64,000 bases of DNA from contig JAKURY010000005.1 of the NCBI GenBank assembly GCA_022452145.1, forward strand, positions 39,460-103,459, written 5' to 3'. Position numbers and translations under genes: made by a program. Below the pieces are notes generated by a model. The model ran no database searches and was not told where the DNA came from. It saw only the letters and a list, made by a program, of their open reading frames with translations. Of the stretch, positions 1-64,000 are shown one piece after another. The DNA comes from Acidimicrobiales bacterium (GTDB lineage: Bacteria > Actinomycetota > Acidimicrobiia > Acidimicrobiales > MedAcidi-G1). The first letter of the stretch is position 1; each line of letters starts with the position of its first letter.

Positions 1-95
1 GCACCGTCTTCGTGTGGACCCCCGAGCCCAAGTCAGTACGCAAGGGGAAGGATCGGGGTGGCGTTGACGCCCCGGGAAGGAAGGTCGGGTCATGA
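1..95 (+). CDS. rimP: Ribosome maturation factor RimP, C-terminal end (partial)
   Basis: Only the last 30 or so codons are inside the window. The frame with codons starting at position 3 reads TVFVWTPEPKSVRKGK and on to a TGA at 93-95. The pattern TVF-x-W followed by a basic Pro/Lys tail is typical of the RimP C-terminus, and RimP is the usual gene directly upstream of nusA. RimP acts in 30S subunit assembly. The stop overlaps the nusA start (ATGA), so the two genes are probably translationally coupled. The assignment rests on a short tail plus synteny. Confidence 0.75.
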   Translation, partial: TVFVWTPEPKSVRKGKDRGGVDAPGRKVGS

Positions 96-1216
96 ATCCC
101 GAGATGATGGAGGCCCTCGAGGCCCTGGCGGTCGACCGGGGGGTCTCCGTGGACCTCCTGTTCGCCGCACTCGCCGATGCGTTGGAGTCGGCCTACAAGC
201 GCACGCCCGGAGCCCACGAGTTCTCGTGGGTGACCATCGATCCAGACACCATGGAGATCCGAGTGCTGGCCCAGGACCTCGACGAGGAGGGGGAGCCGGT
301 CGGCGAGGAGTTCGACGTCACCCCGGAGAACTTCGGCCGGATCGCGGCCCAGACCGCCCGCCAGGTGATGACCCAGCGGATCCGTGAGGCCGAGCGGGAC
401 CTCAAGTACGAGGAGTACGCGGGCAGGGAGGGCGACATCGTCACAGGCATGATCCAGCAGACCGATGCCAGGTACACCCTGCTGGACCTGGGGCGGGTCG
501 AGGCCCTGCTTCCCCAGGCTGAGCAGGTGCCGTTCGAGCGGCCCGAGGCGAACGCCAGGATGAAGGCCTACATCGTCGAGGTCCGCAAGACGGCAAAGGG
601 TCCGCAGATCGTGGTCAGCCGGACCCATCCAGGCCTCATCAAGCGCCTGTTCGAGCTCGAGGTGCCGGAGATCGCCGACGGCGTCGTGGAGATCAGGGCC
701 TGTGCCCGCGAGCCAGGCCACCGCACCAAGATCGCTGTGTGGTCCAACGACCCCAATGTGGACCCGGTCGGTGCCTGTGTGGGTGCCCGGGGCGCCCGTG
801 TGAGGATGGTCGTCAACGAGCTGCGGGGTGAGAAGATCGACATCGTCCCGTTCTCCGAGGATTCTGCCGACTTCGTGATGAAGGGCCTGTCGCCGGCCAA
901 GGTGAAGGAGGTCCTCATCGACGAGGAGACCGGCACTGCCACGGTGATCGTGCCCGACTACCAGCTCTCTCTGGCCATAGGCAAGGAGGGCCAGAATGCC
1001 CGACTGGCCGCCCGGATGACCGGATGGCGGGTCGACATCAAGAGCGAGACCCAGGTCGCCCAGGAGGCGGCATACGCCGACGTCGAGTGGGCCGAGGGTG
1101 AGTGGATCGTCAACGACGAGACAGGCGAACAGGTCTGGCAGCCCGCCGAGGGCGGTCCTGCCGTCTCCGCCGGCCAGTGGACCGAGGCGGCCACCGAGGG
1201 TGGGGAAGAGGAGTAG
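92..1216 (+). CDS. nusA: Transcription termination/antitermination factor NusA
   Basis: NusA binds RNA polymerase and nascent RNA and modulates pausing, termination and antitermination. The 374-residue product has the N-terminal polymerase-binding domain (MNPEMMEALEALAVDRGVS), an S1 domain around residues 110-180 (REGDIVTGMIQQ) and two KH domains (GARGARVRMVVNEL near 235 and AIGKEGQNARLAARMTGW near 295-315). It ends in a short acidic tail and lacks the C-terminal acidic repeats of the E. coli protein, as is usual in actinobacteria. The ATG overlaps the rimP stop, and the downstream order is ylxR, infB, rbfA, truB. Confidence 0.97.
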   Translation: MNPEMMEALEALAVDRGVSVDLLFAALADALESAYKRTPGAHEFSWVTIDPDTMEIRVLAQDLDEEGEPVGEEFDVTPENFGRIAAQTARQVMTQRIREAERDLKYEEYAGREGDIVTGMIQQTDARYTLLDLGRVEALLPQAEQVPFERPEANARMKAYIVEVRKTAKGPQIVVSRTHPGLIKRLFELEVPEIADGVVEIRACAREPGHRTKIAVWSNDPNVDPVGACVGARGARVRMVVNELRGEKIDIVPFSEDSADFVMKGLSPAKVKEVLIDEETGTATVIVPDYQLSLAIGKEGQNARLAARMTGWRVDIKSETQVAQEAAYADVEWAEGEWIVNDETGEQVWQPAEGGPAVSAGQWTEAATEGGEEE

Positions 1217-1267
1217 GGCGACCGCGGGCGGTCCGGTCTCCCTGCCCGGTCTCTTCACGGTCCTACT

Positions 1268-1546
1268 GTGGGAACTGCTCCCGAGCGGACGTGCATCGCG
1301 TGTCGGACGGCCGGCCCGGTCTCCGGTCTGGTACGGCTGGCATGGCCGATGGGAGTCGGTGTGCCCGTCGTGGGCCGGACGGAGCCCGGTCGCGGCGCCT
1401 GGGTCCACCTGTCCGGACCCTGTGTCGCCGGCCTGCGCTCCGCCGACCTGGCTCGGGCGTTTCGCCGGACGGTGTCCGCAGACCAGCTCGACGCTGCTGT
1501 CGCCGCCTGCCGGGCGGCTGCCGTCCGGGCTGGTTTCGACGGGTGA
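1268..1546 (+). CDS. rnpM: YlxR/RnpM-family RNA-binding protein (DUF448)
   Basis: A 92-residue protein with the family signature RTCIACR near the N-terminus and GRGAWVH near residue 45. YlxR was recently described as RnpM, a modulator of RNase P, in Bacillus. The gene lies between nusA and infB, its conserved position across Gram-positive bacteria. I chose the GTG at 1268 because it places the RTCIACR motif at residue 7, as in relatives. It is separated from nusA by 51 nt and from infB by 144 nt. The family call is firm; the role in this organism is inferred. Confidence 0.88.
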   Translation: MGTAPERTCIACRTAGPVSGLVRLAWPMGVGVPVVGRTEPGRGAWVHLSGPCVAGLRSADLARAFRRTVSADQLDAAVAACRAAAVRAGFDG

Positions 1547-1690
1547 TCGGAGCCCCCAACCGATAGCGTCAGACAGCGGTTCAGTCAGTGCCGGACGGTC
1601 TGACGAGCCCCGTCGAACCGGGGATCGAACCTTGAACGAGCAGAATTCAATTAGCAAGAACCCCACTAGCAACAGGACGTCGTAACCACC

Positions 1691-4492
1691 GTGCCAAAGA
1701 ACATCCGCGTCTACGAGTTGGCGCGAGAACTGGGGATGACTAACGGCGAGGTACTCGACCTCTGCGCCTCCATGGGAATCGGTGTGAAGAGCCATTCCTC
1801 CGGCATGGTGGAGGCTCAGGCCGATCGGGCACGTCGCAAGGCTGATCGTGAGGGCCTGAGGCGCGAGGTGCAGCCCGAGGAGGTCAAGGCCAAGCCAGCC
1901 AAGGCCAAGCCAGCCAAGGCCAAGCCGTCCGATGAGCCGACGCCCGAGCCGACGCAGGCGTCCGAACCGGAGCCGGTGTCCGAGCAGGAGCCAGAGCCGA
2001 CGGTCGACCAGGAGCCGGAACCGGAGCCGACGCCCGCACCTGAACCGACGCCCGCCCCTGAGCCGACCCCCGAGCCCGAGACCTCAGTCCCGAAGCGCGT
2101 TATCTCCTCGAGCGGCTCCTCGGCGCCCCCGAGGAGGGTCGTTGAGCCCGAGCCTGTAGTCGCCCAGCCGAGCTTCGAGCCGGTACCCCATGACGATGGT
2201 CCGTCGGTACCGGACCTGGCGGCCAGGGTCATCGACCCCGAGGCGTCGCGGCTTCCGCCTCCCGGTGCCACGCCCCCGTTGTCCGCTTCCGGCAAGCCGA
2301 TTCCGCCACCCCCCGGCCCGCCCGTGTCGTCGTCCGGCAAGCCGATCCCCCCGCCCCCCGGCATGGGTGGTCGCCGTACCCCGCCGCCGACTGGCCCCCC
2401 ACCGGGTCGCCGTACCGGCCCGCCGCCCGTGGGCCGTCGTCCACCGATGGGTGGAGGGCCGCGCGAGTCCGTACCCGGTGCCGGTGGCGCACGCCCGGGT
2501 GGTGGTCCCGGCGGTGGTCCCGGTGGTGGTCCCGGCGGCCGACCGGGTGGTGGTCCCGGGGGTCGACCGGGTGGTGGTCCCGGGGGTCGACCAGGTGGTG
2601 GTCCCGGCGGTCGTCGCCCACCTCGTCGAAGGGGGCGACGGCGCCGCAGCCGCGAAGAACTCCAGCCGATGGACGTTCACGCCTATACCCCCGATGACGC
2701 GTCGGTGCCCGAGGGCGAGGTGGTGGTGGATCGTGCCTCCACCGCCCAGGACCTCGGCCCCAAGCTGAACCGCACGGCCGCCGACGTCGTCCGCTTCCTG
2801 ATGCAGCAGGGTGAGATGGTGACGGCCACGCAGTCGCTGTCAGACGACATGATCGAGTTGTTCGCCGCCGAACTGGGCGCCGAGATCCGCATGGTGGATC
2901 CGGGCGAGGAGCAGGAGGTCGAGATCCTCAAGTTGCTCGACGTCGTCGACGACCTCGACGACGACGATGCACCGCTCCGCCCACCGATCGTCACCGTGAT
3001 GGGCCACGTCGACCACGGCAAGACCAAGCTGCTCGACCAGATCCGCAGCGCCAACGTCGTGGACGACGAGGCAGGTGGCATCACCCAGCACATCGGCGCC
3101 TACCAGGCCGAACACGGTGGTCGGAGCCTCACCTTCATCGACACTCCCGGCCACGAAGCCTTCACCGCCATGCGGGCGCGCGGTGCCGAATCGACGGACA
3201 TCGTCGTCCTGGTGGTGGCCGCCGACGACGGGGTCATGCCCCAGACGGTCGAGGCACTCGACCACGCAAGGGCGGCCGGCGTTCCGATCATCGTTGCGTT
3301 GAACAAGATCGACCGTGAGAACGCCGACCCCCAGAAGGTGCTGGGCCAGTTGGCCGAGCATGACCTGGTACCGGAATCCTGGGGTGGCGACACCGTCGTC
3401 GTCGAGGTATCAGCCCTGCAGAACCTGGGTGTAGACGACCTCCTGGACAACCTGAACGTGGTGGCAGAGATCGAGGACCTCCGGGCCGATCCGAACGGTC
3501 GGTCGCAGGGCGTGGTGCTGGAGTCGTTCCTGGACGTCGGTCGCGGCCCCGTGGCCACGGTGCTCGTCCAGCGCGGCACGCTGAAGGTCGGCGATCCGCT
3601 GGTGGCCGGCGCCGCCTGGGGTCGGGTGAGGGCCCTGGTCGACGCCAACGGCGAGCAGGTCAGGTCGGCCGGCCCGTCCATGCCGGTGCAGGTTCTCGGC
3701 CTCTCCGACGTGGCCGATGCGGGAGAGGGCTTCGTCGTCGCCCCGAACGAGAAGGTCGCCGGCCGGGTGGCCGACAAGCGGGGCCACTGGCGCCGTCAGG
3801 TCAACATCGGGCGGGATGCGCACGCCCTGTCGGGTGGCGCCCGCTTGGAGGACATCTTCACGCAGATCCAGAAGGGCGAGACGGCGACGCTGAACCTGAT
3901 CGTCAAGGCCGACGTGAACGGTTCACTGGAGGCGGTCACAGAGAGCCTCCGAAAGTTGGAGCGCGAGGACGTCAAGCTGGCGTTCGTACACCGGGCCGTC
4001 GGCCGGATAACCGAGAACGACATCCAGCTGGCCGCCACGTCGAACGCCACCATCATCGGCTTCAACGTCCGTCCGGAGCGCAAGGCCCGCGAGATGGCCG
4101 ACGTGGAGAAGGTCGAGATCCGCTCCTACGAGATCATCTACAAGCTGATCGAGGACATCGAGGCGGCCATGCTCGGCATGCTCGCCCCGGAGTTCGAGGA
4201 GGTCGTGACCGGCGACGCCGAGGTACGGGAGATCTTCTCGGTGCCCCGGATCGGCAAGATCGCCGGCTGCTACGTCACCAACGGAACCGTCACCCGCGGT
4301 TCCAAGGTCCGCTTCCTCCGCGAGGGAGCGATCATCTGGAAGGGCGAGGTCCGCTCGCTCCGACGTTTCAAGGAGGACGTGCGGGAGGTCCAGTCGGGAT
4401 TCGAGTGCGGCATAGGCCTCTCTGACTATCAGGACCTCAAGGAAGGCGACGTCATCGAGACGTTCGAGGAGCGGGAGATTCCCCGCACCTAG
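1691..4492 (+). CDS. infB: Translation initiation factor IF-2
   Basis: IF-2 is the GTPase that places initiator fMet-tRNA on the 30S subunit and promotes subunit joining. The 933-residue product begins with an IF2_N module (NIRVYELARELGMTNGEVLDLCASMGIGVKSHSSGM). A low-complexity linker follows from about residue 55 to 325: Lys/Ala repeats, Pro/Glu repeats, then Gly/Pro/Arg repeats. After this come a second IF2_N module and the G domain, with P-loop GHVDHGKT at 438-445, DTPGHEAF, NKID and the later domains. The start is GTG. The G domain and C-terminal half match normal family length; the extra size is all in the linker. Confidence 0.97.
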   Translation: MPKNIRVYELARELGMTNGEVLDLCASMGIGVKSHSSGMVEAQADRARRKADREGLRREVQPEEVKAKPAKAKPAKAKPSDEPTPEPTQASEPEPVSEQEPEPTVDQEPEPEPTPAPEPTPAPEPTPEPETSVPKRVISSSGSSAPPRRVVEPEPVVAQPSFEPVPHDDGPSVPDLAARVIDPEASRLPPPGATPPLSASGKPIPPPPGPPVSSSGKPIPPPPGMGGRRTPPPTGPPPGRRTGPPPVGRRPPMGGGPRESVPGAGGARPGGGPGGGPGGGPGGRPGGGPGGRPGGGPGGRPGGGPGGRRPPRRRGRRRRSREELQPMDVHAYTPDDASVPEGEVVVDRASTAQDLGPKLNRTAADVVRFLMQQGEMVTATQSLSDDMIELFAAELGAEIRMVDPGEEQEVEILKLLDVVDDLDDDDAPLRPPIVTVMGHVDHGKTKLLDQIRSANVVDDEAGGITQHIGAYQAEHGGRSLTFIDTPGHEAFTAMRARGAESTDIVVLVVAADDGVMPQTVEALDHARAAGVPIIVALNKIDRENADPQKVLGQLAEHDLVPESWGGDTVVVEVSALQNLGVDDLLDNLNVVAEIEDLRADPNGRSQGVVLESFLDVGRGPVATVLVQRGTLKVGDPLVAGAAWGRVRALVDANGEQVRSAGPSMPVQVLGLSDVADAGEGFVVAPNEKVAGRVADKRGHWRRQVNIGRDAHALSGGARLEDIFTQIQKGETATLNLIVKADVNGSLEAVTESLRKLEREDVKLAFVHRAVGRITENDIQLAATSNATIIGFNVRPERKAREMADVEKVEIRSYEIIYKLIEDIEAAMLGMLAPEFEEVVTGDAEVREIFSVPRIGKIAGCYVTNGTVTRGSKVRFLREGAIIWKGEVRSLRRFKEDVREVQSGFECGIGLSDYQDLKEGDVIETFEEREIPRT
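1885..1928 (+). repeat. 15-bp tandem repeat in infB (AKPAK units)
   Basis: Nearly three copies of the 15-nt unit aaggccaagccagcc encode AKPAKAKPAKAKP in the IF-2 linker. The reading frame is kept because the unit length is a multiple of three. Copy number could vary between strains by slippage. Confidence 0.7.
2500..2615 (+). repeat. Gly/Pro/Arg-rich tandem repeats in infB (24-nt unit)
   Basis: Several copies of a roughly 24-nt unit (cgaccgggtggtggtcccgg and variants) encode RPGGGPGG-type repeats in the IF-2 linker, next to a basic RRRGRRRRSR stretch. The repeats stay in frame. Long glycine-rich basic linkers occur in actinobacterial IF-2. The repeat explains long spurious reading frames on the other strand here. 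Confidence 0.75.
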
Positions 4493-4501
4493 GGGCAGGC
4501 C

Positions 4502-4894
4502 ATGGGACGGGGAGCACCGCAGGGTCGCCGACCTGCCGGCGGTGCCCGCGGCTACGACCGGGCCGACCGGCTGAACGAACTGCTGGTCCGGATCCTGGCC
4601 GAGGAGGTCGAGCGGATCGACGATGACCGCCTCGGCTTCCTGACCGTGACTGCCGTCGAGACCGACCGTGACCTGAGCATGGCTCGGGTGTTCGTGACGT
4701 CCGACATCGACGACGATGACGAACTCCTGGAGGCCCTCCTCGAGCTCAGGCCCCGCCTACACCGTGCCATCGGCGACCAGGCCCGCCTCCGTCGGGTCCC
4801 GCCGCTGGACTTCGTGGTCGACGACACGGTCCGTTCCGCTGACCGCATAGAGGAGATCCTCCGCGGGCTGGCACCCTCCGACGAGGAGGAATGA
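4502..4894 (+). CDS. rbfA: 30S ribosome-binding factor RbfA
   Basis: RbfA is a KH-like protein that binds immature 30S subunits and helps 16S rRNA 5'-end processing and cold adaptation. The 130-residue product has the expected RbfA core: DRLNELLVRILAEEVERIDDDRLGFLTVTAVETDRDLSMARVFV, and a C-terminal PPLDFVVDDTVRSADRIEEIL. It starts 10 nt after infB and ends one base before truB, so the three genes are probably one transcript. A short basic Gly/Arg N-terminal extension precedes the core. Confidence 0.94.
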   Translation: MGRGAPQGRRPAGGARGYDRADRLNELLVRILAEEVERIDDDRLGFLTVTAVETDRDLSMARVFVTSDIDDDDELLEALLELRPRLHRAIGDQARLRRVPPLDFVVDDTVRSADRIEEILRGLAPSDEEE

Positions 4895-4895
4895 C

Positions 4896-5798
4896 GTGGC
4901 CAACCGTCCGCCCGGCCCCGTCGGTCCCGACGGGATCGCGGTCATCGACAAGGCCGCCGAGTGGACCAGCCACGACGTGGTGGCCAAGGCCCGAGGGGTG
5001 TTGGGAACCCGCAAGGTCGGCCATTCGGGGACGCTCGACCCCGATGCCACCGGCGTGCTGGTGCTCGGGGTGGGTCGTGCCACCCGCCTCCTGCGGTTCC
5101 TGACGCTCCTCCCGAAGCAGTACGTCGGGCAGGTGGTGCTGGGTAGCGAGACCACCACGCTCGACGCCTCTGGTGAGGTAACCGCTGTCCATGACATGTC
5201 GGCGGTAACACCGGGCCGCGTGGCCCTGGCCGCCCGGCGGTTCGTCGGCGACATCGAACAGGTGCCGCCCATGGTCTCCGCGGTGAAGGTGGACGGCCGA
5301 CGCCTCTACGAGATCGCTCGGGAGGGCGGCGAGGTGGAACGCAGGGCCAGACCGGTATCGGTGGCCCGTTTCGACGTCACGCCTGCCGACGAGCCGGGCG
5401 TGTTCGACGCCGTGGTGGAGTGCTCATCCGGGACCTACGTGCGTACCCTGGCAGCCGACCTGGGTGTGGCCCTCGGCGGTGGCGCCCACCTCCGGAACCT
5501 CCGACGCACGGCTGTCGGGTCGTTCACCCTGGCCGATGCGCATTCGGTCGAATCACCGGTCCTCCTGCCGCTGTCCGAGGCCCTGCGGGACCTCTCCAGC
5601 GTCCGGGTAGACGAGGCCACGGCGGCCGACATCTCCTTCGGTCGACCGCTGGCGCTGTACCGCCTTGGACTCGACGCCGATGCGGGAGGAGATGGTCCGT
5701 GGCCGGTCCACGGGCCCGACGGCACCCTGCTGGCCGTGTACGAGCCGCACGAGGGTGGGGCCAGGCCGGTGATGGTGCTGGCCGCCGCAGGTTCCTGA
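4896..5798 (+). CDS. truB: tRNA pseudouridine(55) synthase TruB
   Basis: TruB isomerises U55 in the T loop of tRNA to pseudouridine. The 300-residue protein has the N-terminal IDKAAEWTSHDVVAKARG and the catalytic motif GHSGTLDPDATGVLVLGVG, in which the Asp of LDPDA is the nucleophile. YEIAREGGEVERRARPVSV and SGTYVRTLAADLG are also characteristic. The GTG start lies one base after the rbfA stop. A C-terminal domain with a short Gly/Asp-rich insertion follows. Length and motifs are normal for the family. Confidence 0.96.
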   Translation: MANRPPGPVGPDGIAVIDKAAEWTSHDVVAKARGVLGTRKVGHSGTLDPDATGVLVLGVGRATRLLRFLTLLPKQYVGQVVLGSETTTLDASGEVTAVHDMSAVTPGRVALAARRFVGDIEQVPPMVSAVKVDGRRLYEIAREGGEVERRARPVSVARFDVTPADEPGVFDAVVECSSGTYVRTLAADLGVALGGGAHLRNLRRTAVGSFTLADAHSVESPVLLPLSEALRDLSSVRVDEATAADISFGRPLALYRLGLDADAGGDGPWPVHGPDGTLLAVYEPHEGGARPVMVLAAAGS

Positions 5799-5895
5799 CC
5801 TGCTGGACATGACGGCTGGACGTGACAGCAGGGGGCGTCGTCCCCGATGGAATGTGCCGGTTGGCCGGTTGACGGGGCTACCGGCGGCCTCTCGC

Positions 5896-5901
5896 TAGCC
5901 T
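5896..5901 (+). promoter_or_regulatory. -10-like hexamer TAGCCT on ribF start
   Basis: TAGCCT lies 7 nt before the ribF GTG, with no Shine-Dalgarno sequence between. The spacing fits a leaderless transcript starting at or beside the start codon. No good -35 is seen at 17-18 bp. Confidence 0.55.
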
Positions 5902-5908
5902 CACCCGC

Positions 5909-6874
5909 GTGGAGATCCGTCGGGAACTGAGCCAGCATGACCCGTCCTCGCCGCGTACCGCCCTGACCATCGGCGCCTATGACGGCGTGCACACCGGCCA
6001 CCGGCAGGTCATATCAGAGGTCTGCCGGCTGGCCGTCGAACGGGGCCTCACCTCGGCCGTCCTCACCTTCGACCGTCACCCGGCCAGCGTGGTGCGTCCC
6101 GGTTCGGCCCCGCTGCTGCTCACCGACACCGACCAGAAGCTGGAAGAACTGGCCACCACCGGCGTGGACCTGACCATGGTGCTGCCGTTCGACGCGGAGC
6201 GGGCGACCGAGTCGGCAGAGTCGTTCATCCGCGAGGTGCTGGTAGGCGGACTGGGTGTCGCCCTGGTCGTGGTGGGGGAGGACTTCCACTTCGGCCACCA
6301 GCGCCTGGGCAACGTGGCGTTGCTTCGGGACCTGGGCGTCGAGCTGGGCTTCGAGGTGATGGGCCTGGGGTTGGTCGGCCTCGACGGCAGGCCGGCCCGG
6401 GACCACGAACAGGTCTCGTCCACGTTCATCCGTCGGGCCCTGGCACGCGGTGACCTGAAGCGGGCGAACGCCATGCTGGGGCGGCCATACGAGGTACGGG
6501 GGGTGGTCTTCGCCGGCGACCGGAGAGGCCGGGAAATGGGCTTTCCGACCGCCAACGTACGGATCGATCCCTCGATCCTGCTACCGGAGGACGCTGTCTA
6601 CGCCGGCTGGTACGAGCGACCCGACGGAGCGGTCCATGCCGCGGCCATCTCGCTGGGGACGCGGCCACAGTTCTACGAGGATGGCGCCGTGGTGCTGGAG
6701 GCCCACCTGCTCGAAGTCGGAGGGCCCGACGACGGGGGCCCGGACCTGTACGACGAGGCGGCACGGGTGCGCTTCGTCCGTCGCCTGCGGGGCCAGTCCC
6801 GCTTCGACGACCTCGACGCCCTGGTGGCCCAGCTCCACCGTGACGTGGCGGACACCAGGGCTGCCCTGGGCTGA
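5909..6874 (+). CDS. ribF: Bifunctional riboflavin kinase/FAD synthetase RibF
   Basis: RibF phosphorylates riboflavin to FMN and adenylates FMN to FAD. The 321-residue protein has the N-terminal nucleotidyltransferase domain (TIGAYDGVHTGHRQVI at the ATP site, then EDFHFGHQRLGNVALLRDLG) and the C-terminal riboflavin kinase domain (VVFAGDRRGREMGFPTANVRID, containing the GFPTAN motif). The GTG start is supported by a -10-like hexamer 7 nt upstream. It follows truB after 110 nt, the conserved order. It completes flavin cofactor synthesis fed by the ribE-ribBA-ribH operon downstream. Confidence 0.96.
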   Translation: MEIRRELSQHDPSSPRTALTIGAYDGVHTGHRQVISEVCRLAVERGLTSAVLTFDRHPASVVRPGSAPLLLTDTDQKLEELATTGVDLTMVLPFDAERATESAESFIREVLVGGLGVALVVVGEDFHFGHQRLGNVALLRDLGVELGFEVMGLGLVGLDGRPARDHEQVSSTFIRRALARGDLKRANAMLGRPYEVRGVVFAGDRRGREMGFPTANVRIDPSILLPEDAVYAGWYERPDGAVHAAAISLGTRPQFYEDGAVVLEAHLLEVGGPDDGGPDLYDEAARVRFVRRLRGQSRFDDLDALVAQLHRDVADTRAALG

Positions 6875-6889
6875 CGCGGGATCGACACC

Positions 6890-7624
6890 GTGGACCTGCC
6901 CGACGTGCTGCTGCTGGTCGGTGGCGGCCTGCTAGCTGGGTCGGTCAACACGATGGCAGGCGGCGGTTCGATGCTGACCGTGCCCCTGCTGGTCCTGGCC
7001 GGCCTTCCCGGCGACGTGGCCAACGGCTCGAACCGGGTCGGCATCCTGGCCTCCAACCTGAGCGCCTCGGCGACCTTCCGGCGTCTCGGCGTGTCGGGGC
7101 TGTCGAGGGTCCTGCCCGTAGTGATTCCGGTGGTCGTCGGTTCGCTCACCGGCTCGATCCTCATCTCCCGGCTGCCCGCCGAGTCCTTCGAGCGGGCATT
7201 CGGCGTGCTGATGGTGCCGCTGCTCGTCCTGTCCCTGCGACCACCGAAGGTTGCCGCGGCTGTCCGACCGTGGTCCGGCACGACCGCGGCCCTCGTCTTC
7301 TTCGGGGTGGGCTGCTACGCCGGGGCCTTCCAGGCCGGGGTCGGCCTGCTGCTGGTGCTGACCCTGTCGCGGTCCGGCCTGGACCTCGTGGTGGCCAACA
7401 GCGTCAAGGTGGTGGTCATCCTGATGGTGACCCTCACCGCCCTTCCGGTGTTCATCGTCGGCGGGCTGGTGGACTGGGGTCCGGCCCTGGTCCTGGCAGC
7501 AGGCTTTGGAGTCGGTGGCGCCATGGGCGCACGGGTGACCGTAGAGGGCGGCGAGCGGCTGATCCGGCCGGTCATGTCGGCCGCCGTGCTGGCCATGTCG
7601 GGACACCTGCTGGGCCTGTACTGA
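6890..7624 (+). CDS. TauE/SafE-family membrane permease
   Basis: A 244-residue integral membrane protein with about eight hydrophobic segments and the TauE/SafE signature GGGLLAGSVNTMAGGGSMLTVPLL at the N-terminus (broken here only by length). A second half-repeat, CYAGAFQAGVGLLLVLTL, sits near residue 145. Members export sulfite, sulfoacetate or other organosulfur anions, but the substrate cannot be read from sequence. The GTG start is 15 nt after ribF. A hairpin directly follows the stop, so it probably ends this transcription unit. Confidence 0.85.
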   Translation: MDLPDVLLLVGGGLLAGSVNTMAGGGSMLTVPLLVLAGLPGDVANGSNRVGILASNLSASATFRRLGVSGLSRVLPVVIPVVVGSLTGSILISRLPAESFERAFGVLMVPLLVLSLRPPKVAAAVRPWSGTTAALVFFGVGCYAGAFQAGVGLLLVLTLSRSGLDLVVANSVKVVVILMVTLTALPVFIVGGLVDWGPALVLAAGFGVGGAMGARVTVEGGERLIRPVMSAAVLAMSGHLLGLY

Positions 7625-7652
7625 GCGCCCGTACCGGGTTGTACCTGGGCGC
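7625..7652 (+). terminator. Hairpin directly after the TauE/SafE stop codon
   Basis: GCGCCC pairs with GGGCGC, with an inner GTAC/GTAC pairing, starting at the base after the stop codon. There is no T-run, so it would be a weak or Rho-assisted terminator, or a 3'-end stabiliser. It separates the upstream block from the FMN riboswitch unit. Confidence 0.4.
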
Positions 7653-7730
7653 CGAGTGCCCATATCGGGCGCCTGGCGCCGGCTGGATGCCACGGCACTG
7701 GGCGCGGATACGCTTGGGCCACAACAACAG

Positions 7731-7877
7731 TCCTCGGGGTTGGGTGAAAGTCCCGACCGGCGGTGAGTCGGAGTGATCCGATGAGCCCGCGAACCCCGGA
7801 TGGTCGCCGTGAGGCATCGTCCGGGGCCGACCAGGTGGGAATCCTGGGCCGACGGTCAGAGTCCGGATGGGAGAGGA
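7731..7877 (+). ncRNA. FMN riboswitch (RFN element)
   Basis: Conserved RFN blocks are present in order: tcctcgggg, then gggtgaaagtcccgaccggc, then agcccgcgaacc, then a variable arm, then ggtgggaatcctgggccgac, then ggtcagagtccggatggga. The P1 stem pairs TCCTC at 7731-7735 with GAGGA at 7873-7877. It precedes ribE by about 130 nt. FMN binding would lower expression of ribE-ribBA-ribH. I do not see an obvious T-tract terminator after the aptamer, so control could act on translation or through Rho. A -10-like TACGCT lies at 7709-7714. Confidence 0.93.
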
Positions 7878-8005
7878 CGTCGGAAGCGGTGATGGTGCCG
7901 CGGCCACCGGACCCTCGGTCGGGCGGTCGTGAGCGGTCATCGTGTCCCGTCGTGTCCCGTCGACTCCATGCCCCGGGGTTGGACATCTGGGAGAGCACGG
8001 GGCAC

Positions 8006-8626
8006 ATGTTCACGGGAATCGTCGAGGAACTCGGCACCATCCGTTCTGTCGACGAGGTCGGCGGCGGCCGACGCCTCGTCGTGGATGCGGCGACCGTGCT
8101 CGACGATGTCACCCTCGGCGCCTCCATCGCCGTGAACGGCTGCTGCCTCACCGTCGTGGAGTGGGGGGACGCCTGGTTTGGGGTGGACGCGGTTCCGGAA
8201 ACCCTCGAACGCACCACGCTGGGCGCCATGGCGCCCGGTGAGGCCGTCAACCTCGAACGCCCCCTGGCCGCCGACGGCCGGTTCGGTGGCCATGTCGTCC
8301 AGGGACACGTGGACACGGTCACCGAGGTGGTCGCAGTCGAGGCCCTGTCCGACGGGTCCCGTCGACTCACATTCCGCCTACCCGACGAGCTCGCCGGCCA
8401 GGTCATCGAGAAGGGTTCGATAACCCTGGACGGGACGAGCCTGACCGTTGCGGCCGTCACCCGGGACACGTTCGACGTGGCGCTGATCCCCCACACGCTC
8501 GATGTCACGACCTTCGGGGATCGCCGGACCGGCGACCTGGTGAACGTCGAGGCCGACGTCCTCGCCAGGTACGTCGCCGGCCTCCTGGCCGCCGGCCGCA
8601 TTGCCACCACAGACGGGAGCGGTTGA
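8006..8626 (+). CDS. ribE: Riboflavin synthase, alpha chain
   Basis: Riboflavin synthase dismutates two 6,7-dimethyl-8-ribityllumazine molecules into riboflavin and a pyrimidinedione. The 206-residue product starts with the invariant MFTGIVEELGTI and contains two lumazine-binding repeats: SIAVNGCCLTVVE with VNLERPL, and GSITLDGTSLTVAAV with VNVEADVLARYV. The ATG at 8006 is chosen because MFTGI is the universal N-terminus and a GGGAGAG lies upstream; longer in-frame extensions run into the riboswitch leader. It is the first gene of the FMN-controlled operon. Confidence 0.97.
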   Translation: MFTGIVEELGTIRSVDEVGGGRRLVVDAATVLDDVTLGASIAVNGCCLTVVEWGDAWFGVDAVPETLERTTLGAMAPGEAVNLERPLAADGRFGGHVVQGHVDTVTEVVAVEALSDGSRRLTFRLPDELAGQVIEKGSITLDGTSLTVAAVTRDTFDVALIPHTLDVTTFGDRRTGDLVNVEADVLARYVAGLLAAGRIATTDGSG

Positions 8627-9870
8627 TGCCGTTGTCCACCATCGAAGACGCCATCGAGGCCTATGCCCGGGGCGAGTTCCTGGTCGTGGTCGACGACGAG
8701 GACCGGGAGAACGAAGGCGACCTGATCATCGCGGCCGATGCCATGACGCCGGAGAAGATGGCGTTCATGATCCGCCACACCAGCGGCGTGATCTGCGCCC
8801 CGATGTCCGACCAGCGGGCCGATGCCCTGGACCTGCCGCTAATGGTGGTCGACAACACCGAGTCGATGAGGACGGCGTTCACCGTCTCGGTGGACCTGGC
8901 GGCGGGCACGTCGACAGGTATCTCGGCCTCCGACCGGTCGGCCACCGTGGTCGCCCTGGCCGACCCAGCACGCCTGCGCACCGAGTTCGCCCGGCCGGGC
9001 CATATCTTCCCTCTACGGGCCCGGACCGGTGGTGTGCTGAAGCGGGCCGGCCACACCGAGGCGGCCGTGGACCTGTGTGCCCTGGCAGATCGGCCGCCGG
9101 TCGGGGTGCTGTGCGAGATCGTGAACGACGACGGGACCATGGCCCGACTGCCGGATCTCGAGGTGTTCGCCGCCGAACACGAACTGCACCTCGTCACCAT
9201 CGCCGACCTCATCCGCCACCGCCGCCGACACGAGAAGCTGGTGGAGCACTTCGGCTCGGCACGCATCCCGACGAGGTACGGCGAGTTCACAGCCCACGCC
9301 TACGTGTCGCTCCTCGACGAGGACGAGCACGTGGCCTACGTGCTCGGCGATCTGGCCTCGGTGGATGCCCCGCTGGTGCGGGTCCACTCCGAGTGCCTGA
9401 CCGGTGACCTGCTGGGCTCGTTGCGCTGCGACTGCGGGTCGCAGCTCGATGCCGCTCTGGCCCGGATCGGTGCCGAGGGCGTCGGGGTCATCGCCTACCT
9501 GCGGGGCCACGAGGGGCGCGGAATCGGCATCGGCCACAAGTTGAGGGCCTACGGGCTCCAGGACGAGGGGCTGGACACCGTCGACGCGAACCTCCAGCAG
9601 GGCCTGCCGGTGGACTCCAGGGAGTACGGCGTGGGTGCCCAGATGCTCTCCGACCTGGGGATCACCCACATGCGGCTCATGACCAACAACCCGGCCAAGT
9701 ACGGAGGCCTCGAGGGCTACGGGCTGGTCATCACCGACCGGGTCGCGCTGGACATCACCCCCAATCCGGAGAACGTCAGGTACCTGGAGACCAAGCGGGA
9801 GCGGCTCGGCCACATGCTGCCTTCCGAGGAGGCGGCAGGCGGGGTCGCCGGCGAGGGAAGCGCCTCGTGA
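8626..9870 (+). CDS. ribBA: Bifunctional 3,4-dihydroxy-2-butanone-4-phosphate synthase/GTP cyclohydrolase II
   Basis: This fusion supplies both precursors of the lumazine ring. The N-terminal half (about 1-200) is the DHBP synthase, with VVVDDEDRENEGDLIIAA and GHIFPLRAR. The C-terminal half (about 205-405) is GTP cyclohydrolase II, with VRVHSECLTGDLLGSLRCDC (zinc cysteines) and RGHEGRGIGIGHKL. The ATG at 8626 overlaps the ribE stop by one base (TGATG). The protein is 414 residues, normal for RibBA. Both halves keep their catalytic motifs. Confidence 0.96.
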   Translation: MPLSTIEDAIEAYARGEFLVVVDDEDRENEGDLIIAADAMTPEKMAFMIRHTSGVICAPMSDQRADALDLPLMVVDNTESMRTAFTVSVDLAAGTSTGISASDRSATVVALADPARLRTEFARPGHIFPLRARTGGVLKRAGHTEAAVDLCALADRPPVGVLCEIVNDDGTMARLPDLEVFAAEHELHLVTIADLIRHRRRHEKLVEHFGSARIPTRYGEFTAHAYVSLLDEDEHVAYVLGDLASVDAPLVRVHSECLTGDLLGSLRCDCGSQLDAALARIGAEGVGVIAYLRGHEGRGIGIGHKLRAYGLQDEGLDTVDANLQQGLPVDSREYGVGAQMLSDLGITHMRLMTNNPAKYGGLEGYGLVITDRVALDITPNPENVRYLETKRERLGHMLPSEEAAGGVAGEGSAS

Positions 9871-10337
9871 ACGTGATCGACGCGCCGCTGGACGGATCCG
9901 GGCTCCACATCGGCGTCGTGGCGGGCCGCTTCAACGACTTCGTGTCGACCAGCCTCGTGGCCGGTACCCGGGCCAGGCTCACCGCCCTGGGCGTGGCCGA
10001 CGACGACATCCACCTGGCATGGGTGGCCGGTGCCTTCGAGGTTCCCCTTGCCGCCCGGGCGATGGCCGAATCAGGTCGCTACGACGCCGTCGTCTGCCTG
10101 GGGGCGGTGATCCGGGGCGAGACCCCGCACTTCGACTTCGTGGCCGGTGAGGCTGCTGCCGGGATCATGCGGGCTGGCCATGACACCGGTGTGCCCGTGG
10201 TGTTCGGGGTGCTGACCACCGACACCGTGGAGCAGGCCATGGAGCGGGCCGACGTGGACCGGGGCGACAAGGGCGCCGACTGTGCCGACGCGGCGGTCGA
10301 GATGGCCCGCCTGCTGGGGGCCATCGGCGGAGGCTGA
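9867..10337 (+). CDS. ribH: 6,7-dimethyl-8-ribityllumazine synthase
   Basis: Lumazine synthase condenses the butanone phosphate with the ribitylamino-pyrimidine, the step before riboflavin synthase. The 156-residue protein has VVAGRFNDFVSTSLVAG, WVAGAFEVPLAARAM, CLGAVIRGETPHFDFV (catalytic His region) and PVVFGVLTTDTVEQAMERA. The GTG start overlaps the ribBA stop (GTGA). Lumazine synthases assemble into pentamers or 60-mer capsids. The operon has no deaminase/reductase ribD; a RibD-C-like reductase lies at 39001-39762. Confidence 0.96.
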   Translation: MNVIDAPLDGSGLHIGVVAGRFNDFVSTSLVAGTRARLTALGVADDDIHLAWVAGAFEVPLAARAMAESGRYDAVVCLGAVIRGETPHFDFVAGEAAAGIMRAGHDTGVPVVFGVLTTDTVEQAMERADVDRGDKGADCADAAVEMARLLGAIGGG

Positions 10338-10375
10338 ACGGTTCCGGACCACCTGGCAGGCTCGGCCTGCAAGGC

Positions 10376-10777
10376 CTACAGGCCCTGACCGTAGGAGAAC
10401 TCGACCACGTTGCCGTCGGGATCCGTGAGGGCGCACAGGTAGCCCACCGGAGGCGGGTGACGCTCTGGTTCCCAGTGCAGGCAACCCGAGGAACGCCCCA
10501 CCTCGGCTGCAGCGTCCACCTCGGCAGGGTCGTCCACGTCGAATCCCAGGTGGGCGAATGGCGACAGCGTGGTCTGTGGCTCGCCCGATGCCCTGGCCTC
10601 GAATGACTGCACGACCACAAGGCCGACCGAGGTGTCGTCCTCGGCCAGCCACGCTACCTCGGCATCCAGGTCGGACCGGCGGTGGAAGGCCCGCATCGGC
10701 GTGTGGGCCTCGTACCAGTCGATCGTGGCGTCGAGATCCCGGCAGGGGAGGGCCAGGTGGGTGAATCTGGCGGCCAT
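10376..10777 (-). CDS. VOC-family (glyoxalase/dioxygenase fold) protein
   Basis: A 133-residue protein with the vicinal-oxygen-chelate fold: N-terminal [20 protein letters not shown], central [17 protein letters not shown], and C-terminal [15 protein letters not shown]. Metal ligands of the family would be the early His, the central His and the C-terminal Glu, all present. The substrate cannot be predicted; the superfamily includes glyoxalase I, dioxygenases and resistance proteins. It is transcribed toward ribH, and a -10-like TAGTGT sits 6 nt before its ATG. Confidence 0.78.
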
Positions 10778-10783
10778 GGCGCC

Positions 10784-10789
10784 ACACTA
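10784..10789 (-). promoter_or_regulatory. -10-like hexamer TAGTGT on the VOC gene start
   Basis: On the minus strand TAGTGT lies 6 nt before the ATG at 10777. The spacing matches other putative leaderless starts in this window. Confidence 0.5.
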
Positions 10790-10899
10790 CGGCGGTCCGA
10801 CGGCCCCGATCCGGTGGCCTCCGCGGCGGACCCTGTGGCGGTCTCCACGACGGCTGCTTGCGGGTGGCCCCCCGGGGTGGCCCCGAACCGGTCCGCTGG

Positions 10900-10905
10900 T
10901 ACCCT
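10900..10905 (+). promoter_or_regulatory. Candidate -10 (TACCCT) of the rpsO leader
   Basis: TACCCT at this position would give an rpsO leader of about 115 nt. The interval 10778-11027 carries no gene I can support. rpsO leaders bind S15 in several bacteria, but I cannot confirm a fold here. Confidence 0.3.
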
Positions 10906-11027
10906 TCCACTCCGAGGACGACCCGACCGGGGTCGTTCAGGGTCGGGATCGAAGACCTCCGGCCCTCCGTATGGCTTCCGGTGGCGCATCGCGCACCACG
11001 AGGCTGGGTCCGATACCCGAGGTTCCG

Positions 11028-11297
11028 ATGCCGACCAACCTGCCCCCCAAGGGCGACACCATCGAGTCCAACCGGCTGCACGAGAGTGACACCGGTTCTC
11101 CCGAGGTGCAGATCGCACTCCTGAGCGACCGCATCACCCACCTCACCGACCACCTGAAGGTTCACAAGAAGGACCATCACAGTCGGCGGGGTCTGTTGAT
11201 GCTGGTGGGTCGCCGCCGGCGGATGCTCGATTACGTCAAGAAGAACGACGTCGAGCGCTACCGGGCGGTCATCGCCAAGTTGGGGCTGCGTAGATAG
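11028..11297 (+). CDS. rpsO: 30S ribosomal protein S15
   Basis: S15 binds 16S rRNA at the central domain three-way junction. The 89-residue product contains the S15 signature: [41 protein letters not shown] and [14 protein letters not shown], split here for length. The ATG at 11028 gives the usual N-terminus and has a GAGG about 7 nt upstream; longer in-frame starts are not supported. rpsO followed by pnp is a widely conserved pair. Confidence 0.96.
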
Positions 11298-11382
11298 GTC
11301 GTATCAGACACCGGGCGGCTGGAGGGCCGTCCGTGTCGCGTCGGGGACCGGACCAACGGGACCGACAACCAGATCGATGAGT

Positions 11383-11411
11383 GGGGATGGGCGACACGCG
11401 TCCGCATCCCC
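11383..11411 (+). other. Hairpin in the rpsO-pnp intergenic region
   Basis: GGGGATG at 11383-11389 pairs perfectly with CATCCCC at 11405-11411. The structure lies about 70 nt before the pnp ATG. In E. coli a leader hairpin in the same place is cut by RNase III and mediates PNPase autoregulation; the analogy here is inference. It lacks a T-run, so a terminator is less likely. Confidence 0.45.
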
Positions 11412-11480
11412 GACATGCCGCAGATCGCGGCCGTCGAACCGTCCGGAGTTGTTCCGGGCGGGCTACGAGAAGAGAGAAGC

Positions 11481-13976
11481 ATGACTGAAGCAACCACGGT
11501 TTCCTGCACATTCAGCGGGACCGACAAGACAATGTCGTTCGAGACGGGCCGCATGGCCGGTCTCGCCGGCGGAGCCGTCCTGGCCCAGATCGGCCGTTCC
11601 ACGGTCCTGGTGACCGCCACCGGCGCGAAGTCCCCCCGACCGGGTGCGGACTTCTTCCCGCTCACGGTCGACATCGAGGAGCGGATGTACGCCGCCGGCA
11701 AGATCCCCGGCTCGTTCTTCCGTCGTGAAGGTAGGGCGCCGGAATCGGCGGTCCTGACCTGTCGCCTCATCGATCGCCCGCTGCGGCCGATGTTCCCGCA
11801 GGGCTTCCGCAACGAGGTCCACATCGTGGGCACCGTCCTTGGTGCCGACATGGAGAACCCCCACGACGTGCTGGCCCTGAACGGCGCCTCGGCGGCCCTG
11901 ATGCTGTCAGGCATCCCGTTCGACGGCCCGGTCGGTGCGGTGCGCATCGCCTGGACCGCGGCCGGCGAGTGGATTCCGCATCCCACCTACGAGGAGGGCA
12001 GCGAGTCGGCCTTCGAGATGGTCGTGGCCGGCCGCCTGCTGGACGACGGCGACGTCGCTGTGATGATGGTCGAGGCTGGCGGCACCGAGGCCACCTGCGA
12101 CGTCTACGAGGCCGGTGCCCCGATGGTCGACGAGGCCGTCCTGGCCGATGGCCTGGAGTTCTCCAAGCAGTTCATCCGCGAGGTCATCGAGCTCCAGAAG
12201 GAGCTCGTGGCCGCCGTGGGTGCGCCGGAGATCATGGCCTACGAGGTCACGAGCGACTACACCCCCGAGGTGCTCGCTGCGGTCGAGGCCGCCGGTGCCG
12301 AGCGCATCGCCGAGACCCAGACCATTGCCGACAAGGCCGAGCGGAGTGCCGCCGAATCGGCACTCAAGGCCGAGCTCCTCGACGAGTTGCTTCCGCAGTT
12401 CGCCGACGTGGACAATGCCGATCGCCACATCGCCGGTGCCATCCGTGCGGTCACCAAGGAGGCCGTGCGGACCCGCATAGTCACCGAGGGCGTCCGCATC
12501 GACGGGCGTGGCACGGGCGACCTGAGGCCTGTGTCGTCGGAGGTGGCGGTCGTCTCTACGGCGCACGGCTCCGGCCTGTTCCAGCGGGGTGAGACCCAGG
12601 TGCTGAACTTCACCACCCTGGGTACCGGTCGCATGGACCAGATGATCGACGGCATCGACCCGGTCAGCCGCAAGCGGTTCATGCACCACTACAACTTCCC
12701 GCCCTTCTCGACCGGTGAGACAGGCTTCATGCGGGGTCCGAAGCGTCGTGAAATCGGCCACGGTGCGCTCGCAGAGCGGGCCCTGTTCCCGATCATCCCG
12801 AGCTTCGAGGAGTTCCCCTACACCCTGCGCCTGGTGTCGGAGGTCCTTGCGTCCAACGGCTCGAGCTCCATGGGTTCGGTGTGCTCCTCCAGCCTCTCGA
12901 TGATGGACGCCGGTGTGCCGATCAAGGCTCCGGTGGCCGGCATCGCCATGGGCCTCATCTACAAGGACGGCGAGTACGTCACCCTCACCGACATCCTCGG
13001 TGTGGAGGACGCCTTCGGCGACATGGACTTCAAGGTGGCCGGTACGGCGGAGTTCGTCACCGCACTCCAGTTGGACACCAAGATCGACGGCATTCCCGCC
13101 GACGTCCTGGCCAACGCCCTGAACCAGGCCAAGGAAGCCCGACTGGCGATCCTCGGGGTCATGGCCGAGGCGATTCCCGGCCCGCGTGACGACGTCGGCG
13201 AGAACGCCCCGAAGATCGAGGCGTTCGAGATCCCGGTGGAGAAGATCGGTGAGGTCATCGGCCCGAAGGGCAAGATGATCAACACCATCCAGGCCGAGAC
13301 CGGAGCCGACATCAGCGTCGACGACGACGGCATGGTCGGCATCGTGTCGATCGCCTCGCCGGACCGCGACAAGGTGGCCGAGGCCAAGCGCCAGATCATG
13401 CTGATCGTGGATCCGCCCACCGCCGAGGTGGGCGCGGTGTACGAGGGCCGGGTGGTGAACATCACCAAGTTCGGCGCCTTCGTCAGCATCCTCCCCGGCC
13501 GCGACGGTCTGGTGCACATTTCGAAGCTGGGTGGCGGCAAGCGCATCGACCGGGTCGAGGATGTCCTTGAGCTGGGCCAGCCGCTGCAGGTCATCGTCGA
13601 GGATGTAGACCCGAACGGCAAGATCTCGTTGAAGCCGGCCGGCGACGCTCCCTCCAAGTCGGCGCCTGCTGCTTCTGACGAGGATGATGCTCCGGCTGCT
13701 TCTGACGAGGTTGGCCATGACGCCCCGGTGGCTGGCTTCGACGTCGCCGACGACGCTGACGAGGTTCCGGCCGATTCTGAGGAGGACGCCCTGGTGGCCG
13801 ACTCCGACGACGCCGACAAGGCCCCGACTTCGGACAGCGGCCCCATCGAGGCGCGCTTTGAGGAGGCCTTCAAGGCCGAACTCGAGACGGTGCACGGAGA
13901 CCTTGGTCATGCCGTGTCTGCCAACCGCGGTGGCGGTGGCGGTGGCGGCGGTGGCCGTCGTCGGCGGGGTCGCTGA
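11481..13976 (+). CDS. pnp: Polyribonucleotide nucleotidyltransferase (PNPase)
   Basis: PNPase degrades RNA 3' to 5' with phosphate and can add tails. The 831-residue protein has two RNase PH domains (the second with FQRGETQVL, SNGSSSMGSVCSSSLSMMDAG and IAMGLI), an alpha-helical linker, a KH domain (IGEVIGPKGKMINTIQAETG, near 590) and an S1 domain (GAVYEGRVVNITKFGAFVSI, near 655). An acidic Ser/Asp tail and a GGGGGGGGRRRRGR end follow; similar tails occur in actinobacteria. The ATG at 11481 is preceded by AGAGAGAAG; upstream in-frame codons are leader. Confidence 0.97.
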   Translation: MTEATTVSCTFSGTDKTMSFETGRMAGLAGGAVLAQIGRSTVLVTATGAKSPRPGADFFPLTVDIEERMYAAGKIPGSFFRREGRAPESAVLTCRLIDRPLRPMFPQGFRNEVHIVGTVLGADMENPHDVLALNGASAALMLSGIPFDGPVGAVRIAWTAAGEWIPHPTYEEGSESAFEMVVAGRLLDDGDVAVMMVEAGGTEATCDVYEAGAPMVDEAVLADGLEFSKQFIREVIELQKELVAAVGAPEIMAYEVTSDYTPEVLAAVEAAGAERIAETQTIADKAERSAAESALKAELLDELLPQFADVDNADRHIAGAIRAVTKEAVRTRIVTEGVRIDGRGTGDLRPVSSEVAVVSTAHGSGLFQRGETQVLNFTTLGTGRMDQMIDGIDPVSRKRFMHHYNFPPFSTGETGFMRGPKRREIGHGALAERALFPIIPSFEEFPYTLRLVSEVLASNGSSSMGSVCSSSLSMMDAGVPIKAPVAGIAMGLIYKDGEYVTLTDILGVEDAFGDMDFKVAGTAEFVTALQLDTKIDGIPADVLANALNQAKEARLAILGVMAEAIPGPRDDVGENAPKIEAFEIPVEKIGEVIGPKGKMINTIQAETGADISVDDDGMVGIVSIASPDRDKVAEAKRQIMLIVDPPTAEVGAVYEGRVVNITKFGAFVSILPGRDGLVHISKLGGGKRIDRVEDVLELGQPLQVIVEDVDPNGKISLKPAGDAPSKSAPAASDEDDAPAASDEVGHDAPVAGFDVADDADEVPADSEEDALVADSDDADKAPTSDSGPIEARFEEAFKAELETVHGDLGHAVSANRGGGGGGGGGRRRRGR

Positions 13977-14029
13977 GCGCTTCCGCTGATCGGGGCCGCC
14001 CGCGCGGCGACCGGAGGGCCACCGAGACG

Positions 14030-15262
14030 GTGGTCGAGTTGAGCCTGCCCGAACACGGGCTGTCGACTGGACCGGGTGTGGTGTCTGAATGGATGCCGGA
14101 CGCCCACTCGGTCTCGGTCGGTGTGTGGGTCGCCGTCGGTGGGCGGGACGAGGATCCCGCGATAGCTGGCGCCTCCCACTTTCTGGAGCACCTGCTCTTC
14201 AAGGGGACCGAGCGTCGCACGGCCCGCGCCATCGCAGAGCTGGTGGACGCCACCGGCGGCGAGATGAACGCCTTCACATCCAAGGAGTACACGGCGTACT
14301 ACGCCCGCGTGCCGGCCGGAGGCCAGGAGATGGCCGTCTCGTTGCTGGCCGACGTCCTGAGGGAGCCGGCGCTACGGACGGCTGACGTGGAGACCGAGCG
14401 TCAGGTCATCCTCGAGGAACTCCACCTCCAGGCCGACGATCCCGACGACGTGGTCTTCGGACTGCTCTACGAGGCGCTCTTTCCGGAGCATCCGCTGGGT
14501 CGGGAGGTGCTGGGCACCGAGTCATCGGTGGCAGCCATCGGCCGGGACGAGATCGTCGGATTCCACGACCACTGGTACCGGGCCCCCAACCTGGTGGTGG
14601 CGGCCGCAGGCGCCGTCGATCACGGGACCTTGGTCGACCAGGTCGCCGAGGCCTTCTCCGGCCGGACAGGGGGAGAGGCACCCGTGAGGACGGCTCCGAC
14701 GTTGGAGCCGGTCGAGGCCCGGCGCCTGGCCCGCCCCACCGAGGCCACCCACGTGGCCTGGGGGTGGCGGGGCCCGAGGCGTGACGACCCCCGTAGGCAC
14801 GCCCTGGCCCTCGGGATCCATGTGCTGGGCGGTGGGCTGTCGAGCCGCCTGTTCCAGACCGTGCGCGAGGACCGTGGCCTGGCCTACAACGTGTTCTCGT
14901 CGATGGCGGGCTATGAGGACGCCGGGTTGGTCTCGGTCTACGCGGGCACGGCTCCCGAACGGGCTGGCGAGCTGCGGAAGGTGGTCTCCGACCAGGTGGC
15001 CGACGTGGCGTCCCATGGAATCACGGACGCCGAGCTGGCCATCGCCCGCGACGGGTTCGAGGGTTCGATCCTGCTCGGCCTCGAGGACTCCGGCAGCCGG
15101 ATGTCCCGGCTGGGAATGAGCCAGAGCCTGCTGGGCCGGGTGGTACCGCTCGACGAGTACGTCGAGACGCTGCGGGCGGCCACCCTCGACGAGGTGAACG
15201 CGGTCCTGGCCGAGGTGCTCTCCCCCGAACCGGTCGTGGCGATAGTCGGTTCCGGTACCTGA
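14030..15262 (+). CDS. M16-family zinc peptidase (processing-peptidase-like)
   Basis: A 410-residue protein with the inverted zinc motif HFLEH at residues 50-54 (H50, E53 catalytic, H54) and the downstream Glu in the region AFTSKEYTAYYARV/ETERQVILEELH. The C-terminal half has the inactive M16 repeat, GGGLSSRLFQTVREDRGLAYNVFS. Homologues after pnp in Gram-positives are annotated as insulinase-like or mitochondrial-processing-peptidase-like enzymes of unknown substrate. The GTG start has a GGAGGG about 15-20 nt upstream. Confidence 0.9.
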   Translation: MVELSLPEHGLSTGPGVVSEWMPDAHSVSVGVWVAVGGRDEDPAIAGASHFLEHLLFKGTERRTARAIAELVDATGGEMNAFTSKEYTAYYARVPAGGQEMAVSLLADVLREPALRTADVETERQVILEELHLQADDPDDVVFGLLYEALFPEHPLGREVLGTESSVAAIGRDEIVGFHDHWYRAPNLVVAAAGAVDHGTLVDQVAEAFSGRTGGEAPVRTAPTLEPVEARRLARPTEATHVAWGWRGPRRDDPRRHALALGIHVLGGGLSSRLFQTVREDRGLAYNVFSSMAGYEDAGLVSVYAGTAPERAGELRKVVSDQVADVASHGITDAELAIARDGFEGSILLGLEDSGSRMSRLGMSQSLLGRVVPLDEYVETLRAATLDEVNAVLAEVLSPEPVVAIVGSGT

Positions 15263-15421
15263 GCAGGCACGCCTGATCAGTAGGCCAAGGCCAGCAGAGC
15301 AAGATTGACCGGAGCAGCCAGTCCGGAGCAGTTGGCCAAGACCAGCAAGTCCAGAGTAGAAATCCCAGGTTGGGCCTGTCTACCCTGACCAACTGGCCCG
15401 GGTCGCCGTGATGGCGACCGC

Positions 15422-15427
15422 TAGCCT
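15422..15427 (+). promoter_or_regulatory. -10-like hexamer TAGCCT on dapB start
   Basis: TAGCCT lies 6 nt before the dapB ATG with no Shine-Dalgarno sequence. The upstream interval 15263-15421 holds imperfect direct repeats (ggccaagRccagca) and no gene. Confidence 0.55.
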
Positions 15428-15433
15428 CGGGAC

Positions 15434-16210
15434 ATGTCCGGAGATCCGATTCGTGTCGGGGTGGTGGGGGCCGTCGGCCGCATGGGTCGATCGGTTGCCG
15501 AGGCTGTGACCGCCGCCGATGGCATGGTGCTGGCGGCTGCTGTCGACCCGTCGGCTCCCGGGAGCGAGGTCTGTGGGGTCGAGGTGCTGGCCGACGTGGA
15601 CGCCCTCGTGGAGGTCGGCATAGACGTGGCGGTCGACTTCACGGTTGCCGAGGCCAGTCGGTCCAACCTGCCGGTCCTGGCAGCTGCAGGCGTGCATGCG
15701 GTCGTCGGCACCAGCGGGCTGGACGAGGCCGACGTCGGGTCCCTCCGGGCGGCCTTCACCTCCAGCAACTGCCTGATCGCGCCAAACTTCGCGATCGGTG
15801 CCGTGCTGATGATGCGCTTCGCCGAGTTGGCCGCCCCGTGGTTCGACACCGCAGAGATCGTCGAGGTTCACCACGACGGCAAGGTCGATGCCCCATCGGG
15901 CACGGCGGTGGCCACCGCCGAGCGCATGGCGGCGGCGTCGGCCGACTGGGCGCCGGACCCGACCACCCGCGAGGTGATGTCCGGAGCCAGGGGTGCCGCA
16001 GGCCCTGCCGGCATCAGGATCCACTCGTTGCGGATGAGCGGGGTCGTCGCCGACCAGGAGGTCGTGCTGGGCACGACCGGCCAGACGTTGACGATCCGAC
16101 ACGACACGACCGACCGGGGGTCGTTCATGCCCGGCGTGGTGCTGGCCGTGGGTCGGATCGCCGAGGTCCCCGGGGTGACCGTGGGCCTCGACGTCCTGCT
16201 CGGCCTCTGA
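15434..16210 (+). CDS. dapB: 4-hydroxy-tetrahydrodipicolinate reductase
   Basis: DapB reduces the dihydrodipicolinate hydrate to tetrahydrodipicolinate using NAD(P)H in the diaminopimelate/lysine pathway. The 258-residue protein has the N-terminal Rossmann motif VGVVGAVGRMGRSVAEAV, and the substrate-site motif EVHHDGKVDAPSGTAVA with catalytic HH and Lys. VGTSGL and APNFAIGAVL are also typical. The start is set by the Rossmann motif and the -10-like hexamer 6 nt upstream. Confidence 0.96.
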   Translation: MSGDPIRVGVVGAVGRMGRSVAEAVTAADGMVLAAAVDPSAPGSEVCGVEVLADVDALVEVGIDVAVDFTVAEASRSNLPVLAAAGVHAVVGTSGLDEADVGSLRAAFTSSNCLIAPNFAIGAVLMMRFAELAAPWFDTAEIVEVHHDGKVDAPSGTAVATAERMAAASADWAPDPTTREVMSGARGAAGPAGIRIHSLRMSGVVADQEVVLGTTGQTLTIRHDTTDRGSFMPGVVLAVGRIAEVPGVTVGLDVLLGL

Positions 16211-16229
16211 CCGGAGCGGGGACCCCACC

Positions 16230-16970
16230 GTGACCCCGGGCACACGTCGCCTCCTGCGGCCTGCCTGGTTGCTCTCCCACGTGCTGGTCGCCGCCCTGCT
16301 GGTCGTCACCGCCAACCTGGGCTTCTGGCAGCTCCGTCGCCTGGACACGCGTCGGAGCTACAACGCGGTGGTCGCAGCGCGGGCCGACGAGCCAGTTGTC
16401 GCCCTGGCCACGGCGTTGGGCGCCCTGAAGGGTGGTGGCACGCCAGAGGACCTCCGGCACGTGCGGGTGGTGGTGCCCGGCACCTGGGCCGAGGGGGCAC
16501 AGGTGTACCTGGCGAACCGGTCCATGGACGGGGTGCCCGGGGTGCACGTGGTCACCCTCCTACTCATCGACGGTATCCACCCCGGGGTCGGCGTGGCCGT
16601 CGACCGGGGCTTCGTGCCTCGTGGGCTGTACCTGGATGGTGACCCCGCACCCTGGGCGCCTGCCGCCGCCGTCGAGGTGGTCGGCAGCCTGGACGTCGGG
16701 CGGTCGGGCGAGCGTGGCCACGGGGCCGAGGTGGACCGCATCGACCTCGAGGCCCTGGCCGAGCGGTGGGGGACCGCCCTGGCCCCCATGTGGGTCCGCG
16801 CGGTCGACGACGGCGCCTCGGGCCTGCCCGTGGCGGCCCCGGTCGTCGACCTGGGCGACGGATCGCACCTCTCCTATGCCTTCCAGTGGTTCGTCTTCAC
16901 CCTCATCGGACTGGGCGGCTATCCGCTGGTGCTCGTCCGGCTGGCCCGTCGCGACCCGGCGCTAGCGTGA
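16230..16970 (+). CDS. SURF1-family protein
   Basis: SURF1 proteins help assemble heme a-containing cytochrome c oxidase. The 246-residue protein has the expected two-transmembrane layout: an N-terminal segment (WLLSHVLVAALLVVTANLGF), the W-x-L-x-R motif FWQLRRLDTRRSYN, a large extracytoplasmic domain with VVVPGTWAEGAQVYLANR and GVAVDRGFVPRG, and a C-terminal segment with SYAFQWFVFTLIGLGGYPL. That matches the family layout. It starts 19 nt after dapB; being next to dap genes is not functionally informative. Confidence 0.9.
   Translation: MTPGTRRLLRPAWLLSHVLVAALLVVTANLGFWQLRRLDTRRSYNAVVAARADEPVVALATALGALKGGGTPEDLRHVRVVVPGTWAEGAQVYLANRSMDGVPGVHVVTLLLIDGIHPGVGVAVDRGFVPRGLYLDGDPAPWAPAAAVEVVGSLDVGRSGERGHGAEVDRIDLEALAERWGTALAPMWVRAVDDGASGLPVAAPVVDLGDGSHLSYAFQWFVFTLIGLGGYPLVLVRLARRDPALA
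16963..16968 (+). promoter_or_regulatory. -10-like hexamer TAGCGT on the winged-helix gene start
   Basis: TAGCGT lies 7 nt before the ATG at 16976, within the end of the SURF1 gene. A GAGGA in the 7-nt gap could also act as a weak ribosome site, so leaderless and leadered readings are both possible. Confidence 0.4.
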
Positions 16971-16975
16971 GGACC

Positions 16976-17626
16976 ATGATCCGACCCAGCACCGCCGACC
17001 TCCGGGTCGTGCACGTCCTTAGGGTCAAGGGCTTCGTCGACACGCCGGTTGTGGCCGAGGTCGCCGGCCTGTCCGAGGACGAGGCTGCAACCCGGCTGAC
17101 GGCCCTGGAGGCGGCGGGCCACGCCCGCCACCGTGACGGGCGCGTGTCGGGCTGGATGCTCACGACCGACGGTCGGGCCCACGGCGAGGCACTGCTGGCC
17201 GACGAGTTGGCCGACATCGGCTGTCGCGGCGAGGTCGAGGAGGCCTATCGCCGGTTCCTGGAAGCCAACCAGGGCTTCCTGGGCCTGTGCACCGACTGGC
17301 AGCTCCGTTCGGATCCGGAGGACCCGGACGGCGAGCGGATCGCGAACGACCACGCGGACGCCGCCCACGACGAGGCGGTGATCGGGCGCCTGGCGGAAAC
17401 CGACGCGGTCATCCAGCCGCTGTGCTCTGCGTTGGCCGAACTACTGGACCGCTTTGGCGACTACGGCGGGCGGTTTGCCACGGCGCTTTCCCGGGTGCAG
17501 GGAGGCGACCTGGATTGGTTCACCCGGCCGATGATCGAGTCGTACCACACGGTCTGGTTCGAGTTGCACGAGAACCTGCTGGCCACCCTGGGCATCCAGC
17601 GGGCGATGGAACAGGCCGCGGGCTGA
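16976..17626 (+). CDS. Winged-helix protein of unknown function (stand-alone homologue of a dikinase-associated domain)
   Basis: A 216-residue protein. Residues 5-75 look like a winged helix: LRVVHVLRVKGFVDTPVVAE, DEAATRLTALEAAGHARHRDG, GWMLTTDGRAHGEALL. The rest is helical (EAYRRFLEANQGFLGLCTDWQLR, FHELHENLL-like end). From memory, a similar domain occurs at the C-terminus of actinobacterial pyruvate phosphate dikinase-like proteins and as separate regulators; I cannot check this. No enzyme motif is visible. It sits between SURF1 and dapA, 5 nt and 51 nt away. MarR-type regulator is an alternative call. Confidence 0.6.
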   Translation: MIRPSTADLRVVHVLRVKGFVDTPVVAEVAGLSEDEAATRLTALEAAGHARHRDGRVSGWMLTTDGRAHGEALLADELADIGCRGEVEEAYRRFLEANQGFLGLCTDWQLRSDPEDPDGERIANDHADAAHDEAVIGRLAETDAVIQPLCSALAELLDRFGDYGGRFATALSRVQGGDLDWFTRPMIESYHTVWFELHENLLATLGIQRAMEQAAG

Positions 17627-17677
17627 GCCGTGGCGCCCAACTGGGCCCGACCCGGGCCGATCAGGAGGTAACCCAGT

Positions 17678-18565
17678 ATGGAACCGAGGTTCGGGCGGGT
17701 GATCACCGCCATGATCACGCCGTTCACCGCCGACGGGTCGCTGGATCTGGATGGAGCGGTCGACCTGGCCTGTTGGCTTGTGGAGCAGGGCAACGACGGC
17801 CTGGTGCTGGCCGGTACGACCGGTGAGTCACCGACGCTGACCCACGACGAACAGATCGCCCTGGTGGAGGCTGTGTCCGGTGCCGTGGACTGCCACGTCA
17901 TCGCCGGTGCCGGGAGCAACGACACGGCGGCCGCAGTCGAGCTCACCCGTCGTTGTACCGACGCCGGGGCGGACGCCATCCTCACCGTCACGCCGTACTA
18001 CAACCGCCCGTCCCAGTTGGGGCTTTTCGACCACTTCCGAGCCGTCGCGGACTCCACAGGACTTCCGGTGATGCTCTACGACATCCCTCCCCGGTCGGGG
18101 CGCAAGATCGACACGGATACCATCCTGCGGATGGCCGACGAGGTGCAGAACATCGTGGCGGTCAAGGACGCCGCCGGCGACGTGGCCGAGACGGCACGTC
18201 TGGTGGCCGCCGCTCCGGAGGGCTTCGAGGTGTACAGCGGCGAGGACGCCCTCACCCTCGCCCTCCTGGCCGTCGGCGCCGTTGGCGTGGTCAGCGTGGC
18301 CTCCCACTGGGCCACCCCTGAGACGGTGGCCATGGTGGACGCTTTCTTCTCCGGCAACGTGGCCGCAGCCACGGAGGCCAACCGGCGCCTCATCCCGTCC
18401 TGGGACTTCGAGTCCGGCGACCTCACTCCGAACCCGGTTCCGTCCAAGGCCATGATGAAGGTCCTCGGCCTGCCGGGTGGCGACTGCCGTCCCCCGATGG
18501 GTCCCGAGCCCGATGACCTGGCAGACCGGGCCCGCCAGATCCTCGCCGGGCTCGGCCGGGCCTGA
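17678..18565 (+). CDS. dapA: 4-hydroxy-tetrahydrodipicolinate synthase
   Basis: DapA condenses pyruvate with aspartate semialdehyde, the first committed step toward diaminopimelate. The 295-residue TIM-barrel protein has GTTGESPTLTHDEQ, VTPYYNRPSQLGLFDHF (catalytic Tyr), YDIPPRSG and the Schiff-base Lys in IVAVKDAAGD. A strong ribosome-binding site, AGGAGGT, lies 10 nt before the ATG. It has the normal length for the family. Confidence 0.96.
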   Translation: MEPRFGRVITAMITPFTADGSLDLDGAVDLACWLVEQGNDGLVLAGTTGESPTLTHDEQIALVEAVSGAVDCHVIAGAGSNDTAAAVELTRRCTDAGADAILTVTPYYNRPSQLGLFDHFRAVADSTGLPVMLYDIPPRSGRKIDTDTILRMADEVQNIVAVKDAAGDVAETARLVAAAPEGFEVYSGEDALTLALLAVGAVGVVSVASHWATPETVAMVDAFFSGNVAAATEANRRLIPSWDFESGDLTPNPVPSKAMMKVLGLPGGDCRPPMGPEPDDLADRARQILAGLGRA

Positions 18566-18584
18566 CCGACTCCACGTCACCGAC

Positions 18585-20255
18585 ATGGCTTCTCCCGTCC
18601 ACCTCACGTTCCTCGGCGGCCTGGGCGAGATCGGGCGCAACTGCGCCGCGCTCGAGGTCGAGGGGCGCATCGTCGTGCTGGACTGCGGCCAACTGTTCCC
18701 CGACGACCTCCCGGGGGTTGACGCCGTCCTGCCGGACTTCACCTGGCTGGTGGAGCGGGCCGATCGCATCGAGGCGTGTGTGATTACCCACGCCCATGAG
18801 GACCACATTGGTGGGTTGCCGTACCTGCTCCCGGCGCTGGCCGCCGAGGGCGCGTCCATGCCCATCTACGGTTCGCCGTTCACCCTGGGGATGGTGCGGG
18901 GCAAGTTGAAGGGCGAGAAGCTCCCGGTGCCCGATCTGGTGGAGCTCGACGACCACGCCCGCCTTCCCGTAGGGCCGTTCGACTGCGAGTTCCTTCCGGT
19001 CACCCATTCCACGCCGAGTGGGCTGATGACGATCTTCGACACGCCGCAGGGGCGCATCCTCCATTCCAGCGACTTCAAGTTGGATCCGACGCCCGTGGAC
19101 GGTCGGATCACCGACCTGCCGAGGCTCCGGGAACTGGCCGCCTCCGATGGGATACGGCTGCTGCTGGCCGATTCGACCAACGCCGGCGCCGCGGGCTCCT
19201 CCACCTCGGAGACCACCATCGGGCCGGTCCTGCGCGAGGTCTTCGAGGCCCACGAGGGCCGGAGGATCATCGTCGGGGCGTTCTCCAGCCACGTGCATCG
19301 GATCCAGCAGGTGGCCGACGCCGCAGCGGCGACCGGGCGGACGCTGGTGGTCATGGGCCCGTCGATGGTACGCAACGTCACCCTGGCGCGTGAGCTGGGC
19401 CTGCTCAGGATCTCCGACAGGATGCTGGCCGCCGATACCGAGATCGACGACCTGGATCCGGCACGCACCTGTGTGGTCTGCACGGGCTCGCAGGGCGAGC
19501 CCCGGGCGGCCCTGAAGCGCCTGGCCGACGGCAGCCACCGCTTCCTCACGGTCGGTGACCGGGACACCGTGGTGTTCTCGTCGCACCCGATCCCCGGCAA
19601 CGAGGCCGCCATCTCGCGCCTTCACAACGCCCTGGCCCGACGTGGTGTGCAGTTGGTGCACAGCGGCCAGCTGGGGGTTCACACGACCGGGCACGGCAAG
19701 GCCGACGAGCTCCTGGCGCTGCACGACGCCGCCGATCCCGAGCTGTTTATTCCCGTTCACGGCGAGTACGCCCACCTGGTCGCCCACCACGACCTGGCGC
19801 TCGGACGGGGCATGGTCGCAGAGCGGATCATGCGCTGTACCGACGGCGACCGGGTGTCGTTGACCGACGACGGCCTAGTCCACTCCGGTCGGGTCTCCGA
19901 CGAGTACGTGATGGTGGACGAGTCGGGTCGGCGGGTCTCCGAGGACCTGGTCGAGGAGCGCCGGGCCATGGCGGGTGAGGGATTCGTATTCGTCCGGGTG
20001 GTCGTCGACGGGCGCAAGGGTCGACTGGTCGGGGCCCCGATCGTCGAGAGCCGAGGCTGGGTCGAGCCCGCCGAGCGCCAGGACTGGCACGGCGAGGTGG
20101 CCGGTGCGGTGGCCGATGCCGTGGGGAGTGCGGTCGGCGACGGCCAGCGGGATCCAAAGGAGCTGACCCGCCTCGCCCGGCGGGCGACCGGACGCCTGGT
20201 GTCGCGCCGCACGGGTAGGCGGCCCGCACTGGTTCCGACCGTCGAGGTCCGCTGA
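18585..20255 (+). CDS. rnj: Ribonuclease J
   Basis: RNase J is a beta-CASP metallo-beta-lactamase nuclease with 5' exonuclease and endonuclease activity on RNA. The 556-residue protein has FLGGLGEIGRNCAALE at the N-terminus, the zinc motif THAHEDHIGG, LPVTHSTP, FKLDPTPVDG, the beta-CASP part with FSSHVHRIQQVADAA, SGSQGE-like CTGSQGEPRAAL, and HSGQLGVHTTGHGK. The gene follows dapA by 19 nt, a conserved pair in actinobacteria. ATG at 18585 is chosen because the family N-terminus follows directly; longer starts overlap dapA. Confidence 0.95.
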   Translation: MASPVHLTFLGGLGEIGRNCAALEVEGRIVVLDCGQLFPDDLPGVDAVLPDFTWLVERADRIEACVITHAHEDHIGGLPYLLPALAAEGASMPIYGSPFTLGMVRGKLKGEKLPVPDLVELDDHARLPVGPFDCEFLPVTHSTPSGLMTIFDTPQGRILHSSDFKLDPTPVDGRITDLPRLRELAASDGIRLLLADSTNAGAAGSSTSETTIGPVLREVFEAHEGRRIIVGAFSSHVHRIQQVADAAAATGRTLVVMGPSMVRNVTLARELGLLRISDRMLAADTEIDDLDPARTCVVCTGSQGEPRAALKRLADGSHRFLTVGDRDTVVFSSHPIPGNEAAISRLHNALARRGVQLVHSGQLGVHTTGHGKADELLALHDAADPELFIPVHGEYAHLVAHHDLALGRGMVAERIMRCTDGDRVSLTDDGLVHSGRVSDEYVMVDESGRRVSEDLVEERRAMAGEGFVFVRVVVDGRKGRLVGAPIVESRGWVEPAERQDWHGEVAGAVADAVGSAVGDGQRDPKELTRLARRATGRLVSRRTGRRPALVPTVEVR

Positions 20256-20412
20256 CCCCATCGTCGAGGCCTGATGGCCCGTCGTTCGGGTCAGCTGGTA
20301 CCCGTCGTCCGGGCGTGATGGCCCGTTCCGCCGGGCTGTGGCGGCGCTCTGTCGGGTAGCGGTGCCGGTCCGGATGGGAACCACCTGCCCCGGGCCCGTC
20401 ACGCCCCGGTGG

Positions 20413-20418
20413 TACCGT
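20413..20418 (+). promoter_or_regulatory. -10-like hexamer TACCGT on ftsK start
   Basis: TACCGT lies 8 nt before the ftsK ATG at 20427. It supports that ATG over a GTG at 20409, which would lie upstream of the hexamer. Confidence 0.45.
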
Positions 20419-20426
20419 CGACCACG

Positions 20427-22937
20427 ATGGCTTCAAGATCCGCGCGCCCCGGCTCGAACGGTAAACCTGCTGTTGACGACGGTAAAAGCGCCCTCTCCAG
20501 CGGATCACGTGGCGGTGCCGAGACAGGGCGCGCCGGCGGCACACGCTCCGGGAGAAGACCCGCAGAGGGCGGGGGCGCCGAACCGAGGGCATCGCTGGTG
20601 CGCCGTATGGCCCGAGCCACCTTCGGTGGACGGGGCGACGAGATCCTCGGACTGCTGCTGGTCATCTGCGGTCTCCTGACCGGGCTGTCGGTCTACCTGG
20701 ACAAGGCCGGTGTGGTCGGCCGGGTCCTGGACTCGGGCCTCGGCTGGACGGTCGGAGCCACCCGGGTGATCCTGCCGGTCGCGATGGTCGGCACCGGTCT
20801 GGCCATGTTCCGGGAACGCAGCGAGTTGGGCGAGATCTCCAAGCGCCTGCCGATCGGCCTCCTGATGGCGGTGTTCAGCGTGACCGGCCTGCTCCACATG
20901 GGCCGGGGTCGTCCCGGCTTCGACGACGGAGCCGACGGCCTGGGCGTGGCCGGCGGCCTGCTCGGGCTGGGCGTCGGGGGTGGCCTGGAGGCAGCGGTAG
21001 CCACCTGGGGTGCCGCCCTCATCCTGATCGGCGTGGGCCTGGTGTCCACAGCGGTGATAACCCGGACCACGGTCCGTCAGGCGGCACGAGGCGCCGTGAA
21101 GGGGGCTGCCTTCACAGCCCGCCACGCGGTTCGGGGAGCGGCCGGCGGCCTCCGACCGGCCGTCCGCGGCCTGCGCAGATGGCTGGAGGGGCTGCTCACC
21201 CCTCCGGGGGGAGACCGGTCCCCGGAGGTCCATGTGCCCGAGCTGACACCTTCGACGGTGTCCACCCTTGCGCCTGTGCCTGAGACGGGTGCCGCCGATG
21301 CCGCTCCGGCACCGTCCCGGAGGAGGAAGGCGAAGCCCCGGTCCGCCGGGGGAGGCGAGCAGCTCACCATCGAACTGGGGGCGGTGGTGGCCGATTCGCC
21401 GTGGCGCCTGCCGTCCATGGGATACCTGGCGCGGAGGGATACCCACGACGTCGACGCCAAGGCGGTCGAGGAGCGGGGCCACCGGCTCCAGGAGGCGCTG
21501 GCCGCCCATGGAGTCGAGACCCGCCTGGTGGACATGACGGTCGGTCCGACCGTCACCCGCTACGCCCTCCAACTTGGCGAGGGGGTGAAGGTGGCGCGGG
21601 TCACCAGCCTCAACAAGGACATCGCCTACGCCCTGGCCGCGGCCGACGTCAGGATCCTGGCTCCCATACCGGGCCAGCAGGCCATCGGCATCGAGGTTCC
21701 CAACGAGGACCGTGAGGTGGTGGCGCTGGGAGACGTCCTCACGTCGCCCGAGGCGTCCAAGGCCCGCCATCCGTTGGAGGCAGGGATCGGACGGGACATC
21801 AGCGGCCGGTCGGTCATGTTGAACCTGGCCACCATGCCGCACCTCCTGATCGCCGGCGCGACCGGGGCCGGCAAGTCCTCGTGCATCAACGCCCTCGTCA
21901 CCTCGATCCTGATGCGGTCCACCCCGGACCAGGTGCGGATGATCCTGATTGATCCGAAGCGGGTCGAGATGGGGCAGTACGAGGGCGTGCCGCACCTGCT
22001 CACCGCCCCGGTGACCGACCCGAAGAAGGCGGCCAACGCTCTCCACTGGGCAGTACGGGAGATGGAACGGCGGTACACCGTCCTGTCGACCTTCGGCTTC
22101 CGCGACATCGGTGGGTACAACGCCGCGTTCGACCGCGGAGACCTGAGGGCGCCGTTGGGGCTGGCAGACGAGGACGGGGAGCCGATCACCTATCGGCGCC
22201 TGCCGTTCATCCTCGTGGTAGTCGACGAGCTGGCCGACCTGATGATGGTGGCCGCCCGCGACGTAGAGGACTCCATCTGTCGCCTGGCACAGATGGCCCG
22301 GGCGGTCGGTATCCACCTGGTGGTGGCCACCCAGCGACCATCGGTCAACATCATCACCGGCGTCATTAAGGCCAACATCCCGGCCCGTCTGGCATTCGCA
22401 GTCTCCAGCCTCGCCGACAGCAGGGTGATCCTCGACCAGCAGGGCGCCGAACGCCTGGTCGGCAAGGGCGACATGCTCCTGCTGGGCCCCAGTTCCAGCG
22501 TCGCACAGAGAATCCAGGGTGCATGGGTGGACGAAAACGAGGTCCGACAGGTAGTGGAGTCCTGGGCGGCCCAGGCGCGCGCCATGGCGAAAGCTACCGA
22601 GGCTTCGGAGCACGCCCATGATCCGACGGGGCCTGTGGACGTGACCACGGCGGCTCCGGTACCCGACATGATCACCGGGGACGCTTCGCGCCCGGCGGTC
22701 GGCGGCTCTCCCGCTGAGGACGACCTGTTCGAGCAGGCCCGGCACCTGGTGGTGTCGAGCCAGCTCGGTTCCACGTCGATGCTCCAGCGCAAGCTCCGGG
22801 TGGGCTTCGCCCGGGCCGGTCGGCTCATGGACCTCATGGAGGAGGCCGGCGTGGTCGGTCCATCGACCGGGTCGAAGGCCCGGGAGGTCCTGGTCTCGCC
22901 CGAGCATCTCGATAACCATCAGGGGCAGGGCTACTAG
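20427..22937 (+). CDS. ftsK: DNA translocase FtsK/SpoIIIE
   Basis: FtsK is a membrane-anchored hexameric motor that moves chromosome ends through the division septum. The 836-residue protein has a basic N-terminus, about four membrane segments in residues 70-220 (EILGLLLVICGLLTGLSVYL and others), a Pro/Arg-rich linker, then the alpha/beta motor with Walker A GATGAGKSS at 477-485 and Walker B LVVVDELADLMM. A C-terminal winged-helix gamma domain (DLFEQARHLVVSSQ, SMLQRKLRVGFARAGRLMDLME) reads KOPS-type sequences. The linker is short relative to E. coli FtsK, closer to SpoIIIE. Confidence 0.96.
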   Translation: MASRSARPGSNGKPAVDDGKSALSSGSRGGAETGRAGGTRSGRRPAEGGGAEPRASLVRRMARATFGGRGDEILGLLLVICGLLTGLSVYLDKAGVVGRVLDSGLGWTVGATRVILPVAMVGTGLAMFRERSELGEISKRLPIGLLMAVFSVTGLLHMGRGRPGFDDGADGLGVAGGLLGLGVGGGLEAAVATWGAALILIGVGLVSTAVITRTTVRQAARGAVKGAAFTARHAVRGAAGGLRPAVRGLRRWLEGLLTPPGGDRSPEVHVPELTPSTVSTLAPVPETGAADAAPAPSRRRKAKPRSAGGGEQLTIELGAVVADSPWRLPSMGYLARRDTHDVDAKAVEERGHRLQEALAAHGVETRLVDMTVGPTVTRYALQLGEGVKVARVTSLNKDIAYALAAADVRILAPIPGQQAIGIEVPNEDREVVALGDVLTSPEASKARHPLEAGIGRDISGRSVMLNLATMPHLLIAGATGAGKSSCINALVTSILMRSTPDQVRMILIDPKRVEMGQYEGVPHLLTAPVTDPKKAANALHWAVREMERRYTVLSTFGFRDIGGYNAAFDRGDLRAPLGLADEDGEPITYRRLPFILVVVDELADLMMVAARDVEDSICRLAQMARAVGIHLVVATQRPSVNIITGVIKANIPARLAFAVSSLADSRVILDQQGAERLVGKGDMLLLGPSSSVAQRIQGAWVDENEVRQVVESWAAQARAMAKATEASEHAHDPTGPVDVTTAAPVPDMITGDASRPAVGGSPAEDDLFEQARHLVVSSQLGSTSMLQRKLRVGFARAGRLMDLMEEAGVVGPSTGSKAREVLVSPEHLDNHQGQGY

Positions 22938-23099
22938 CCGTAACCGTCAGGGCTCCCGTAGACGACACCGACCCGGCGAACCCCTCGGCGGTCGGAACCA
23001 ACGTCACCAGGTCGGTCATAGACCAATCACCAACGAGGCGTGTGACAGCCGACCCGGGCATCCTTATGGCCGGGCACCCAACCTCCGGCAGAGCATCGC

Positions 23100-23105
23100 T
23101 ACCCT
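23100..23105 (+). promoter_or_regulatory. -10-like hexamer TACCCT on the antiporter start
   Basis: TACCCT lies 6 nt before the GTG at 23112. The 22938-23099 interval has no gene I can support. Confidence 0.5.
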
Positions 23106-23111
23106 CGGGCC

Positions 23112-24065
23112 GTGGCACAGAACGTCATCCTGCTCGTTGTGGCGATGGTGGGTCTGACGCTGTTCGCCGACCGGTTCGTGGCGGGTGCGGCGCAGCTGGC
23201 CGCACGCCTGAACGTCTCGACAGTCGTTGCCGGTGCCCTGATCATCGGTTTCGGGACGAGCGCACCGGAGCTGGTCGTCTCCACCGTCGCCACGCTCACG
23301 GAGGGGGCCGAGGGAACCGCCCTCGGGATCGGCAACATCGTCGGGGCAAACGTGGCGAACCTGACGCTGGTCCTCTCGGTACCGGCGCTGGTTTTCGGCG
23401 GCATCGCCATCCAGAAGGGGGTCAAGCGCCAGGCCGCGCTGTCCGCCACCGGCGTGACGATCTTCGCGCTGGCGGCCTACGCAGGACAGCCGACGGTCGT
23501 CAAGGGCGTCGGCATGGCGCTGCTGATGGTGGTCGCCCTGCGGATCGTCGTCCGGTTGGGCGAGGGCGTCGACGACGGCGTCACGTCTGACGGGGCAGGC
23601 GGGCCGGGCGCCTGGGTGTGGACGCTCGTGGGCCTGGTCGGGACCGTGGGATTCGCCCACCTCGTCGTCCGTGGGGCAACGGGGATCGCCGACGAGATGG
23701 GGTGGACGGGCGGCTTCGTCGGGTTCGCGCTCGTGGCGCTCGGCACGACGCAGCCCGAGCTTCTCACGGCCCTGGCCGCCGCCCGCCGCGGCGAGTCGGG
23801 GCTCGTCTTCGGCAACCTGCTGGGCTCCAACCTCTTCAACAGCCTCACCGTCGGGTCGGCGGTCTTCCTGGCGAACGGGAACAAGCCGTATGACGAGGCG
23901 TCGCGGCTGCCGGTCGGCAGCCTGCTGATCATGGTGGCCGTGAGTTGGCTGGTGATCGTGATGATGGCCACCGGACGTCGGATCCGCCGCGGCGAGGCGA
24001 TCGTCCTGCTGGGCGTCTACGGCGCCGTGCTCGGCTGGCTGGCCATGACCGGCGCTACGGCCTGA
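23112..24065 (+). CDS. Calcium/sodium-type cation antiporter (CaCA superfamily)
   Basis: A 317-residue membrane protein with the two inverted CaCA repeats. The first alpha motif is GFGTSAPELVVSTVA with GNIVGANVANLTLVLSV; the second is ALGTTQPELLTALAAARRGE with GNLLGSNLFNSLTVGSA. About ten hydrophobic segments are visible. Such YrbG-like proteins exchange Ca2+ or other cations for Na+ or H+. In the second repeat the usual Ser/Thr before PE is Gln (TTQPEL). The ion specificity cannot be called. Confidence 0.88.
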   Translation: MAQNVILLVVAMVGLTLFADRFVAGAAQLAARLNVSTVVAGALIIGFGTSAPELVVSTVATLTEGAEGTALGIGNIVGANVANLTLVLSVPALVFGGIAIQKGVKRQAALSATGVTIFALAAYAGQPTVVKGVGMALLMVVALRIVVRLGEGVDDGVTSDGAGGPGAWVWTLVGLVGTVGFAHLVVRGATGIADEMGWTGGFVGFALVALGTTQPELLTALAAARRGESGLVFGNLLGSNLFNSLTVGSAVFLANGNKPYDEASRLPVGSLLIMVAVSWLVIVMMATGRRIRRGEAIVLLGVYGAVLGWLAMTGATA

Positions 24066-24095
24066 GCGCAGGCCGGAGGCATGGCGCCGAGCGCC

Positions 24096-24101
24096 TAGCC
24101 T
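24096..24101 (+). promoter_or_regulatory. -10-like hexamer TAGCCT on rimO start
   Basis: TAGCCT lies 9 nt before the rimO ATG at 24111. No Shine-Dalgarno sequence is seen; a very short leader or leaderless transcript is implied. Confidence 0.45.
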
Positions 24102-24110
24102 GAGCCGATC

Positions 24111-25370
24111 ATGGGCGAAGGGACCTACCACCTCGTCACCCTCGGGTGTCCGAAGAACCAGGTCGACTCCGACAAGTTGGCCGGGACGCTGGCCGCCGAC
24201 GGTATGGCGCCGACCGCCAGCCCCGACGAGGCCGACCTGATCGTGGTCAACACCTGTGCGTTCATCGCCGACGCCCGGCAGGAGTCGATCGACACGGTGC
24301 TGGCCCTATCGGACCTCCGCAGGGACGGCGCCCGCCTGGTCGTGACCGGATGTATGGCCGAGAGGTATGGCGACGAGTTGGCCACCGCCCTGCCGGAGGT
24401 CGACCGCGTCGCCGGGTTCGGGGTGCCGGTGGTGCTAGGCCGCCGCCCGGACCTCCCGTTCGACAGCGAGGCGACACTGCCGTCGTTCGACCTCCTGAAC
24501 CTGCCGCGGCCCGCGTCGGACCGGCCCTGGGCCTACGTGAAGATCGCCGAGGGCTGTGACCGGGCGTGTGGGTTCTGTGCAATCCCGACCTTCCGGGGCC
24601 CACAGCGGAGTCGACCCGTACAGTCCATCCTGAACGAGGTCGAAGGCCTGGACGCCCGGGAGGTGGTCCTGGTGGCCCAGGACCTGGCCGCCTACGGCCG
24701 CGACCAGGGCGAGGGCGTGAAGGCCATCGTCCCGCTGGTCGAGGCGGTGGCCGACAGGGTCGACCGTGTGCGGCTTCTCTACCTCTACCCGTCGGAGCTG
24801 AGCGATCGGCTGGTCGACGCGATCTGCGCGACCGGTGTCCCGTACTTCGACCTGTCGCTCCAGCACGTCTCGCCACCGTTGATGCGTCGGATGCGCCGCT
24901 GGGGCGACGGCGACCGCTTCATGGAGCGGATCGACCACATCCGGTCCGTCGAACCGGATGCCGCCTTCCGGTCCAACTTCATAGTCGGCTACCCCGGTGA
25001 GACCGAGGAGGACCACGACGCCCTGCTGGACTTCGTGGCCGGGGCCGACCTCGACTGGTGCGGCTTCTTCGCCTTCAGCGAGGAGGAGGGCACACATGCC
25101 GCCACGCTCGACGGCGGCGTCGATCCCGGGCTGGCCGCCGAGCGACTGCACGAGTTGGGCGAGGTGCAGGACCGCATCACGGCGGCCCGCCGGGACGCCC
25201 TCATAGGACGACGGGTGACGGTGCTGGTGGACGAGTCGGGGGTCGGCCGCACCCATAGGGAGGCACCGGAGATCGACGGGATCGTGTCCGTTCCCACCGA
25301 CCTCCCGGCCGGCGGGTTCGCCGACCTGACGGTGACCGGCGCCCTGGGACCCGACCTGGTGGCGGCGTGA
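24111..25370 (+). CDS. rimO: Ribosomal protein S12 methylthiotransferase RimO
   Basis: RimO is a radical-SAM enzyme with two 4Fe-4S clusters that methylthiolates an Asp of ribosomal protein S12. The 419-residue protein has the N-terminal MTTase motif YHLVTLGCPKNQVDSDKL, where the phrase CPKNQVDS distinguishes RimO from MiaB. The radical-SAM CxxxCxxC is in EGCDRACGFCAIPTFRG. A C-terminal TRAM domain follows (LIGRRVTVLVDESG). It heads a unit with pgsA, cinA and thpR. Confidence 0.96.
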   Translation: MGEGTYHLVTLGCPKNQVDSDKLAGTLAADGMAPTASPDEADLIVVNTCAFIADARQESIDTVLALSDLRRDGARLVVTGCMAERYGDELATALPEVDRVAGFGVPVVLGRRPDLPFDSEATLPSFDLLNLPRPASDRPWAYVKIAEGCDRACGFCAIPTFRGPQRSRPVQSILNEVEGLDAREVVLVAQDLAAYGRDQGEGVKAIVPLVEAVADRVDRVRLLYLYPSELSDRLVDAICATGVPYFDLSLQHVSPPLMRRMRRWGDGDRFMERIDHIRSVEPDAAFRSNFIVGYPGETEEDHDALLDFVAGADLDWCGFFAFSEEEGTHAATLDGGVDPGLAAERLHELGEVQDRITAARRDALIGRRVTVLVDESGVGRTHREAPEIDGIVSVPTDLPAGGFADLTVTGALGPDLVAA

Positions 25371-25939
25371 AGCACCTCCGTACCATCGTCTCTCCGGCCA
25401 ACCTGGTCACCCTGGCCCGACTCCTGCTGGCACCCGTGCTGTTCGCCCTGATCCTGGGCGCCGAGGACCGGCGCGGGGCCACCTGGGCGGGCTTCGTGCT
25501 GGGGCTGGTGCTCGCCTCCACCGACTACTTCGACGGGATCCTGGCCCGGCGCCGGGGCACGGTCAGCCGATGGGGTGCCTTCCTGGACCCGCTGGCCGAC
25601 AAGGTGGTGGTGATCGGGGTCGGGGTCTGCCTGGCCATGGTCGGCCGCTACGCATGGCTGCCGGTCGTGCTGCTCACCGTTCGGGAGGTGGCCATCACCG
25701 GCTACCGCCTGTGGTTCGCCCGCCGGGGCCTGGCAGTACCGGCTCGGAGGTCGGCCAAGTGGAAGACGACCATCCAGGGGGTGGCCCTGCTGCTGGCCAT
25801 CATGCCACCGCTGGAGGACGCCGACCTGGTGGTCCAGGCCTGCCTCTGGGTGGCCGTGGCCTTCACCTTGGTGACGGGGGCCCAGTACCTGCTCGACGGT
25901 GATCGGGCCACCAGCGCCACCGGTTCGAAGTCGGCCTGA
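25367..25939 (+). CDS. pgsA: CDP-diacylglycerol-glycerol-3-phosphate 3-phosphatidyltransferase
   Basis: PgsA makes phosphatidylglycerophosphate, precursor of phosphatidylglycerol and cardiolipin. The 190-residue membrane protein has the CDP-alcohol phosphotransferase motif D-x2-DG-x2-AR-x8-G-x3-D-x3-D, read as DYFDGILARRRGTVSRWGAF followed by LDPLADK. Four to five hydrophobic segments are visible. The GTG start overlaps the rimO stop (GTGA). Actinobacteria carry several paralogues, so the exact alcohol acceptor is inferred from resemblance to PgsA and the rimO-pgsA-cinA order. Confidence 0.9.
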   Translation: MKHLRTIVSPANLVTLARLLLAPVLFALILGAEDRRGATWAGFVLGLVLASTDYFDGILARRRGTVSRWGAFLDPLADKVVVIGVGVCLAMVGRYAWLPVVLLTVREVAITGYRLWFARRGLAVPARRSAKWKTTIQGVALLLAIMPPLEDADLVVQACLWVAVAFTLVTGAQYLLDGDRATSATGSKSA

Positions 25940-25972
25940 GGGTCGACCCGGCTGGGGAGAGGGGAGCGGCTC

Positions 25973-27235
25973 GTGCGCTGTGAGATCGTCGCCGTCGGCA
26001 CCGAGCTGCTGCTTGGCCAGATCGTGGACACGAACTCCTCGTGGATCGGCGAGCGCCTGGCCCTGGCCGGGATCGACTGCCACCGGCACACCGCGGTGGG
26101 CGACAACCGGGAGCGGATGAAGGTCGCCTTCACCGAGGCACTGGATCGTTCCGATGCGGTGATCGTCACCGGGGGACTGGGGCCCACCCAGGACGACATC
26201 ACCCGTGAGGTGCTGGCCGAGGTGCTGGGGGTGGATCTGGTTCGGGATCCCGACGTGGTGGTCCGGATCGAGGCGGTGTTCGGCGGGAGGGGGCGCCCCA
26301 TGCCGGCCAGCAACCTGCGCCAGGCCGACGTGCCGGTCGGGGCAACCACGATCGCCCAGATGCCGGGGACCGCACCCGGCCTGGTCTGCCCGGTGGGAGC
26401 GGGTGGCGACGACAGTCCGAAGGTGATCTACGCGGTGCCCGGCGTGCCGTGGGAGATGCAGCAGATGCTGGATGGAACGGTCCTCCCCGACCTGAAGCGG
26501 CGGGCCGGTATCTCCAGCGTCATCCGGTCGCGCACGTTGCGCACCTGGGGGCGTTCGGAGTCGGGCCTGGCGGAGGACCTGGCCGCCGAGATCGATCGCC
26601 TCGACGCCGAGGGTGGCCCGACGATCGCCTTCCTGGCCAGCGGTATGGAGGGCCTGAAGGTCCGGATCACCGCCAAGGCACCCACCGACAACGAGGTCGA
26701 CGACCTGCTGGCCGACGAGGAGGCCCGGGTGCGGGCCATCGTTGGCCCCATCGTCTTCGGCGTGGACGACCAGACCATGGAGTCGGTCGTGCTGGACCTG
26801 CTGGTTGACCAGGGCCTCCGTATGGCCACCGCTGAGTCTCTGACCGGTGGGATGGTCGGATCCCGCCTGACCGACGTCCCGGGTTCCAGCCGGGCCTTCG
26901 TGGGCTCCGTCGTTGCATACGACGGCGACGTCAAGCGGTCGCTGCTCGGGGTTCCTGACGGCCCGGTGGTCGGCGAGGCGGCGGTGACCGCCATGGCGGC
27001 CAACGTGTGCGGGGTGCTGGGGGCCGACGTGTCGGTGGCCGTCACCGGGGTGGCCGGACCGGGGCCCCAGGAGGGCGAGGAGTCGGGCACGGTGTGGATG
27101 GCCACCTGCGTGGACGGGGTCGTGGAGGTGGTGCGTACCCGCTGGCCGTTCGACCGCACCCGGATACGGCAGTTCACCGTGATCACGGTTCTCGACGCCC
27201 TGCGCCTGCGCCTGCTGGCCCGGCGCGACGCCTGA
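25973..27235 (+). CDS. cinA: CinA-family protein (NMN deamidase/competence-damage protein)
   Basis: The 420-residue protein has the N-terminal MoCF-like domain (RCEIVAVGTELLLGQIVDTN, VTGGLGPTQDDITRE, YAVPGVPWEM) and the C-terminal CinA domain (LRMATAESLTGGMVGSRLTD, VAYDGDVKRSLLGV, VAVTGVAGPGP). The C-terminal domain is a nicotinamide mononucleotide deamidase in characterised members and the N-terminal domain an ADP-ribose pyrophosphatase. In Gram-positives cinA often precedes recA, and recA lies nearby here. The GTG start has a GA-rich ribosome site upstream. Confidence 0.93.
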   Translation: MRCEIVAVGTELLLGQIVDTNSSWIGERLALAGIDCHRHTAVGDNRERMKVAFTEALDRSDAVIVTGGLGPTQDDITREVLAEVLGVDLVRDPDVVVRIEAVFGGRGRPMPASNLRQADVPVGATTIAQMPGTAPGLVCPVGAGGDDSPKVIYAVPGVPWEMQQMLDGTVLPDLKRRAGISSVIRSRTLRTWGRSESGLAEDLAAEIDRLDAEGGPTIAFLASGMEGLKVRITAKAPTDNEVDDLLADEEARVRAIVGPIVFGVDDQTMESVVLDLLVDQGLRMATAESLTGGMVGSRLTDVPGSSRAFVGSVVAYDGDVKRSLLGVPDGPVVGEAAVTAMAANVCGVLGADVSVAVTGVAGPGPQEGEESGTVWMATCVDGVVEVVRTRWPFDRTRIRQFTVITVLDALRLRLLARRDA

Positions 27236-27254
27236 GCCTCCCGACTCGACGACC

Positions 27255-27749
27255 GTGCGCCTGTTCGTCGCCGCCCACCCCACGACGCCGGCCGTCGTCG
27301 CCATCGACCGCCTGCCCCGACCCGAGGCTCCGGGGGTGCGGTGGCTGCCTGCCGAGCAGTGGCACGTGACCCTGCGATTCCTGGGCGAGGCCGATCCCGA
27401 GGCGGCCAGCGCCGCCCTGGCCGGCCTGTCGGCGGTTCCGGTCGAAGCCGTCCTGGGACCCTCCACCCTCCTGCTGGGAGATGCCGTGCTGGTGGCCCCG
27501 GTGGCGGGGTTGGACGGGCTGGCCGCAGCGGTGGCAGCGGTGACCGCCGGGGTCGGGGAGCCTCCGGAGGACCGCCCGTTCTTCGGCCACATCACGTTGT
27601 GCCGGTTCCGGGACGAGCCGCCACCCGGGGCCGTCGGGGCGGCGACCTCGACGACGTTCCCGGTTGACGAGGTGGCCCTGGTCCGGAGTCGAACGCTGCC
27701 AGGTGGTGCTGTCCACGACGTGCTGGAACGGTTCGTGCTCGCCGGCTGA
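27255..27749 (+). CDS. thpR: RNA 2',3'-cyclic phosphodiesterase (2H family)
   Basis: A 164-residue member of the 2H phosphoesterase superfamily with both His-x-Thr motifs: WHVTLRFLGE near residue 37 and GHITLCRF near 112. These give the catalytic His pair, although the second motif usually reads HxTxAR. ThpR (formerly 2'-5' RNA ligase) opens 2',3'-cyclic phosphates on RNA. The GTG start lies 19 nt after cinA, so it probably closes the rimO-pgsA-cinA unit. Confidence 0.9.
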   Translation: MRLFVAAHPTTPAVVAIDRLPRPEAPGVRWLPAEQWHVTLRFLGEADPEAASAALAGLSAVPVEAVLGPSTLLLGDAVLVAPVAGLDGLAAAVAAVTAGVGEPPEDRPFFGHITLCRFRDEPPPGAVGAATSTTFPVDEVALVRSRTLPGGAVHDVLERFVLAG

Positions 27750-27770
27750 GGCGGGCTCCGCGGTCCTCTG

Positions 27771-28214
27771 TCAGCCGTCGGGGTGCTCGTCGAAGACCAG
27801 GCAGGCCGAGTTGATGCAGTAGCGCTCGCCTGTCGCCCCGGGGCCGTCGGGGAACACGTGGCCGAGGTGGGCGCCGCACGAGGCACAGGTGGTCTCGGTG
27901 CGGACCATGCCGAGGCTGGAGTCGGTCCGGACGTCGACGGCGGCAGCACCCGACGGCGTGGTGAAGCTCGGCCAGCCCGACCCGGAGTCGTACTTGTCGT
28001 CGCTGTCGAAGAGCGCCTCGCCGCAGGCGGCGCAGCGGTAGGTGCCATCCCGCTTCTCGTCCAGCAGGCTGCCGGTGAAGGCACGCTCGGTGCCGGCATC
28101 CTGGGTGCAGTACAGGGTCATAGACCCCAGGCGGTCCGCCAGGCCGGGGTGACTGTCGGTGTGGGCGGCCCGCTTCTCCTCGGGGCTGCGGGTGTCGGTC
28201 CGGTCATCGTCCAT
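27771..28214 (-). CDS. msrB: Peptide methionine (R)-S-oxide reductase MsrB
   Basis: MsrB reduces the R form of methionine sulfoxide in proteins. The 147-residue product has the two zinc CxxC pairs (CAACG and CASCG), [21 protein letters not shown], and the catalytic Cys in RYCINSACL. The residue after NSA is Cys where many relatives have Ser or Ala, so an extra thiol lies near the active site. It is convergent with thpR and divergent from recA. A -10-like TACCGT is 8 nt before the ATG. Confidence 0.95.
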
Positions 28215-28222
28215 GTCGACCG

Positions 28223-28228
28223 ACGGTA
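28223..28228 (-). promoter_or_regulatory. -10-like hexamer TACCGT on msrB start
   Basis: On the minus strand TACCGT lies 8 nt before the msrB ATG at 28214. It fits the leaderless pattern of the window. Confidence 0.45.
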
Positions 28229-28267
28229 CTCCCCGGCCGGACCGGGGGCGCTCTGTATAGGGGGTAC

Positions 28268-28297
28268 TTGCATCGAACGCCTGTTCGCAATTACGCT
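28268..28297 (+). promoter_or_regulatory. recA promoter with LexA operator
   Basis: A -35 TTGCAT (28268-28273) is followed directly by a perfect SOS box CGAACGCCTGTTCG (28274-28287; consensus CGAAC-N4-GTTCG) and a -10 TACGCT (28292-28297), with an 18-bp spacer. LexA bound here would block RNA polymerase. The transcript would carry a leader of about 110 nt before recA. Confidence 0.82.
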
Positions 28298-28416
28298 CTT
28301 GTCATTCGATCCGGATCCGTTGTCACAGGTCCTCCCTAGGGTCACCTCCGACAACCCCGGCAGACACCAAGTCAGACGACCAGGACCGCGAGGGTCCGGA
28401 GAACACGGAGCACACC

Positions 28417-29520
28417 ATGGCGAAGCACGGCAGGACGATGAGCAGCGGCGACCTCGAGGCGGGGGACGAGCGCAACAAGGCCCTGGACATGGCCCTCAGC
28501 CAGATAGAGAAGCAGTTCGGCGCCGGTGCCGTCATGAAGATGGGCGACAAGGGCTCCATGTCGATCGAGACGGTGCCAACCGGCGCCCTGGCGCTGGACA
28601 TGGCGCTCGGCATCGGTGGAATCCCCAGGGGTCGCGTCATCGAGATCTTCGGGCCGGAAGGCTCGGGCAAGACCACGCTGGCCACCCACGTGGTGGCCGA
28701 GGCCCAGCGAAACGGCGGCATCTGCGCCTACATAGACGCCGAACACGCCATGGACCCGACCTACGCCCGGGCCATCGGCGTCGACGTCGACGAGCTGCTC
28801 ATCTCCCAGCCCGACACCGGGGAGCAGGCCCTGGAGATCGCCGACATGCTCATCCGCTCCGGAGCCCTCGACGTGGTGGTCATCGACTCGGTTGCCGCCC
28901 TCACCCCACGAGCCGAGATCGAGGGCGAGATGGGCGACGCCCACGTCGGCCTACAGGCCCGGCTCATGTCCCAGGCCCTGCGCAAGCTCACCTCGAACCT
29001 GAACAAGTCCAAGACGATCCTCATCTTCATCAACCAGTTGCGGGAGAAGATCGGCGTGATGTTCGGTTCCCCGGAGACCACGCCGGGTGGCCGGGCGCTG
29101 AAGTTCTACTCGTCGGTCCGCCTCGACATCCGCCGGATCGAGGCCATCAAGGACGGCCTCGAGGTGGTGGGCAACCGCACCCGGGTCAAGGTGGTCAAGA
29201 ACAAGTGCGCACCGCCCTTCCGCCAGGCCGAGTTCGACATCATGTACGGGCGGGGCATCAGCCGGGAGGGCTCGGTGGTCGACCTCGGCGTGGACCTCGG
29301 CATCGTCATGAAGTCGGGGGCCTGGTACACGTACGAGGGCGAGCAGCTCGGTCAGGGCCGGGAGAACGCCAAGAAGTTCCTGGTCGACAACCCCGAGGTC
29401 ATGGTCGAGATCACCGACCGGGTCTGGCGGGAGGTCCGGCCTCCCGAGGAGACCGAACCCGAGGCGGCTGCCGACGAGTTCACCGAGGCCGACGACCTGC
29501 CGATCTCGCTGGACGACTGA
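28417..29520 (+). CDS. recA: Recombinase RecA
   Basis: RecA forms filaments on single-stranded DNA, catalyses strand exchange and triggers LexA self-cleavage. The 367-residue protein has Walker [10 protein letters not shown] at 79-87, [21 protein letters not shown], the L2 region with [20 protein letters not shown], and [15 protein letters not shown]. The ATG gives a short actinobacterial N-terminus ([12 protein letters not shown]). It has an SOS operator upstream. The regulator gene recX, often next to recA in actinobacteria, is not downstream here; miaB follows. Confidence 0.98.
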
Positions 29521-29583
29521 CGTCCTTCCTTCCCGGGCTTCCTGACGGCCCCGGTACCGGTCCCCTCCCCGGTGTCGGGGCCG

Positions 29584-29589
29584 TAGCCT
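29584..29589 (+). promoter_or_regulatory. -10-like hexamer TAGCCT on miaB start
   Basis: TAGCCT lies 7 nt before the miaB GTG at 29597. The interval after recA also holds a GGCCCC/GGGGCC hairpin (about 29549-29583) that could end the recA transcript. Confidence 0.5.
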
Positions 29590-29596
29590 TCGTGGC

Positions 29597-31060
29597 GTGA
29601 AGCGGTCCTACGCGGTGCGCACCTACGGGTGCCAGATGAACGAGCACGACAGCGAGCGCATCGCCGGCCTGCTCGAGGCCGACGGGATGGTGCCGGCAGC
29701 GTCGGAGGCCGAGGCCGACGTCATCATCCTCAACACCTGCTGCATCCGCGAGAACGCCGACAACAGGCTCTATGGGGCGTTGGGCAACCTCAAGGCCCTG
29801 AAGGAGGCCCGGCCGGACCTCCAGGTGGCGGTCGGCGGTTGCCTGGCCCAGAAGGACCGCGACCGGATCCAGGCGCGGGCCGGCCACGTCGACGTCGTCT
29901 TCGGGACCCACAACGTGCATCGGGCCGCCGAGCTCCTGGTCGAGGCCAGGGAGCACGGCCCGATCATGGAGATCCTGGAGGAGACGGTACGCAACGATGC
30001 TGACGCCTTTCCGTCGGCACTGCCCGCCCAGCGCGACGCCAACCACAAGGCCTGGGTGACCATCCAGATCGGTTGTGACAACAGCTGTGCCTTCTGCATT
30101 GTCCCGGCGGTCCGTGGCCCGGAGATGAGCCGTCCGTTCGGTGAGATGGTGGCCGAGGTGGAGGCCCTGGCCGCCGACGGCGTCACCGAGGTGACCCTCT
30201 TGGGACAGAATGTGAACTCCTACGGGCGCGACCTGACGTTGCGCCTCAGGTCGACCGACGACTGGAAGGCCGACCGTCACGAGGCGGGCGCGGCCTGGGC
30301 CGACGAGGCCGGCCGACGGGTTCGCCCGCTGTTCGCCGACCTCCTGACGGCCGTCGGCGCCGTGGAGGGCATCCGACGGGTCCGGTTCACCAGCCCGCAT
30401 CCCAAGGACCTGCGGCCGGAGACCATCTCGGCGATGGCAGGGACCCCGGAGGTGTGCGAGCACCTGCACCTGCCGCTCCAGTCCGGGAGCGACCGCATTC
30501 TGGCTGCCATGCACCGCGGCTACACCGCCGAGCGCTACCTGGAGCGCCTGGCGGCAGCGCGGGCCGGGATCCACGATCTGGCCGTCACCACCGACCTCAT
30601 AGTCGGTTTCCCGGGTGAGACCGAGGCCGACTTCGAGTCCACCCTTGAGGTGGTGGCCGAAGCGGCATACGACTCGGCCTACTGCTTCGTGTTCTCGCCC
30701 CGCGAGGGGACCGAGGCGGCCGCCATGGTCGACCGGTTCGTCGACCACGACGTGTGCGTCGACCGCTTCGAAAGGCTCCAGGGCGTCCTGAAGCGCTCGG
30801 CGGGGATCACCCATCAGGCCCGGCTGGGTCGGATCGAGGAGGTGGTCATCGAGGGACCCGCCAAGCGGGAGCCCGACCAGGTCACCGGCCGGACCAGACA
30901 GAACAAGCTCGTGCACCTCCCGGAGTCGGACGGTCTCCGGACCGGTGCCTACGCCGACGTCCGGATTGTGGGTGCCGCCACCCACTATCTCCACGGAGAG
31001 CTCGTGGAGGTCACCGCTGCAGCGCGGCACCGACGCCGGATACCCGTCGCATCGGCCTGA
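29597..31060 (+). CDS. miaB: tRNA-2-methylthio-N6-dimethylallyladenosine synthase MiaB
   Basis: MiaB adds the 2-methylthio group to i6A37 of tRNAs. The 487-residue radical-SAM protein has the N-terminal cluster motif VRTYGCQMNEHDSERI, NTCCIRENAD, and GGCLAQKD, the radical-SAM CxxxCxxC in GCDNSCAFCIVPAVRG, and a C-terminal TRAM domain. Its substrate is made by MiaA, encoded 5 nt downstream. It is a paralogue of RimO at 24111; TYGCQMN versus LGCPKNQVDS separates the two. Confidence 0.96.
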   Translation: MKRSYAVRTYGCQMNEHDSERIAGLLEADGMVPAASEAEADVIILNTCCIRENADNRLYGALGNLKALKEARPDLQVAVGGCLAQKDRDRIQARAGHVDVVFGTHNVHRAAELLVEAREHGPIMEILEETVRNDADAFPSALPAQRDANHKAWVTIQIGCDNSCAFCIVPAVRGPEMSRPFGEMVAEVEALAADGVTEVTLLGQNVNSYGRDLTLRLRSTDDWKADRHEAGAAWADEAGRRVRPLFADLLTAVGAVEGIRRVRFTSPHPKDLRPETISAMAGTPEVCEHLHLPLQSGSDRILAAMHRGYTAERYLERLAAARAGIHDLAVTTDLIVGFPGETEADFESTLEVVAEAAYDSAYCFVFSPREGTEAAAMVDRFVDHDVCVDRFERLQGVLKRSAGITHQARLGRIEEVVIEGPAKREPDQVTGRTRQNKLVHLPESDGLRTGAYADVRIVGAATHYLHGELVEVTAAARHRRRIPVASA

Positions 31061-31065
31061 TCCGA

Positions 31066-31992
31066 ATGAGGCCCAATGGGCACCTGGTGATCGTTGGCGC
31101 CACCGCCTCGGGCAAGTCGGTGCTGGCCATGGAGCTCGCCCGACGACGGCCCGGTGTCGAGTTGGTCTCCATGGACTCCATGGCCCTCTACCGGGGCATG
31201 GACGTCGGCACCACGGCCCCGACCGCGGCGGAGCGTGCCGAGGTCCCACACCATCTCGTGGACCTGGTGAACCCGACCGAGGACTTCACCGTGTCCGAGT
31301 TCCAGGTGGCGGCCCGTCGGGCCCTCGACGACATGGAGGGTCGGGGAGCGAGGGCGGTGCTCGTCGGGGGGACAGGCCTCCACGTCCGGGCAGTGGTCGA
31401 CGACCTGGAGATTCCCGGGCGGTACGACGAGGTGCGTGTGGCACTGGACGCCGATGACGACACGCCGGGGCTCCACACCCGTCTGGCCGGACTGGACCCG
31501 GTGGCCGCCGGGCGGATGGAGCCCACCAACCGCCGTCGTGTGGTCCGTGCCCTTGAGGTGACCCTCGGTTCGGGACGGCCCTTCTCGTCTTTCGGGCCGG
31601 GCCTGGAGGCCTACCCGGCGACGCCGTTCACCCAGGTCGGCCTCCGCGTCGACCGGGAGGTTCTGGACCGCCGGATCGCAGATCGCTACCGGCACCAGCT
31701 CGAGGATGGCTTCCTCGACGAGGTCCGCTGGCTGGCAGCCCTTGACGGTGGACCGTCCCGCTCGGCGGCACAGGCCCTCGGCTACAGCGAGTTGCTGGCG
31801 CACCTCCGTGGCGAGTGCACCCTGGCCGACGCCATCGCCGATGCCGTGGCGGCAACCCGGCGCTTTGCCCGCCGCCAGGAGCGGTGGTTCCGGCGGGATC
31901 CCAGGATCGAGTGGTTCGACGTGGGCGCCGACCCCCTGAAGGTCCTGGAAGCGGTGCTGGAGCGGTTCGACCGCTGTGGGGATCCCGGATGA
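31066..31992 (+). CDS. miaA: tRNA dimethylallyltransferase MiaA
   Basis: MiaA transfers a dimethylallyl group to N6 of A37 in tRNAs reading UNN codons. The 308-residue protein has the P-loop VGATASGKS near residue 10, ELVSMDSMALYRGMDVGTTAP, HHLVDLVNP, and VGGTGLHVRAVVDDL. The C-terminal part has QALGYSELLAHLRGE and ARRQERWFRRD. The ATG at 31066 directly precedes the P-loop region and lies 5 nt after miaB. Together miaB and miaA make ms2i6A. Confidence 0.96.
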   Translation: MRPNGHLVIVGATASGKSVLAMELARRRPGVELVSMDSMALYRGMDVGTTAPTAAERAEVPHHLVDLVNPTEDFTVSEFQVAARRALDDMEGRGARAVLVGGTGLHVRAVVDDLEIPGRYDEVRVALDADDDTPGLHTRLAGLDPVAAGRMEPTNRRRVVRALEVTLGSGRPFSSFGPGLEAYPATPFTQVGLRVDREVLDRRIADRYRHQLEDGFLDEVRWLAALDGGPSRSAAQALGYSELLAHLRGECTLADAIADAVAATRRFARRQERWFRRDPRIEWFDVGADPLKVLEAVLERFDRCGDPG

Positions 31993-32041
31993 GCCTGCAC
32001 ACAGGCTTTGAACGGGTCGTGGCTACGGGTCGGTGGTGGGC

Positions 32042-32047
32042 GAGACT
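32042..32047 (+). promoter_or_regulatory. Candidate -10 variant GAGACT on dapF start
   Basis: GAGACT lies 6 nt before the GTG at 32054. It keeps the A2 and T6 positions of TANNNT. The same hexamer with the same spacing precedes the lipoprotein gene at 60156. Weaker than the TANNNT cases. Confidence 0.3.
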
Positions 32048-32053
32048 GGTGTC

Positions 32054-32896
32054 GTGGAGCTGACCAGACACCACGGCCTCGGCAACGACTTCCTGATCAC
32101 GTTCGCCGATGACGTTCCTACCGATGCTGCCGACGTGGCGCGCCGGCTGTGCGACCGCATGGACGGGATCGGGGCCGATGGACTGGTGTTCGGCACGCCG
32201 GTCGCCAGTTCCGGAGAGGCGGACTGGAGGTTCACCCTGTTCAACAGCGACGGCAGCCCCGCCGAGGTGAGCGGAAACGGCCTGCGGTGCTTCGGCCATG
32301 CGCTGCTCCGCAGGCAGGCCGATGGAACCTCCGGCCTGGAGGCCGTCGTCGAGACGCCAGCTGGACACCGACGGATCACCCTCGTCGGGTCGGCGACCGA
32401 TCTCGAGGTGGATGCCACCGTGGAGATGGGCGTCGCCGGAACCGGTCCATCGATCGAGGGCCTGGACCTCGACCTCGGTGGGTTTCCCGTGCAGGCCGTG
32501 GACAGCACTGACTTCGGCAATCCGCACCTGGTGGTCGTCGTCGACGATCCCGGTGCGGTGGACCTGGCGTCCGTGGGTCCTGTGATCGAGTCGTTCTTCA
32601 GCCCGGTCGGCTGCAACGTCAACCTGGTGTCCGTGGTCGACCGGTCGGCTGTGCGGCTGCGCACCTGGGAACGCGGGGCCGGGCTGACCAGGGCGTGCGG
32701 ATCGGGCGCCTGTGCGGCTACCCACGTGCTCCACTGTCTGGGCCTGGTCGAGGACGTGGTGGAGGTCCGGATGCTCGGCGGTGCGGCGACAGTCACGATC
32801 GGCGAACCTGTACGGCTCGCCGGACCGGTCACCTTCGTCGAGGTCCACACGGCGACCACCGGTTCCGACCCCTACGGACCCCCTGGCGATGGGTGA
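32054..32896 (+). CDS. dapF: Diaminopimelate epimerase (Ser in place of the first catalytic Cys)
   Basis: DapF converts LL- to meso-diaminopimelate, for peptidoglycan and lysine, using two facing cysteines. This 280-residue protein has the N-terminus ELTRHHGLGNDFL, GIGADGLVF, FNSDGSPAEVSGNGLRCFG, FGNPHLVV and RACGSGACA. The second catalytic Cys is present (C215), but residue 73, Cys in characterised enzymes, is Ser (codon AGC). Start: the GTG at 32054 gives the standard N-terminus; a GTG at 32033 would add seven residues. It overlaps hflX by 8 nt. Confidence 0.88.
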   Translation: MELTRHHGLGNDFLITFADDVPTDAADVARRLCDRMDGIGADGLVFGTPVASSGEADWRFTLFNSDGSPAEVSGNGLRCFGHALLRRQADGTSGLEAVVETPAGHRRITLVGSATDLEVDATVEMGVAGTGPSIEGLDLDLGGFPVQAVDSTDFGNPHLVVVVDDPGAVDLASVGPVIESFFSPVGCNVNLVSVVDRSAVRLRTWERGAGLTRACGSGACAATHVLHCLGLVEDVVEVRMLGGAATVTIGEPVRLAGPVTFVEVHTATTGSDPYGPPGDG

Positions 32897-34304
32897 TCCC
32901 ACCGACCTCGAGGAGGTGCCGTACCAGGAGTCGGACCAGGAGACGCACCGGGGCGCGTTCGGCGAGTTCGCTGGCGAGTCGACCGGCCTTATCGACCGGG
33001 CGTTCAGGGAGCGCATCGTCCTCGCCGGTGTCACCCTGGGTCGCTCCGACCCGGAGGCAACCGACGCCTCGATGGACGAGTTGGCACGTCTGGTCGAGAC
33101 GGCCGGGGCGGACCCGGTGGCCCGGGTCCTCCAGCATCGCGATTCCCCGGACCGGGCGACCTACGTCGGCAGGGGAAAGGTCCACGAGATCCGGACGGTG
33201 TCCGAGACGCTCGACGCCGACACCGTGGTCTTCGACAACGACCTCACGCCGGCCCAGCAGGGCAACCTCGAGGAGATCCTGAACCGCACCGCGCTGGATC
33301 GCACGGCGGTAATCCTCGACATCTTCGCCCAAAACGCCACCAGCCCCGAGGGAAAGGCGCAGGTGGAGTTGGCCCAGCTCCGGTACCGGCTGCCCCGGCT
33401 GCGGCGGTCCGGCCGCACGTTCAGCCAGCAGGCCGGCGGCATCGGCACCCGGGGCCCCGGCGAGACCCAGTTGGAGGTGGACCGACGACGGCTCATGCGT
33501 CGGGTCACCCGCCTCGAGTCCGACCTCCGCCGGATCCGCAAGAACCGCTCCACCCAGTCCAAGGCCCGCAAGCAGACCAGCAACCGGGCGGTGGCCATCG
33601 TGGGCTACACGAACGCAGGCAAGTCGACGCTGTTGAACCACCTGACGGACGCCGAGGTCCTGGTGGAGGACCGTCTCTTCGCCACCCTGGATGCCACCAC
33701 GCGACGGCTCCAGCTGCCCGGTGGCGAGGCGGTGTTCCTGAGCGACACGGTCGGCTTCGTACGAAAGCTGCCCCACCAGCTGGTCGAGGCATTCAAGTCC
33801 ACCCTCGATGTGGTGGTCGACGCCGACCTGCTGGTCCACGTCGTGGATGCCTCGGACCCGGACCCGGAGGGCTCCATCGCCGCCGTGCGAGCGGTGCTCA
33901 CCGAGATCGGTGCCGACCGGGTACCCGAGCTCTTCGCCTTCAACAAGGCCGATCTGGCACCGGCGGCGGCGAAGCGCCTGGTCGATCGGGAGCCCGGCTC
34001 GGTAGCCGTCTCGGCGACGCTCGGCGAGGGCTTCGACGACCTGTTGGCCATGGTCGGTCGCCGCCTCCGCCGCCAGGCCGTCGTGGCCGCCCTCTTCGTG
34101 CCCTATGCCCGCGGGGACGTCCTGGCCATGGCCCACCGCGAGGGCGAGGTGCTCGACATCGAGGAGGCCGCCGACGGCTGGGCGCTGAGGGTCCGGGTAG
34201 ACGAGGGCTCAGCGGGCCGCCTGGCCGCATTCCGGGTCGATGTGGACGTCCCGACCGGGGATGTGGATGCCCCAGCGGGGCACGAAGAGGCCGACCGACC
34301 GTGA
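32889..34304 (+). CDS. hflX: GTPase HflX
   Basis: HflX is a ribosome-associated GTPase that splits or rescues stalled 70S ribosomes. The 471-residue protein has the N-terminal HflX domain (RATYVGRGKVHEIR, VFDNDLTPAQQGNLEE, DIFAQNATSPEGKAQVELAQ, GGIGTRGPGETQLEVDRRR) and the G domain with P-loop VGYTNAGKSTLLN, DTVGFVRKLPHQLVEAF and NKAD. The ATG at 32889 overlaps the dapF end. Downstream dapC overlaps its stop (GTGA), so dapF-hflX-dapC are likely co-transcribed. Confidence 0.95.
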   Translation: MGDPTDLEEVPYQESDQETHRGAFGEFAGESTGLIDRAFRERIVLAGVTLGRSDPEATDASMDELARLVETAGADPVARVLQHRDSPDRATYVGRGKVHEIRTVSETLDADTVVFDNDLTPAQQGNLEEILNRTALDRTAVILDIFAQNATSPEGKAQVELAQLRYRLPRLRRSGRTFSQQAGGIGTRGPGETQLEVDRRRLMRRVTRLESDLRRIRKNRSTQSKARKQTSNRAVAIVGYTNAGKSTLLNHLTDAEVLVEDRLFATLDATTRRLQLPGGEAVFLSDTVGFVRKLPHQLVEAFKSTLDVVVDADLLVHVVDASDPDPEGSIAAVRAVLTEIGADRVPELFAFNKADLAPAAAKRLVDREPGSVAVSATLGEGFDDLLAMVGRRLRRQAVVAALFVPYARGDVLAMAHREGEVLDIEEAADGWALRVRVDEGSAGRLAAFRVDVDVPTGDVDAPAGHEEADRP

Positions 34305-35434
34305 CCGCCCCGGCTCATCCGACCGGCTTCGTGCCACCGCCCTACCCGTTCGACGTTCCGGCCGAGGTACGCGACCTGGCCGAAGCGGTACCCGGTGGGG
34401 CCATCGACCTGTCCCGCGGGGTTCCCTGTGATCCGGTGCCGGACGTGGTGGCCGCGGCCCTCGCCGAACCCGATCCGGCCCGCCCCTACCCGCCGTCGGT
34501 CGGCACGCCTGACCTGCTGGACGCCGTGGTGGGCTGGTGCGGGCGACGCCTGGGGGTAGAGCTGGACCACGACCAGGTGGGGGCCTGTGTGGGGACGAAG
34601 GAGCTGGTCACGGGCCTTCCCCACCTGCTCCGACTGCGCCGTCCGGAGCGGGACACGGTGCTCTATCCGGCTCTCGCCTATCCGTCGTACGAGATGGGAG
34701 CGGTTCTGGCCGGTTGCCGTGCCGTGCCCGTACCGCTGGACGCCTCCTGGAGGATCGACCTGTCGGCCATCCGCGACGAGGACGCTGCCCGCGCTCTGTG
34801 CCTCTGGGTCAACACGCCCGGCAATCCGGCAGGCGCCCTCGACGACCTGGGAGCTGTGGCCGCATGGGGGAGGGCCCGCGGAGTTCCGGTGGTGTCCGAC
34901 GAGTGCTACGTGGAGTTCACTTGGAGCGGGCCGCCGCGGTCGATCCTCCAGCACGGCAGCGACGGGGTGCTGGCCGTCCACTCCCTGTCCAAGCGATCCA
35001 ACCTGGCTGGGCTGCGGGTGGGCTTCTACGCGGGCGACCCCGACCTGGCCTGGTACCTGCGGGAGACCCGCAGACACCAGGGGTTTCTGATCCCCGGGCC
35101 GGCCCAGGCGGCCGGTGCGGCCGCCCTGCGCGACCAGGACCACGTCGACGTCCAGGCCGCCCGCTACCACCGGCGCCTGGAGGTCCTGGTCGACGTCCTC
35201 GTATCTCTGGGCGTGGCGGCGGAGATGCCGGAGGGCGGCTTCTACCTGTGGGTGGATGCGCCGGAAGGCGACGAGATGGCCCTGGTGCGTCGACTGGCCG
35301 CCGAACTGGGGGTGCTGACCAGCCCCGGCACCGTGTTCGGCCCCGACGGCGCCGGCCGGGTACGGGTGGCGGCCGTGGTGACCGACGACGACCTTGAGGT
35401 CGTGTGTCGTCGGGCGGCCGACATGGGGTCTTGA
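34301..35434 (+). CDS. dapC: N-succinyldiaminopimelate aminotransferase (DapC-type)
   Basis: A 377-residue fold-type I PLP aminotransferase. It has PYPPSVGTPDLLDAVVGW, ACVGTKELVTGLPHLL, YPALAYPSYEMGA, WVNTPGNPAG, SDECYVEF and the PLP-binding Lys in SLSKRSNLAGLRVGFYAGD. The N-terminus and SKRSN motif match actinobacterial DapC, which transaminates N-succinyl-2-amino-6-ketopimelate. The position between dapF and dapD/dapE supports this. The GTG start overlaps the hflX stop by four bases. Confidence 0.9.
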   Translation: MTAPAHPTGFVPPPYPFDVPAEVRDLAEAVPGGAIDLSRGVPCDPVPDVVAAALAEPDPARPYPPSVGTPDLLDAVVGWCGRRLGVELDHDQVGACVGTKELVTGLPHLLRLRRPERDTVLYPALAYPSYEMGAVLAGCRAVPVPLDASWRIDLSAIRDEDAARALCLWVNTPGNPAGALDDLGAVAAWGRARGVPVVSDECYVEFTWSGPPRSILQHGSDGVLAVHSLSKRSNLAGLRVGFYAGDPDLAWYLRETRRHQGFLIPGPAQAAGAAALRDQDHVDVQAARYHRRLEVLVDVLVSLGVAAEMPEGGFYLWVDAPEGDEMALVRRLAAELGVLTSPGTVFGPDGAGRVRVAAVVTDDDLEVVCRRAADMGS

Positions 35435-35472
35435 GACACGGGGTCCTGGGACATCTGGGACACGGGGTCCTG
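35420..35472 (+). repeat. Three imperfect direct repeats at the dapC stop
   Basis: Three copies of gacaYggggtcYtg at 35420-35433, 35435-35448 and 35459-35472. The second and third are identical over 14 bases. The first lies inside the dapC end and the stop codon sits between copies one and two. Possibly slippage products; function unknown. Confidence 0.6.
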
Positions 35473-35569
35473 ATCGGGCCGGTAGAAGTCGATCGGGCTC
35501 GGGACCGTCCAGCGGGCCGTCAACCGACCCATCCGTCAAACAGGTCCCAGTCCGGTCGGGGCGTGGCAG

Positions 35570-35575
35570 TAGCCT
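35570..35575 (+). promoter_or_regulatory. -10-like hexamer TAGCCT on dapD start
   Basis: TAGCCT lies 7 nt before the dapD ATG at 35583, with no Shine-Dalgarno sequence between. Confidence 0.55.
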
Positions 35576-35582
35576 CGGCGCC

Positions 35583-36407
35583 ATGTCGGACCTCCAGGCA
35601 CAGATCGAAGGGCTGTGGTCCGGCCGCGACGACCTCGACGTCGACGACGTCGAGGCCAACGCGGTCATCCACGCCGCCATCGACCTCCTCGACACCGGGC
35701 AGGCCAGGGTCGCCGAGTCGGACGGCTCCGGTGGGGTCGTGGTCAACGAGTGGCTGAAACTGGCCATCCTGCTTCTGTTTCGCCAGTCGCAGATGACCAC
35801 CATCGAACTCGGCCCGTTCGAGTTCGCCGACAAGATCCCGCTCAAGCGCGACTGGATGGAACGCAGGGTGCGGGTGGTTCCCGGGGCTCAGGCACGCTGG
35901 GGCAGCTACCAGGGGCCGGGCGTGGTGATGATGCCCAGCTACACCAACATCGGTGCCTACGTGGGCGACAACACGATGATCGACACATGGGCCACGGTGG
36001 GCTCGTGCGCCCAGATCGGTCGCAACGTCCACCTATCCGGTGGCGTGGGCATCGGGGGTGTCCTCGAGCCTCCCAACGCCGTGCCGGTGGTGATTGGCGA
36101 CGACTGCCTGATCGGCAGCCGGTGCATCGTGGCCGAGGGTGCCCGCGTGGGCGACGGCGTGGTGCTCGGCGCCGGGGCTGTGCTGACCGGATCCATTCCG
36201 GTCATAGACGCGGCTACAGGCGACGAGCTGGGCCGCGGAGAGGTGCCCGACTGGTGCGTGGCGGTCCAGGCCAGCCGCACCAGGGCGTTCGACGGTGGCG
36301 AGTTTGGCCTGCCATGCGTGCTGGTCCTCAAGTACCTGGATCCGGGCGAACGCCACGACAAGTCGGCCCTCAACGACATCCTGCGTACGCACGGCGTTAC
36401 TACCTGA
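35583..36407 (+). CDS. dapD: Tetrahydrodipicolinate N-succinyltransferase
   Basis: DapD uses succinyl-CoA to acylate tetrahydrodipicolinate, opening the succinylase branch. The 274-residue protein has a helical N-terminal domain and a left-handed beta-helix: VVMMPSYTNIGAYVGDNTMI, DTWATVGSCAQIGRNVHLSG, GVGIGGVLEPPNAVPVVIGD. The C-terminal end has PDWCVAVQASRTRAF and LPCVLVLKYLD. Its presence with dapC and dapE shows the succinyl rather than acetyl or dehydrogenase route. dapE starts 20 nt after it. Confidence 0.95.
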   Translation: MSDLQAQIEGLWSGRDDLDVDDVEANAVIHAAIDLLDTGQARVAESDGSGGVVVNEWLKLAILLLFRQSQMTTIELGPFEFADKIPLKRDWMERRVRVVPGAQARWGSYQGPGVVMMPSYTNIGAYVGDNTMIDTWATVGSCAQIGRNVHLSGGVGIGGVLEPPNAVPVVIGDDCLIGSRCIVAEGARVGDGVVLGAGAVLTGSIPVIDAATGDELGRGEVPDWCVAVQASRTRAFDGGEFGLPCVLVLKYLDPGERHDKSALNDILRTHGVTT

Positions 36408-36427
36408 TCCCGGTAGGCGATCGTCCA

Positions 36428-37489
36428 ATGACCGACCTGCTGGGCCTGACAGCCGAACTGGTCGACATACCGTCGGTCAGCTTCGCCGAAGCCGACCTCG
36501 TAGCGCACCTGGAGGCCGAGCTGCGTGCTCTCCACGGGCTGTCGGTCGATCGGATCGGCGACAACCTGGTGGCCCGTACCAACCTGGGCCGTGGGTACCG
36601 GCTGATCCTGGCGGGCCACACGGACACGGTTCCCGGCGACACCTCCGGTTCCCGTCTCGAAGGGGACACCCTCTGGGGCCTGGGCACGGCCGACATGAAG
36701 GGCGGCCTGGCCGTCATGCTGGAGCTGGCCCGCGTCGTACCCGAGCCTGCGGTGGACGTGACCTGGGTCTTCTACGCTCGCGAGGAGGTGGCGATCGCCG
36801 ACAACGGCCTGCGGGAGCTCTTCGCCGAGGCACCCGACCTGTTGGCGGGTGACGTGGCCATCCTGGGAGAGCCGACCGGTGGCGCCATAGAGGCGGGTTG
36901 CCAGGGCACGATGCGGTTCGAGGTCACGCTGGCTGGTGCCAGGGCCCATACCGCCCGCCCGTGGATGGGCAGCAACGCCGTGCATCGGCTGGGGGCCCTG
37001 CTGTCGGCCCTCGACGCCTATGCGCACCGTGAGCCGGTGGTCGAAGGTTGCCGCTACCGGGAGGCGCTCCAGGCGGTGCACGTCGAGGGTGGGGTGGCCG
37101 GCAACGTGGTGCCCGACCGGGCCATGGTGCGGATCAACCACCGCTATGCCCCTGATCGCTCCGGAGCCGAGGCCGACGCCCATGTCCGCGACGTACTCGC
37201 TCCCTTCCTGGAGGATGGCGACGTGGTGGAGCTGGTGGACCACTCGCCGGCCGCCCTACCGGGACACTCCCATCCGCTCCTGCGTGCCGTCACCGATCGG
37301 AACGGCCTGGAGGTACGGGCCAAGCTGGGCTGGACCGACGTTGCGTTCTTCGCCGAGCACGGGGTGCCTGCCGTCAACCTGGGTCCTGGGGAGCCGACGC
37401 TTGCCCATACCGCCGGCGAGCACCTGGAGCGGGCGCCGTTGGAGTCCTGCTTCGAAGCGTTGCGGGACCTGCTCGAAAATGGCGCCTGA
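36428..37489 (+). CDS. dapE: Succinyl-diaminopimelate desuccinylase
   Basis: DapE releases LL-diaminopimelate from its succinyl derivative. The 353-residue M20 metallopeptidase has LILAGHTDTVPGD (first metal His and Asp), LWGLGTADMKGGLAVM (bridging Asp), VFYAREEVAIADNG (catalytic Glu), GEPTGGAIEAGCQGTMRF, ARAHTARPWMGSNAVH, and the C-terminal HTAGEHLE His. The sequence resembles the shorter actinobacterial DapE. ATG at 36428 starts the M20 fold directly. DapF then makes meso-DAP. Confidence 0.94.
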   Translation: MTDLLGLTAELVDIPSVSFAEADLVAHLEAELRALHGLSVDRIGDNLVARTNLGRGYRLILAGHTDTVPGDTSGSRLEGDTLWGLGTADMKGGLAVMLELARVVPEPAVDVTWVFYAREEVAIADNGLRELFAEAPDLLAGDVAILGEPTGGAIEAGCQGTMRFEVTLAGARAHTARPWMGSNAVHRLGALLSALDAYAHREPVVEGCRYREALQAVHVEGGVAGNVVPDRAMVRINHRYAPDRSGAEADAHVRDVLAPFLEDGDVVELVDHSPAALPGHSHPLLRAVTDRNGLEVRAKLGWTDVAFFAEHGVPAVNLGPGEPTLAHTAGEHLERAPLESCFEALRDLLENGA

Positions 37490-37562
37490 CCAGTCGTAGG
37501 ACTGTGGCCTCTCTGCCGGTGTTCGGATCTGCCGTGGGGCGGTGGCCGCGCTACCGGGGGGT

Positions 37563-38195
37563 TCAGATCCGCCGTAGGACGGTCACGACCAGGCCGAATA
37601 TCGTGACCTCGTCAGCCGGGTGGCGGAGTTCGGAATAGGCGGGGTTCGCCGGCGACAGCACCACGGTGTCGCCATCGCGTCCGAAGTACTTCACGGTGCC
37701 CTCGTCCCCGGGAATCCCGGCCACCACGAGGTCGCCGGGCTCGGCGGTCCGCTGGACCCTCACGACCACGTGGTCGCCGTCCAGGATGCCGGCGTCGACC
37801 ATGGACTCGCCACGGACCCGGAGCATGAACAGGTCGCCGTCGCCTGTGAACTCGGCGGGTAGGGGGAGTGACCCCTGGATGTTCTCGTGGGCTAGGACGT
37901 CGGTTCCGGCGGCCACGTCACCGACCAGGGGGACGTGTCGTACCGTGCTCCGTTCGACGGCGGCGCCGCTGATCGGGTCGAGGCAGACCTCGAGGGCCCG
38001 GGGCTTGGTCGGGTCCCGCCTCAGGTAGCCGCGGTCCTGGAGGGTGGCCAGGTGGGAGTGGACGGTTGACGGGGACGTGAGCCCGACTGCCGTACCGATC
38101 TCGCGGACGGACGGCGGGTAGCCGCGCTCCCGGGTTTCGGTGTCGATGAACTCGAGGATCTGCTGCTGTCGCTGGCTGAGCCCGGTCACGGTCAT
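37563..38195 (-). CDS. lexA: LexA repressor
   Basis: LexA represses SOS genes and self-cleaves with RecA filaments. The 210-residue protein has the N-terminal winged helix (LSQRQQQILEFIDTETRERG, SVREIGTAVGLTSPSTVHSH), the Ala-Gly cleavage site in LVGDVAAGTDV, and the catalytic Ser in VRGESMVDAGI with a Lys in GTVKYFG. I chose the ATG at 38195, which gives MTVTGLSQRQQQ and has AGAGAG upstream. A longer GTG start at 38252 would place coding sequence over the first LexA box. It is divergent from a LysM gene. Confidence 0.96.
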   Translation of the reverse strand: MTVTGLSQRQQQILEFIDTETRERGYPPSVREIGTAVGLTSPSTVHSHLATLQDRGYLRRDPTKPRALEVCLDPISGAAVERSTVRHVPLVGDVAAGTDVLAHENIQGSLPLPAEFTGDGDLFMLRVRGESMVDAGILDGDHVVVRVQRTAEPGDLVVAGIPGDEGTVKYFGRDGDTVVLSPANPAYSELRHPADEVTIFGLVVTVLRRI

Positions 38196-38238
38196 GGGGT
38201 GCGCTCTCTGCTGGTCGACCGACCGGTTGCCGGTCTGC

Positions 38239-38266
38239 TTGACAGCGAACACCTGTTCGATACACT
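38239..38266 (+). promoter_or_regulatory. Promoter of the SOS LysM gene with LexA box 1 in its spacer
   Basis: -35 TTGACA (38239-38244) and -10 TACACT (38261-38266) are separated by 16 bp. That spacer holds the perfect SOS box CGAACACCTGTTCG (38246-38259) with one flanking base on each side. Transcription would start near 38273, toward 38386. The same box can serve lexA on the other strand. Confidence 0.85.
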
Positions 38267-38277
38267 GATGATGTGAT

Positions 38278-38321
38278 CGAACACCTGTACGCCGAATACA
38301 TGTTCCCCGAACAGGCGTTCC
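38278..38321. promoter_or_regulatory. LexA boxes 2-4 between lexA and the LysM gene
   Basis: CGAACACCTGTACG (38278-38291, one mismatch to CGAAC-N4-GTTCG), CGAATACATGTTCC (38293-38306, two mismatches) and CGAACAGGCGTTCC (38308-38321, one mismatch). The three start exactly 15 bp apart, and box 1 starts 32 bp before box 2. They lie downstream of the predicted start of the LysM transcript and in the lexA upstream region. Confidence 0.75.
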
Positions 38322-38385
38322 GTGTCAAGGACCCGGTCGGCCAGACGCATCGCCGGTGTCACACTCTGTCGTCAGGATGTAGTGC

Positions 38386-38868
38386 ATGAACGCGATGACC
38401 CTCGAACTTCCGCTCGACCTGGCCCTCGAGGCCGGCTCACGTCCGGTCCCACGTCCCGTCGGCCATGGCGTCGTCCAACGCCTGTTCACCGACGTTCTCT
38501 CGGCCGAGCCGTACGCCGTCGGATCCCGGCGGAATGGACCCGCGGTTCGTGCCGCCGTGGTGGGACCGGCCGTCTACCGCCGCCGTCGCCTCATCGCGGC
38601 GGTGGTCCTGGGTCTGCTCATCTCGAGCCTCTCGTTGCTGGGCGGTGAGCTGATCGGGCGGGTGACCGGCACGCCTGGCTCCACCGTGGTCGAGGCGGCC
38701 GGCGAGCCGATCATCTACGTGGTCCAGCCGGGCGACACGCTCTGGTCCATCGCCGAGCGGGTGAGCCCGCACGGGCGGGACATCCGGGACACGGTCGACC
38801 GCCTCTCGGTGGTCACCGGCGGGTCGTTGCTCCATCCCGGTCAGCGCATAGTCCTCCCGTACGGTTGA
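38386..38868 (+). CDS. SOS-controlled LysM-domain membrane protein (YneA/ChiZ-type division inhibitor candidate)
   Basis: A 160-residue protein. An N-terminal cytoplasmic part is followed by one membrane segment near residues 67-85 (RLIAAVVLGLLISSLSLLGG), then an extracytoplasmic region with one LysM domain (IYVVQPGDTLWSIAERVSPHG to HPGQRIVLPYG). Divergent from lexA and with LexA boxes in its promoter, it matches the layout of B. subtilis yneA and mycobacterial Rv2719c/ChiZ, which halt division during DNA damage. Whether it inhibits division or cuts peptidoglycan is inferred; no hydrolase domain is visible. Confidence 0.82.
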   Translation: MNAMTLELPLDLALEAGSRPVPRPVGHGVVQRLFTDVLSAEPYAVGSRRNGPAVRAAVVGPAVYRRRRLIAAVVLGLLISSLSLLGGELIGRVTGTPGSTVVEAAGEPIIYVVQPGDTLWSIAERVSPHGRDIRDTVDRLSVVTGGSLLHPGQRIVLPYG

Positions 38869-39000
38869 TCGGCCGGGTCGCCGACCGCTCGACCAATTCC
38901 ACGATGGTCCCGCCATCCTCCCCGGTCAGGTCCTTCCCGGACGGGTTCCCCTCAGGCGGGTTCTCCTCGGGATGGTCCCATTCGGCCAATGAGGTACCGG

Positions 39001-39762
39001 TCAGGCAATGAGGTACCTGCAGAAGAGGAACCCCTGATGGGTCGATACCTGGTCCAGCCGGAGGCCGGAGGGCACGGCGAACGGCGCACCGTCCAGGAGC
39101 CCCCGGCTCGTGGCTCCGGCGCCGCCGACCAACATGGGCGAGATCGTGAGGCAGAGCTCGTCGACCAGGCCGGCTGCCAGCAACTGGTGGTTGAGGTCCG
39201 GTCCTCCCTCGCACAGCACGGTTCGGGCACCGAGGTCCCCGAGGGTGGCCAGCAGCCCGGTGAGGTCTACCCGTGTCTCGCCCAGGGCGATCAGGTCGGC
39301 CACAGGCTCGAGTGCCGCCCGCCGGTCGGCGGGTGCCGACCTGACGGTCGCAACAAGGGGCGGCTGATCCGCTGGAAGGCGCCCGGCGAACAGCGGGGCC
39401 ATCGGGTCGAGGTCGAGTCGCTCCGACACCACGACCAGCCTCGGACGGGCAGATCGCCCGGCGGTGGCACGCACCACCGCCATACGGTCGTCGGGAGTTC
39501 GCGGTGGTTGGTAGTCCTCGGCCCTCACGGTTCCCGCTCCGACCAGGATCATGTCCGCCACGCCGCGCAGTGCCCGGAAGACCTGACGGTCCCCCGGGCC
39601 GCCCAACCGGCCGGACCGACCGTCTACGACGGTGGCGCCGTCGACGGACGCCACCATGTTGATCATCACCCACGGTCGACCGGGCGGTGGAGGGCGCTCA
39701 AGGTCCAGGTGGACGTCGACCGGGTCGACCTCGGGCCCGGTTCCCGGATGGAGGCGGTGCAC
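39001..39762 (-). CDS. RibD C-terminal-domain reductase (dihydrofolate-reductase fold)
   Basis: A 253-residue protein of the RibD-C family: RPWVMINMVASVDGATVVDG, DRQVFRALRGVADMILVGAG, TVRAEDYQPPR, TVLCEGGPDLNHQLLAAGLVDELCLTISP, and GFLFCRYLIA. It has no deaminase domain. It might act as the pyrimidine reductase missing from the rib operon or as an unrelated NAD(P)H reductase. The GTG at 39762 is chosen over a TTG at 39795 because VHRLHP matches family N-termini and TACCGT lies 6 nt upstream. Confidence 0.83.
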   Translation of the reverse strand: MHRLHPGTGPEVDPVDVHLDLERPPPPGRPWVMINMVASVDGATVVDGRSGRLGGPGDRQVFRALRGVADMILVGAGTVRAEDYQPPRTPDDRMAVVRATAGRSARPRLVVVSERLDLDPMAPLFAGRLPADQPPLVATVRSAPADRRAALEPVADLIALGETRVDLTGLLATLGDLGARTVLCEGGPDLNHQLLAAGLVDELCLTISPMLVGGAGATSRGLLDGAPFAVPSGLRLDQVSTHQGFLFCRYLIA

Positions 39763-39768
39763 GACGTG

Positions 39769-39774
39769 ACGGTA
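39769..39774 (-). promoter_or_regulatory. -10-like hexamer TACCGT on the RibD-C gene start
   Basis: On the minus strand TACCGT lies 6 nt before the GTG at 39762. This decides the start. Confidence 0.5.
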
Positions 39775-39786
39775 CCCCGCGCCGGC

Positions 39787-39847
39787 TGTGGACAACCTCG
39801 TAGTAGTCCACCGGGAAATCCACAGTGAATACCACTATCGGTCCACA
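39787..39847. promoter_or_regulatory. Cluster of three DnaA-box-like sites upstream of nrdJ
   Basis: TTGTCCACA on the minus strand (39787-39795), AAATCCACA (39816-39824) and CGGTCCACA (39839-39847) share TCCACA. The first equals the DnaA box preferred in Streptomyces. The whole interval 39763-40104 (342 nt) between the divergent RibD-C and nrdJ genes has no gene I can support, and I see no B12 riboswitch in it. Confidence 0.35.
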
Positions 39848-40104
39848 GCCCGCCGTCCCTAGGTTTCGACTTCGTGGCCGGTGGTGGTCGGCCCGGCAGA
39901 AACCGTCAAACCGATCCGTCGGGGAGACGCTGGGAGGACCGCACCGATTGCCGGTAAGGGTGTTCGCGTGACGGGCTCCTGGACCTGGGCCCTCCGCCCT
40001 CGGCCACGACAGCCGGGGCGCCCCGGGACTGTCACAGGTGGTCCGTACCATCGTGGCCGGTGGGCCGACCGGTCGGACTCGGGTGCAGGAGGACGGAGCA
40101 GGAA

Positions 40105-42879
40105 ATGTCGATAGCGCCCGAGCGGGGGGTCCTGGGTATCCGCCGCCACTTCACCACGCCGGGAATCGATCCCTACGACGAGATCGACTGGGAGGTACGC
40201 ACATCCCGCCTGGTCGACCACCGTGACGGGTCGGTCGCCTTCCAGCAGGACGACGTGGAGGTGCCGGCCGACTGGTCTCTGAACGCCACCAACATCCTCG
40301 CCCAGAAGTACTTCCGGGGCCCGCTGGATGGTCCCGACAGGGAGTCGTCGCTTCGCCAGGTGGCCGACCGCGTCGTCGGCACGATCGCCGACTGGGGCCG
40401 GAGGGACGGCTACTTTGCCGACGGTGACGAGGCCGAGGCCTTCGCCGCCGAACTCCGGTACCTGATCGTGACTCAGCGGGCCGCTTTGAACTCGCCGGTG
40501 TGGTTCAACATCGGCGTACCCGGAGTCCCACAGCAGGCCTCCGCCTGCTTCATCCTGTCGGTCGAGGACCAGATGTCCTCGATCCTGAACTGGTACGTGG
40601 AGGAGGGCACGATCTTCAAGGGCGGTTCCGGTGCCGGGGTCAACCTGAGTGCCATCCGGTCCTCCAGGGAGGCCCTGCGGGGCGGGGGCCAGGCCAGCGG
40701 TCCGGTCAGCTTCATGAGGGGCGCCGACGCCTCGGCCGGCACCATCAAGAGCGGCGGCAAGACCCGACGGGCCGCCAAGATGGTCATCCTGGACGTCGAC
40801 CACCCGGACGTCCAGGAGTTCATCTGGTGCAAGGCCCGCGAGGAGCGCAAGGTCCGGGTCCTCGCCGAGGCCGGGTTCGACGTCGGCTTCGACGGCGCCG
40901 ACAGCCATTCGATCATGTACCAGAACGCCAACAACTCGGTCCGGGTGACCGACGAGTTCATGCGGGCCGTCGAGGCCGACGCCGACTGGGACCTCACGGC
41001 GGTCACCGACGGCTCGGTGGTCGAGACGGTCCGGGCCCGAGACCTGTTCCGGCAGATGTCCCAGGCGGCCTGGGAGTGCGCAGACCCCGGCCTCCAGTTC
41101 GACACCACCATCAACCGGTGGCACACGGCGTCCAACACCGGTCGGATCACGGCCAGCAATCCATGCGCGGAGTACGTCCACCTGGATGACAGCGCGTGCA
41201 ATCTGGCGAGCCTCAACCTGTTGAAGTTCCTGGGTGCCTCAGACGACGACACCGATGCCATCGGCGGATTTGACATCGACGGCTTCCGCCATGCGATCGA
41301 GGTGGTCTTCACGGCCCAGGAGATCCTCGTCGGCAACGCCGACTATCCGACCGAGGCCATCGGCCAGACCACCCGGGCCTTCCGCCAACTCGGGCTGGGC
41401 TACGCCAACCTCGGGGCACTCCTCATGGCCCTTGGCCTGCCCTACGACAGCGACGACGGGCGGGCGGTGGCAGCCGCCCTCACGTCGTTGATGACGGGCC
41501 ACGCCTACCGGACCTCGGCCCGACTGGCCGACCGGATGGGGGCGTTCGAGGGCTTCGAGCACAATCGGGAGCCGATGCTGGGCGTGCTGAACATGCACCG
41601 CGAGGCGGTCGAGCTTCTGGATGCCGAGGTGGCGCCGGCCGTCGTGGCGGCAGGCCGCACCGCCTGGTTCGAGGCCTGCGCGCTTGCCCAGCGTGTGGGC
41701 GTCCGCAACAGCCAGGCCACCGTGCTGGCGCCCACCGGCACCATTGGCCTCCTCATGGACTGTGACACCACCGGGATTGAGCCCGACCTCAGCCTGGTGA
41801 AGCACAAGCGCCTGGTCGGCGGCGGCACCATGTCGATCGTCAACCGCACGGTTCCCAGGGCGTTGCGCCGCCTCGGCTACGACGACGAGGCTGTCGGCGC
41901 CATCCTGGCCTGGGTCGACGAGCACCAGACGGTGGTCGGATGCCCCGACCTCCGGGCGGGACACATGGCGGTGTTCGCCACGTCGATGGGCGACAACCCG
42001 ATCCACCACACGGGCCACATCCGCATGATGGGCGCAATCCAGCCGTTCCTCTCAGGTGCCATCTCCAAGACCTGCAACATGCCCGAGACGGCCAGCGTGG
42101 ACGACGTCGAGGAGCTCTACCTGGAGTCGTGGCGCCTGGGCCTCAAGGCGGTGGCCATCTACCGCGACAACTGCAAGGTCGCCCAGCCCCTGTCCGCCGG
42201 CAACGGGTCCGGGGCGGAGCCGGCGGCGGCCGTTGCGGACGTCGCAGCAGCCCTGGCCGAGCCGGTCCGTCGCAAGCTGCCACGGAGCCGACGCTCCCTC
42301 ACCCTTGAGTTCCGGGTGGCCGACTGCAAGGGCTTTGTCACGATCGGCGAGTACGACGACGGCCATCCGGGCGAGATCTTCGTCCGGGTCTCGAAGCAGG
42401 GTTCGACCCTGGCCGGGATCATGGACGCCTTCGCCATCTCGCTCAGCCACGGCCTCCAGTACGGCGTGCCGCTCCGGGCGTTCGTGGATGCGTTCACAGG
42501 CATGCGGTTCGAGCCGGCCGGCATGACCGATGATCCGGACCTCCGGATCGCCACGAGCCTCATCGACTACCTGTTCCGTCGCCTAGCCGTCGAGTACCTG
42601 AGCGTCGAGGAGCGCGCCGAACTGAACATCCTGACTACCAGCGAGCGGACCCAGCCCACCCTGCCCGGCGTCGAGGAGTCGGTGACCGAGACCCGCCAGG
42701 GTTCCGACCTTCCGGCGGATCCACCGACCCTGCCGTCGGTGGCCCAGTTTGCCGCCCAGCTGGCACTCGCCCCGTCCGGAGCCGATGCCCCCCTGTGCAT
42801 GCAGTGCGGCGTGGCCATGCAGCGCGCCGGGTCCTGCTACGTCTGCACCGACTGCGGTGCTACGAGCGGCTGCTCGTGA
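40105..42879 (+). CDS. nrdJ: Adenosylcobalamin-dependent (class II) ribonucleotide reductase
   Basis: Class II reductase makes deoxyribonucleotides without oxygen, using coenzyme B12 to form the thiyl radical. The 924-residue protein has RAALNSPVWFNIGV, QASACFILSVED, GSGAGVNLSAIRSS, NPCAEYVHLDDSACNLASLNL (radical Cys region, here cited with its NPCAEY motif), ATVLAPTGTIGLLMDCDTTG, ISKTCNMP, and a C-terminal Cys-rich zinc end CMQCGVAMQ to CYVCTDCG. The ATG at 40105 follows AGGAGGA; an in-frame start at 40060 would extend it without family support. The regulator nrdR, often beside nrdJ, is absent here. Confidence 0.95.
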   Translation: MSIAPERGVLGIRRHFTTPGIDPYDEIDWEVRTSRLVDHRDGSVAFQQDDVEVPADWSLNATNILAQKYFRGPLDGPDRESSLRQVADRVVGTIADWGRRDGYFADGDEAEAFAAELRYLIVTQRAALNSPVWFNIGVPGVPQQASACFILSVEDQMSSILNWYVEEGTIFKGGSGAGVNLSAIRSSREALRGGGQASGPVSFMRGADASAGTIKSGGKTRRAAKMVILDVDHPDVQEFIWCKAREERKVRVLAEAGFDVGFDGADSHSIMYQNANNSVRVTDEFMRAVEADADWDLTAVTDGSVVETVRARDLFRQMSQAAWECADPGLQFDTTINRWHTASNTGRITASNPCAEYVHLDDSACNLASLNLLKFLGASDDDTDAIGGFDIDGFRHAIEVVFTAQEILVGNADYPTEAIGQTTRAFRQLGLGYANLGALLMALGLPYDSDDGRAVAAALTSLMTGHAYRTSARLADRMGAFEGFEHNREPMLGVLNMHREAVELLDAEVAPAVVAAGRTAWFEACALAQRVGVRNSQATVLAPTGTIGLLMDCDTTGIEPDLSLVKHKRLVGGGTMSIVNRTVPRALRRLGYDDEAVGAILAWVDEHQTVVGCPDLRAGHMAVFATSMGDNPIHHTGHIRMMGAIQPFLSGAISKTCNMPETASVDDVEELYLESWRLGLKAVAIYRDNCKVAQPLSAGNGSGAEPAAAVADVAAALAEPVRRKLPRSRRSLTLEFRVADCKGFVTIGEYDDGHPGEIFVRVSKQGSTLAGIMDAFAISLSHGLQYGVPLRAFVDAFTGMRFEPAGMTDDPDLRIATSLIDYLFRRLAVEYLSVEERAELNILTTSERTQPTLPGVEESVTETRQGSDLPADPPTLPSVAQFAAQLALAPSGADAPLCMQCGVAMQRAGSCYVCTDCGATSGCS

Positions 42880-42922
42880 GCCACGTGGCCGGTGTCCGGG
42901 TCTGTGTCGGAGGGCGCCGCTG

Positions 42923-43573
42923 ATGGCCGTCCTGCGCTTCTCCTTCGGGACCATGGGGTCGGGCAAGAGCACCCTCGCGTTACAGATCCACCACAACCTG
43001 CGGGAACGCGGCCTTCAGGGAATCCTCTGCAGCCAGCTGGACCGGTCCGGCGGCAGGGTCTCGAGCGCCCTCGGGGTGTCGGCGGACGCCATAGAGGTCG
43101 GCCCGCGGCTGGACCTGTTCGAGCTCGCCCTGGCCGTGGCCTCCCGACGGGGGAGCATTGACTACCTGGTCTGTGACGAGGCGCAGTTCTATCGCCCGGA
43201 ACAGATCGACCAACTTGCCAGGATCGTGGATGGGCTGGGTGCCGACGTCTTCGCCTTCGGCCTGTTGACGTCCTTCCAGGGAGAGCTGTTCGAAGGGACG
43301 AAGCGGCTCCTGGAGTTGGCCGACGAGCGGGTCGAGGTGCAGGTCGAGGCCCGGTGCTGGTGTGGAGGACGAGCCACCCACAACGCCCGGCTCGTCGACG
43401 GGGTGCAGGTCTACGACGGCAAGCTCTTCGTCGTCGACGACCCTGCCGACCGTCGGGTCACCTATGAACTGCGTTGCCGGCGCCACTGGTTCGCCGGCGA
43501 TGCCGGTCCCGCAACGGCACCCGGCGATCCGGGGCCCGGTTCAGAAGTCGAGTCGGCGCAGCAGGTGGTCTGA
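42923..43573 (+). CDS. tdk: Thymidine kinase
   Basis: Thymidine kinase salvages thymidine to dTMP. The 216-residue protein has the P-loop FGTMGSGKST, the catalytic Glu in LVCDEAQFY, GLLTSFQGELFEGTKRLLELAD, and the zinc lasso with CWCGGRATHNARL and ELRCRRHW. The ATG at 42923 places the P-loop at residues 9-16 as in relatives. It lies 43 nt after nrdJ, so both supply dNTPs and may be co-transcribed. Its 3' end overlaps the convergent NTF2-like gene by 33 nt. Confidence 0.94.
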   Translation: MAVLRFSFGTMGSGKSTLALQIHHNLRERGLQGILCSQLDRSGGRVSSALGVSADAIEVGPRLDLFELALAVASRRGSIDYLVCDEAQFYRPEQIDQLARIVDGLGADVFAFGLLTSFQGELFEGTKRLLELADERVEVQVEARCWCGGRATHNARLVDGVQVYDGKLFVVDDPADRRVTYELRCRRHWFAGDAGPATAPGDPGPGSEVESAQQVV

Positions 43574-43993
43574 CAGGTCTCCCACGAGGTCCACGGCGTA
43601 GGTCCGCTCGGTGAACCTCCAGACGCCATGCGCCCGCTCGAACCGATCGTGGTACGTGCCGCTGATGACCGGCTGAAGTGGCCCGGCGCCTACCTGCTGG
43701 AAGACCGTGTAGGTGCTGCGACAGGTAGCCGTACCGGCCTCCTCGTCCACCTCCAGGATCGGCGTGCCCACAAGGTGGCGGGTCCGCGGGGTGCCGTCGT
43801 CGTGGATGGCTACCAGCGACCGCCAGACCTCCAGCAGGCCGTCCCGGCCCACCACCACGGGAGGATCGGCGTCGGAGTCCAGCACGACGCGTGCGTTGGC
43901 GAACAGGTCGGAGCACTCCTCCAGCCGCCCGGCGTCCATGAGCTCCGCGTAGCGGTGGATCAGGTTCGTGATCTGGGTGTCGGAGGTGGTCAC
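43541..43993 (-). CDS. NTF2-like (SnoaL-fold) protein
   Basis: A 150-residue protein of the nuclear-transport-factor-2-like fold: ITNLIHRYAELMDAGRLEEC, VGRDGLLEVWRSLV, HLVGTPILEVDEEAGTATCR, and GTYHDRFERAHGVWRFTERT. Members include ring-hydroxylating dioxygenase small subunits, isomerases and polyketide cyclases; the substrate is unknown. The GTG at 43993 is supported by TAGGTT 7 nt upstream. It is convergent with tdk and divergent from the acyl-CoA dehydrogenase gene. Confidence 0.8.
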   Translation of the reverse strand: MTTSDTQITNLIHRYAELMDAGRLEECSDLFANARVVLDSDADPPVVVGRDGLLEVWRSLVAIHDDGTPRTRHLVGTPILEVDEEAGTATCRSTYTVFQQVGAGPLQPVISGTYHDRFERAHGVWRFTERTYAVDLVGDLSDHLLRRLDF

Positions 43994-44000
43994 GGGGACG

Positions 44001-44006
44001 AACCTA
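44001..44006 (-). promoter_or_regulatory. -10-like hexamer TAGGTT on the NTF2-like gene start
   Basis: On the minus strand TAGGTT lies 7 nt before the GTG at 43993. Confidence 0.45.
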
Positions 44007-44056
44007 ACCCGCTCGGTTCCGTCGGCCCCGCTCCCGTCCGGCCGACGACCGGGCGG

Positions 44057-44062
44057 TATCGT
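44057..44062 (+). promoter_or_regulatory. -10-like hexamer TATCGT on the acyl-CoA dehydrogenase start
   Basis: TATCGT lies 6 nt before the ATG at 44069. It sits back to back with the minus-strand hexamer of the NTF2-like gene. Confidence 0.5.
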
Positions 44063-44068
44063 GCGCAC

Positions 44069-45871
44069 ATGGGCGACTACCGACCTCCCCTGGACGACAT
44101 CCGCCTCGTCCTCGACGAGATCAGCGACATCTCGGCCATCTGCGACCTGCCGCCCTTCGAGCACGTCGACGTCGAGACCATCGACGGCGTTCTCGACGAG
44201 TTGGGCCGGTTCGTGGCCGAGGTGATCGCTCCCGTGAACCGGATCGGCGATGAGCAGGGCTGTTCGGTTGCCGACGGCGTGGTGACCGTTCCCGACGAGT
44301 TCGGGGCCGCATGGGAGAAGTTCGTGGAGTCCGGGTGGGGTGCGATCGGCCAGGATCCGGACTACGGCGGCGGCGGTTTCCCCGGCACGGTCCAGACGGT
44401 GGTGACCGAGTTGCTGGCCACGGCGTCGCGCGCCTGGTCGATGGGGCCGATGCTCACCGTCGGTGCCGTCGAGGCAATCCACGCCTTCGCCGACGAGGGC
44501 CAGAAGGAGACCTTCCTGCCGAAGATGGTCACCAGCGAGTGGTCGGGGACCATGAACCTCACCGAGCCGCAGGCAGGTTCCGACGTGGGAGCGCTCACCA
44601 CCCGGGCCGTGCCTCAGGACGACGGCACCTTCCGGATCTTCGGAACGAAGATCTTCATCACGTTCGGCGAACACGAACTGACCGAGAACATCATCCAACT
44701 GGTTCTGGCCCGTACCCCGGGCAGCCCGCCCGGCACGAAGGGGATCTCGCTGTTCATCGTGCCCAAGTTCCTCGTCGCCGACGACGGCAGCCTCGGCGAA
44801 CGCAACGACTACAGGTGCGTCTCGGTGGAGCACAAGCTCGGTCTGCACGCCAGCCCCACGTGTGTCCTCTCGTTCGGCGATGCCGGCGACGGGGCCGTGG
44901 GCTACCTCCTGGGCGGCGAGCACCAGGGCATGCGGTGCATGTTCAGGATGATGAACAACGCTCGCCTCGGCGTGGGGATCGAGGGGTTGGCCGTCACCGA
45001 ACGGGCCCTCCAGCAGGCCTCCGACTATGCGGCCGAGCGCCGGCAGGGCCGGGCCATCGGTGGCCCGGCCGGAGAGCAGGCGGCGATCATCGAGCACGCC
45101 GACGTCCGGCGAATGCTGCTCACCATGCGGGCCTATACCGATGCCATGCGCTGCCTGCTCTACCTCAACGCTGCCTGCCTCGACGTGGCGGGCCACCACG
45201 CGGATGCGGAGACCCGGCAGCGGGCGGCGGAGAGGGCAGAGCTGCTGACGCCGATCTCCAAGGCCTGGTGCACCGACCTCGGCGTGGAGATGGCCTCGGT
45301 GGGCATACAGGTCCACGGCGGCTACGGCTACATCGAGGAGACCGGTGCCGCCCAGCACCTCAGGGACTCCAGGATCTCGCCGATCTACGAGGGCACCAAC
45401 GGCATCCAGGCCATGGACCTGGTAGGACGCAAGCTCCCGATGCGCGAAGGCGGCGTCATGGGTGACCTGCTGGCCGAGATCGCGGGCACGGTTGGCGACC
45501 TGGCCGCGGCGGGCGACGGGTTCGCCTCGATGCGGTCCGGTCTGGCAGACGCCCTGGCGGCCACCGAGGAGGCCACCATGTGGCTGATGCAGAACGGCCC
45601 GGCCAACCCCAACGACGCCATGGCCGGAGCGACGCCGTACCTGCGGATGTTGGGCCAACTGTTGGGTGGCTGGTTGATGGCCAGGCTGGCGCTCGGAGCC
45701 CATCGACGTATCCAGGCTGCCGACGGCGATGCCGACCACCTGGGGTCCAAGATCGTGGCCGCCCGGTTCTACGCCGAACAGCTCCTGCCGGTGGCCACGG
45801 CCCAGCTCGGGGCGGTGACCGCCGGTGCAGGCGACCTCTACGCCGTGCCGGACGATGCCTTCTCAGCCTGA
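44069..45871 (+). CDS. Acyl-CoA dehydrogenase, long (DmdC-like) form
   Basis: A 600-residue FAD-dependent acyl-CoA dehydrogenase. It opens with YRPPLDDIRLVLDEISDI, typical of the roughly 600-residue subfamily that includes methylmercaptopropionyl-CoA dehydrogenase DmdC. It has MNLTEPQAGSDVGAL, GTKIFITFGEHEL, EHKLGLHASPTCVLSFGDA, GVGIEGLAVTERALQQASDYA, and QVHGGYGYIEETGAAQHLRDSRISPIYEGTN (catalytic Glu in YEGTN; motif split for length: VHGGYGYIEE). A C-terminal Acyl-CoA_dh_C-like domain follows. Specificity for DMSP-derived substrates is possible but not shown; long-chain substrates are as likely. Confidence 0.88.
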   Translation: MGDYRPPLDDIRLVLDEISDISAICDLPPFEHVDVETIDGVLDELGRFVAEVIAPVNRIGDEQGCSVADGVVTVPDEFGAAWEKFVESGWGAIGQDPDYGGGGFPGTVQTVVTELLATASRAWSMGPMLTVGAVEAIHAFADEGQKETFLPKMVTSEWSGTMNLTEPQAGSDVGALTTRAVPQDDGTFRIFGTKIFITFGEHELTENIIQLVLARTPGSPPGTKGISLFIVPKFLVADDGSLGERNDYRCVSVEHKLGLHASPTCVLSFGDAGDGAVGYLLGGEHQGMRCMFRMMNNARLGVGIEGLAVTERALQQASDYAAERRQGRAIGGPAGEQAAIIEHADVRRMLLTMRAYTDAMRCLLYLNAACLDVAGHHADAETRQRAAERAELLTPISKAWCTDLGVEMASVGIQVHGGYGYIEETGAAQHLRDSRISPIYEGTNGIQAMDLVGRKLPMREGGVMGDLLAEIAGTVGDLAAAGDGFASMRSGLADALAATEEATMWLMQNGPANPNDAMAGATPYLRMLGQLLGGWLMARLALGAHRRIQAADGDADHLGSKIVAARFYAEQLLPVATAQLGAVTAGAGDLYAVPDDAFSA

Positions 45872-45892
45872 GCCGGACCGTCGGGAGGGCGA

Positions 45893-46723
45893 ATGATCCC
45901 GACCGGGCTCCTCGGCGCCATCCCGAGTCCGTCCGGGAACTCGATCTCCGTCGGACCCCTCGACCTCCGGGCATACGGCCTGATGATCGCCCTGGGGGTG
46001 CTGGCCGCGGTGATGTGGAGTCAGCGTCGCATGGCGGCCCGGGGCGGCGATCCCGAGGACATCGCGGCCCTCTCCATGTGGGCCGTACCGGCCGGCCTCA
46101 TCGGCTCCCGGCTCTACCACGTGGCCACCGACTGGCGATCCTTCCGGGGGCGCTGGGAGGACGTGCCGGCGGTCTGGCAGGGGGGCTTGGGCATACCGGG
46201 AGGGCTCATGGCCGGCGTGCTGGTGGGAGTGCTCGTGGCCCGTCGTCGCGGCCTCACGATGGCTGCCGCCATGGACGTCGTGATCCCGACCCTCCCGGTG
46301 GCCCAGGCGATCGGGCGGTGGGGCAACTGGTTCAACCAGGAGGTCTTCGGTCGGCCCACGGACCTGCCGTGGGCATTGGAGATCGACGCCGTCCACCGTC
46401 CGGCAGCCCACCTGGACGCCACCACGTTCCATCCGACATTCCTCTACGAGGGGCTCTGGAACGTGGCCCTGGCGGTGGTCCTGGTGCGCGTCGAGCGGCG
46501 CGGAATCCTCCGCCCCGGCTACATCGTGGCGCTGTGGGTGTTCGGCTACGGGCTGGGACGTCTCTGGGTGGAGGCACTGCGGGTCGATGCCGCCTCGCTC
46601 ATCGCCGGTGTCCGGGTGAACACCTGGATGGCCCTCGTGGCGATCCTGGTCGGAGGAGCGGTCGCGTGGACCGGGCGCATCCTGACCGGAGCGACCGCCG
46701 GTGGCGACGGGATGACCCGATGA
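45893..46723 (+). CDS. lgt: Prolipoprotein diacylglyceryl transferase
   Basis: Lgt attaches diacylglycerol to the lipobox Cys of prolipoproteins. The 276-residue membrane protein has about seven segments and the motifs GPLDLRAYGLMIALGV, GLIGSRLYHVATDW, GGLGIPGGLMAG, and QAIGRWGNWFNQEVFGRPT (the Lgt signature), HPTFLYEGLWN. Length is normal. It starts 21 nt after the acyl-CoA dehydrogenase, and the next gene overlaps its stop (ATGA). A lipoprotein that would be its substrate is encoded at 60156. Confidence 0.94.
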   Translation: MIPTGLLGAIPSPSGNSISVGPLDLRAYGLMIALGVLAAVMWSQRRMAARGGDPEDIAALSMWAVPAGLIGSRLYHVATDWRSFRGRWEDVPAVWQGGLGIPGGLMAGVLVGVLVARRRGLTMAAAMDVVIPTLPVAQAIGRWGNWFNQEVFGRPTDLPWALEIDAVHRPAAHLDATTFHPTFLYEGLWNVALAVVLVRVERRGILRPGYIVALWVFGYGLGRLWVEALRVDAASLIAGVRVNTWMALVAILVGGAVAWTGRILTGATAGGDGMTR

Positions 46724-47253
46724 GCGGCGCAGAACTCCCGAGGAAGGCACTGAAGCGCGTGGAGCGCACCTTCGCCTTCCTGGACCTGTGCGGGTTCACC
46801 GCGTACACGGACAAGGAGGGCGACACGGCGGCCTACGACGTGATCTCCAAGTTCAGGACGGCGGTTCGCCAGGTGGCCTCCGAGCGGGGGGTGCGCCTGG
46901 CCAAGTGGCTTGGCGACGGCGTGATGATGGTCGGGGTCGAACAGGAGGACCTGGTGGAGGCGGTCATCGACATCGAGTTCCTGGTCGATGAGAGCAGGTC
47001 GCCGTTGCCCATGCGGGCCGGCATCGCCCGGGGCCCGGTGCTCCTGATCGACGGTGACGACCACGTCGGGTCCGCGGTGATCCTGGCGTCGCGCCTCTGC
47101 GACCGGGCCGAGCCCCACCAGATCCTGGCCCAGGCCGGCACCGTCGCCCGCCAGATGGTGAACGCCGAGGAGATCCGGCTGGGGGAGCACGACGTGCCGG
47201 GATTCGCGCACAAGATCGAGATCGTGCAGCTCACGTCGCTCGGCGGCCACTGA
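46720..47253 (+). CDS. Class III adenylate/guanylate cyclase-like domain protein (degenerate)
   Basis: A 177-residue protein that is one cyclase homology domain. The two metal-binding Asp are present (D22 in FLDLCGFTAYT, D66 in KWLGDGVMM), along with K62 and the D113/D114 region. The transition-state Asn of the usual VN-x-A-x-R motif is Ile (AVILASRL, I121), although R125 is kept. Activity is therefore doubtful; it may be a weak cyclase or a nucleotide-binding regulator. It has no sensor or membrane domain. The ATG overlaps the lgt stop, implying coupling. Confidence 0.8.
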   Translation: MSGAELPRKALKRVERTFAFLDLCGFTAYTDKEGDTAAYDVISKFRTAVRQVASERGVRLAKWLGDGVMMVGVEQEDLVEAVIDIEFLVDESRSPLPMRAGIARGPVLLIDGDDHVGSAVILASRLCDRAEPHQILAQAGTVARQMVNAEEIRLGEHDVPGFAHKIEIVQLTSLGGH

Positions 47254-47259
47254 GGCTCC

Positions 47260-47559
47260 GTGTCCGCTGCGTCGGCGGGAGCCGGTGACCGCTTCACGCC
47301 GTTCGAGGCGTCGGTCGCAGCGGTGCTCGACGCCCTGCGACCCGGCGAGGTGGTGACGTACGGCGAGGTCGCCGCCGAGGCCGGCCACCCCGGGGCCCAT
47401 CGGGCCGTGGGTAGGTTCCTGGGCGTCCACGACGGCTTCCCCTGGTGGAGGGTGGTCACCTCGACCGGCCGGCTGGTCCCGGGACACGAGGTCGAGCAGG
47501 CCGACCGCCTCGCCGCCGAGGGCGTGGCGACCGGCGACGGCCGGGTACGGCCCGGCTGA
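47260..47559 (+). CDS. Alkyltransferase-like (ATL) DNA-binding protein
   Basis: A 99-residue protein equal to the DNA-binding domain of O6-alkylguanine-DNA alkyltransferase: FTPFEASVAAVLDALRPGEVV, TYGEVAAEAGHPGAHRAVGRFLG. The PCHR active site is replaced by PWWR (residues 61-64), so it cannot accept alkyl groups. ATL proteins with PWHR bind O6-alkylguanine and hand the lesion to nucleotide excision repair. Here the His is also Trp. The GTG start lies 6 nt after the cyclase-like gene. Confidence 0.87.
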   Translation: MSAASAGAGDRFTPFEASVAAVLDALRPGEVVTYGEVAAEAGHPGAHRAVGRFLGVHDGFPWWRVVTSTGRLVPGHEVEQADRLAAEGVATGDGRVRPG

Positions 47560-47600
47560 CGCCTGACCGCCCGTCACGCTCGGGACAGGCGGCGCGACGG

Positions 47601-47746
47601 TAGGATGGGGACACCCACCCGGGTCCGGTCGGCCGCCTGTATGCCGACCCCGGGTCGGATTCGTCACCCGGGATGAGCGGTGACGGTACCCGCCGAGGTG
47701 CGGGTGACGATTCGGTGGCCCGGCCGCCGGGAAAACAGGAAATCCC
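47601..47746 (+). promoter_or_regulatory. Promoter element and structured leader of the DEAD-box helicase gene
   Basis: A -10-like TAGGAT (47601-47606) predicts a leader of about 134 nt. It can form three hairpins in a row: GGTCGG/CCGACC (47627-47649), CGTCACC/GGTGACG (47662-47685) and ACCCGC/GCGGGT (47688-47705). A ribosome site ACAGGA lies shortly before the ATG. Long structured leaders on helicase genes often mediate cold or autoregulation. Confidence 0.45.
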
Positions 47747-48916
47747 ATGACGACGACCCAGTTCGCCGATCTGGGCATCGACCAGGACCTGGTCGATGTC
47801 CTCGCTGAACGGGGGATCACCACCCCGTTCCAGATCCAGTCACTCGCCATTCCCGACGGCATCGCCGGGCGGGACGTTTGCGGCAGGGCCAAGACCGGGT
47901 CGGGCAAGACCCTGGCCTTCGGAATCCCCATGATCCAGCGGATCCCCAAGGCGAAGCCCGGTCGACCCACCGGCCTGGCCCTGGTGCCCACCCGTGAACT
48001 GGCCGTCCAGGTCTGCAGGGAACTCGAGCCCCTGGCGGCCGTCCGGGGCCTCACGTTCGAGGCCATCTACGGCGGTGCGCCCATCGAGAAGCAGATAGCC
48101 GCCCTGAAGAGGGGCGTCGACTTCGTGGTGGCCACCCCGGGACGGATGATCGACCTCATCCAGCAGGAGGAGCTCTCGGTCGCCGACCTGGAGGGTGTCG
48201 TGATCGACGAGGCCGACAGGATGGCCGACATGGGCTTCATGCCCCAGGTCGAGTGGATCCTCAGGCGAGCCGAGAAGGACCACCAGACGCTGCTGTTCTC
48301 CGCCACGCTCGATGGCATGGTCGGCGCCCTGATCAGCCGCTACCAGACCGACCCGGTGACGTACGAGGTGGCATCACGCGAGTTGACGGTGGCCGAGATG
48401 GAGCACCGCTTCCTGGCCGTCCACGAGATGGACCGGGTACGGGTCGCCGCCCGGATCATCGAGGCGTCCAACAGGACCATCATCTTCTCCCGCACCAAGT
48501 GGGGCGCCGACAAGCTGACCGGGAAGCTGGTCGGCGAGGACGTGAGTGCGGCGGCCATCCACGGCGACCTCCGCCAGGTCCAGCGCGAAAAGGCCCTGGC
48601 CGACTTCAAGATGGGCAGGATCAAGTGCCTGGTGGCCACAGACGTGGCCGCCCGGGGCATCCACGTGGACGACGTGGACGTGGTCATCCACTACGACCCG
48701 CCGTCCGACGCCAAGACGTACGTACACCGCTCGGGCCGGACAGCCCGGGTGGGGAAGTCCGGCGTGGTCGTCAGCCTGGTGTTGTGGAACGAGGAGTTGG
48801 AGGTCCGCAAGCTGCTGCGCCGCCTCGGGATGAAGCAGCCGATCGTGGAGGTCTACTCCAACGACGTGCGCCTGGACGACCTGATGGCGTGGGACCCGGC
48901 CGACGAGGCCGCCTGA
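47747..48916 (+). CDS. DEAD-box ATP-dependent RNA helicase
   Basis: A 389-residue helicase core with the Q motif (FADLGIDQDLVDVLAERGITTPFQIQ, cited by its start FADLGI), motif I AKTGSGKT, motif Ia PTREL, motif II DEAD in VVIDEADRMADMGF, motif III SAT, and motif VI HRSGRTARVGKSG. There is no long C-terminal basic extension. It resembles RhlE/CshA-type helicases used in ribosome assembly or mRNA turnover. The leader upstream is long and structured. It is followed after 30 nt by a DNA methylase gene. Confidence 0.93.
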   Translation: MTTTQFADLGIDQDLVDVLAERGITTPFQIQSLAIPDGIAGRDVCGRAKTGSGKTLAFGIPMIQRIPKAKPGRPTGLALVPTRELAVQVCRELEPLAAVRGLTFEAIYGGAPIEKQIAALKRGVDFVVATPGRMIDLIQQEELSVADLEGVVIDEADRMADMGFMPQVEWILRRAEKDHQTLLFSATLDGMVGALISRYQTDPVTYEVASRELTVAEMEHRFLAVHEMDRVRVAARIIEASNRTIIFSRTKWGADKLTGKLVGEDVSAAAIHGDLRQVQREKALADFKMGRIKCLVATDVAARGIHVDDVDVVIHYDPPSDAKTYVHRSGRTARVGKSGVVVSLVLWNEELEVRKLLRRLGMKQPIVEVYSNDVRLDDLMAWDPADEAA

Positions 48917-48946
48917 TCCCACGCAGGTGACCGGGACCGGCCCGGA

Positions 48947-50554
48947 GTGACCGACCGGCACCTGGACCTGGCTGCTGACCGGCTTGCCGCCGAGGCGGCC
49001 TGCCGGCTCCAGGAAGCAGGGGACCGTCGACGACGCGGTGTCTTCTTCACACCGCCGGACGTCGCCGCTGCCCTCGCCGACCAGGTGGTGGAGAGGGGAA
49101 CGGTTCTGGATCCGGCCTGTGGCGGCGGGGCGTTCCTGCTGGCCGCGGCCCGTCGCCTGCTGGCCGTAGGCACTTCGGACCGTCGGTCCATCGTGAGGGG
49201 ACACCTGTTCGGTGCCGACGTGGATCCGGCCTCGGTGGCGGCCACCCGCCGGATCCTCGGTGCCTGGGCCGACATCGATTCCGACGAGGTGGCCGGTGTG
49301 GTGGTCGCAGATCCGCTGCGTGACGGCGCCTCGGCGTGGCCGGACCGCCCGGTCGACGGGTTCGACGCCGTGGTCGGAAACCCACCGTTCCTGGGCCAGC
49401 TGCGGGCATCCACCTCGAGGACGGGCGGCGAACGGCTGCTGCTGAGGGAGCGCTTCGGTGGCCTCGTGGCGGCCTACACGGACGCGGCCTGGCTGTTCCT
49501 GGCCCTGGGCATGGACGTCCTGGCCCCGGGCGGTCGGATGGTCCTCATCCAGCCCCAGTCGCTGCTGTCGGCCCGGGATGCCGGTCCCGTCCGTGACCTG
49601 ATGGTGACGTCGGGTCGACTCGTGGGCCTGTGGCTGGACCGCTCCGGAGTCTTCGCCGGCCATGCAGAGGTCTGTGCCCCGGTCGTCGAACGCAGGGTCG
49701 ACGGCACGTTGCCACACGGACAGGTACGCCTCCTCGTCGACCGGTCGGCCGAGCTTGTCGGAGAGGTGCCTCCACCGGCACCCGGAGGGCCGTGGGGCTC
49801 CCTTGTGGGTGGCCTGCTGGGCATTCCCGAGGTGGGGTCGATGGATGGCCAGCAGGCATCCGCTGGGCGGATCGGCGACCGGGCGGGCGTCACCGCCGGC
49901 TTCCGGCAGCACTACTACGCCCTGGTAGGAGCGGTGCACGAACGGTCGGGACCCGGGGACCGTCGGCCACCGCTGGTCACCACATCGTCGGTCGATCCGC
50001 TGCACTCCCGGTGGTCGACCACCACGTGCCGGTTCGACGGACGCCGATGGGCGCTTCCGGTGGTCGACCTGGCAGCGGTGTCGGTGGTCGATCCGGTCGT
50101 GGGTGCCTGGCTGGAGGCCCGCCACCGGCCGAAGCTCCTGGTCGCCACCCAGACGACCGTCGTCGAGGTGGTCGCGGACCCGGCCGGGGACATGGTCCCG
50201 CTGACCCCGCTGGTCGTCGTCGAGCCGGAGCCCGAAGAACTGTGGCACCTGGCTGCGGCACTCAGTGCCCCGGCGGTGTCCGCCATGGCCGCCCGACTGT
50301 CCGTCGGCGCGGCGCGGTCCGCCGGACGCATAAAGCTGTCGGCACGCCAGGTGGCTGACCTGCCGGTTCCCACCGACCGGACGGCATGGGACGAGGGCGC
50401 AGGCCTCGCCATGGCACTCCACGAGGCCGGCCGGACCGCCACGCAGGAGGCCTGGCTCGAGTTCGGGAAGACCATGGGTCGTGCCTACGGAACCCCGGAC
50501 GGGGACCTCCTGGAATGGTGGTGGGCCCGCCACCCCGCCCGGTCGAGGGTCTGA
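48947..50554 (+). CDS. N6-adenine DNA methyltransferase, orphan
   Basis: A 535-residue protein with the SAM-binding motif VLDPACGGGAFLLAAARRL (DPACGGG from residue 55) and the catalytic NPPF motif at 145-148 (VVGNPPFLGQLR). This order matches TaqI/Eco57I-type N6-adenine methylases. The C-terminal part (about 240-535) could be a target-recognition domain. No nuclease motif is visible within it and no restriction gene is adjacent, so it is probably a solitary methylase. Length is close to that of mycobacterial MamA, but I cannot test orthology. It ends just before the metX promoter. Confidence 0.82.
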   Translation: MTDRHLDLAADRLAAEAACRLQEAGDRRRRGVFFTPPDVAAALADQVVERGTVLDPACGGGAFLLAAARRLLAVGTSDRRSIVRGHLFGADVDPASVAATRRILGAWADIDSDEVAGVVVADPLRDGASAWPDRPVDGFDAVVGNPPFLGQLRASTSRTGGERLLLRERFGGLVAAYTDAAWLFLALGMDVLAPGGRMVLIQPQSLLSARDAGPVRDLMVTSGRLVGLWLDRSGVFAGHAEVCAPVVERRVDGTLPHGQVRLLVDRSAELVGEVPPPAPGGPWGSLVGGLLGIPEVGSMDGQQASAGRIGDRAGVTAGFRQHYYALVGAVHERSGPGDRRPPLVTTSSVDPLHSRWSTTTCRFDGRRWALPVVDLAAVSVVDPVVGAWLEARHRPKLLVATQTTVVEVVADPAGDMVPLTPLVVVEPEPEELWHLAAALSAPAVSAMAARLSVGAARSAGRIKLSARQVADLPVPTDRTAWDEGAGLAMALHEAGRTATQEAWLEFGKTMGRAYGTPDGDLLEWWWARHPARSRV

Positions 50555-50581
50555 CCAGCCACCGGACACCGATCAGGCCCG

Positions 50582-50609
50582 TGTGACAGGTGGCCGGTCG
50601 GCCTACAAT
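50582..50609 (+). promoter_or_regulatory. Promoter of the metX riboswitch transcript
   Basis: TGTGAC (50582-50587), 16-bp spacer, TACAAT (50604-50609). The predicted transcription start near 50616 coincides with the first base of the aptamer P1 stem. Confidence 0.55.
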
Positions 50610-50616
50610 GTCTGGA

Positions 50617-50704
50617 CAACATCACGAGAGGCCCGGTTCGCCGGGTCCGGCAACCTGGGACGGACACCCAAGGTGCTCACCCGCCGGAGACGGTGGGGAT
50701 GTGG
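50617..50704 (+). ncRNA. SAM riboswitch candidate (SAM-I/SAM-IV clan)
   Basis: A four-way junction can be drawn. P1 is ACATC 50619-50623 with GATGT 50698-50702. P2 is CCCGG-TTCG-CCGGG (50632-50645). P3 is ACCTGGG (50653-50659) with CCCA-A-GGT (50667-50674). P4 is CCCGCCG-GAGA-CGGTGGG (50680-50697). The conserved strings CGAGAGG, CCGGCAACC and AGGTGCT are those of the SAM-I family core. P2 is short with no visible kink-turn, closer to SAM-IV or SAM-I/IV variants. It precedes metX, a typical target. Confidence 0.8.
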
Positions 50705-50795
50705 CCCGAGAGGGCAACGAAGTGTCCGCCGGCTGGCCTCCTGGCCACGCTGTCGGCGCAGAGCGCTGGTGCCACCCAATCAGGAGACCGGCTGC

Positions 50796-52022
50796 ATGAC
50801 GCACGAACAGACGAGCGACGACGGGCATCCCGTCGATCAGCCCGTTCATCCGCGCGCCTATGCGGCCGACCTGCCGGTAACCGGGGCCTGGCGCCCTGGC
50901 GACCCGGTAGGCGACCGGCGCTTCGCCCCGGTCGGTGGCGGCCGCCCCTTCGTGCTGGAGGGCGGTGGCGTGCTCTCCGACGTGTCGATGGCCTTCGAGA
51001 CCTGGGGTGAGCTCTCCCCGGCGGCCGACAACGCAATCCTCATCTGCCATGCCCTCACCGGCGACAGCCACGCCCACGGCGAAGCCGGCGACGCCCATGC
51101 GACCCCCGGTTGGTGGAACGGCGTCATCGGTCCGGGGTGTGGCATAGACACCGACCGGTACTTCGTGGTGTGCGTGAACTCGCTGGGGGGCTGCCAGGGT
51201 TCCACCGGCCCCTCGTCGGTGGATCCGGAGACCGGTGCCCCCTACGGCTCGACGTTTCCGACGGTCACAACGCGCGACATCGTCCGCTGTCAGGCTGCGG
51301 TGGCCGACCACCTAGGCGTCGACTCCTGGCTGGCCGTCGTCGGCGGCTCGATGGGCGGAATGCAGGTCCTGGAGTGGGGAGTGATGTTCCCGGACCGGGT
51401 GCGTGTCATCGCCCCGATCACCACGACGCTGGCGGCCACTGCCCAGCAGGTGGCGTGGAGCGCGGTGGGCCGGACGGCCCTGGTACTCGACCCGCGCTTC
51501 CGGGGCGGTGACTACTACGACGCCAAGCCGGGCGACGGCCCGTTCGCCGGCCTGGCGATTGCCCGGTCGGTGGCCCAGATCACCTACCGCAGCGCCGAGG
51601 TGTTCGACGGGCGCTTCGCGCGTGACCTGGTGGACCCGCGGTCGGTGTTCGGGCACTGGGACCGGTTCCAGGTGGAGTCCTACCTCGACTACCACGGCGA
51701 GAAGCTGGTCCGCCGGTTCGACGCCAACACCTACCTGATCCTGAACCGGACCATGGACCTGCACGACCTGGCCCGCGACCGCGGATCCATGGAGTCCGCG
51801 ATCCGTCGCCTGGCCCACCTGCCTGCGCTGACCCTGAGCATCAGCTCCGACGTGCTCTATCCGACGGCCCAGCAGGCGGCGATACGGGATGCCATCCGTG
51901 CGGCCGGCGGCCGCTGCGACCACCATGTGATCCAGAGCCCGGACGGGCACGATGGCTTCCTGCTGGCTGCCCGGCAGGTCGGATCGCACCTGGCCGGCTT
52001 CCTGAGAGAGGTAGGTGTCTGA
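50796..52022 (+). CDS. metX: Homoserine O-acetyltransferase
   Basis: MetX acylates homoserine, the entry step to methionine. The 408-residue alpha/beta hydrolase has LICHALTGDSHAHG, GWWNGVIGPGCGIDTDRYFV, NSLGGCQGSTGPSS, the nucleophile elbow VVGGSMGGMQVLEW, and the C-terminal catalytic Asp and His regions (ISSDVLYPT, SPDGHDGFLL). Members transfer acetyl or succinyl groups; acetyl is assumed from actinobacterial relatives. The ATG at 50796 has CAGGAG 9 nt upstream and lies behind the SAM aptamer. The next gene overlaps its stop. Confidence 0.94.
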   Translation: MTHEQTSDDGHPVDQPVHPRAYAADLPVTGAWRPGDPVGDRRFAPVGGGRPFVLEGGGVLSDVSMAFETWGELSPAADNAILICHALTGDSHAHGEAGDAHATPGWWNGVIGPGCGIDTDRYFVVCVNSLGGCQGSTGPSSVDPETGAPYGSTFPTVTTRDIVRCQAAVADHLGVDSWLAVVGGSMGGMQVLEWGVMFPDRVRVIAPITTTLAATAQQVAWSAVGRTALVLDPRFRGGDYYDAKPGDGPFAGLAIARSVAQITYRSAEVFDGRFARDLVDPRSVFGHWDRFQVESYLDYHGEKLVRRFDANTYLILNRTMDLHDLARDRGSMESAIRRLAHLPALTLSISSDVLYPTAQQAAIRDAIRAAGGRCDHHVIQSPDGHDGFLLAARQVGSHLAGFLREVGV

Positions 52023-53224
52023 TGGTCGAGCCACGGGACCGTGCGGAGGACGAGGGCGGGCCCGAGGTCCGCCCGGAGACGGCGGCCGTCCTGGCCGGCC
52101 GGACCGTCGACGAGCGGTCGTTGGCGCCGGTGCTCTATCCGACGTCGACCTTCGGGTTCGACACCGTGGAGGAGGGGAGGCGCCAGGCGACGGCGATCGC
52201 ACCCGACCGCTTCTACAGCCGGTACGGCAACCCCACGATCAACGCCTTCGAGGCCACCATCGCCGAGTTGGAGGGCGCCGAGGCGGCCCGGGCCTTCGCC
52301 TCGGGCATGGGGGCTGTCAGCGCCGTGGTGCTCGGCATCTGCTCGACCGGGGACCACATCGTGGCCCAACGCCAGCTGTACGCCGGGACGCAGTTGTTCC
52401 TGCAGACGGCCTGTCCGCGGTTCGGGATCGACGTGACCTTCGTGGACGGCACCCAGCCCGGTGCATTCGCCGAGGCGGTGGTGCCGGGAAAGACGATGCT
52501 GGTGCTGGCCGAGACGCCGGCCAACCCGCGCCTCGACATCGTGGACCTGGACGCCCTGGGCGCCATCGCCAATGCCCTGACCGTGGTCGACTCCACCTTC
52601 GCCACCCCGCTGGGCCAGACCCCGCTGGCCCACGGCGTGGACCTGGTGCTCCACTCGGCGACGAAGGGGATCGCAGGCCACAACGACGCCACGATCGGCG
52701 TGGTGGCCGGCTCCGACGACCTCATGGCCTGGCTCTGGGGCTTCGCCGTGCTGCACGGTGCCAACGCCTCGCCGTACGACGCCTACAACGCGCACCGTGG
52801 GGTGCGCACCCTGGACGTGCGCCTGCGCCACCAGGCCGAGTCGGCCCGGCTACTCGCCGAGTACCTGGAGGCCCACGACGGCGTGTCCGACGTGCGGTAC
52901 CCGGGGTTGCCGTCCCATCCCCAGCACGAGTTGGCGGGTAGGCAGATGCGGACCATGGGAGGCCTCCTGACCTTCGACCTGGCCGGTGGGATCGATGCCG
53001 GGCGACGGTTCGTGGAGGCGACGTCGATCGCCCGCCAGGCCACCTCCCTGGGAGGGCCGGAGACGCTGCTCTGCCATTCGGCCACCACCACCCATGTGGG
53101 CCTCACCCCCGACGAGCTGGAGGCCTCCGGAATCGGCGAAGGGACGGTCCGGGTGTCGTGCGGCCTCGAGAACGCCGACGACCTGGTTGCCGACTTCGGT
53201 CGGGGGCTGGATGCAGCGGGCTGA
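52022..53224 (+). CDS. Cys/Met-metabolism PLP enzyme (O-acetylhomoserine sulfhydrylase or cystathionine gamma-synthase)
   Basis: A 400-residue fold-type I PLP enzyme: APVLYPTSTFGFD, YSRYGNPTINAFEATIAELEGAE, FASGMGAVSAVVLG, VVDSTFATPL, and the PLP Lys in LHSATKGIAGHND. It ends in GTVRVSCGLENADDLVADF. The family includes MetB, MetY, MetZ and methionine gamma-lyase, which motifs alone do not separate. Coupling to metX (TGATG overlap) and the SAM aptamer point to methionine synthesis. The usual SATKYLxGHSD appears as SATKGIAGHND. Confidence 0.88.
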   Translation: MVEPRDRAEDEGGPEVRPETAAVLAGRTVDERSLAPVLYPTSTFGFDTVEEGRRQATAIAPDRFYSRYGNPTINAFEATIAELEGAEAARAFASGMGAVSAVVLGICSTGDHIVAQRQLYAGTQLFLQTACPRFGIDVTFVDGTQPGAFAEAVVPGKTMLVLAETPANPRLDIVDLDALGAIANALTVVDSTFATPLGQTPLAHGVDLVLHSATKGIAGHNDATIGVVAGSDDLMAWLWGFAVLHGANASPYDAYNAHRGVRTLDVRLRHQAESARLLAEYLEAHDGVSDVRYPGLPSHPQHELAGRQMRTMGGLLTFDLAGGIDAGRRFVEATSIARQATSLGGPETLLCHSATTTHVGLTPDELEASGIGEGTVRVSCGLENADDLVADFGRGLDAAG

Positions 53225-53264
53225 GGCCCGCAACTACCATCGGGTTTCGGAGAAGGGGCTGCCC

Positions 53265-53702
53265 GTGACGCATGCGCGTTCGACAACGAGGAGATCACCG
53301 CGTGCCGCCGTGGCCGTCGTCGTGCTGGCCGGCTGGTTGCTGTTGGGCATCGCCGGTCCGGCCCTTGCCCAGGTCACCACCGTGGAGACGGTGCCGCCGG
53401 AGGTCGACGAGGACGGACGGACGGCGGGGGAACGCGTGGACCGGATCGTCGTCACCCTGCGCCTGCTGGCAGGGGTGGTCATCGTCGGGACCGCCGCCTA
53501 CTGGTGGCAGACACGACCGGCCACCAGGTTGGCCCGCGCCGTCGCCGACCCGGGGCCTCCCGACGGAGACGCCCGCGAGGTAAGGATGCCGACGATCCAA
53601 CCGCCGGACGACCTCGAGGCCGTGACGCTGCTTCCAGCGATGGGGACAATCGCGGATCTTGTCGACCATCCTGGCGACCGCCCGCCCGGTGATCCTGCCT
53701 AG
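53265..53702 (+). CDS. Small membrane-anchored protein of unknown function
   Basis: A 145-residue product that I do not recognise. A basic N-terminus precedes a signal-like hydrophobic stretch ending in an AxA site (AVVVLAGWLLLGIAGPALAQ). A second hydrophobic segment lies near residues 62-80 (VTLRLLAGVVIVGTAAYW). Then comes a Pro/Asp-rich tail. The layout suggests a secreted or membrane protein. The GTG at 53265 gives a proper signal peptide. It follows the metX operon by 40 nt and may be co-transcribed. Confidence 0.6.
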   Translation: MTHARSTTRRSPRAAVAVVVLAGWLLLGIAGPALAQVTTVETVPPEVDEDGRTAGERVDRIVVTLRLLAGVVIVGTAAYWWQTRPATRLARAVADPGPPDGDAREVRMPTIQPPDDLEAVTLLPAMGTIADLVDHPGDRPPGDPA

Positions 53703-53705
53703 GGT
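53700..53705 (+). promoter_or_regulatory. -10-like hexamer TAGGGT on the 53712 gene start
   Basis: TAGGGT lies 6 nt before the ATG at 53712, overlapping the stop of the previous gene. Confidence 0.45.
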
Positions 53706-53711
53706 CTGGCC

Positions 53712-53942
53712 ATGTCCGAACCAGAACTCGACCTGGATGCGATGCTGCAGCGGTTCAGGGAACGGGCCGCCGCCGTCCGGACCCGCACCCTGCCGCCTGT
53801 GGGTGGGGAGGAGCGGCAACGCTTCATCGACCAGGCCCAGAACGACTTCCAGGACTTCGCCATCATCGGCGACGCGGACGCCAGCCTGGATGACGGCGTG
53901 CTGACCCTTCGGATCGACCTGGGTGGGGGTTCCGAGGGCTGA
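53712..53942 (+). CDS. Small acidic protein of unknown function
   Basis: A 76-residue soluble protein: a helical, charged N-terminal half (ELDLDAMLQRFRERAAAVR), then RQRFIDQAQNDFQDFAIIGDAD and a short beta-like end DDGVLTLRIDLGGG. No family is recognised. Reality is supported by the -10-like hexamer 6 nt before the ATG and by good codon use. It lies directly upstream of tRNA-Gly. Confidence 0.6.
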   Translation: MSEPELDLDAMLQRFRERAAAVRTRTLPPVGGEERQRFIDQAQNDFQDFAIIGDADASLDDGVLTLRIDLGGGSEG

Positions 53943-53974
53943 CCCCCGGCGGCGCCAAACCGGCGACCGGCCGC

Positions 53975-53980
53975 TATCGT
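53975..53980 (+). promoter_or_regulatory. -10-like hexamer TATCGT of tRNA-Gly
   Basis: TATCGT lies 11 nt before the first base of the tRNA, a normal position for a tRNA promoter with a short 5' leader. Confidence 0.45.
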
Positions 53981-53991
53981 TCCGGTCTGAC

Positions 53992-54067
53992 GCGGACGTA
54001 GCTCAGCTGGTAGAGCATCACCTTGCCAAGGTGAGGGTCGCGGGTTCGAATCTCGTCGTCCGCTCCA
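53992..54067 (+). tRNA. tRNA-Gly (GCC anticodon)
   Basis: Full cloverleaf. The acceptor GCGGACG (53992-53998) pairs with CGTCCGC (54057-54063), and the discriminator T is followed by an encoded CCA (54065-54067). The D arm contains AGCTCAGCTGGTAGAGC. The anticodon arm is TCACC-TTGCCAA-GGTGA with anticodon GCC, reading GGC and GGT. The T arm has GGTTCGAATC. A terminator follows. Confidence 0.97.
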
Positions 54068-54070
54068 CGG

Positions 54071-54106
54071 GAACCCCCTGCTCAGCAGGGGGTTCTGCAG
54101 TTTTAA
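54071..54106 (+). terminator. Intrinsic terminator after tRNA-Gly
   Basis: A perfect 11-bp stem GAACCCCCTGC/GCAGGGGGTTC (54071-54081 with 54085-54095) with a 3-nt loop, followed by TGCAGTTTT. Confidence 0.85.
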
Positions 54107-54179
54107 GACTCTGTGGGTTCTGAACCAGTCAAGTAATGACTGAAGCGAAGTCCCTCGGCTAGGCCCTGCTGACGGGACG

Positions 54180-54185
54180 TAACGT
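54180..54185 (+). promoter_or_regulatory. -10-like hexamer TAACGT on the 23-codon ORF
   Basis: TAACGT lies 7 nt before the ATG at 54193. The spacing is that of the other putative leaderless starts, so transcription of the acyl-CoA synthetase unit probably begins here. Confidence 0.5.
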
Positions 54186-54192
54186 GGGCGCC

Positions 54193-54264
54193 ATGCAAGT
54201 CAACGGCTACAAGATTGAGCCACGGGCGAAGTCAAAGAGAGGGGTCGAACCATGGCGGTACTGA
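54193..54264 (+). CDS. Short ORF (23 codons), candidate leader peptide overlapping the acyl-CoA synthetase start
   Basis: ATG to TGA encodes 23 residues beginning MQVNGYKIEPRAKSKRG. The ATG lies 7 nt after a -10-like TAACGT, as for a leaderless gene. The stop lies 13 nt inside the next gene in another frame, whose ribosome site (GAGAGGGG) and ATG are within this ORF, so ribosomes finishing here could re-initiate. The NGYKIEP start recalls, from memory, N-termini of some pentapeptide-repeat proteins, so it might be a gene remnant instead. Expression is unproven. Confidence 0.45.
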   Translation: MQVNGYKIEPRAKSKRGVEPWRY

Positions 54265-55811
54265 CAAGGGAAGCGGCGGCCACACGCGGCGACGAGCTCG
54301 CACTCGCCGACGACGACGACACACTGACATGGGCTCAACTCGACATCAGGGTGAACCGCCTCGTCCACGCACTCAGGGACGCCGGACTCGGGTCGGGCGA
54401 CACCATCTCGGTGGTGTCCGGCAACCGCAACGAGTGGTTTGAGGTGGCTCTCGCCTGCTCACACGCCGGCGTCGTGTTCGTGCCCGTCAGCTGGCATCTC
54501 GTGGCCTCGGAAATGGCCTACATCATCGAGGACTCCGGTTCCAGGGCTGTCCTGGTTGGCCACCGCTTCGCCGACGTGGTTGCCGAAGCCCTTGCCGACC
54601 CCAGGTCCTCCGCCGTGGAACTGGCGGTGGCCATCGGCGCCCCGGGCGATACGCGTTTCGCCGACTTCGAGGCGTTCCTCGGCTCCGGGTCGGACGCCGA
54701 ACCGAAGGACCAAGCCTTCGGTGGACCGATGTTCTACACCTCGGGAACAACCGGGCATCCCAAGGGCGTCCGGAGCAGTCTGTCCTCCCCCGAACCCGGC
54801 ACGCCGCCCGAAGTGTGGCAACTCGTCGCCTCCGGCTTCACCGATCTCATGACGCTGCCGGGAACCGCCGTCCTCTGCGGGCCCTTCTACCACTCGGCCC
54901 AGTGGGCCTTCTCGTTTCTGCCCCTGGTGGGTGGGTCGGCGGTGGTGATGCAGCACCGGTACGACAGCGCTGGCGTTCTGGACCTCATCGACACCCACGG
55001 AGGCACCAGCATCCACCTGGTTCCTACCCAGATGAAGCGCCTGCTCGAGTTGGATGAGGAGCGCCGGGCCGCGTTCGACGGTTCGTCGCTCGAGATTGTC
55101 CTCCATGGCGCAGCACCCTGCCCGCCCGTGGTGAAGCGGGGCCTGATCGACTGGTGGGGGCCGAAGATCGTCGAGTACTACGGCTCCACCGAAGGCTCGA
55201 TCATCACGATGATCGACAGCCCCGAATGGCTCGAGCGCGGTGGAAGCGTCGGACGACCAATGCCGAACATGGAAATCCTCGTGGTGGACGACGACGGGGA
55301 ACCCAGGGCCGCCGGCGAGGAGGGCACCCTGTACTTCCGAAACTCCATGGGCACGGACTTCGAGTACCACAACGCCCCCGAGAAGACGGCCGAGGCCCAT
55401 CTGGGCCCGGGCGTGTTCACTACCGGCGACGTCGGGTACCTCGATGACGACGGCTACCTGTGGCTCTCCGATCGGAAGATCGACATGATCATCTCGGGCG
55501 GTGTCAACGTGTACCCGGCTGAGATCGAGGGCGTGATCGGAGGGCATCCTGACGTGGTCGACGTGGCCGTCATCGGTATTCCCAACGAGGAGTTCGGCGA
55601 AGAGGTCAAGGCACTCGTGGTCGCCGCCGGTAGTGCCGACAACGACGACCTGGCCACCAGGCTCATCGTCCTCTGCCGAGAGAGCCTCGCTGGCATCAAG
55701 GTGCCCCGGTCCATTGAGTTCAGGGAATCACTGCCCCGTACGGGCACGGGCAAGCTGCAGAAGCGCCTGCTACGCGAACCATTCTGGTCCGGCTACGACC
55801 GCCGAATCTGA
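54252..55811 (+). CDS. AMP-forming acyl-CoA synthetase (FadD-like)
   Basis: A 519-residue ANL-superfamily enzyme that activates a carboxylic acid to acyl-AMP and then acyl-CoA. It has the P-loop YTSGTTGHPKGVR, a middle region FYHSAQWAFSFLPL, YGSTEGSIITM (A5), TGDVGYLDDDGYLWLSDRK (A7-A8), and the C-terminal catalytic Lys in PRTGTGKLQKRLL. The substrate chain is not readable. It has a ribosome site GAGGGG 6-8 nt upstream. It lies after the tRNA-Gly terminator and is convergent with an MFS gene. Confidence 0.9.
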   Translation: MAVLTREAAATRGDELALADDDDTLTWAQLDIRVNRLVHALRDAGLGSGDTISVVSGNRNEWFEVALACSHAGVVFVPVSWHLVASEMAYIIEDSGSRAVLVGHRFADVVAEALADPRSSAVELAVAIGAPGDTRFADFEAFLGSGSDAEPKDQAFGGPMFYTSGTTGHPKGVRSSLSSPEPGTPPEVWQLVASGFTDLMTLPGTAVLCGPFYHSAQWAFSFLPLVGGSAVVMQHRYDSAGVLDLIDTHGGTSIHLVPTQMKRLLELDEERRAAFDGSSLEIVLHGAAPCPPVVKRGLIDWWGPKIVEYYGSTEGSIITMIDSPEWLERGGSVGRPMPNMEILVVDDDGEPRAAGEEGTLYFRNSMGTDFEYHNAPEKTAEAHLGPGVFTTGDVGYLDDDGYLWLSDRKIDMIISGGVNVYPAEIEGVIGGHPDVVDVAVIGIPNEEFGEEVKALVVAAGSADNDDLATRLIVLCRESLAGIKVPRSIEFRESLPRTGTGKLQKRLLREPFWSGYDRRI

Positions 55812-55844
55812 TTGCGGCCTGGGTGGATTGGCAGTCTGATGGTT

Positions 55845-57113
55845 TCAGCCGCTCGTCGTTTCCATGGCGAAGTGTCGTCGGTACAGGAAGGCCAACAGGG
55901 CGACCGCAAGTGGTAGCACGGTGAACCACAGGCTGGCACTCCGGTAGCCACCGAACACGATGCTCCCAAGCGAGAAGGTCAGGGCGCCCAGTGCCGAGGT
56001 CAGCACGCTTATCAGAGCGAGGGTTCCCGAGATCGAACCGATGTGCCCCACGCCGAACAGTGCCGGCAGCAGGGAGCTCTGCACGGCAGCGCCGCCGCCC
56101 ATCGTCATCCCCAGGACCACCGTGTAGAGGAGCACCGCTGGGAAGGTGGTGGACGTGCCTCCCAGCAGCATCGTCGATGCCAGGAGCAGCGCTACGACCG
56201 TCGGGAGTATCGGCCGGGCCGCACGATCGGCCAACCACCCGAACGCCAGCCCTCCCATGACGGCGCCAATCGCCTGAGGTAGGAACATGGCGGCGGCCTG
56301 CGCATTCGAGTAGCCGATCTCGCCCAGCAGGTTGGTCTGGTGGAAGAGCAGGCCGGTGCCGAGCAGTGAGTTCGTAGCGGTGACGGCGGCGAGGGCCCAG
56401 AAGGCAGTCGACCTGAGTGCCGTCGACCGGGTGAGCGACGGTGGAGCCGAGCCGAGTTGGCCAACGTGGACCGGCGGTTCACCGTCCGGCAGTTGTCCCA
56501 GGTCAGCGGGCCGGTTCACGTATCCGAACCAGCTGACTGGCACGGCCGTCAGGGCGATGACCGCTGAGGCGGCCAACCAGGCGATACGCCACCCCCATGC
56601 GTCGATTGCGACCGCCAGCAGGATCGGCACGATGGACATGCCGCCCATGGTCAGCGTCATCTTGAGGCCGAGTGCGAAGCCTCGGCGGCGGTCGAACCAG
56701 TGCATGACGGCCACGGTCGAGGTGAGGCTGAGGGCTCCCTGGCCGAGGAGTCGGATGCCGAAGAACCCGGCGGCGAGCCATACGACGCCCCGGACCATCG
56801 ACATGTGTGCGAGGGCGAGAGCGAAGGCGATTCCGAAGGCCGTGGATGCCCGTCGTACCCCGACCTGGTCGACCCAGCGACCGATCCTCGGCTGGAGCGT
56901 CGAGGACAGCAGGGTTCCCACCAGATAGGCGGTAGCGATCGCCGAATCAGAGAGATGCAGTCCGTCTGACAGGTGCTGGCGAAACACCGAGACCCCGATC
57001 GACTGTCCGGGACCGGTGAGTACGCCGACGAGGCTGGCCAGTCCGACGATCCACCAGCCGTAGAAACCGGCAGGTGAACGGGCAGCCGGTCGGGCGTCCG
57101 GAGCAGCGTTCAC
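55845..57113 (-). CDS. MFS transporter (monocarboxylate/oxalate-type)
   Basis: A 422-residue protein with twelve hydrophobic segments. The N-terminal GFYGWWIVGLASLVGVLTGPGQSIGVSVF resembles the MCT/OFA branch (YGWWIV plus PGQS), and a loop motif GRWVDQVGVRRA lies between segments 2 and 3. Members carry monocarboxylates, oxalate or organic anions. Next to an acyl-CoA synthetase, uptake of a carboxylate to be activated is a reasonable inference. TAGCGT lies 6 nt before its GTG. Confidence 0.83.
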   Translation of the reverse strand: MNAAPDARPAARSPAGFYGWWIVGLASLVGVLTGPGQSIGVSVFRQHLSDGLHLSDSAIATAYLVGTLLSSTLQPRIGRWVDQVGVRRASTAFGIAFALALAHMSMVRGVVWLAAGFFGIRLLGQGALSLTSTVAVMHWFDRRRGFALGLKMTLTMGGMSIVPILLAVAIDAWGWRIAWLAASAVIALTAVPVSWFGYVNRPADLGQLPDGEPPVHVGQLGSAPPSLTRSTALRSTAFWALAAVTATNSLLGTGLLFHQTNLLGEIGYSNAQAAAMFLPQAIGAVMGGLAFGWLADRAARPILPTVVALLLASTMLLGGTSTTFPAVLLYTVVLGMTMGGGAAVQSSLLPALFGVGHIGSISGTLALISVLTSALGALTFSLGSIVFGGYRSASLWFTVLPLAVALLAFLYRRHFAMETTSG

Positions 57114-57119
57114 CGCGGC

Positions 57120-57125
57120 ACGCTA
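57120..57125 (-). promoter_or_regulatory. -10-like hexamer TAGCGT on the MFS gene start
   Basis: On the minus strand TAGCGT lies 6 nt before the GTG at 57113. Confidence 0.5.
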
Positions 57126-57152
57126 CCCAGACAGCCATCGGTGGACGGCGTC

Positions 57153-57194
57153 CCCCTCAGGTCTGCAGCGTTCCCCTCAGGTCTGCACAGACCT
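57153..57194. promoter_or_regulatory. Operator-like direct and inverted repeats between MFS and pntAA
   Basis: The 15-mer cccctcaggtctgca occurs at 57153-57167 and 57173-57187, exactly 20 bp apart. The second copy opens a perfect palindrome AGGTCTG-CA-CAGACCT (57179-57194). This geometry suits a dimeric regulator with two sites on one face of the helix. The regulator is unknown. It lies 28 bp from the MFS hexamer and 30 bp before a TACGAT (57224-57229) that may serve pntAA. Confidence 0.55.
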
Positions 57195-57281
57195 CAGTCG
57201 GTGATCCGATTCCGCGCCGGCACTACGATTCGACGCTGGTCGACGAGTGGCCGTGGCCCGTTGGTCCGGTCAGGGGTGCCC

Positions 57282-58433
57282 ATGAGGATTGCGGTGCTGT
57301 GCGAGCGGAGGGCGGGTGACCGGCGGGTCGCCGTGACGCCCGAGGCCACCGGGGCGCTGGTTGTCGACGGGCACTCCGTGGTCGTGGAGACCGGTGCCGG
57401 AGCCGCCGCCGGCATGCCCGACGATGCGTACCTGGCGGCTGGTGCCTCCATCGCCCCGGACCCGGCTGCGGCCATCGGCGAGGGTGGTGTGGTGGTGTCG
57501 GTCAACGGGCCCACGGACGGCGAGGCGCTCGGCCACCTCGGGGCCGACCACGTCGTCGTCGGGCTGTTCGACCCGGTCTGGCGTCCCGATGTCGCCGTGG
57601 AGGTGGCGGCGACGGGAGCGACGATGCTCGCACTCGACCTGGTGCCGCGCAGCACGCGAGCCCAGGCCGTCGACGTGCTGTCGTCGCAGGCGACTGTGGA
57701 GGGCTTCCAGTCGGTCCTCCTGGCGGCCAGCCGGCTACCCAAGATGCTGCCCCTTCTCATGACGGCCGCCGGCACGGTCCCGCCAGCCCGGGTTCTGGTG
57801 CTGGGTGCCGGTGTGGCGGGACTCCAGGCGATCGCCACCGCCCGACGCCTGGGCGCCGTGGTCGAGGGGTTCGACATCCGGGAGGAGGCCCTGGAACAGA
57901 TCCGGTCCCTCGGGGCGAAGTCGATAGACCCGCCGCCCGCGCCGGAGGGCGGCGTGCCGGATGCGGTGCTGATCCATGAGGTCCTGACCCCGCACGTGGC
58001 CGAGGCCGACGTCGTCATAGCGGCCGCCCAGATCCCCGGCCGCCAGAGCCCGCTGCTGGTCACCGAGTCGATGGTCACCGGGATGCGTCCCGGATCGGTG
58101 CTGGTGGACCTGGCCGTCCAGCGGGGCGGGAACTGCGAGGTCAGCATCGCCGACGCCGAGGTCGACCATGGTGGAGTCACCGTCCTGGGCCCGACCGACC
58201 TAGCTTCCGGGTCGGCGCTGACGGCGTCGAGGATGTTCGCCACGAACGTCACCAACCTCGTGCGGATGCTGGACCGGGACGGCGAGTCCTTCGTCGACCC
58301 GGACGACGACGTGCTGGTCGGCATGCTGGTCGCAACCGGCGGCGAGGTCGTGCACCCGGTGGTCCGGTCGGTGCTGGAACAGCGGGCAGATGGTGCCGGA
58401 AGCAGTAGGAGCAACGGGGAGGCCGGAGCATGA
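57282..58433 (+). CDS. pntAA: NAD(P) transhydrogenase subunit alpha part 1
   Basis: Proton-translocating transhydrogenase couples hydride transfer from NADH to NADP+ to proton flow. This 383-residue subunit is the soluble NAD-binding dI domain: MRIAVLCERRAGDRRVAVTPEA, RVLVLGAGVAGLQAIATARRLGA (Rossmann, cited by GAGVAGLQAIA), and VSIADAEV-like end with GPTDLASGSALTASRMFA. The ATG at 57282 has AGGGG upstream. The three-gene split (AA, AB, B) is found in many actinobacteria and alphaproteobacteria. Confidence 0.94.
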   Translation: MRIAVLCERRAGDRRVAVTPEATGALVVDGHSVVVETGAGAAAGMPDDAYLAAGASIAPDPAAAIGEGGVVVSVNGPTDGEALGHLGADHVVVGLFDPVWRPDVAVEVAATGATMLALDLVPRSTRAQAVDVLSSQATVEGFQSVLLAASRLPKMLPLLMTAAGTVPPARVLVLGAGVAGLQAIATARRLGAVVEGFDIREEALEQIRSLGAKSIDPPPAPEGGVPDAVLIHEVLTPHVAEADVVIAAAQIPGRQSPLLVTESMVTGMRPGSVLVDLAVQRGGNCEVSIADAEVDHGGVTVLGPTDLASGSALTASRMFATNVTNLVRMLDRDGESFVDPDDDVLVGMLVATGGEVVHPVVRSVLEQRADGAGSSRSNGEAGA

Positions 58434-58720
58434 CCCTGCTGATCGCCCTGACGTTGTTCGTGCTGGCCGTGTTCCTCGGCATGGAGCTGATCACCAAGGT
58501 CCCTGCGACGCTCCACACACCGTTGATGTCGGGATCCAACGCCGTGTCCGGCATCACCCTCATCGGGGCCATGGTCTCGGCCGGGACCGACCACTCCACG
58601 TTGACCACGGTGCTCGGCTTCGTGGCGGTCGTGCTGGCCACGATCAACGTGGTCGGCGGGTTCCTGGTGACCGGCCGGATGCTTGCGATGTTCTCCTCGG
58701 GCAGGAGGAAGGGGTCGTGA
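58430..58720 (+). CDS. pntAB: NAD(P) transhydrogenase subunit alpha part 2
   Basis: A 96-residue membrane subunit with three hydrophobic segments: TLLIALTLFVLAVFLGMELI, then HTPLMSGSNAVSGITLIGAM, and LGFVAVVLATINVVGGFLVT. HTPLMSG-NA-SG is the family signature. It contributes part of the proton channel (dII). The ATG overlaps the pntAA stop (ATGA) and its own stop overlaps pntB (GTGA), so the three subunits are translationally coupled. Confidence 0.94.
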   Translation: MTLLIALTLFVLAVFLGMELITKVPATLHTPLMSGSNAVSGITLIGAMVSAGTDHSTLTTVLGFVAVVLATINVVGGFLVTGRMLAMFSSGRRKGS

Positions 58721-60099
58721 GCGCCGCCGACATCACCTCTGTCGCCTACCTGGCCGCTGCGGTCCTGTTCATCCTCGGCCTCAAGGGGCTCGCACGACCG
58801 CGGACCGCCCCGCGGGGGAACCTGCTGGGTGCCTCAGGGATGCTGGTCGCCGTACTGGCCACCCTGCTGGACCGGTCGATCGTGGACTTCCGCGTGCTGC
58901 TGGCCGGGCTGGTCGTTGGCTCCGCGATCGGTGCCGTCCTGGCCGTCCGGGTGCGGATGACGGGAATGCCGCAGCTGGTCGCCCTGTTCAACGGATTCGG
59001 GGGCGGGGCGTCGGTGCTCGTCGCCGGAGCGTCGTTCCTGGAGGTGGTGGACAAGGGCCGGGTCGACGACCAACTGGCGGTAGCCGCAGCGCTGACGGCG
59101 CTCATAGGCATTGTGACCCTGACCGGCTCGCTGGTGGCGTTCGCCAAACTCCAGGAGGTCCTGTCGTTACGCGGCTTCCGGGGACAGGGGGTGCTCCGCG
59201 CCCTCCTGGCGGTCGTGGCCGTGGCATCGGCGACGATGGTGGTGGTCAGTCCCGGGGACGTCGGCTGGTTCTGGCTCTTGGTGGGTGCCGGGGCGCTCCT
59301 GGGCGTGCTGGGCACTGTGGCCATCGGCGGGGCCGACATGCCGGTCGTGATCGCCCTGCTGAACGCCTTCTCCGGGCTGGCCGCATCCACCGCCGGGTTC
59401 GTGCTCGACAACCCCCTGCTCATCATCGCCGGCTCCCTGGTCGGGGCTAGCGGGGTCATCCTCACCCAGATCATGTGCACCTCCATGAACCGGTCGCTGT
59501 TCGACGTGGTCTTCGGGTCCATGGCCGCCGGTGGGGTGGTGGCCGACGCCGAGGACGTCTACGGCGACCGGGTCACCTCCACCTCGGCCGAGGAGGTGGC
59601 GATGATCCTGGAGGTCGCCGAGCGGGTGGCGATCGTGCCCGGCTACGGCATGGCGGTCGCCCAGGCCCAGCACGCCGTGAGGGACCTGATGCGCACCCTG
59701 AACGACGCGGGTACCGAAGTCGTGTTCGGCATCCATCCGGTGGCCGGGCGGATGCCGGGACACATGAACGTCCTGCTTGCCGAGGCCGAGATCGACTACG
59801 AGTGCCTGCTCGACATGGACCAGGTCAACCCGACGTTCGCCCAGACCGACGTGACGATCGTGATCGGCGCCAACGACGTGGTGAACCCGTTGGCCCGGAC
59901 CGATCCCGCCTCCCCGATAGCAGGCATGCCCATCCTGAACGTCGACGAGTCCCGGACGGTCGTGGTCATCAAGCGGTCCCTGGGCACCGGGTTCGCGGGG
60001 ATACCGAACCCGTTGTTCGCCGCCGACGGCACGTTGATGCTGTTCGGCGACGGCAAGAAGGCGGTGCTGGACGTGGTGGCCGCCCTCCTCAACGCCTGA
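58717..60099 (+). CDS. pntB: NAD(P) transhydrogenase subunit beta
   Basis: A 460-residue subunit with about eight membrane segments (dII) and a C-terminal NADP-binding domain (dIII). Motifs: MPQLVALFNGFGGGASVLVA, PVVIALLNAFSGLAASTAGF, VPGYGMAVAQAQHAVRDL (NADP site), VNPTFAQTDVTIVIGANDVV, GMPILNVDESRTVVVIKRSL. The GTG at 58717 overlaps the pntAB stop; GAGGAAGGGG lies upstream. It completes the transhydrogenase supplying NADPH. Confidence 0.95.
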   Translation: MSAADITSVAYLAAAVLFILGLKGLARPRTAPRGNLLGASGMLVAVLATLLDRSIVDFRVLLAGLVVGSAIGAVLAVRVRMTGMPQLVALFNGFGGGASVLVAGASFLEVVDKGRVDDQLAVAAALTALIGIVTLTGSLVAFAKLQEVLSLRGFRGQGVLRALLAVVAVASATMVVVSPGDVGWFWLLVGAGALLGVLGTVAIGGADMPVVIALLNAFSGLAASTAGFVLDNPLLIIAGSLVGASGVILTQIMCTSMNRSLFDVVFGSMAAGGVVADAEDVYGDRVTSTSAEEVAMILEVAERVAIVPGYGMAVAQAQHAVRDLMRTLNDAGTEVVFGIHPVAGRMPGHMNVLLAEAEIDYECLLDMDQVNPTFAQTDVTIVIGANDVVNPLARTDPASPIAGMPILNVDESRTVVVIKRSLGTGFAGIPNPLFAADGTLMLFGDGKKAVLDVVAALLNA

Positions 60100-60143
60100 G
60101 CCTCCACGCCGGGGATACTGCCGGTCGGCGACGACGGCTCTGG

Positions 60144-60149
60144 GAGACT
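60144..60149 (+). promoter_or_regulatory. Candidate -10 variant GAGACT on the lipoprotein gene start
   Basis: GAGACT lies 6 nt before the ATG at 60156. It is the same hexamer and spacing as before dapF. Confidence 0.3.
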
Positions 60150-60155
60150 GCGCGC

Positions 60156-62471
60156 ATGCGAACAGGGGTACTCCTGTTGTTTCTCCTCCTGGCGACCGCC
60201 GGGTGCGGAGGAGGGGAGCCGACCAGTGGGCCGGATGGCGAACGTGATCCCGCAACCACCGCTCCCGCGGCCACCTCGACCACGCCCACAAAGCCCGCAC
60301 GGACGACCGAGTCGCCAGCCCCACCCACCACGACGGCCCCCACGCAGACCACCGTCGTCCAGCAGTCCACGACGACCGTGGTATATGCGTCGTCCACGAC
60401 GACGGTGGCCCCAGCGCCGTCCACGACCGCCACGCCGACCACCGTCATTTCGCCGTCCACGACCGTCGCTCCGGCCGTGGTCGTCGCCGAGACCGGGCCG
60501 CCACCCACCCCGATCAAGCGGGCCGAGGGAGAACCCCTCCGCATCGTGCTGACCGGCGACTCGATCACCGTCCAGGTCGATCCCCACCTCCGGGCCGTCT
60601 TCGGCTCGGAGGCCGTGATCAAGCCTCGTCGCCACGGCGGTACTGCACTCTGCGACTGGTTCGCCGCCCGCGACGAGGAACTGGGGATCGAGAACCTCGC
60701 CTGGTGGCGTCCGCACGTGATCGTCGTCGACCATGGCGGGAACGCCATGACCCCGTGCATGGCCGACGATGACGGTCGCCCGCTGGAGGGTGAGGCCTAC
60801 CTTGCGAAGTACCTGGCCGACTCCGATTACCTCGTGGAGGTGGCACGACGTACCGGCACCCGGGTCCTGTTCGTCGACCAGCCCGTCGGTCGCGGCGGGG
60901 GCCTGTCCAGGACCCTCAATATCTTCCCGTCCATGCCCGAACGCCATCCGGGCGGAATGGTCCGGTACGTGTCCACCTGGCCGGCCCTGTCCCCGGAGGG
61001 CAACTTCGTGCAGTCGGCACGGTGCGCCGACGAGGAACCGGGCTGCGTGGGAGGCTGGGGCGAACTCCGATCGCCTCCACCCTACGGTCACCTGGAGGAC
61101 CTCGGGGCATGGCGGTATGCGCAGGTGATCGCGGGGGCATTCGTCGAGGCGGAGTGGATCACAGCCGACGCCGTCGGCCCGGGTGCGCCGGACCTGCCGC
61201 TTCCGGTGGGCTTCCCGCGCATCTGCCAGCCGTGGAACGGCGTCCAGAACCGCCCGGACCTCACCGAACTGGAACGGATCGCCCTCCACGACCTCTGGTG
61301 GACAGGGACCGGGTCGCTCGGGCTGGTCTGGGACACCTCCGACGATCAGCCCCATGCGGGCCTGGCCACGGAGTTCCGCTCACCGGATGGCGGCGAACGG
61401 TTCGACGAGGCGCTGGATCGTCGGCAGGCACTGCTCGAGCTGAATCCCGGACTGGTCACGCTGGCCGAGGTCCGGTACCGCGATGCCCCGTATGTCGACG
61501 ACCCGGAGGGCCGACCGTGGTGGGACCAGGGGTACTACCCGGCGGACTCACCGTTCTGGCTGCGAGACGCCGACGGCAACCCGGTTCCCGGATGGGGTGA
61601 GGATGCGGATGGCGACGGTCGCATCGAGGCCGACGAGATCCTCGGCTCGCTCACCGACTTCGGCAATCCGGACCTCATCGAGCTGGTAGCCCGGAAGGTC
61701 CACGCCCTGGAGCATTCGGGGGTGGTCGACGGGGTCTTCCTCGACTGGTGGAACGAGGACCGCCAGACGTCGGCCTCGTTCCTCGACTGGGCGGCCTTCC
61801 ACATGTCCGCCGAAGAGGAGGTCCAGGGGCGGCTCGCCATCCTGCGCCGCATCCGGGAACTGGTGGGCGACGACTTCCTGATCCTCGTAAACACGAACGA
61901 CCGGACGGCGCCCCGATCGGCCCCGTACGTGAACGGCACGTTCATGGAGGTCTGGAAGCCCGACTGGTCGACGGGCTACACGGTCGACCGCCTCCTGACC
62001 GTGGAGGACACCCTCTCGTGGGCATCAGGGGAACTCCTGGAGCCCCGGATCAACTGCCTGGAGGGCTGGCGGGTGGTCGACGACTACGGCAACGAGGCCG
62101 CTCAGGTCAACGAGAGGAACTCGGAGGAGAACCGGCGCTGGATGCGCCTGTTCACCACCCTGGCCCTTACCCACTCCGACGGCTCCGTGGTGTTCGGCGA
62201 CGACAACGCCGAGCCGACCCGGGACCACCACCACAACTGGTACGACTTCTGGGACGCCGACCTGGGCCAACCGGTTGGGGTGAAGCGGACGATCCACGGC
62301 GGGGTCGAGGGGCTCTTCATACGGAGGTTCACCAACGGCTTCGCCGTCTACAACCGGTCCGGAGCCGAACAGGAGGTCCGCCTCCCGGGCAGTTACGTCG
62401 CCGTCTCCACCGGCCAGGTGGGCGAGGTACACACCGTCGGCGACATGGACGGCGAGATCCTGCTGGGCTAA
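60156..62471 (+). CDS. Two-domain lipoprotein: SGNH-like domain plus glycoside-hydrolase-like domain with EF-hand-like loop
   Basis: A 771-residue protein. A lipoprotein signal (MRTGVLLLFLLLATAGC) leads to a Thr/Pro/Ser linker (about 20-110). Next is an SGNH-hydrolase-like domain: GDS with S136, Gly in HGGTALCDW, and N196 in DHGGNAM. H312 lies in PYGHLEDLGAWRYA, but the position three before it, normally Asp, is Pro309. From about 365 a second domain looks like a TIM-barrel glycosidase of putative-GH type (DGVFLDWWNED, YVNGTFMEVWKPDW). It carries a Ca2+-loop DADGDGRIEADE at 483-494. Substrate unknown. Confidence 0.7.
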   Translation: MRTGVLLLFLLLATAGCGGGEPTSGPDGERDPATTAPAATSTTPTKPARTTESPAPPTTTAPTQTTVVQQSTTTVVYASSTTTVAPAPSTTATPTTVISPSTTVAPAVVVAETGPPPTPIKRAEGEPLRIVLTGDSITVQVDPHLRAVFGSEAVIKPRRHGGTALCDWFAARDEELGIENLAWWRPHVIVVDHGGNAMTPCMADDDGRPLEGEAYLAKYLADSDYLVEVARRTGTRVLFVDQPVGRGGGLSRTLNIFPSMPERHPGGMVRYVSTWPALSPEGNFVQSARCADEEPGCVGGWGELRSPPPYGHLEDLGAWRYAQVIAGAFVEAEWITADAVGPGAPDLPLPVGFPRICQPWNGVQNRPDLTELERIALHDLWWTGTGSLGLVWDTSDDQPHAGLATEFRSPDGGERFDEALDRRQALLELNPGLVTLAEVRYRDAPYVDDPEGRPWWDQGYYPADSPFWLRDADGNPVPGWGEDADGDGRIEADEILGSLTDFGNPDLIELVARKVHALEHSGVVDGVFLDWWNEDRQTSASFLDWAAFHMSAEEEVQGRLAILRRIRELVGDDFLILVNTNDRTAPRSAPYVNGTFMEVWKPDWSTGYTVDRLLTVEDTLSWASGELLEPRINCLEGWRVVDDYGNEAAQVNERNSEENRRWMRLFTTLALTHSDGSVVFGDDNAEPTRDHHHNWYDFWDADLGQPVGVKRTIHGGVEGLFIRRFTNGFAVYNRSGAEQEVRLPGSYVAVSTGQVGEVHTVGDMDGEILLG

Positions 62472-62472
62472 C

Positions 62473-63231
62473 TCAACCTGCCCAGTCAGGGGAGCGCTTC
62501 TCCAGGAAGGCCCGCATGCCCTCCCGGGCCTCGTCGCTCCGGAACAGGTCTGCCGACAGCTGCGCGGTCCAGGCGAACGCCTCGTCGACCGGCATGCCGG
62601 GTACCCGGACGAGGATCTGCTTAGTGGCAGCCAGGGCCTCCGGGCCCCCGGCCAGCAGGTCGCTGACGAAGGCGTCGACGGTGGCGTCCAGCTCGCCAGA
62701 TGGCACGGCCCTGTTGACGAGCCCGAGGCGGGCGGCGTCGGCACCGGTCATGCGGTTGCCCAGGAGCATCGCCTCGGCGGCGTCGGCCGATCGCATCTTC
62801 GGAAGGCAGAGGACCGAGATCATGGCCGGGGCTACACCCCGGCGAACTTCGGTGAAGCCGAACCGTGTGTCTTCCACGGCCACCGAGAGGTCCATGGCGG
62901 CAGCCAGCCCCATGCCGCCGGCAACGCAGTGTCCGGCTATCCGTCCCACGTAGACCTTCGGAGACCGGCGGAACCGGCTGAAAAGGTCGGCTGCGTCGAC
63001 CTTCACCGTCGGCTTGTCTCCCGAGGACCGCTCGGACAGGTCGGCCCCTGCACAGAACACGCGGCCGCTGTTCGTGAGCACCACGACCCGGACCGCCGGG
63101 TCGGCATCTGCTGCGTCCAGCGCGGCGACCAGCTCGCCCACCAACGCCGAGCTGAGGGCGTTGCGGTTGTCCACGTCGACCATGGTGACGGTCAGGACGC
63201 CGCCGTCCAGGTCGGTCTCCACGAGTGCCAT
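62473..63231 (-). CDS. Enoyl-CoA hydratase/isomerase family protein
   Basis: A 252-residue crotonase-fold protein: VDVDNRNALSSALVGELVAALDAAD, SGRVFCAGADLSER (oxyanion hole), KVYVGRIAGHCVAGGMGLAAAMDLSVAVED (second oxyanion Gly), RFGFTEVRRGVAPAMISV. In the hydratase the catalytic Glu pair is expected near the EVRRGVAPA region; one Glu is present (FTEVRRG) and the second position is Ala, so it may be an isomerase, lyase or hydratase of another type. The ATG at 63231 overlaps the upstream stop (ATGA). It may act with the acyl-CoA enzymes of the window. Confidence 0.85.
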   Translation of the reverse strand: MALVETDLDGGVLTVTMVDVDNRNALSSALVGELVAALDAADADPAVRVVVLTNSGRVFCAGADLSERSSGDKPTVKVDAADLFSRFRRSPKVYVGRIAGHCVAGGMGLAAAMDLSVAVEDTRFGFTEVRRGVAPAMISVLCLPKMRSADAAEAMLLGNRMTGADAARLGLVNRAVPSGELDATVDAFVSDLLAGGPEALAATKQILVRVPGMPVDEAFAWTAQLSADLFRSDEAREGMRAFLEKRSPDWAG

Positions 63232-64000
63232 CAGAAGCTCCCCGGTTCGGGTCCGTCGGTGGGTGGGCCGGCGAAGGCCTGGGCCCGGACCAGCCAGTCG
63301 CGTGCCAGATCGCCGGTAACGTCGAGATCGGTGTCGTCCACGTGGCGACGCTGGGTCACCACCAGGCAGAAGTCCTCTGCCAGACCCCGGACGGAGTCGG
63401 CGGCATCGCCCGGACCCCATGTCCACACTCCTCCCGAGGGTGCCTCCAGGGCGACGTCCACCTCGCCGGCAGGTGCCTCCATCTTCCGGTTGTGGTAGGA
63501 CCACGGACGGGTGATCACGCCCAGCTGGGCGATGTGGCGTAGGCGGTCGGTCGCCGGTCGGCCACCGCCGACGGCGTCCACGATGTCCTGCCCGTGGGCC
63601 CAGGCCTCCATGAGGCGGGCGGTCAGGAAGGACCTGGCTCCCATTGACGGCCCGTACCAGGCCACCCGGTCGTCGTCTGCCAGGTTGGCGGCCGCCTCGG
63701 CCAGACGGGCGCGACCCGTACGCCAGGCATCCAGCAGTCCCGCCGGTCCGAGGGCCAGGTAGTCGCCCAGGGTCAGGTCGTCCACGGCCCCGTCACCGTT
63801 CCGGGCGACGGCCATGAGGCCCTCGATCGAGGCGCTGAAGGCATCCGGATCGGTGATGGCGGTGGCGGCCGCCTCGTCGAAGTACGTCAGGTGGGCGACC
63901 TGGTCGGCCACCGTCCACCGTGGGCTGGGCGTAGCCGCCGTCCAACCGGCCCCGTCAAGGACGGACACGACGTCGTCGAGTGCCTGCTGCTCGGCCACCA
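63231..64000 (-). CDS. TIGR03084-like DinB-fold protein (N-terminus probably cut by the window edge)
   Basis: At least 255 residues. The N-terminal part has a mycothiol-dependent-isomerase/DinB-like fold with metal-type His residues (PRWTVADQVAHLTYFDEAA and EAWAHGQDIVDAVG). The C-terminal part has RPWSYHNRKMEAPAGEV and WGPGDAADSVRG. This resembles the TIGR03084 family, whose role is unknown; members are common in mycobacteria and may use mycothiol. Relatives have some residues before this N-terminus, so the gene probably continues beyond position 64000. The GTG at 63998 is only a possible start. Confidence 0.75.
   Translation of the reverse strand, partial: VAEQQALDDVVSVLDGAGWTAATPSPRWTVADQVAHLTYFDEAAATAITDPDAFSASIEGLMAVARNGDGAVDDLTLGDYLALGPAGLLDAWRTGRARLAEAAANLADDDRVAWYGPSMGARSFLTARLMEAWAHGQDIVDAVGGGRPATDRLRHIAQLGVITRPWSYHNRKMEAPAGEVDVALEAPSGGVWTWGPGDAADSVRGLAEDFCLVVTQRRHVDDTDLDVTGDLARDWLVRAQAFAGPPTDGPEPGSF

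Follow-up and report, generated by a model that had tools for sequence, protein, structure and literature searches.

The window analysed here is a 64,000-nt stretch of the genome of an Acidimicrobiales bacterium (GCA_022452145.1, contig JAKURY010000005.1, positions 39,460-103,459 of the forward strand). Within it, lexA and a gene for a LysM protein are divergently oriented, and four LexA-box-like sites lie between them. The features of this region, numbered from the first letter of the window, are the following.

37563..38195, minus strand: lexA, 210 aa; Pfam PF01726 (LexA_DNA_bind, E=4e-25) and PF00717 (Peptidase_S24, E=4e-28)
38239..38266, plus strand: predicted LysM promoter P1; TTGACA (38239-38244), G, box 1, A, TACACT (38261-38266); 16-bp spacer
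38246-38259: LexA box 1, CGAACACCTGTTCG; 0 mismatches to CGAAC-N4-GTTCG; in the P1 spacer
38273..38389, plus strand: predicted leaderless short ORF, 38 codons; contains boxes 2-4
38278-38291: LexA box 2, CGAACACCTGTACG; 1 mismatch; between both predicted transcription starts
38293-38306: LexA box 3, CGAATACATGTTCC; 2 mismatches; overlaps the predicted lexA -10
38300..38328, minus strand: predicted lexA promoter; TTGACA (38328-38323), 17 bp, GAACAT (38305-38300, in box 3)
38308-38321: LexA box 4, CGAACAGGCGTTCC; 1 mismatch; in the predicted lexA promoter spacer
38357..38378, plus strand: predicted second LysM promoter P2; TGTCACAC-N8-CAGGAT, with the LysM ATG 7 nt downstream
38386..38868, plus strand: LysM protein gene, 160 aa; Pfam LysM PF01476 (E=4e-7)

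The lexA product has the hallmarks of a self-cleaving LexA protein, in that the DNA-binding domain and S24 peptidase are accompanied by the cleavage-site motif VAAG and by a Ser/Lys dyad (Ser in GESM, Lys in TVKYF). Its neighbor, which adjoins lexA in most Acidimicrobiia loci, encodes a hydrophobic stretch (approximately residues 69-90) followed by a C-terminal LysM domain (111-158), which is the arrangement characteristic of YneA, DivS, and ChiZ proteins. LexA-controlled genes for a LysM or small membrane protein also adjoin lexA in Bacillus subtilis (lexA-yneA; for YneA, see PMC13396833) and Corynebacterium glutamicum (lexA-divS). The gene described here resembles yneA and divS in its position next to lexA and in the hydrophobic segment of its product. 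Unlike YneA, however, this protein has a long N-terminal part and scores below the equivalog cut-off of the NCBIfam YneA model (21.6 bits against 60; E=1.6e-4), and for the latter reason we have not filed it as YneA. It is possible that the LysM protein is a YneA/ChiZ-like division inhibitor.

Direct reading of the sequence bears out the first-pass annotation with regard to the four sites, whose mismatches number 0, 1, 2, and 1 and of which boxes 2, 3, and 4 begin in steps of 15 and 15 bp. Likewise, box 1 fills the 16-bp spacer between TTGACA and TACACT with one base on either side. The interval from box 1 to box 2 is 32 bp rather than 15. A scan of the window for sequences within three mismatches of box 1 returned 37 matches where 6.8 were expected. 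When the whole window was simulated 100 times with a first-order Markov model, four sites with two or fewer mismatches never fell within 80 bp, and the largest cluster comprised three sites (in three simulations). Mononucleotide-shuffled lexA upstream regions yielded 0.19 such sites per 420 bp. Thus, the four sites are clustered far beyond chance. As a palindromic CGAAC-N4-GTTCG site overlapping a predicted promoter of an SOS gene, box 1 has the form of a Gram-positive/actinobacterial LexA operator. The annotation had added that intergenic regions of this kind usually hold fewer sites, and this generalization did not survive comparison. Four boxes have been reported for the Mycobacterium tuberculosis lexA region (PMC8151990), and the number found here is therefore not unusual. 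Furthermore, most of 98 Acidimicrobiia lexA upstream regions hold three to eight sites with two or fewer mismatches. Loci with a single box also exist, as in Streptomyces-like and some other lexA regions.

To follow the array through relatives, we used a LexA query to gather loci from 61 genomes of relatives, 80 GTDB contigs, and 158 genomes across the phylum; these loci share kinship, so counts across them are not independent. Drift of boxes 2-4 in related genomes had been named in advance as evidence against the array, and none was seen, with all four boxes being present in every family genome checked and the 15-bp spacing being kept. An exact pattern recovers all four boxes in 37 of the 48 genomes of the window's GTDB family. 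The 11 remaining genomes comprise one without a detectable lexA gene (G016), one with a one-base insertion between boxes 3 and 4 (G024, locus L036), and nine of genus g3, of which the five that were read carry every box, box 4 ending in another base. Across 30 family-type loci, neither the sequence nor the spacing of TTGNNA, box 1, and TANNNT (TTGNNA-N-box 1-N-TANNNT) changes. Most half-site bases of boxes 2-4 are likewise invariant, and flanking columns mostly carry 0-0.5 bits, which is near background. Box 1 is perfect in 30 of 30 relatives and boxes 3 and 4 never are. The triads in this column table were required to hold ATGTT[CT] in box 3; as a check against circularity, an unfiltered triad search gave the same 43 loci, all with ATGTT in box 3. 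In other Acidimicrobiia lineages, 13 loci have the 15/15 triad.

The regular spacing might suggest a phase-locked cooperative array. This idea is not supported, given that a 15-bp step corresponds to approximately 1.4 helical turns and that boxes 1 and 2 are anywhere from 29 to 33 bp apart among family members. A coding origin of the period was likewise discarded, the triad being retained in families without the short ORF. A precedent for packed LexA boxes of differing strength at one promoter is found in phage GIL01, where dinBox1 and dinBox1b are close, possibly overlapping, and bound without cooperativity, and where the stretch expected to be protected by a dimer of Bacillus LexA is 18-20 bp (PMC4551915). 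The boxes here differ in being 15 bp apart, abutting with 1 bp between them. Because neighbors at this distance are on different faces of the DNA and the expected footprint is 18-20 bp, boxes 2-4 may not all be filled simultaneously.

In an alternative reading, LexA binds in cells only at box 1, perhaps also at box 4, and the resemblance of boxes 2 and 3 to LexA sites is maintained by other constraints such as lexA promoter elements and the short ORF. The imperfection of boxes 2 and 3, the tight fit of three dimers at 15-bp spacing, and the equivalence of this period to five codons are all in keeping with such a proposal. However, each box retains the LexA half-site pattern in all family loci, and the 15/15 triad is kept in the Acidimicrobiia families without the short ORF. 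We consider this alternative improbable.

The placement of box 1 inside a promoter spacer was rejected as a special feature of this locus. In the same genome, a perfect box also stands one base before a -10-like hexamer at dnaE2 and at an ImuA-like gene, and this geometry is therefore a house style. At the dnaE2-like gene (locus L008, 1501-1530; G000 C15:48200), the perfect box is followed by one base, TATGGT, and an ATG 6 nt on, such that a leaderless SOS mRNA is predicted. Altogether, the same perfect box recurs in this genome at recA, dnaE2, two genes judged ImuA-like on visual inspection, a gene resembling alkB, and a gene for a DnaQ/GIY-YIG nuclease. The lexA region stands apart in how many boxes it has, since among six other LexA targets examined, only dnaE2 has a second site with two or fewer mismatches within 150 bp.

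The first-pass annotation overlooked three features, namely a predicted lexA promoter, a predicted LexA-independent promoter element of the LysM gene, and the short ORF. The first of these is a second promoter that appears to read in the opposite direction. The plus strand to the right of box 4 is TGTCAAGGACC, and its TGTCAA (TTGACA on the minus strand) is kept in 28-30 of 30 loci per position. The ATGTTC of box 3, which supplies the other hexamer, is kept in 29-30 of 30, and the N4 of box 3 always ends in AT while the N4 of the other boxes varies. The resulting lexA -10, GAACAT, matches TANNNT only weakly. At a second LexA target, the DnaQ/GIY-YIG nuclease gene (L006), the same GGTCCTTGAC is present, as is the layout of TTGAC with a box in a 17-bp spacer. 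That locus (L006/L132, approximately 1450-1550; G000 C13:41359-41422) is itself a divergent pair with one LexA box and with GGTCCTTGAC and TGTCACACCCC elements, the DnaQ/GIY-YIG (Cho-like) nuclease gene being on one side. From promoter geometry, transcription is predicted to start near 38293 for lexA and near 38273 for the LysM gene. The two promoters would therefore face each other with box 2 between them, and because their first approximately 20 transcribed nucleotides would overlap, RNA polymerase is probably excluded from occupying both simultaneously.

This geometry bears on the proposal, made in the first-pass annotation, that a graded array might provide either a tight and late switch for the division inhibitor or separate control of the two genes. 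At the level of sequence, the proposal is upheld with regard to control of both genes by LexA, the role of box 1 as operator of the LysM promoter, and a conserved grading of box quality. Since boxes 3 and 4 fall on the predicted lexA promoter, separate control of two opposed promoters matches the data better than one graded array giving a late switch, and a uniform late-switch interpretation is disfavored. One could still argue that the boxes together make up a single graded LysM operator that gives a tight and late switch, since box quality is graded, this grading is conserved, and M. tuberculosis assigns three of its four boxes to the LysM-side operon (PMC8151990). Yet a conserved minus-strand promoter directed toward lexA is predicted at the very position of boxes 3 and 4, box 1 by itself already occupies the LysM promoter, and the LexA-independent element is located farther downstream than any of the boxes. 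Hence, we believe that there is only a small chance that the array is a single LysM operator.

We favor instead a shared SOS operator-promoter region serving lexA and a YneA/ChiZ-like LysM gene, and judge that this explanation as a whole is probably correct. LexA bound at box 1 would block LysM promoter P1, and LexA bound at boxes 4 and 3 would block the lexA promoter that reads the opposite way. Box 2, lying between both predicted starts, could block both promoters. With the best box always at the LysM promoter and imperfect ones at the lexA promoter, the possible division inhibitor might be tightly repressed while lexA autorepression is leakier.

Between P1 and the LysM gene lies the short ORF, whose GTG start is 6 nt after the P1 -10 and whose TGA stop overlaps the LysM ATG (as ATGA). 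Most family loci have a GTG or ATG 6-7 nt after the P1 -10. In all 34 loci with such a start codon and a placeable LysM ATG, the distance from start to ATG is 2 modulo 3, despite spanning nine distinct lengths from 104 to 149. The ORF stop overlaps the ATG in 25 of these loci, overlaps a second ATG 9 nt on in three, and lies 17 nt upstream in six. When placed on the LexA tree, at least eight length changes are required, all multiples of three, which has a probability of approximately 1.5e-4 if lengths are free. Loci of other families are distributed 5/3/3 across the three frames. The start codon is absent in genus g4 and in locus L027. The g4 loci (L036, L040, L042, L045, L061, and L032) have kept all boxes and lost the short-ORF start, and their frames are no longer held.

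Beyond the constraint set by the boxes, the encoded peptide shows no clear conservation or selection, and therefore the short ORF, if it matters, probably acts via its translation rather than its product. Perhaps the ORF is an accidental stop-free stretch of high-GC DNA. Stops are few in GC-rich DNA, the peptide varies freely between its LexA-constrained part and its end, and one related genus does without the start codon. It is harder to explain by accident why the frame relation is kept in every one of the 34 loci over nine lengths and at least eight changes, and why the ORF-less loci of other families use all three frames. We regard an accidental ORF as a serious minority possibility. In the favored explanation, P1 transcripts probably begin at the GTG or ATG, and translation of the short ORF would end on the LysM start, thereby coupling LysM translation to it.

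The LysM gene also seems to have a promoter that is independent of LexA. The TGTCACAC element stands directly before the LysM ATG in 59 loci. Counting its first T as position 0, A17 is present in 57 of the 59 and T21 in all 59; between them, positions 18-20 are variable in loci from outside the family. In most loci, the ATG falls at 28-29. The spacing of this TGTCR element and its -10 is exactly that of the PafBC/RecA-NDp consensus of mycobacteria, tTGTCRgtg-8nt-TAnnnT (PMC5656591). The full consensus is not matched at the LysM gene, where CAC replaces gtg and the -10, CAGGAT, lacks TA. For this reason, P2 is predicted to work like a PafBC site and is not claimed as a canonical RecA-NDp site. 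Copies at recA, radA, nrdJ, and rmuC do have TA. In other classes, TGTCACACC with a full TANNNT is located near the same place, and mycobacteria-like loci have TGTCGGTG-N8-TANNNT. The genome encodes two Pup-ligase-family genes and a PafB/PafC pair (pafA-pafB-pafC), with pafB and pafC downstream of a Pup ligase gene. Among the relatives, each of the 41 good-quality genomes has a PafC domain.

Genome-wide scans, done as pattern searches, gave 39 matches to the P2 pattern with at most one mismatch in this genome, against 7 for a reversed control. The element precedes recA (beside a LexA box), radA, rmuC, and nrdJ. At recA (ATG at approximately 28417), one perfect LexA box (28274-28287) is followed by TGTCACAGG...TAGGGT (28321-28342), and both LexA and a PafBC-type input apparently control the gene, like its mycobacterial counterpart. 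Immediately ahead of a gene resembling those for ribonucleotide reductase (ORF from 40060) stands TGTCACAGGTGGTCCGTACCAT at 40030-40051, which suggests PafBC-type control of nucleotide supply. In locus L131 (1530-1844; G000 C12:51351), a 105-aa protein with no Pfam match is encoded directly behind an exact TGTCACACCCC-type element and is a possible new member of the PafBC-type regulon.

The P2 -10 overlaps a possible Shine-Dalgarno sequence, and TGTCACAC...GGAT might accordingly be only a ribosome-binding region, or the operator of some other factor, rather than a PafBC-type promoter. A GGA lies 9-12 nt before the ATG, where it could be a Shine-Dalgarno core, and the -10 at the LysM gene is missing the T of TA. 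Nevertheless, TGTCACAC is too far upstream for a ribosome-binding site, A17 and T21 are nearly or fully invariant while the bases between them vary outside the family, other classes carry a full TANNNT at the same spacing, and the element recurs before recA, radA, rmuC, and nrdJ. An identity other than a PafBC-type promoter is thus unlikely in our view, and P2 would provide the LysM gene with a second, LexA-independent DNA-damage input. P2 resembles the mycobacterial RecA-NDp (P1) promoters in its TGTCA, its spacing to the -10, and its presence at recA (PMC5656591). Unlike those promoters, the consensus here continues with CAC(CC) rather than gtg, the LysM -10 is xANNNT rather than TANNNT, and the gene starts 6-7 nt after the -10, such that the transcript is probably leaderless.

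In composition, the region belongs to the lexA-Rv2719c type, with a divergent lexA and LysM gene, several SOS boxes, and a PafBC-type motif on the LysM side. One of the four known SOS boxes of M. tuberculosis serves lexA and three serve the Rv2719c side, which also has a PafBC motif pointing away from lexA (PMC8151990, citing Dullaghan et al. 2002 for the lexA-Rv2719c (ChiZ) region; the gene names printed there as Rv2019c, Rv2018c, and Rv2017c are read here as Rv2719c-Rv2717c). The Acidimicrobiales locus likewise has lexA beside a LysM gene, four boxes, and a PafBC-type motif pointing away from lexA, and the same set of parts is present in the mycobacteria-like loci (L233-L236). The allocation of boxes may differ, as the predicted promoters here put box 1 at the LysM gene and boxes 3-4 at lexA. 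Moreover, in the mycobacteria-like loci a TGTCGGTG-type PafBC motif separates the box of lexA from the remaining three, whereas here the TGTCACAC-type element lies beyond all boxes, adjoining the LysM ATG, and boxes 2-4 are in 15-bp register. The locus can therefore be described as a variant, itself conserved, of an SOS locus already known from actinobacteria, and is mostly of a known kind. New to it are the predicted face-to-face promoters, each with a box in its spacer, the three boxes at 15-bp steps, a PafBC-type element that reads TGTCACA, and a leader ORF whose frame is conserved.

It is tempting to speculate further that the locus is a conserved DNA-damage switch whose LexA operators lie inside a leader ORF that is itself leaderless, that P1 transcripts give rise to the LysM protein by termination-reinitiation at ATGA, that P2 transcripts start at the LysM ATG, and that the promoters of lexA and the LysM gene vie for the same segment of DNA. 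We put forward this fuller scheme tentatively, as somewhat less probable than not. If it is true, the LysM protein would be made both from a LexA-gated, translation-coupled mRNA and from a LexA-independent leaderless mRNA. The locus also offers a clear, testable case of putative face-to-face SOS promoters and of operators within a predicted leader ORF. Because a rearranged counterpart of the four-box and PafBC arrangement is present in Acidimicrobiia, and likely in other Actinomycetota, dual control of this kind looks old and widespread in the phylum. The proposed PafBC motif of Acidimicrobiia, TGTCACA, would make the regulon predictable in these organisms.
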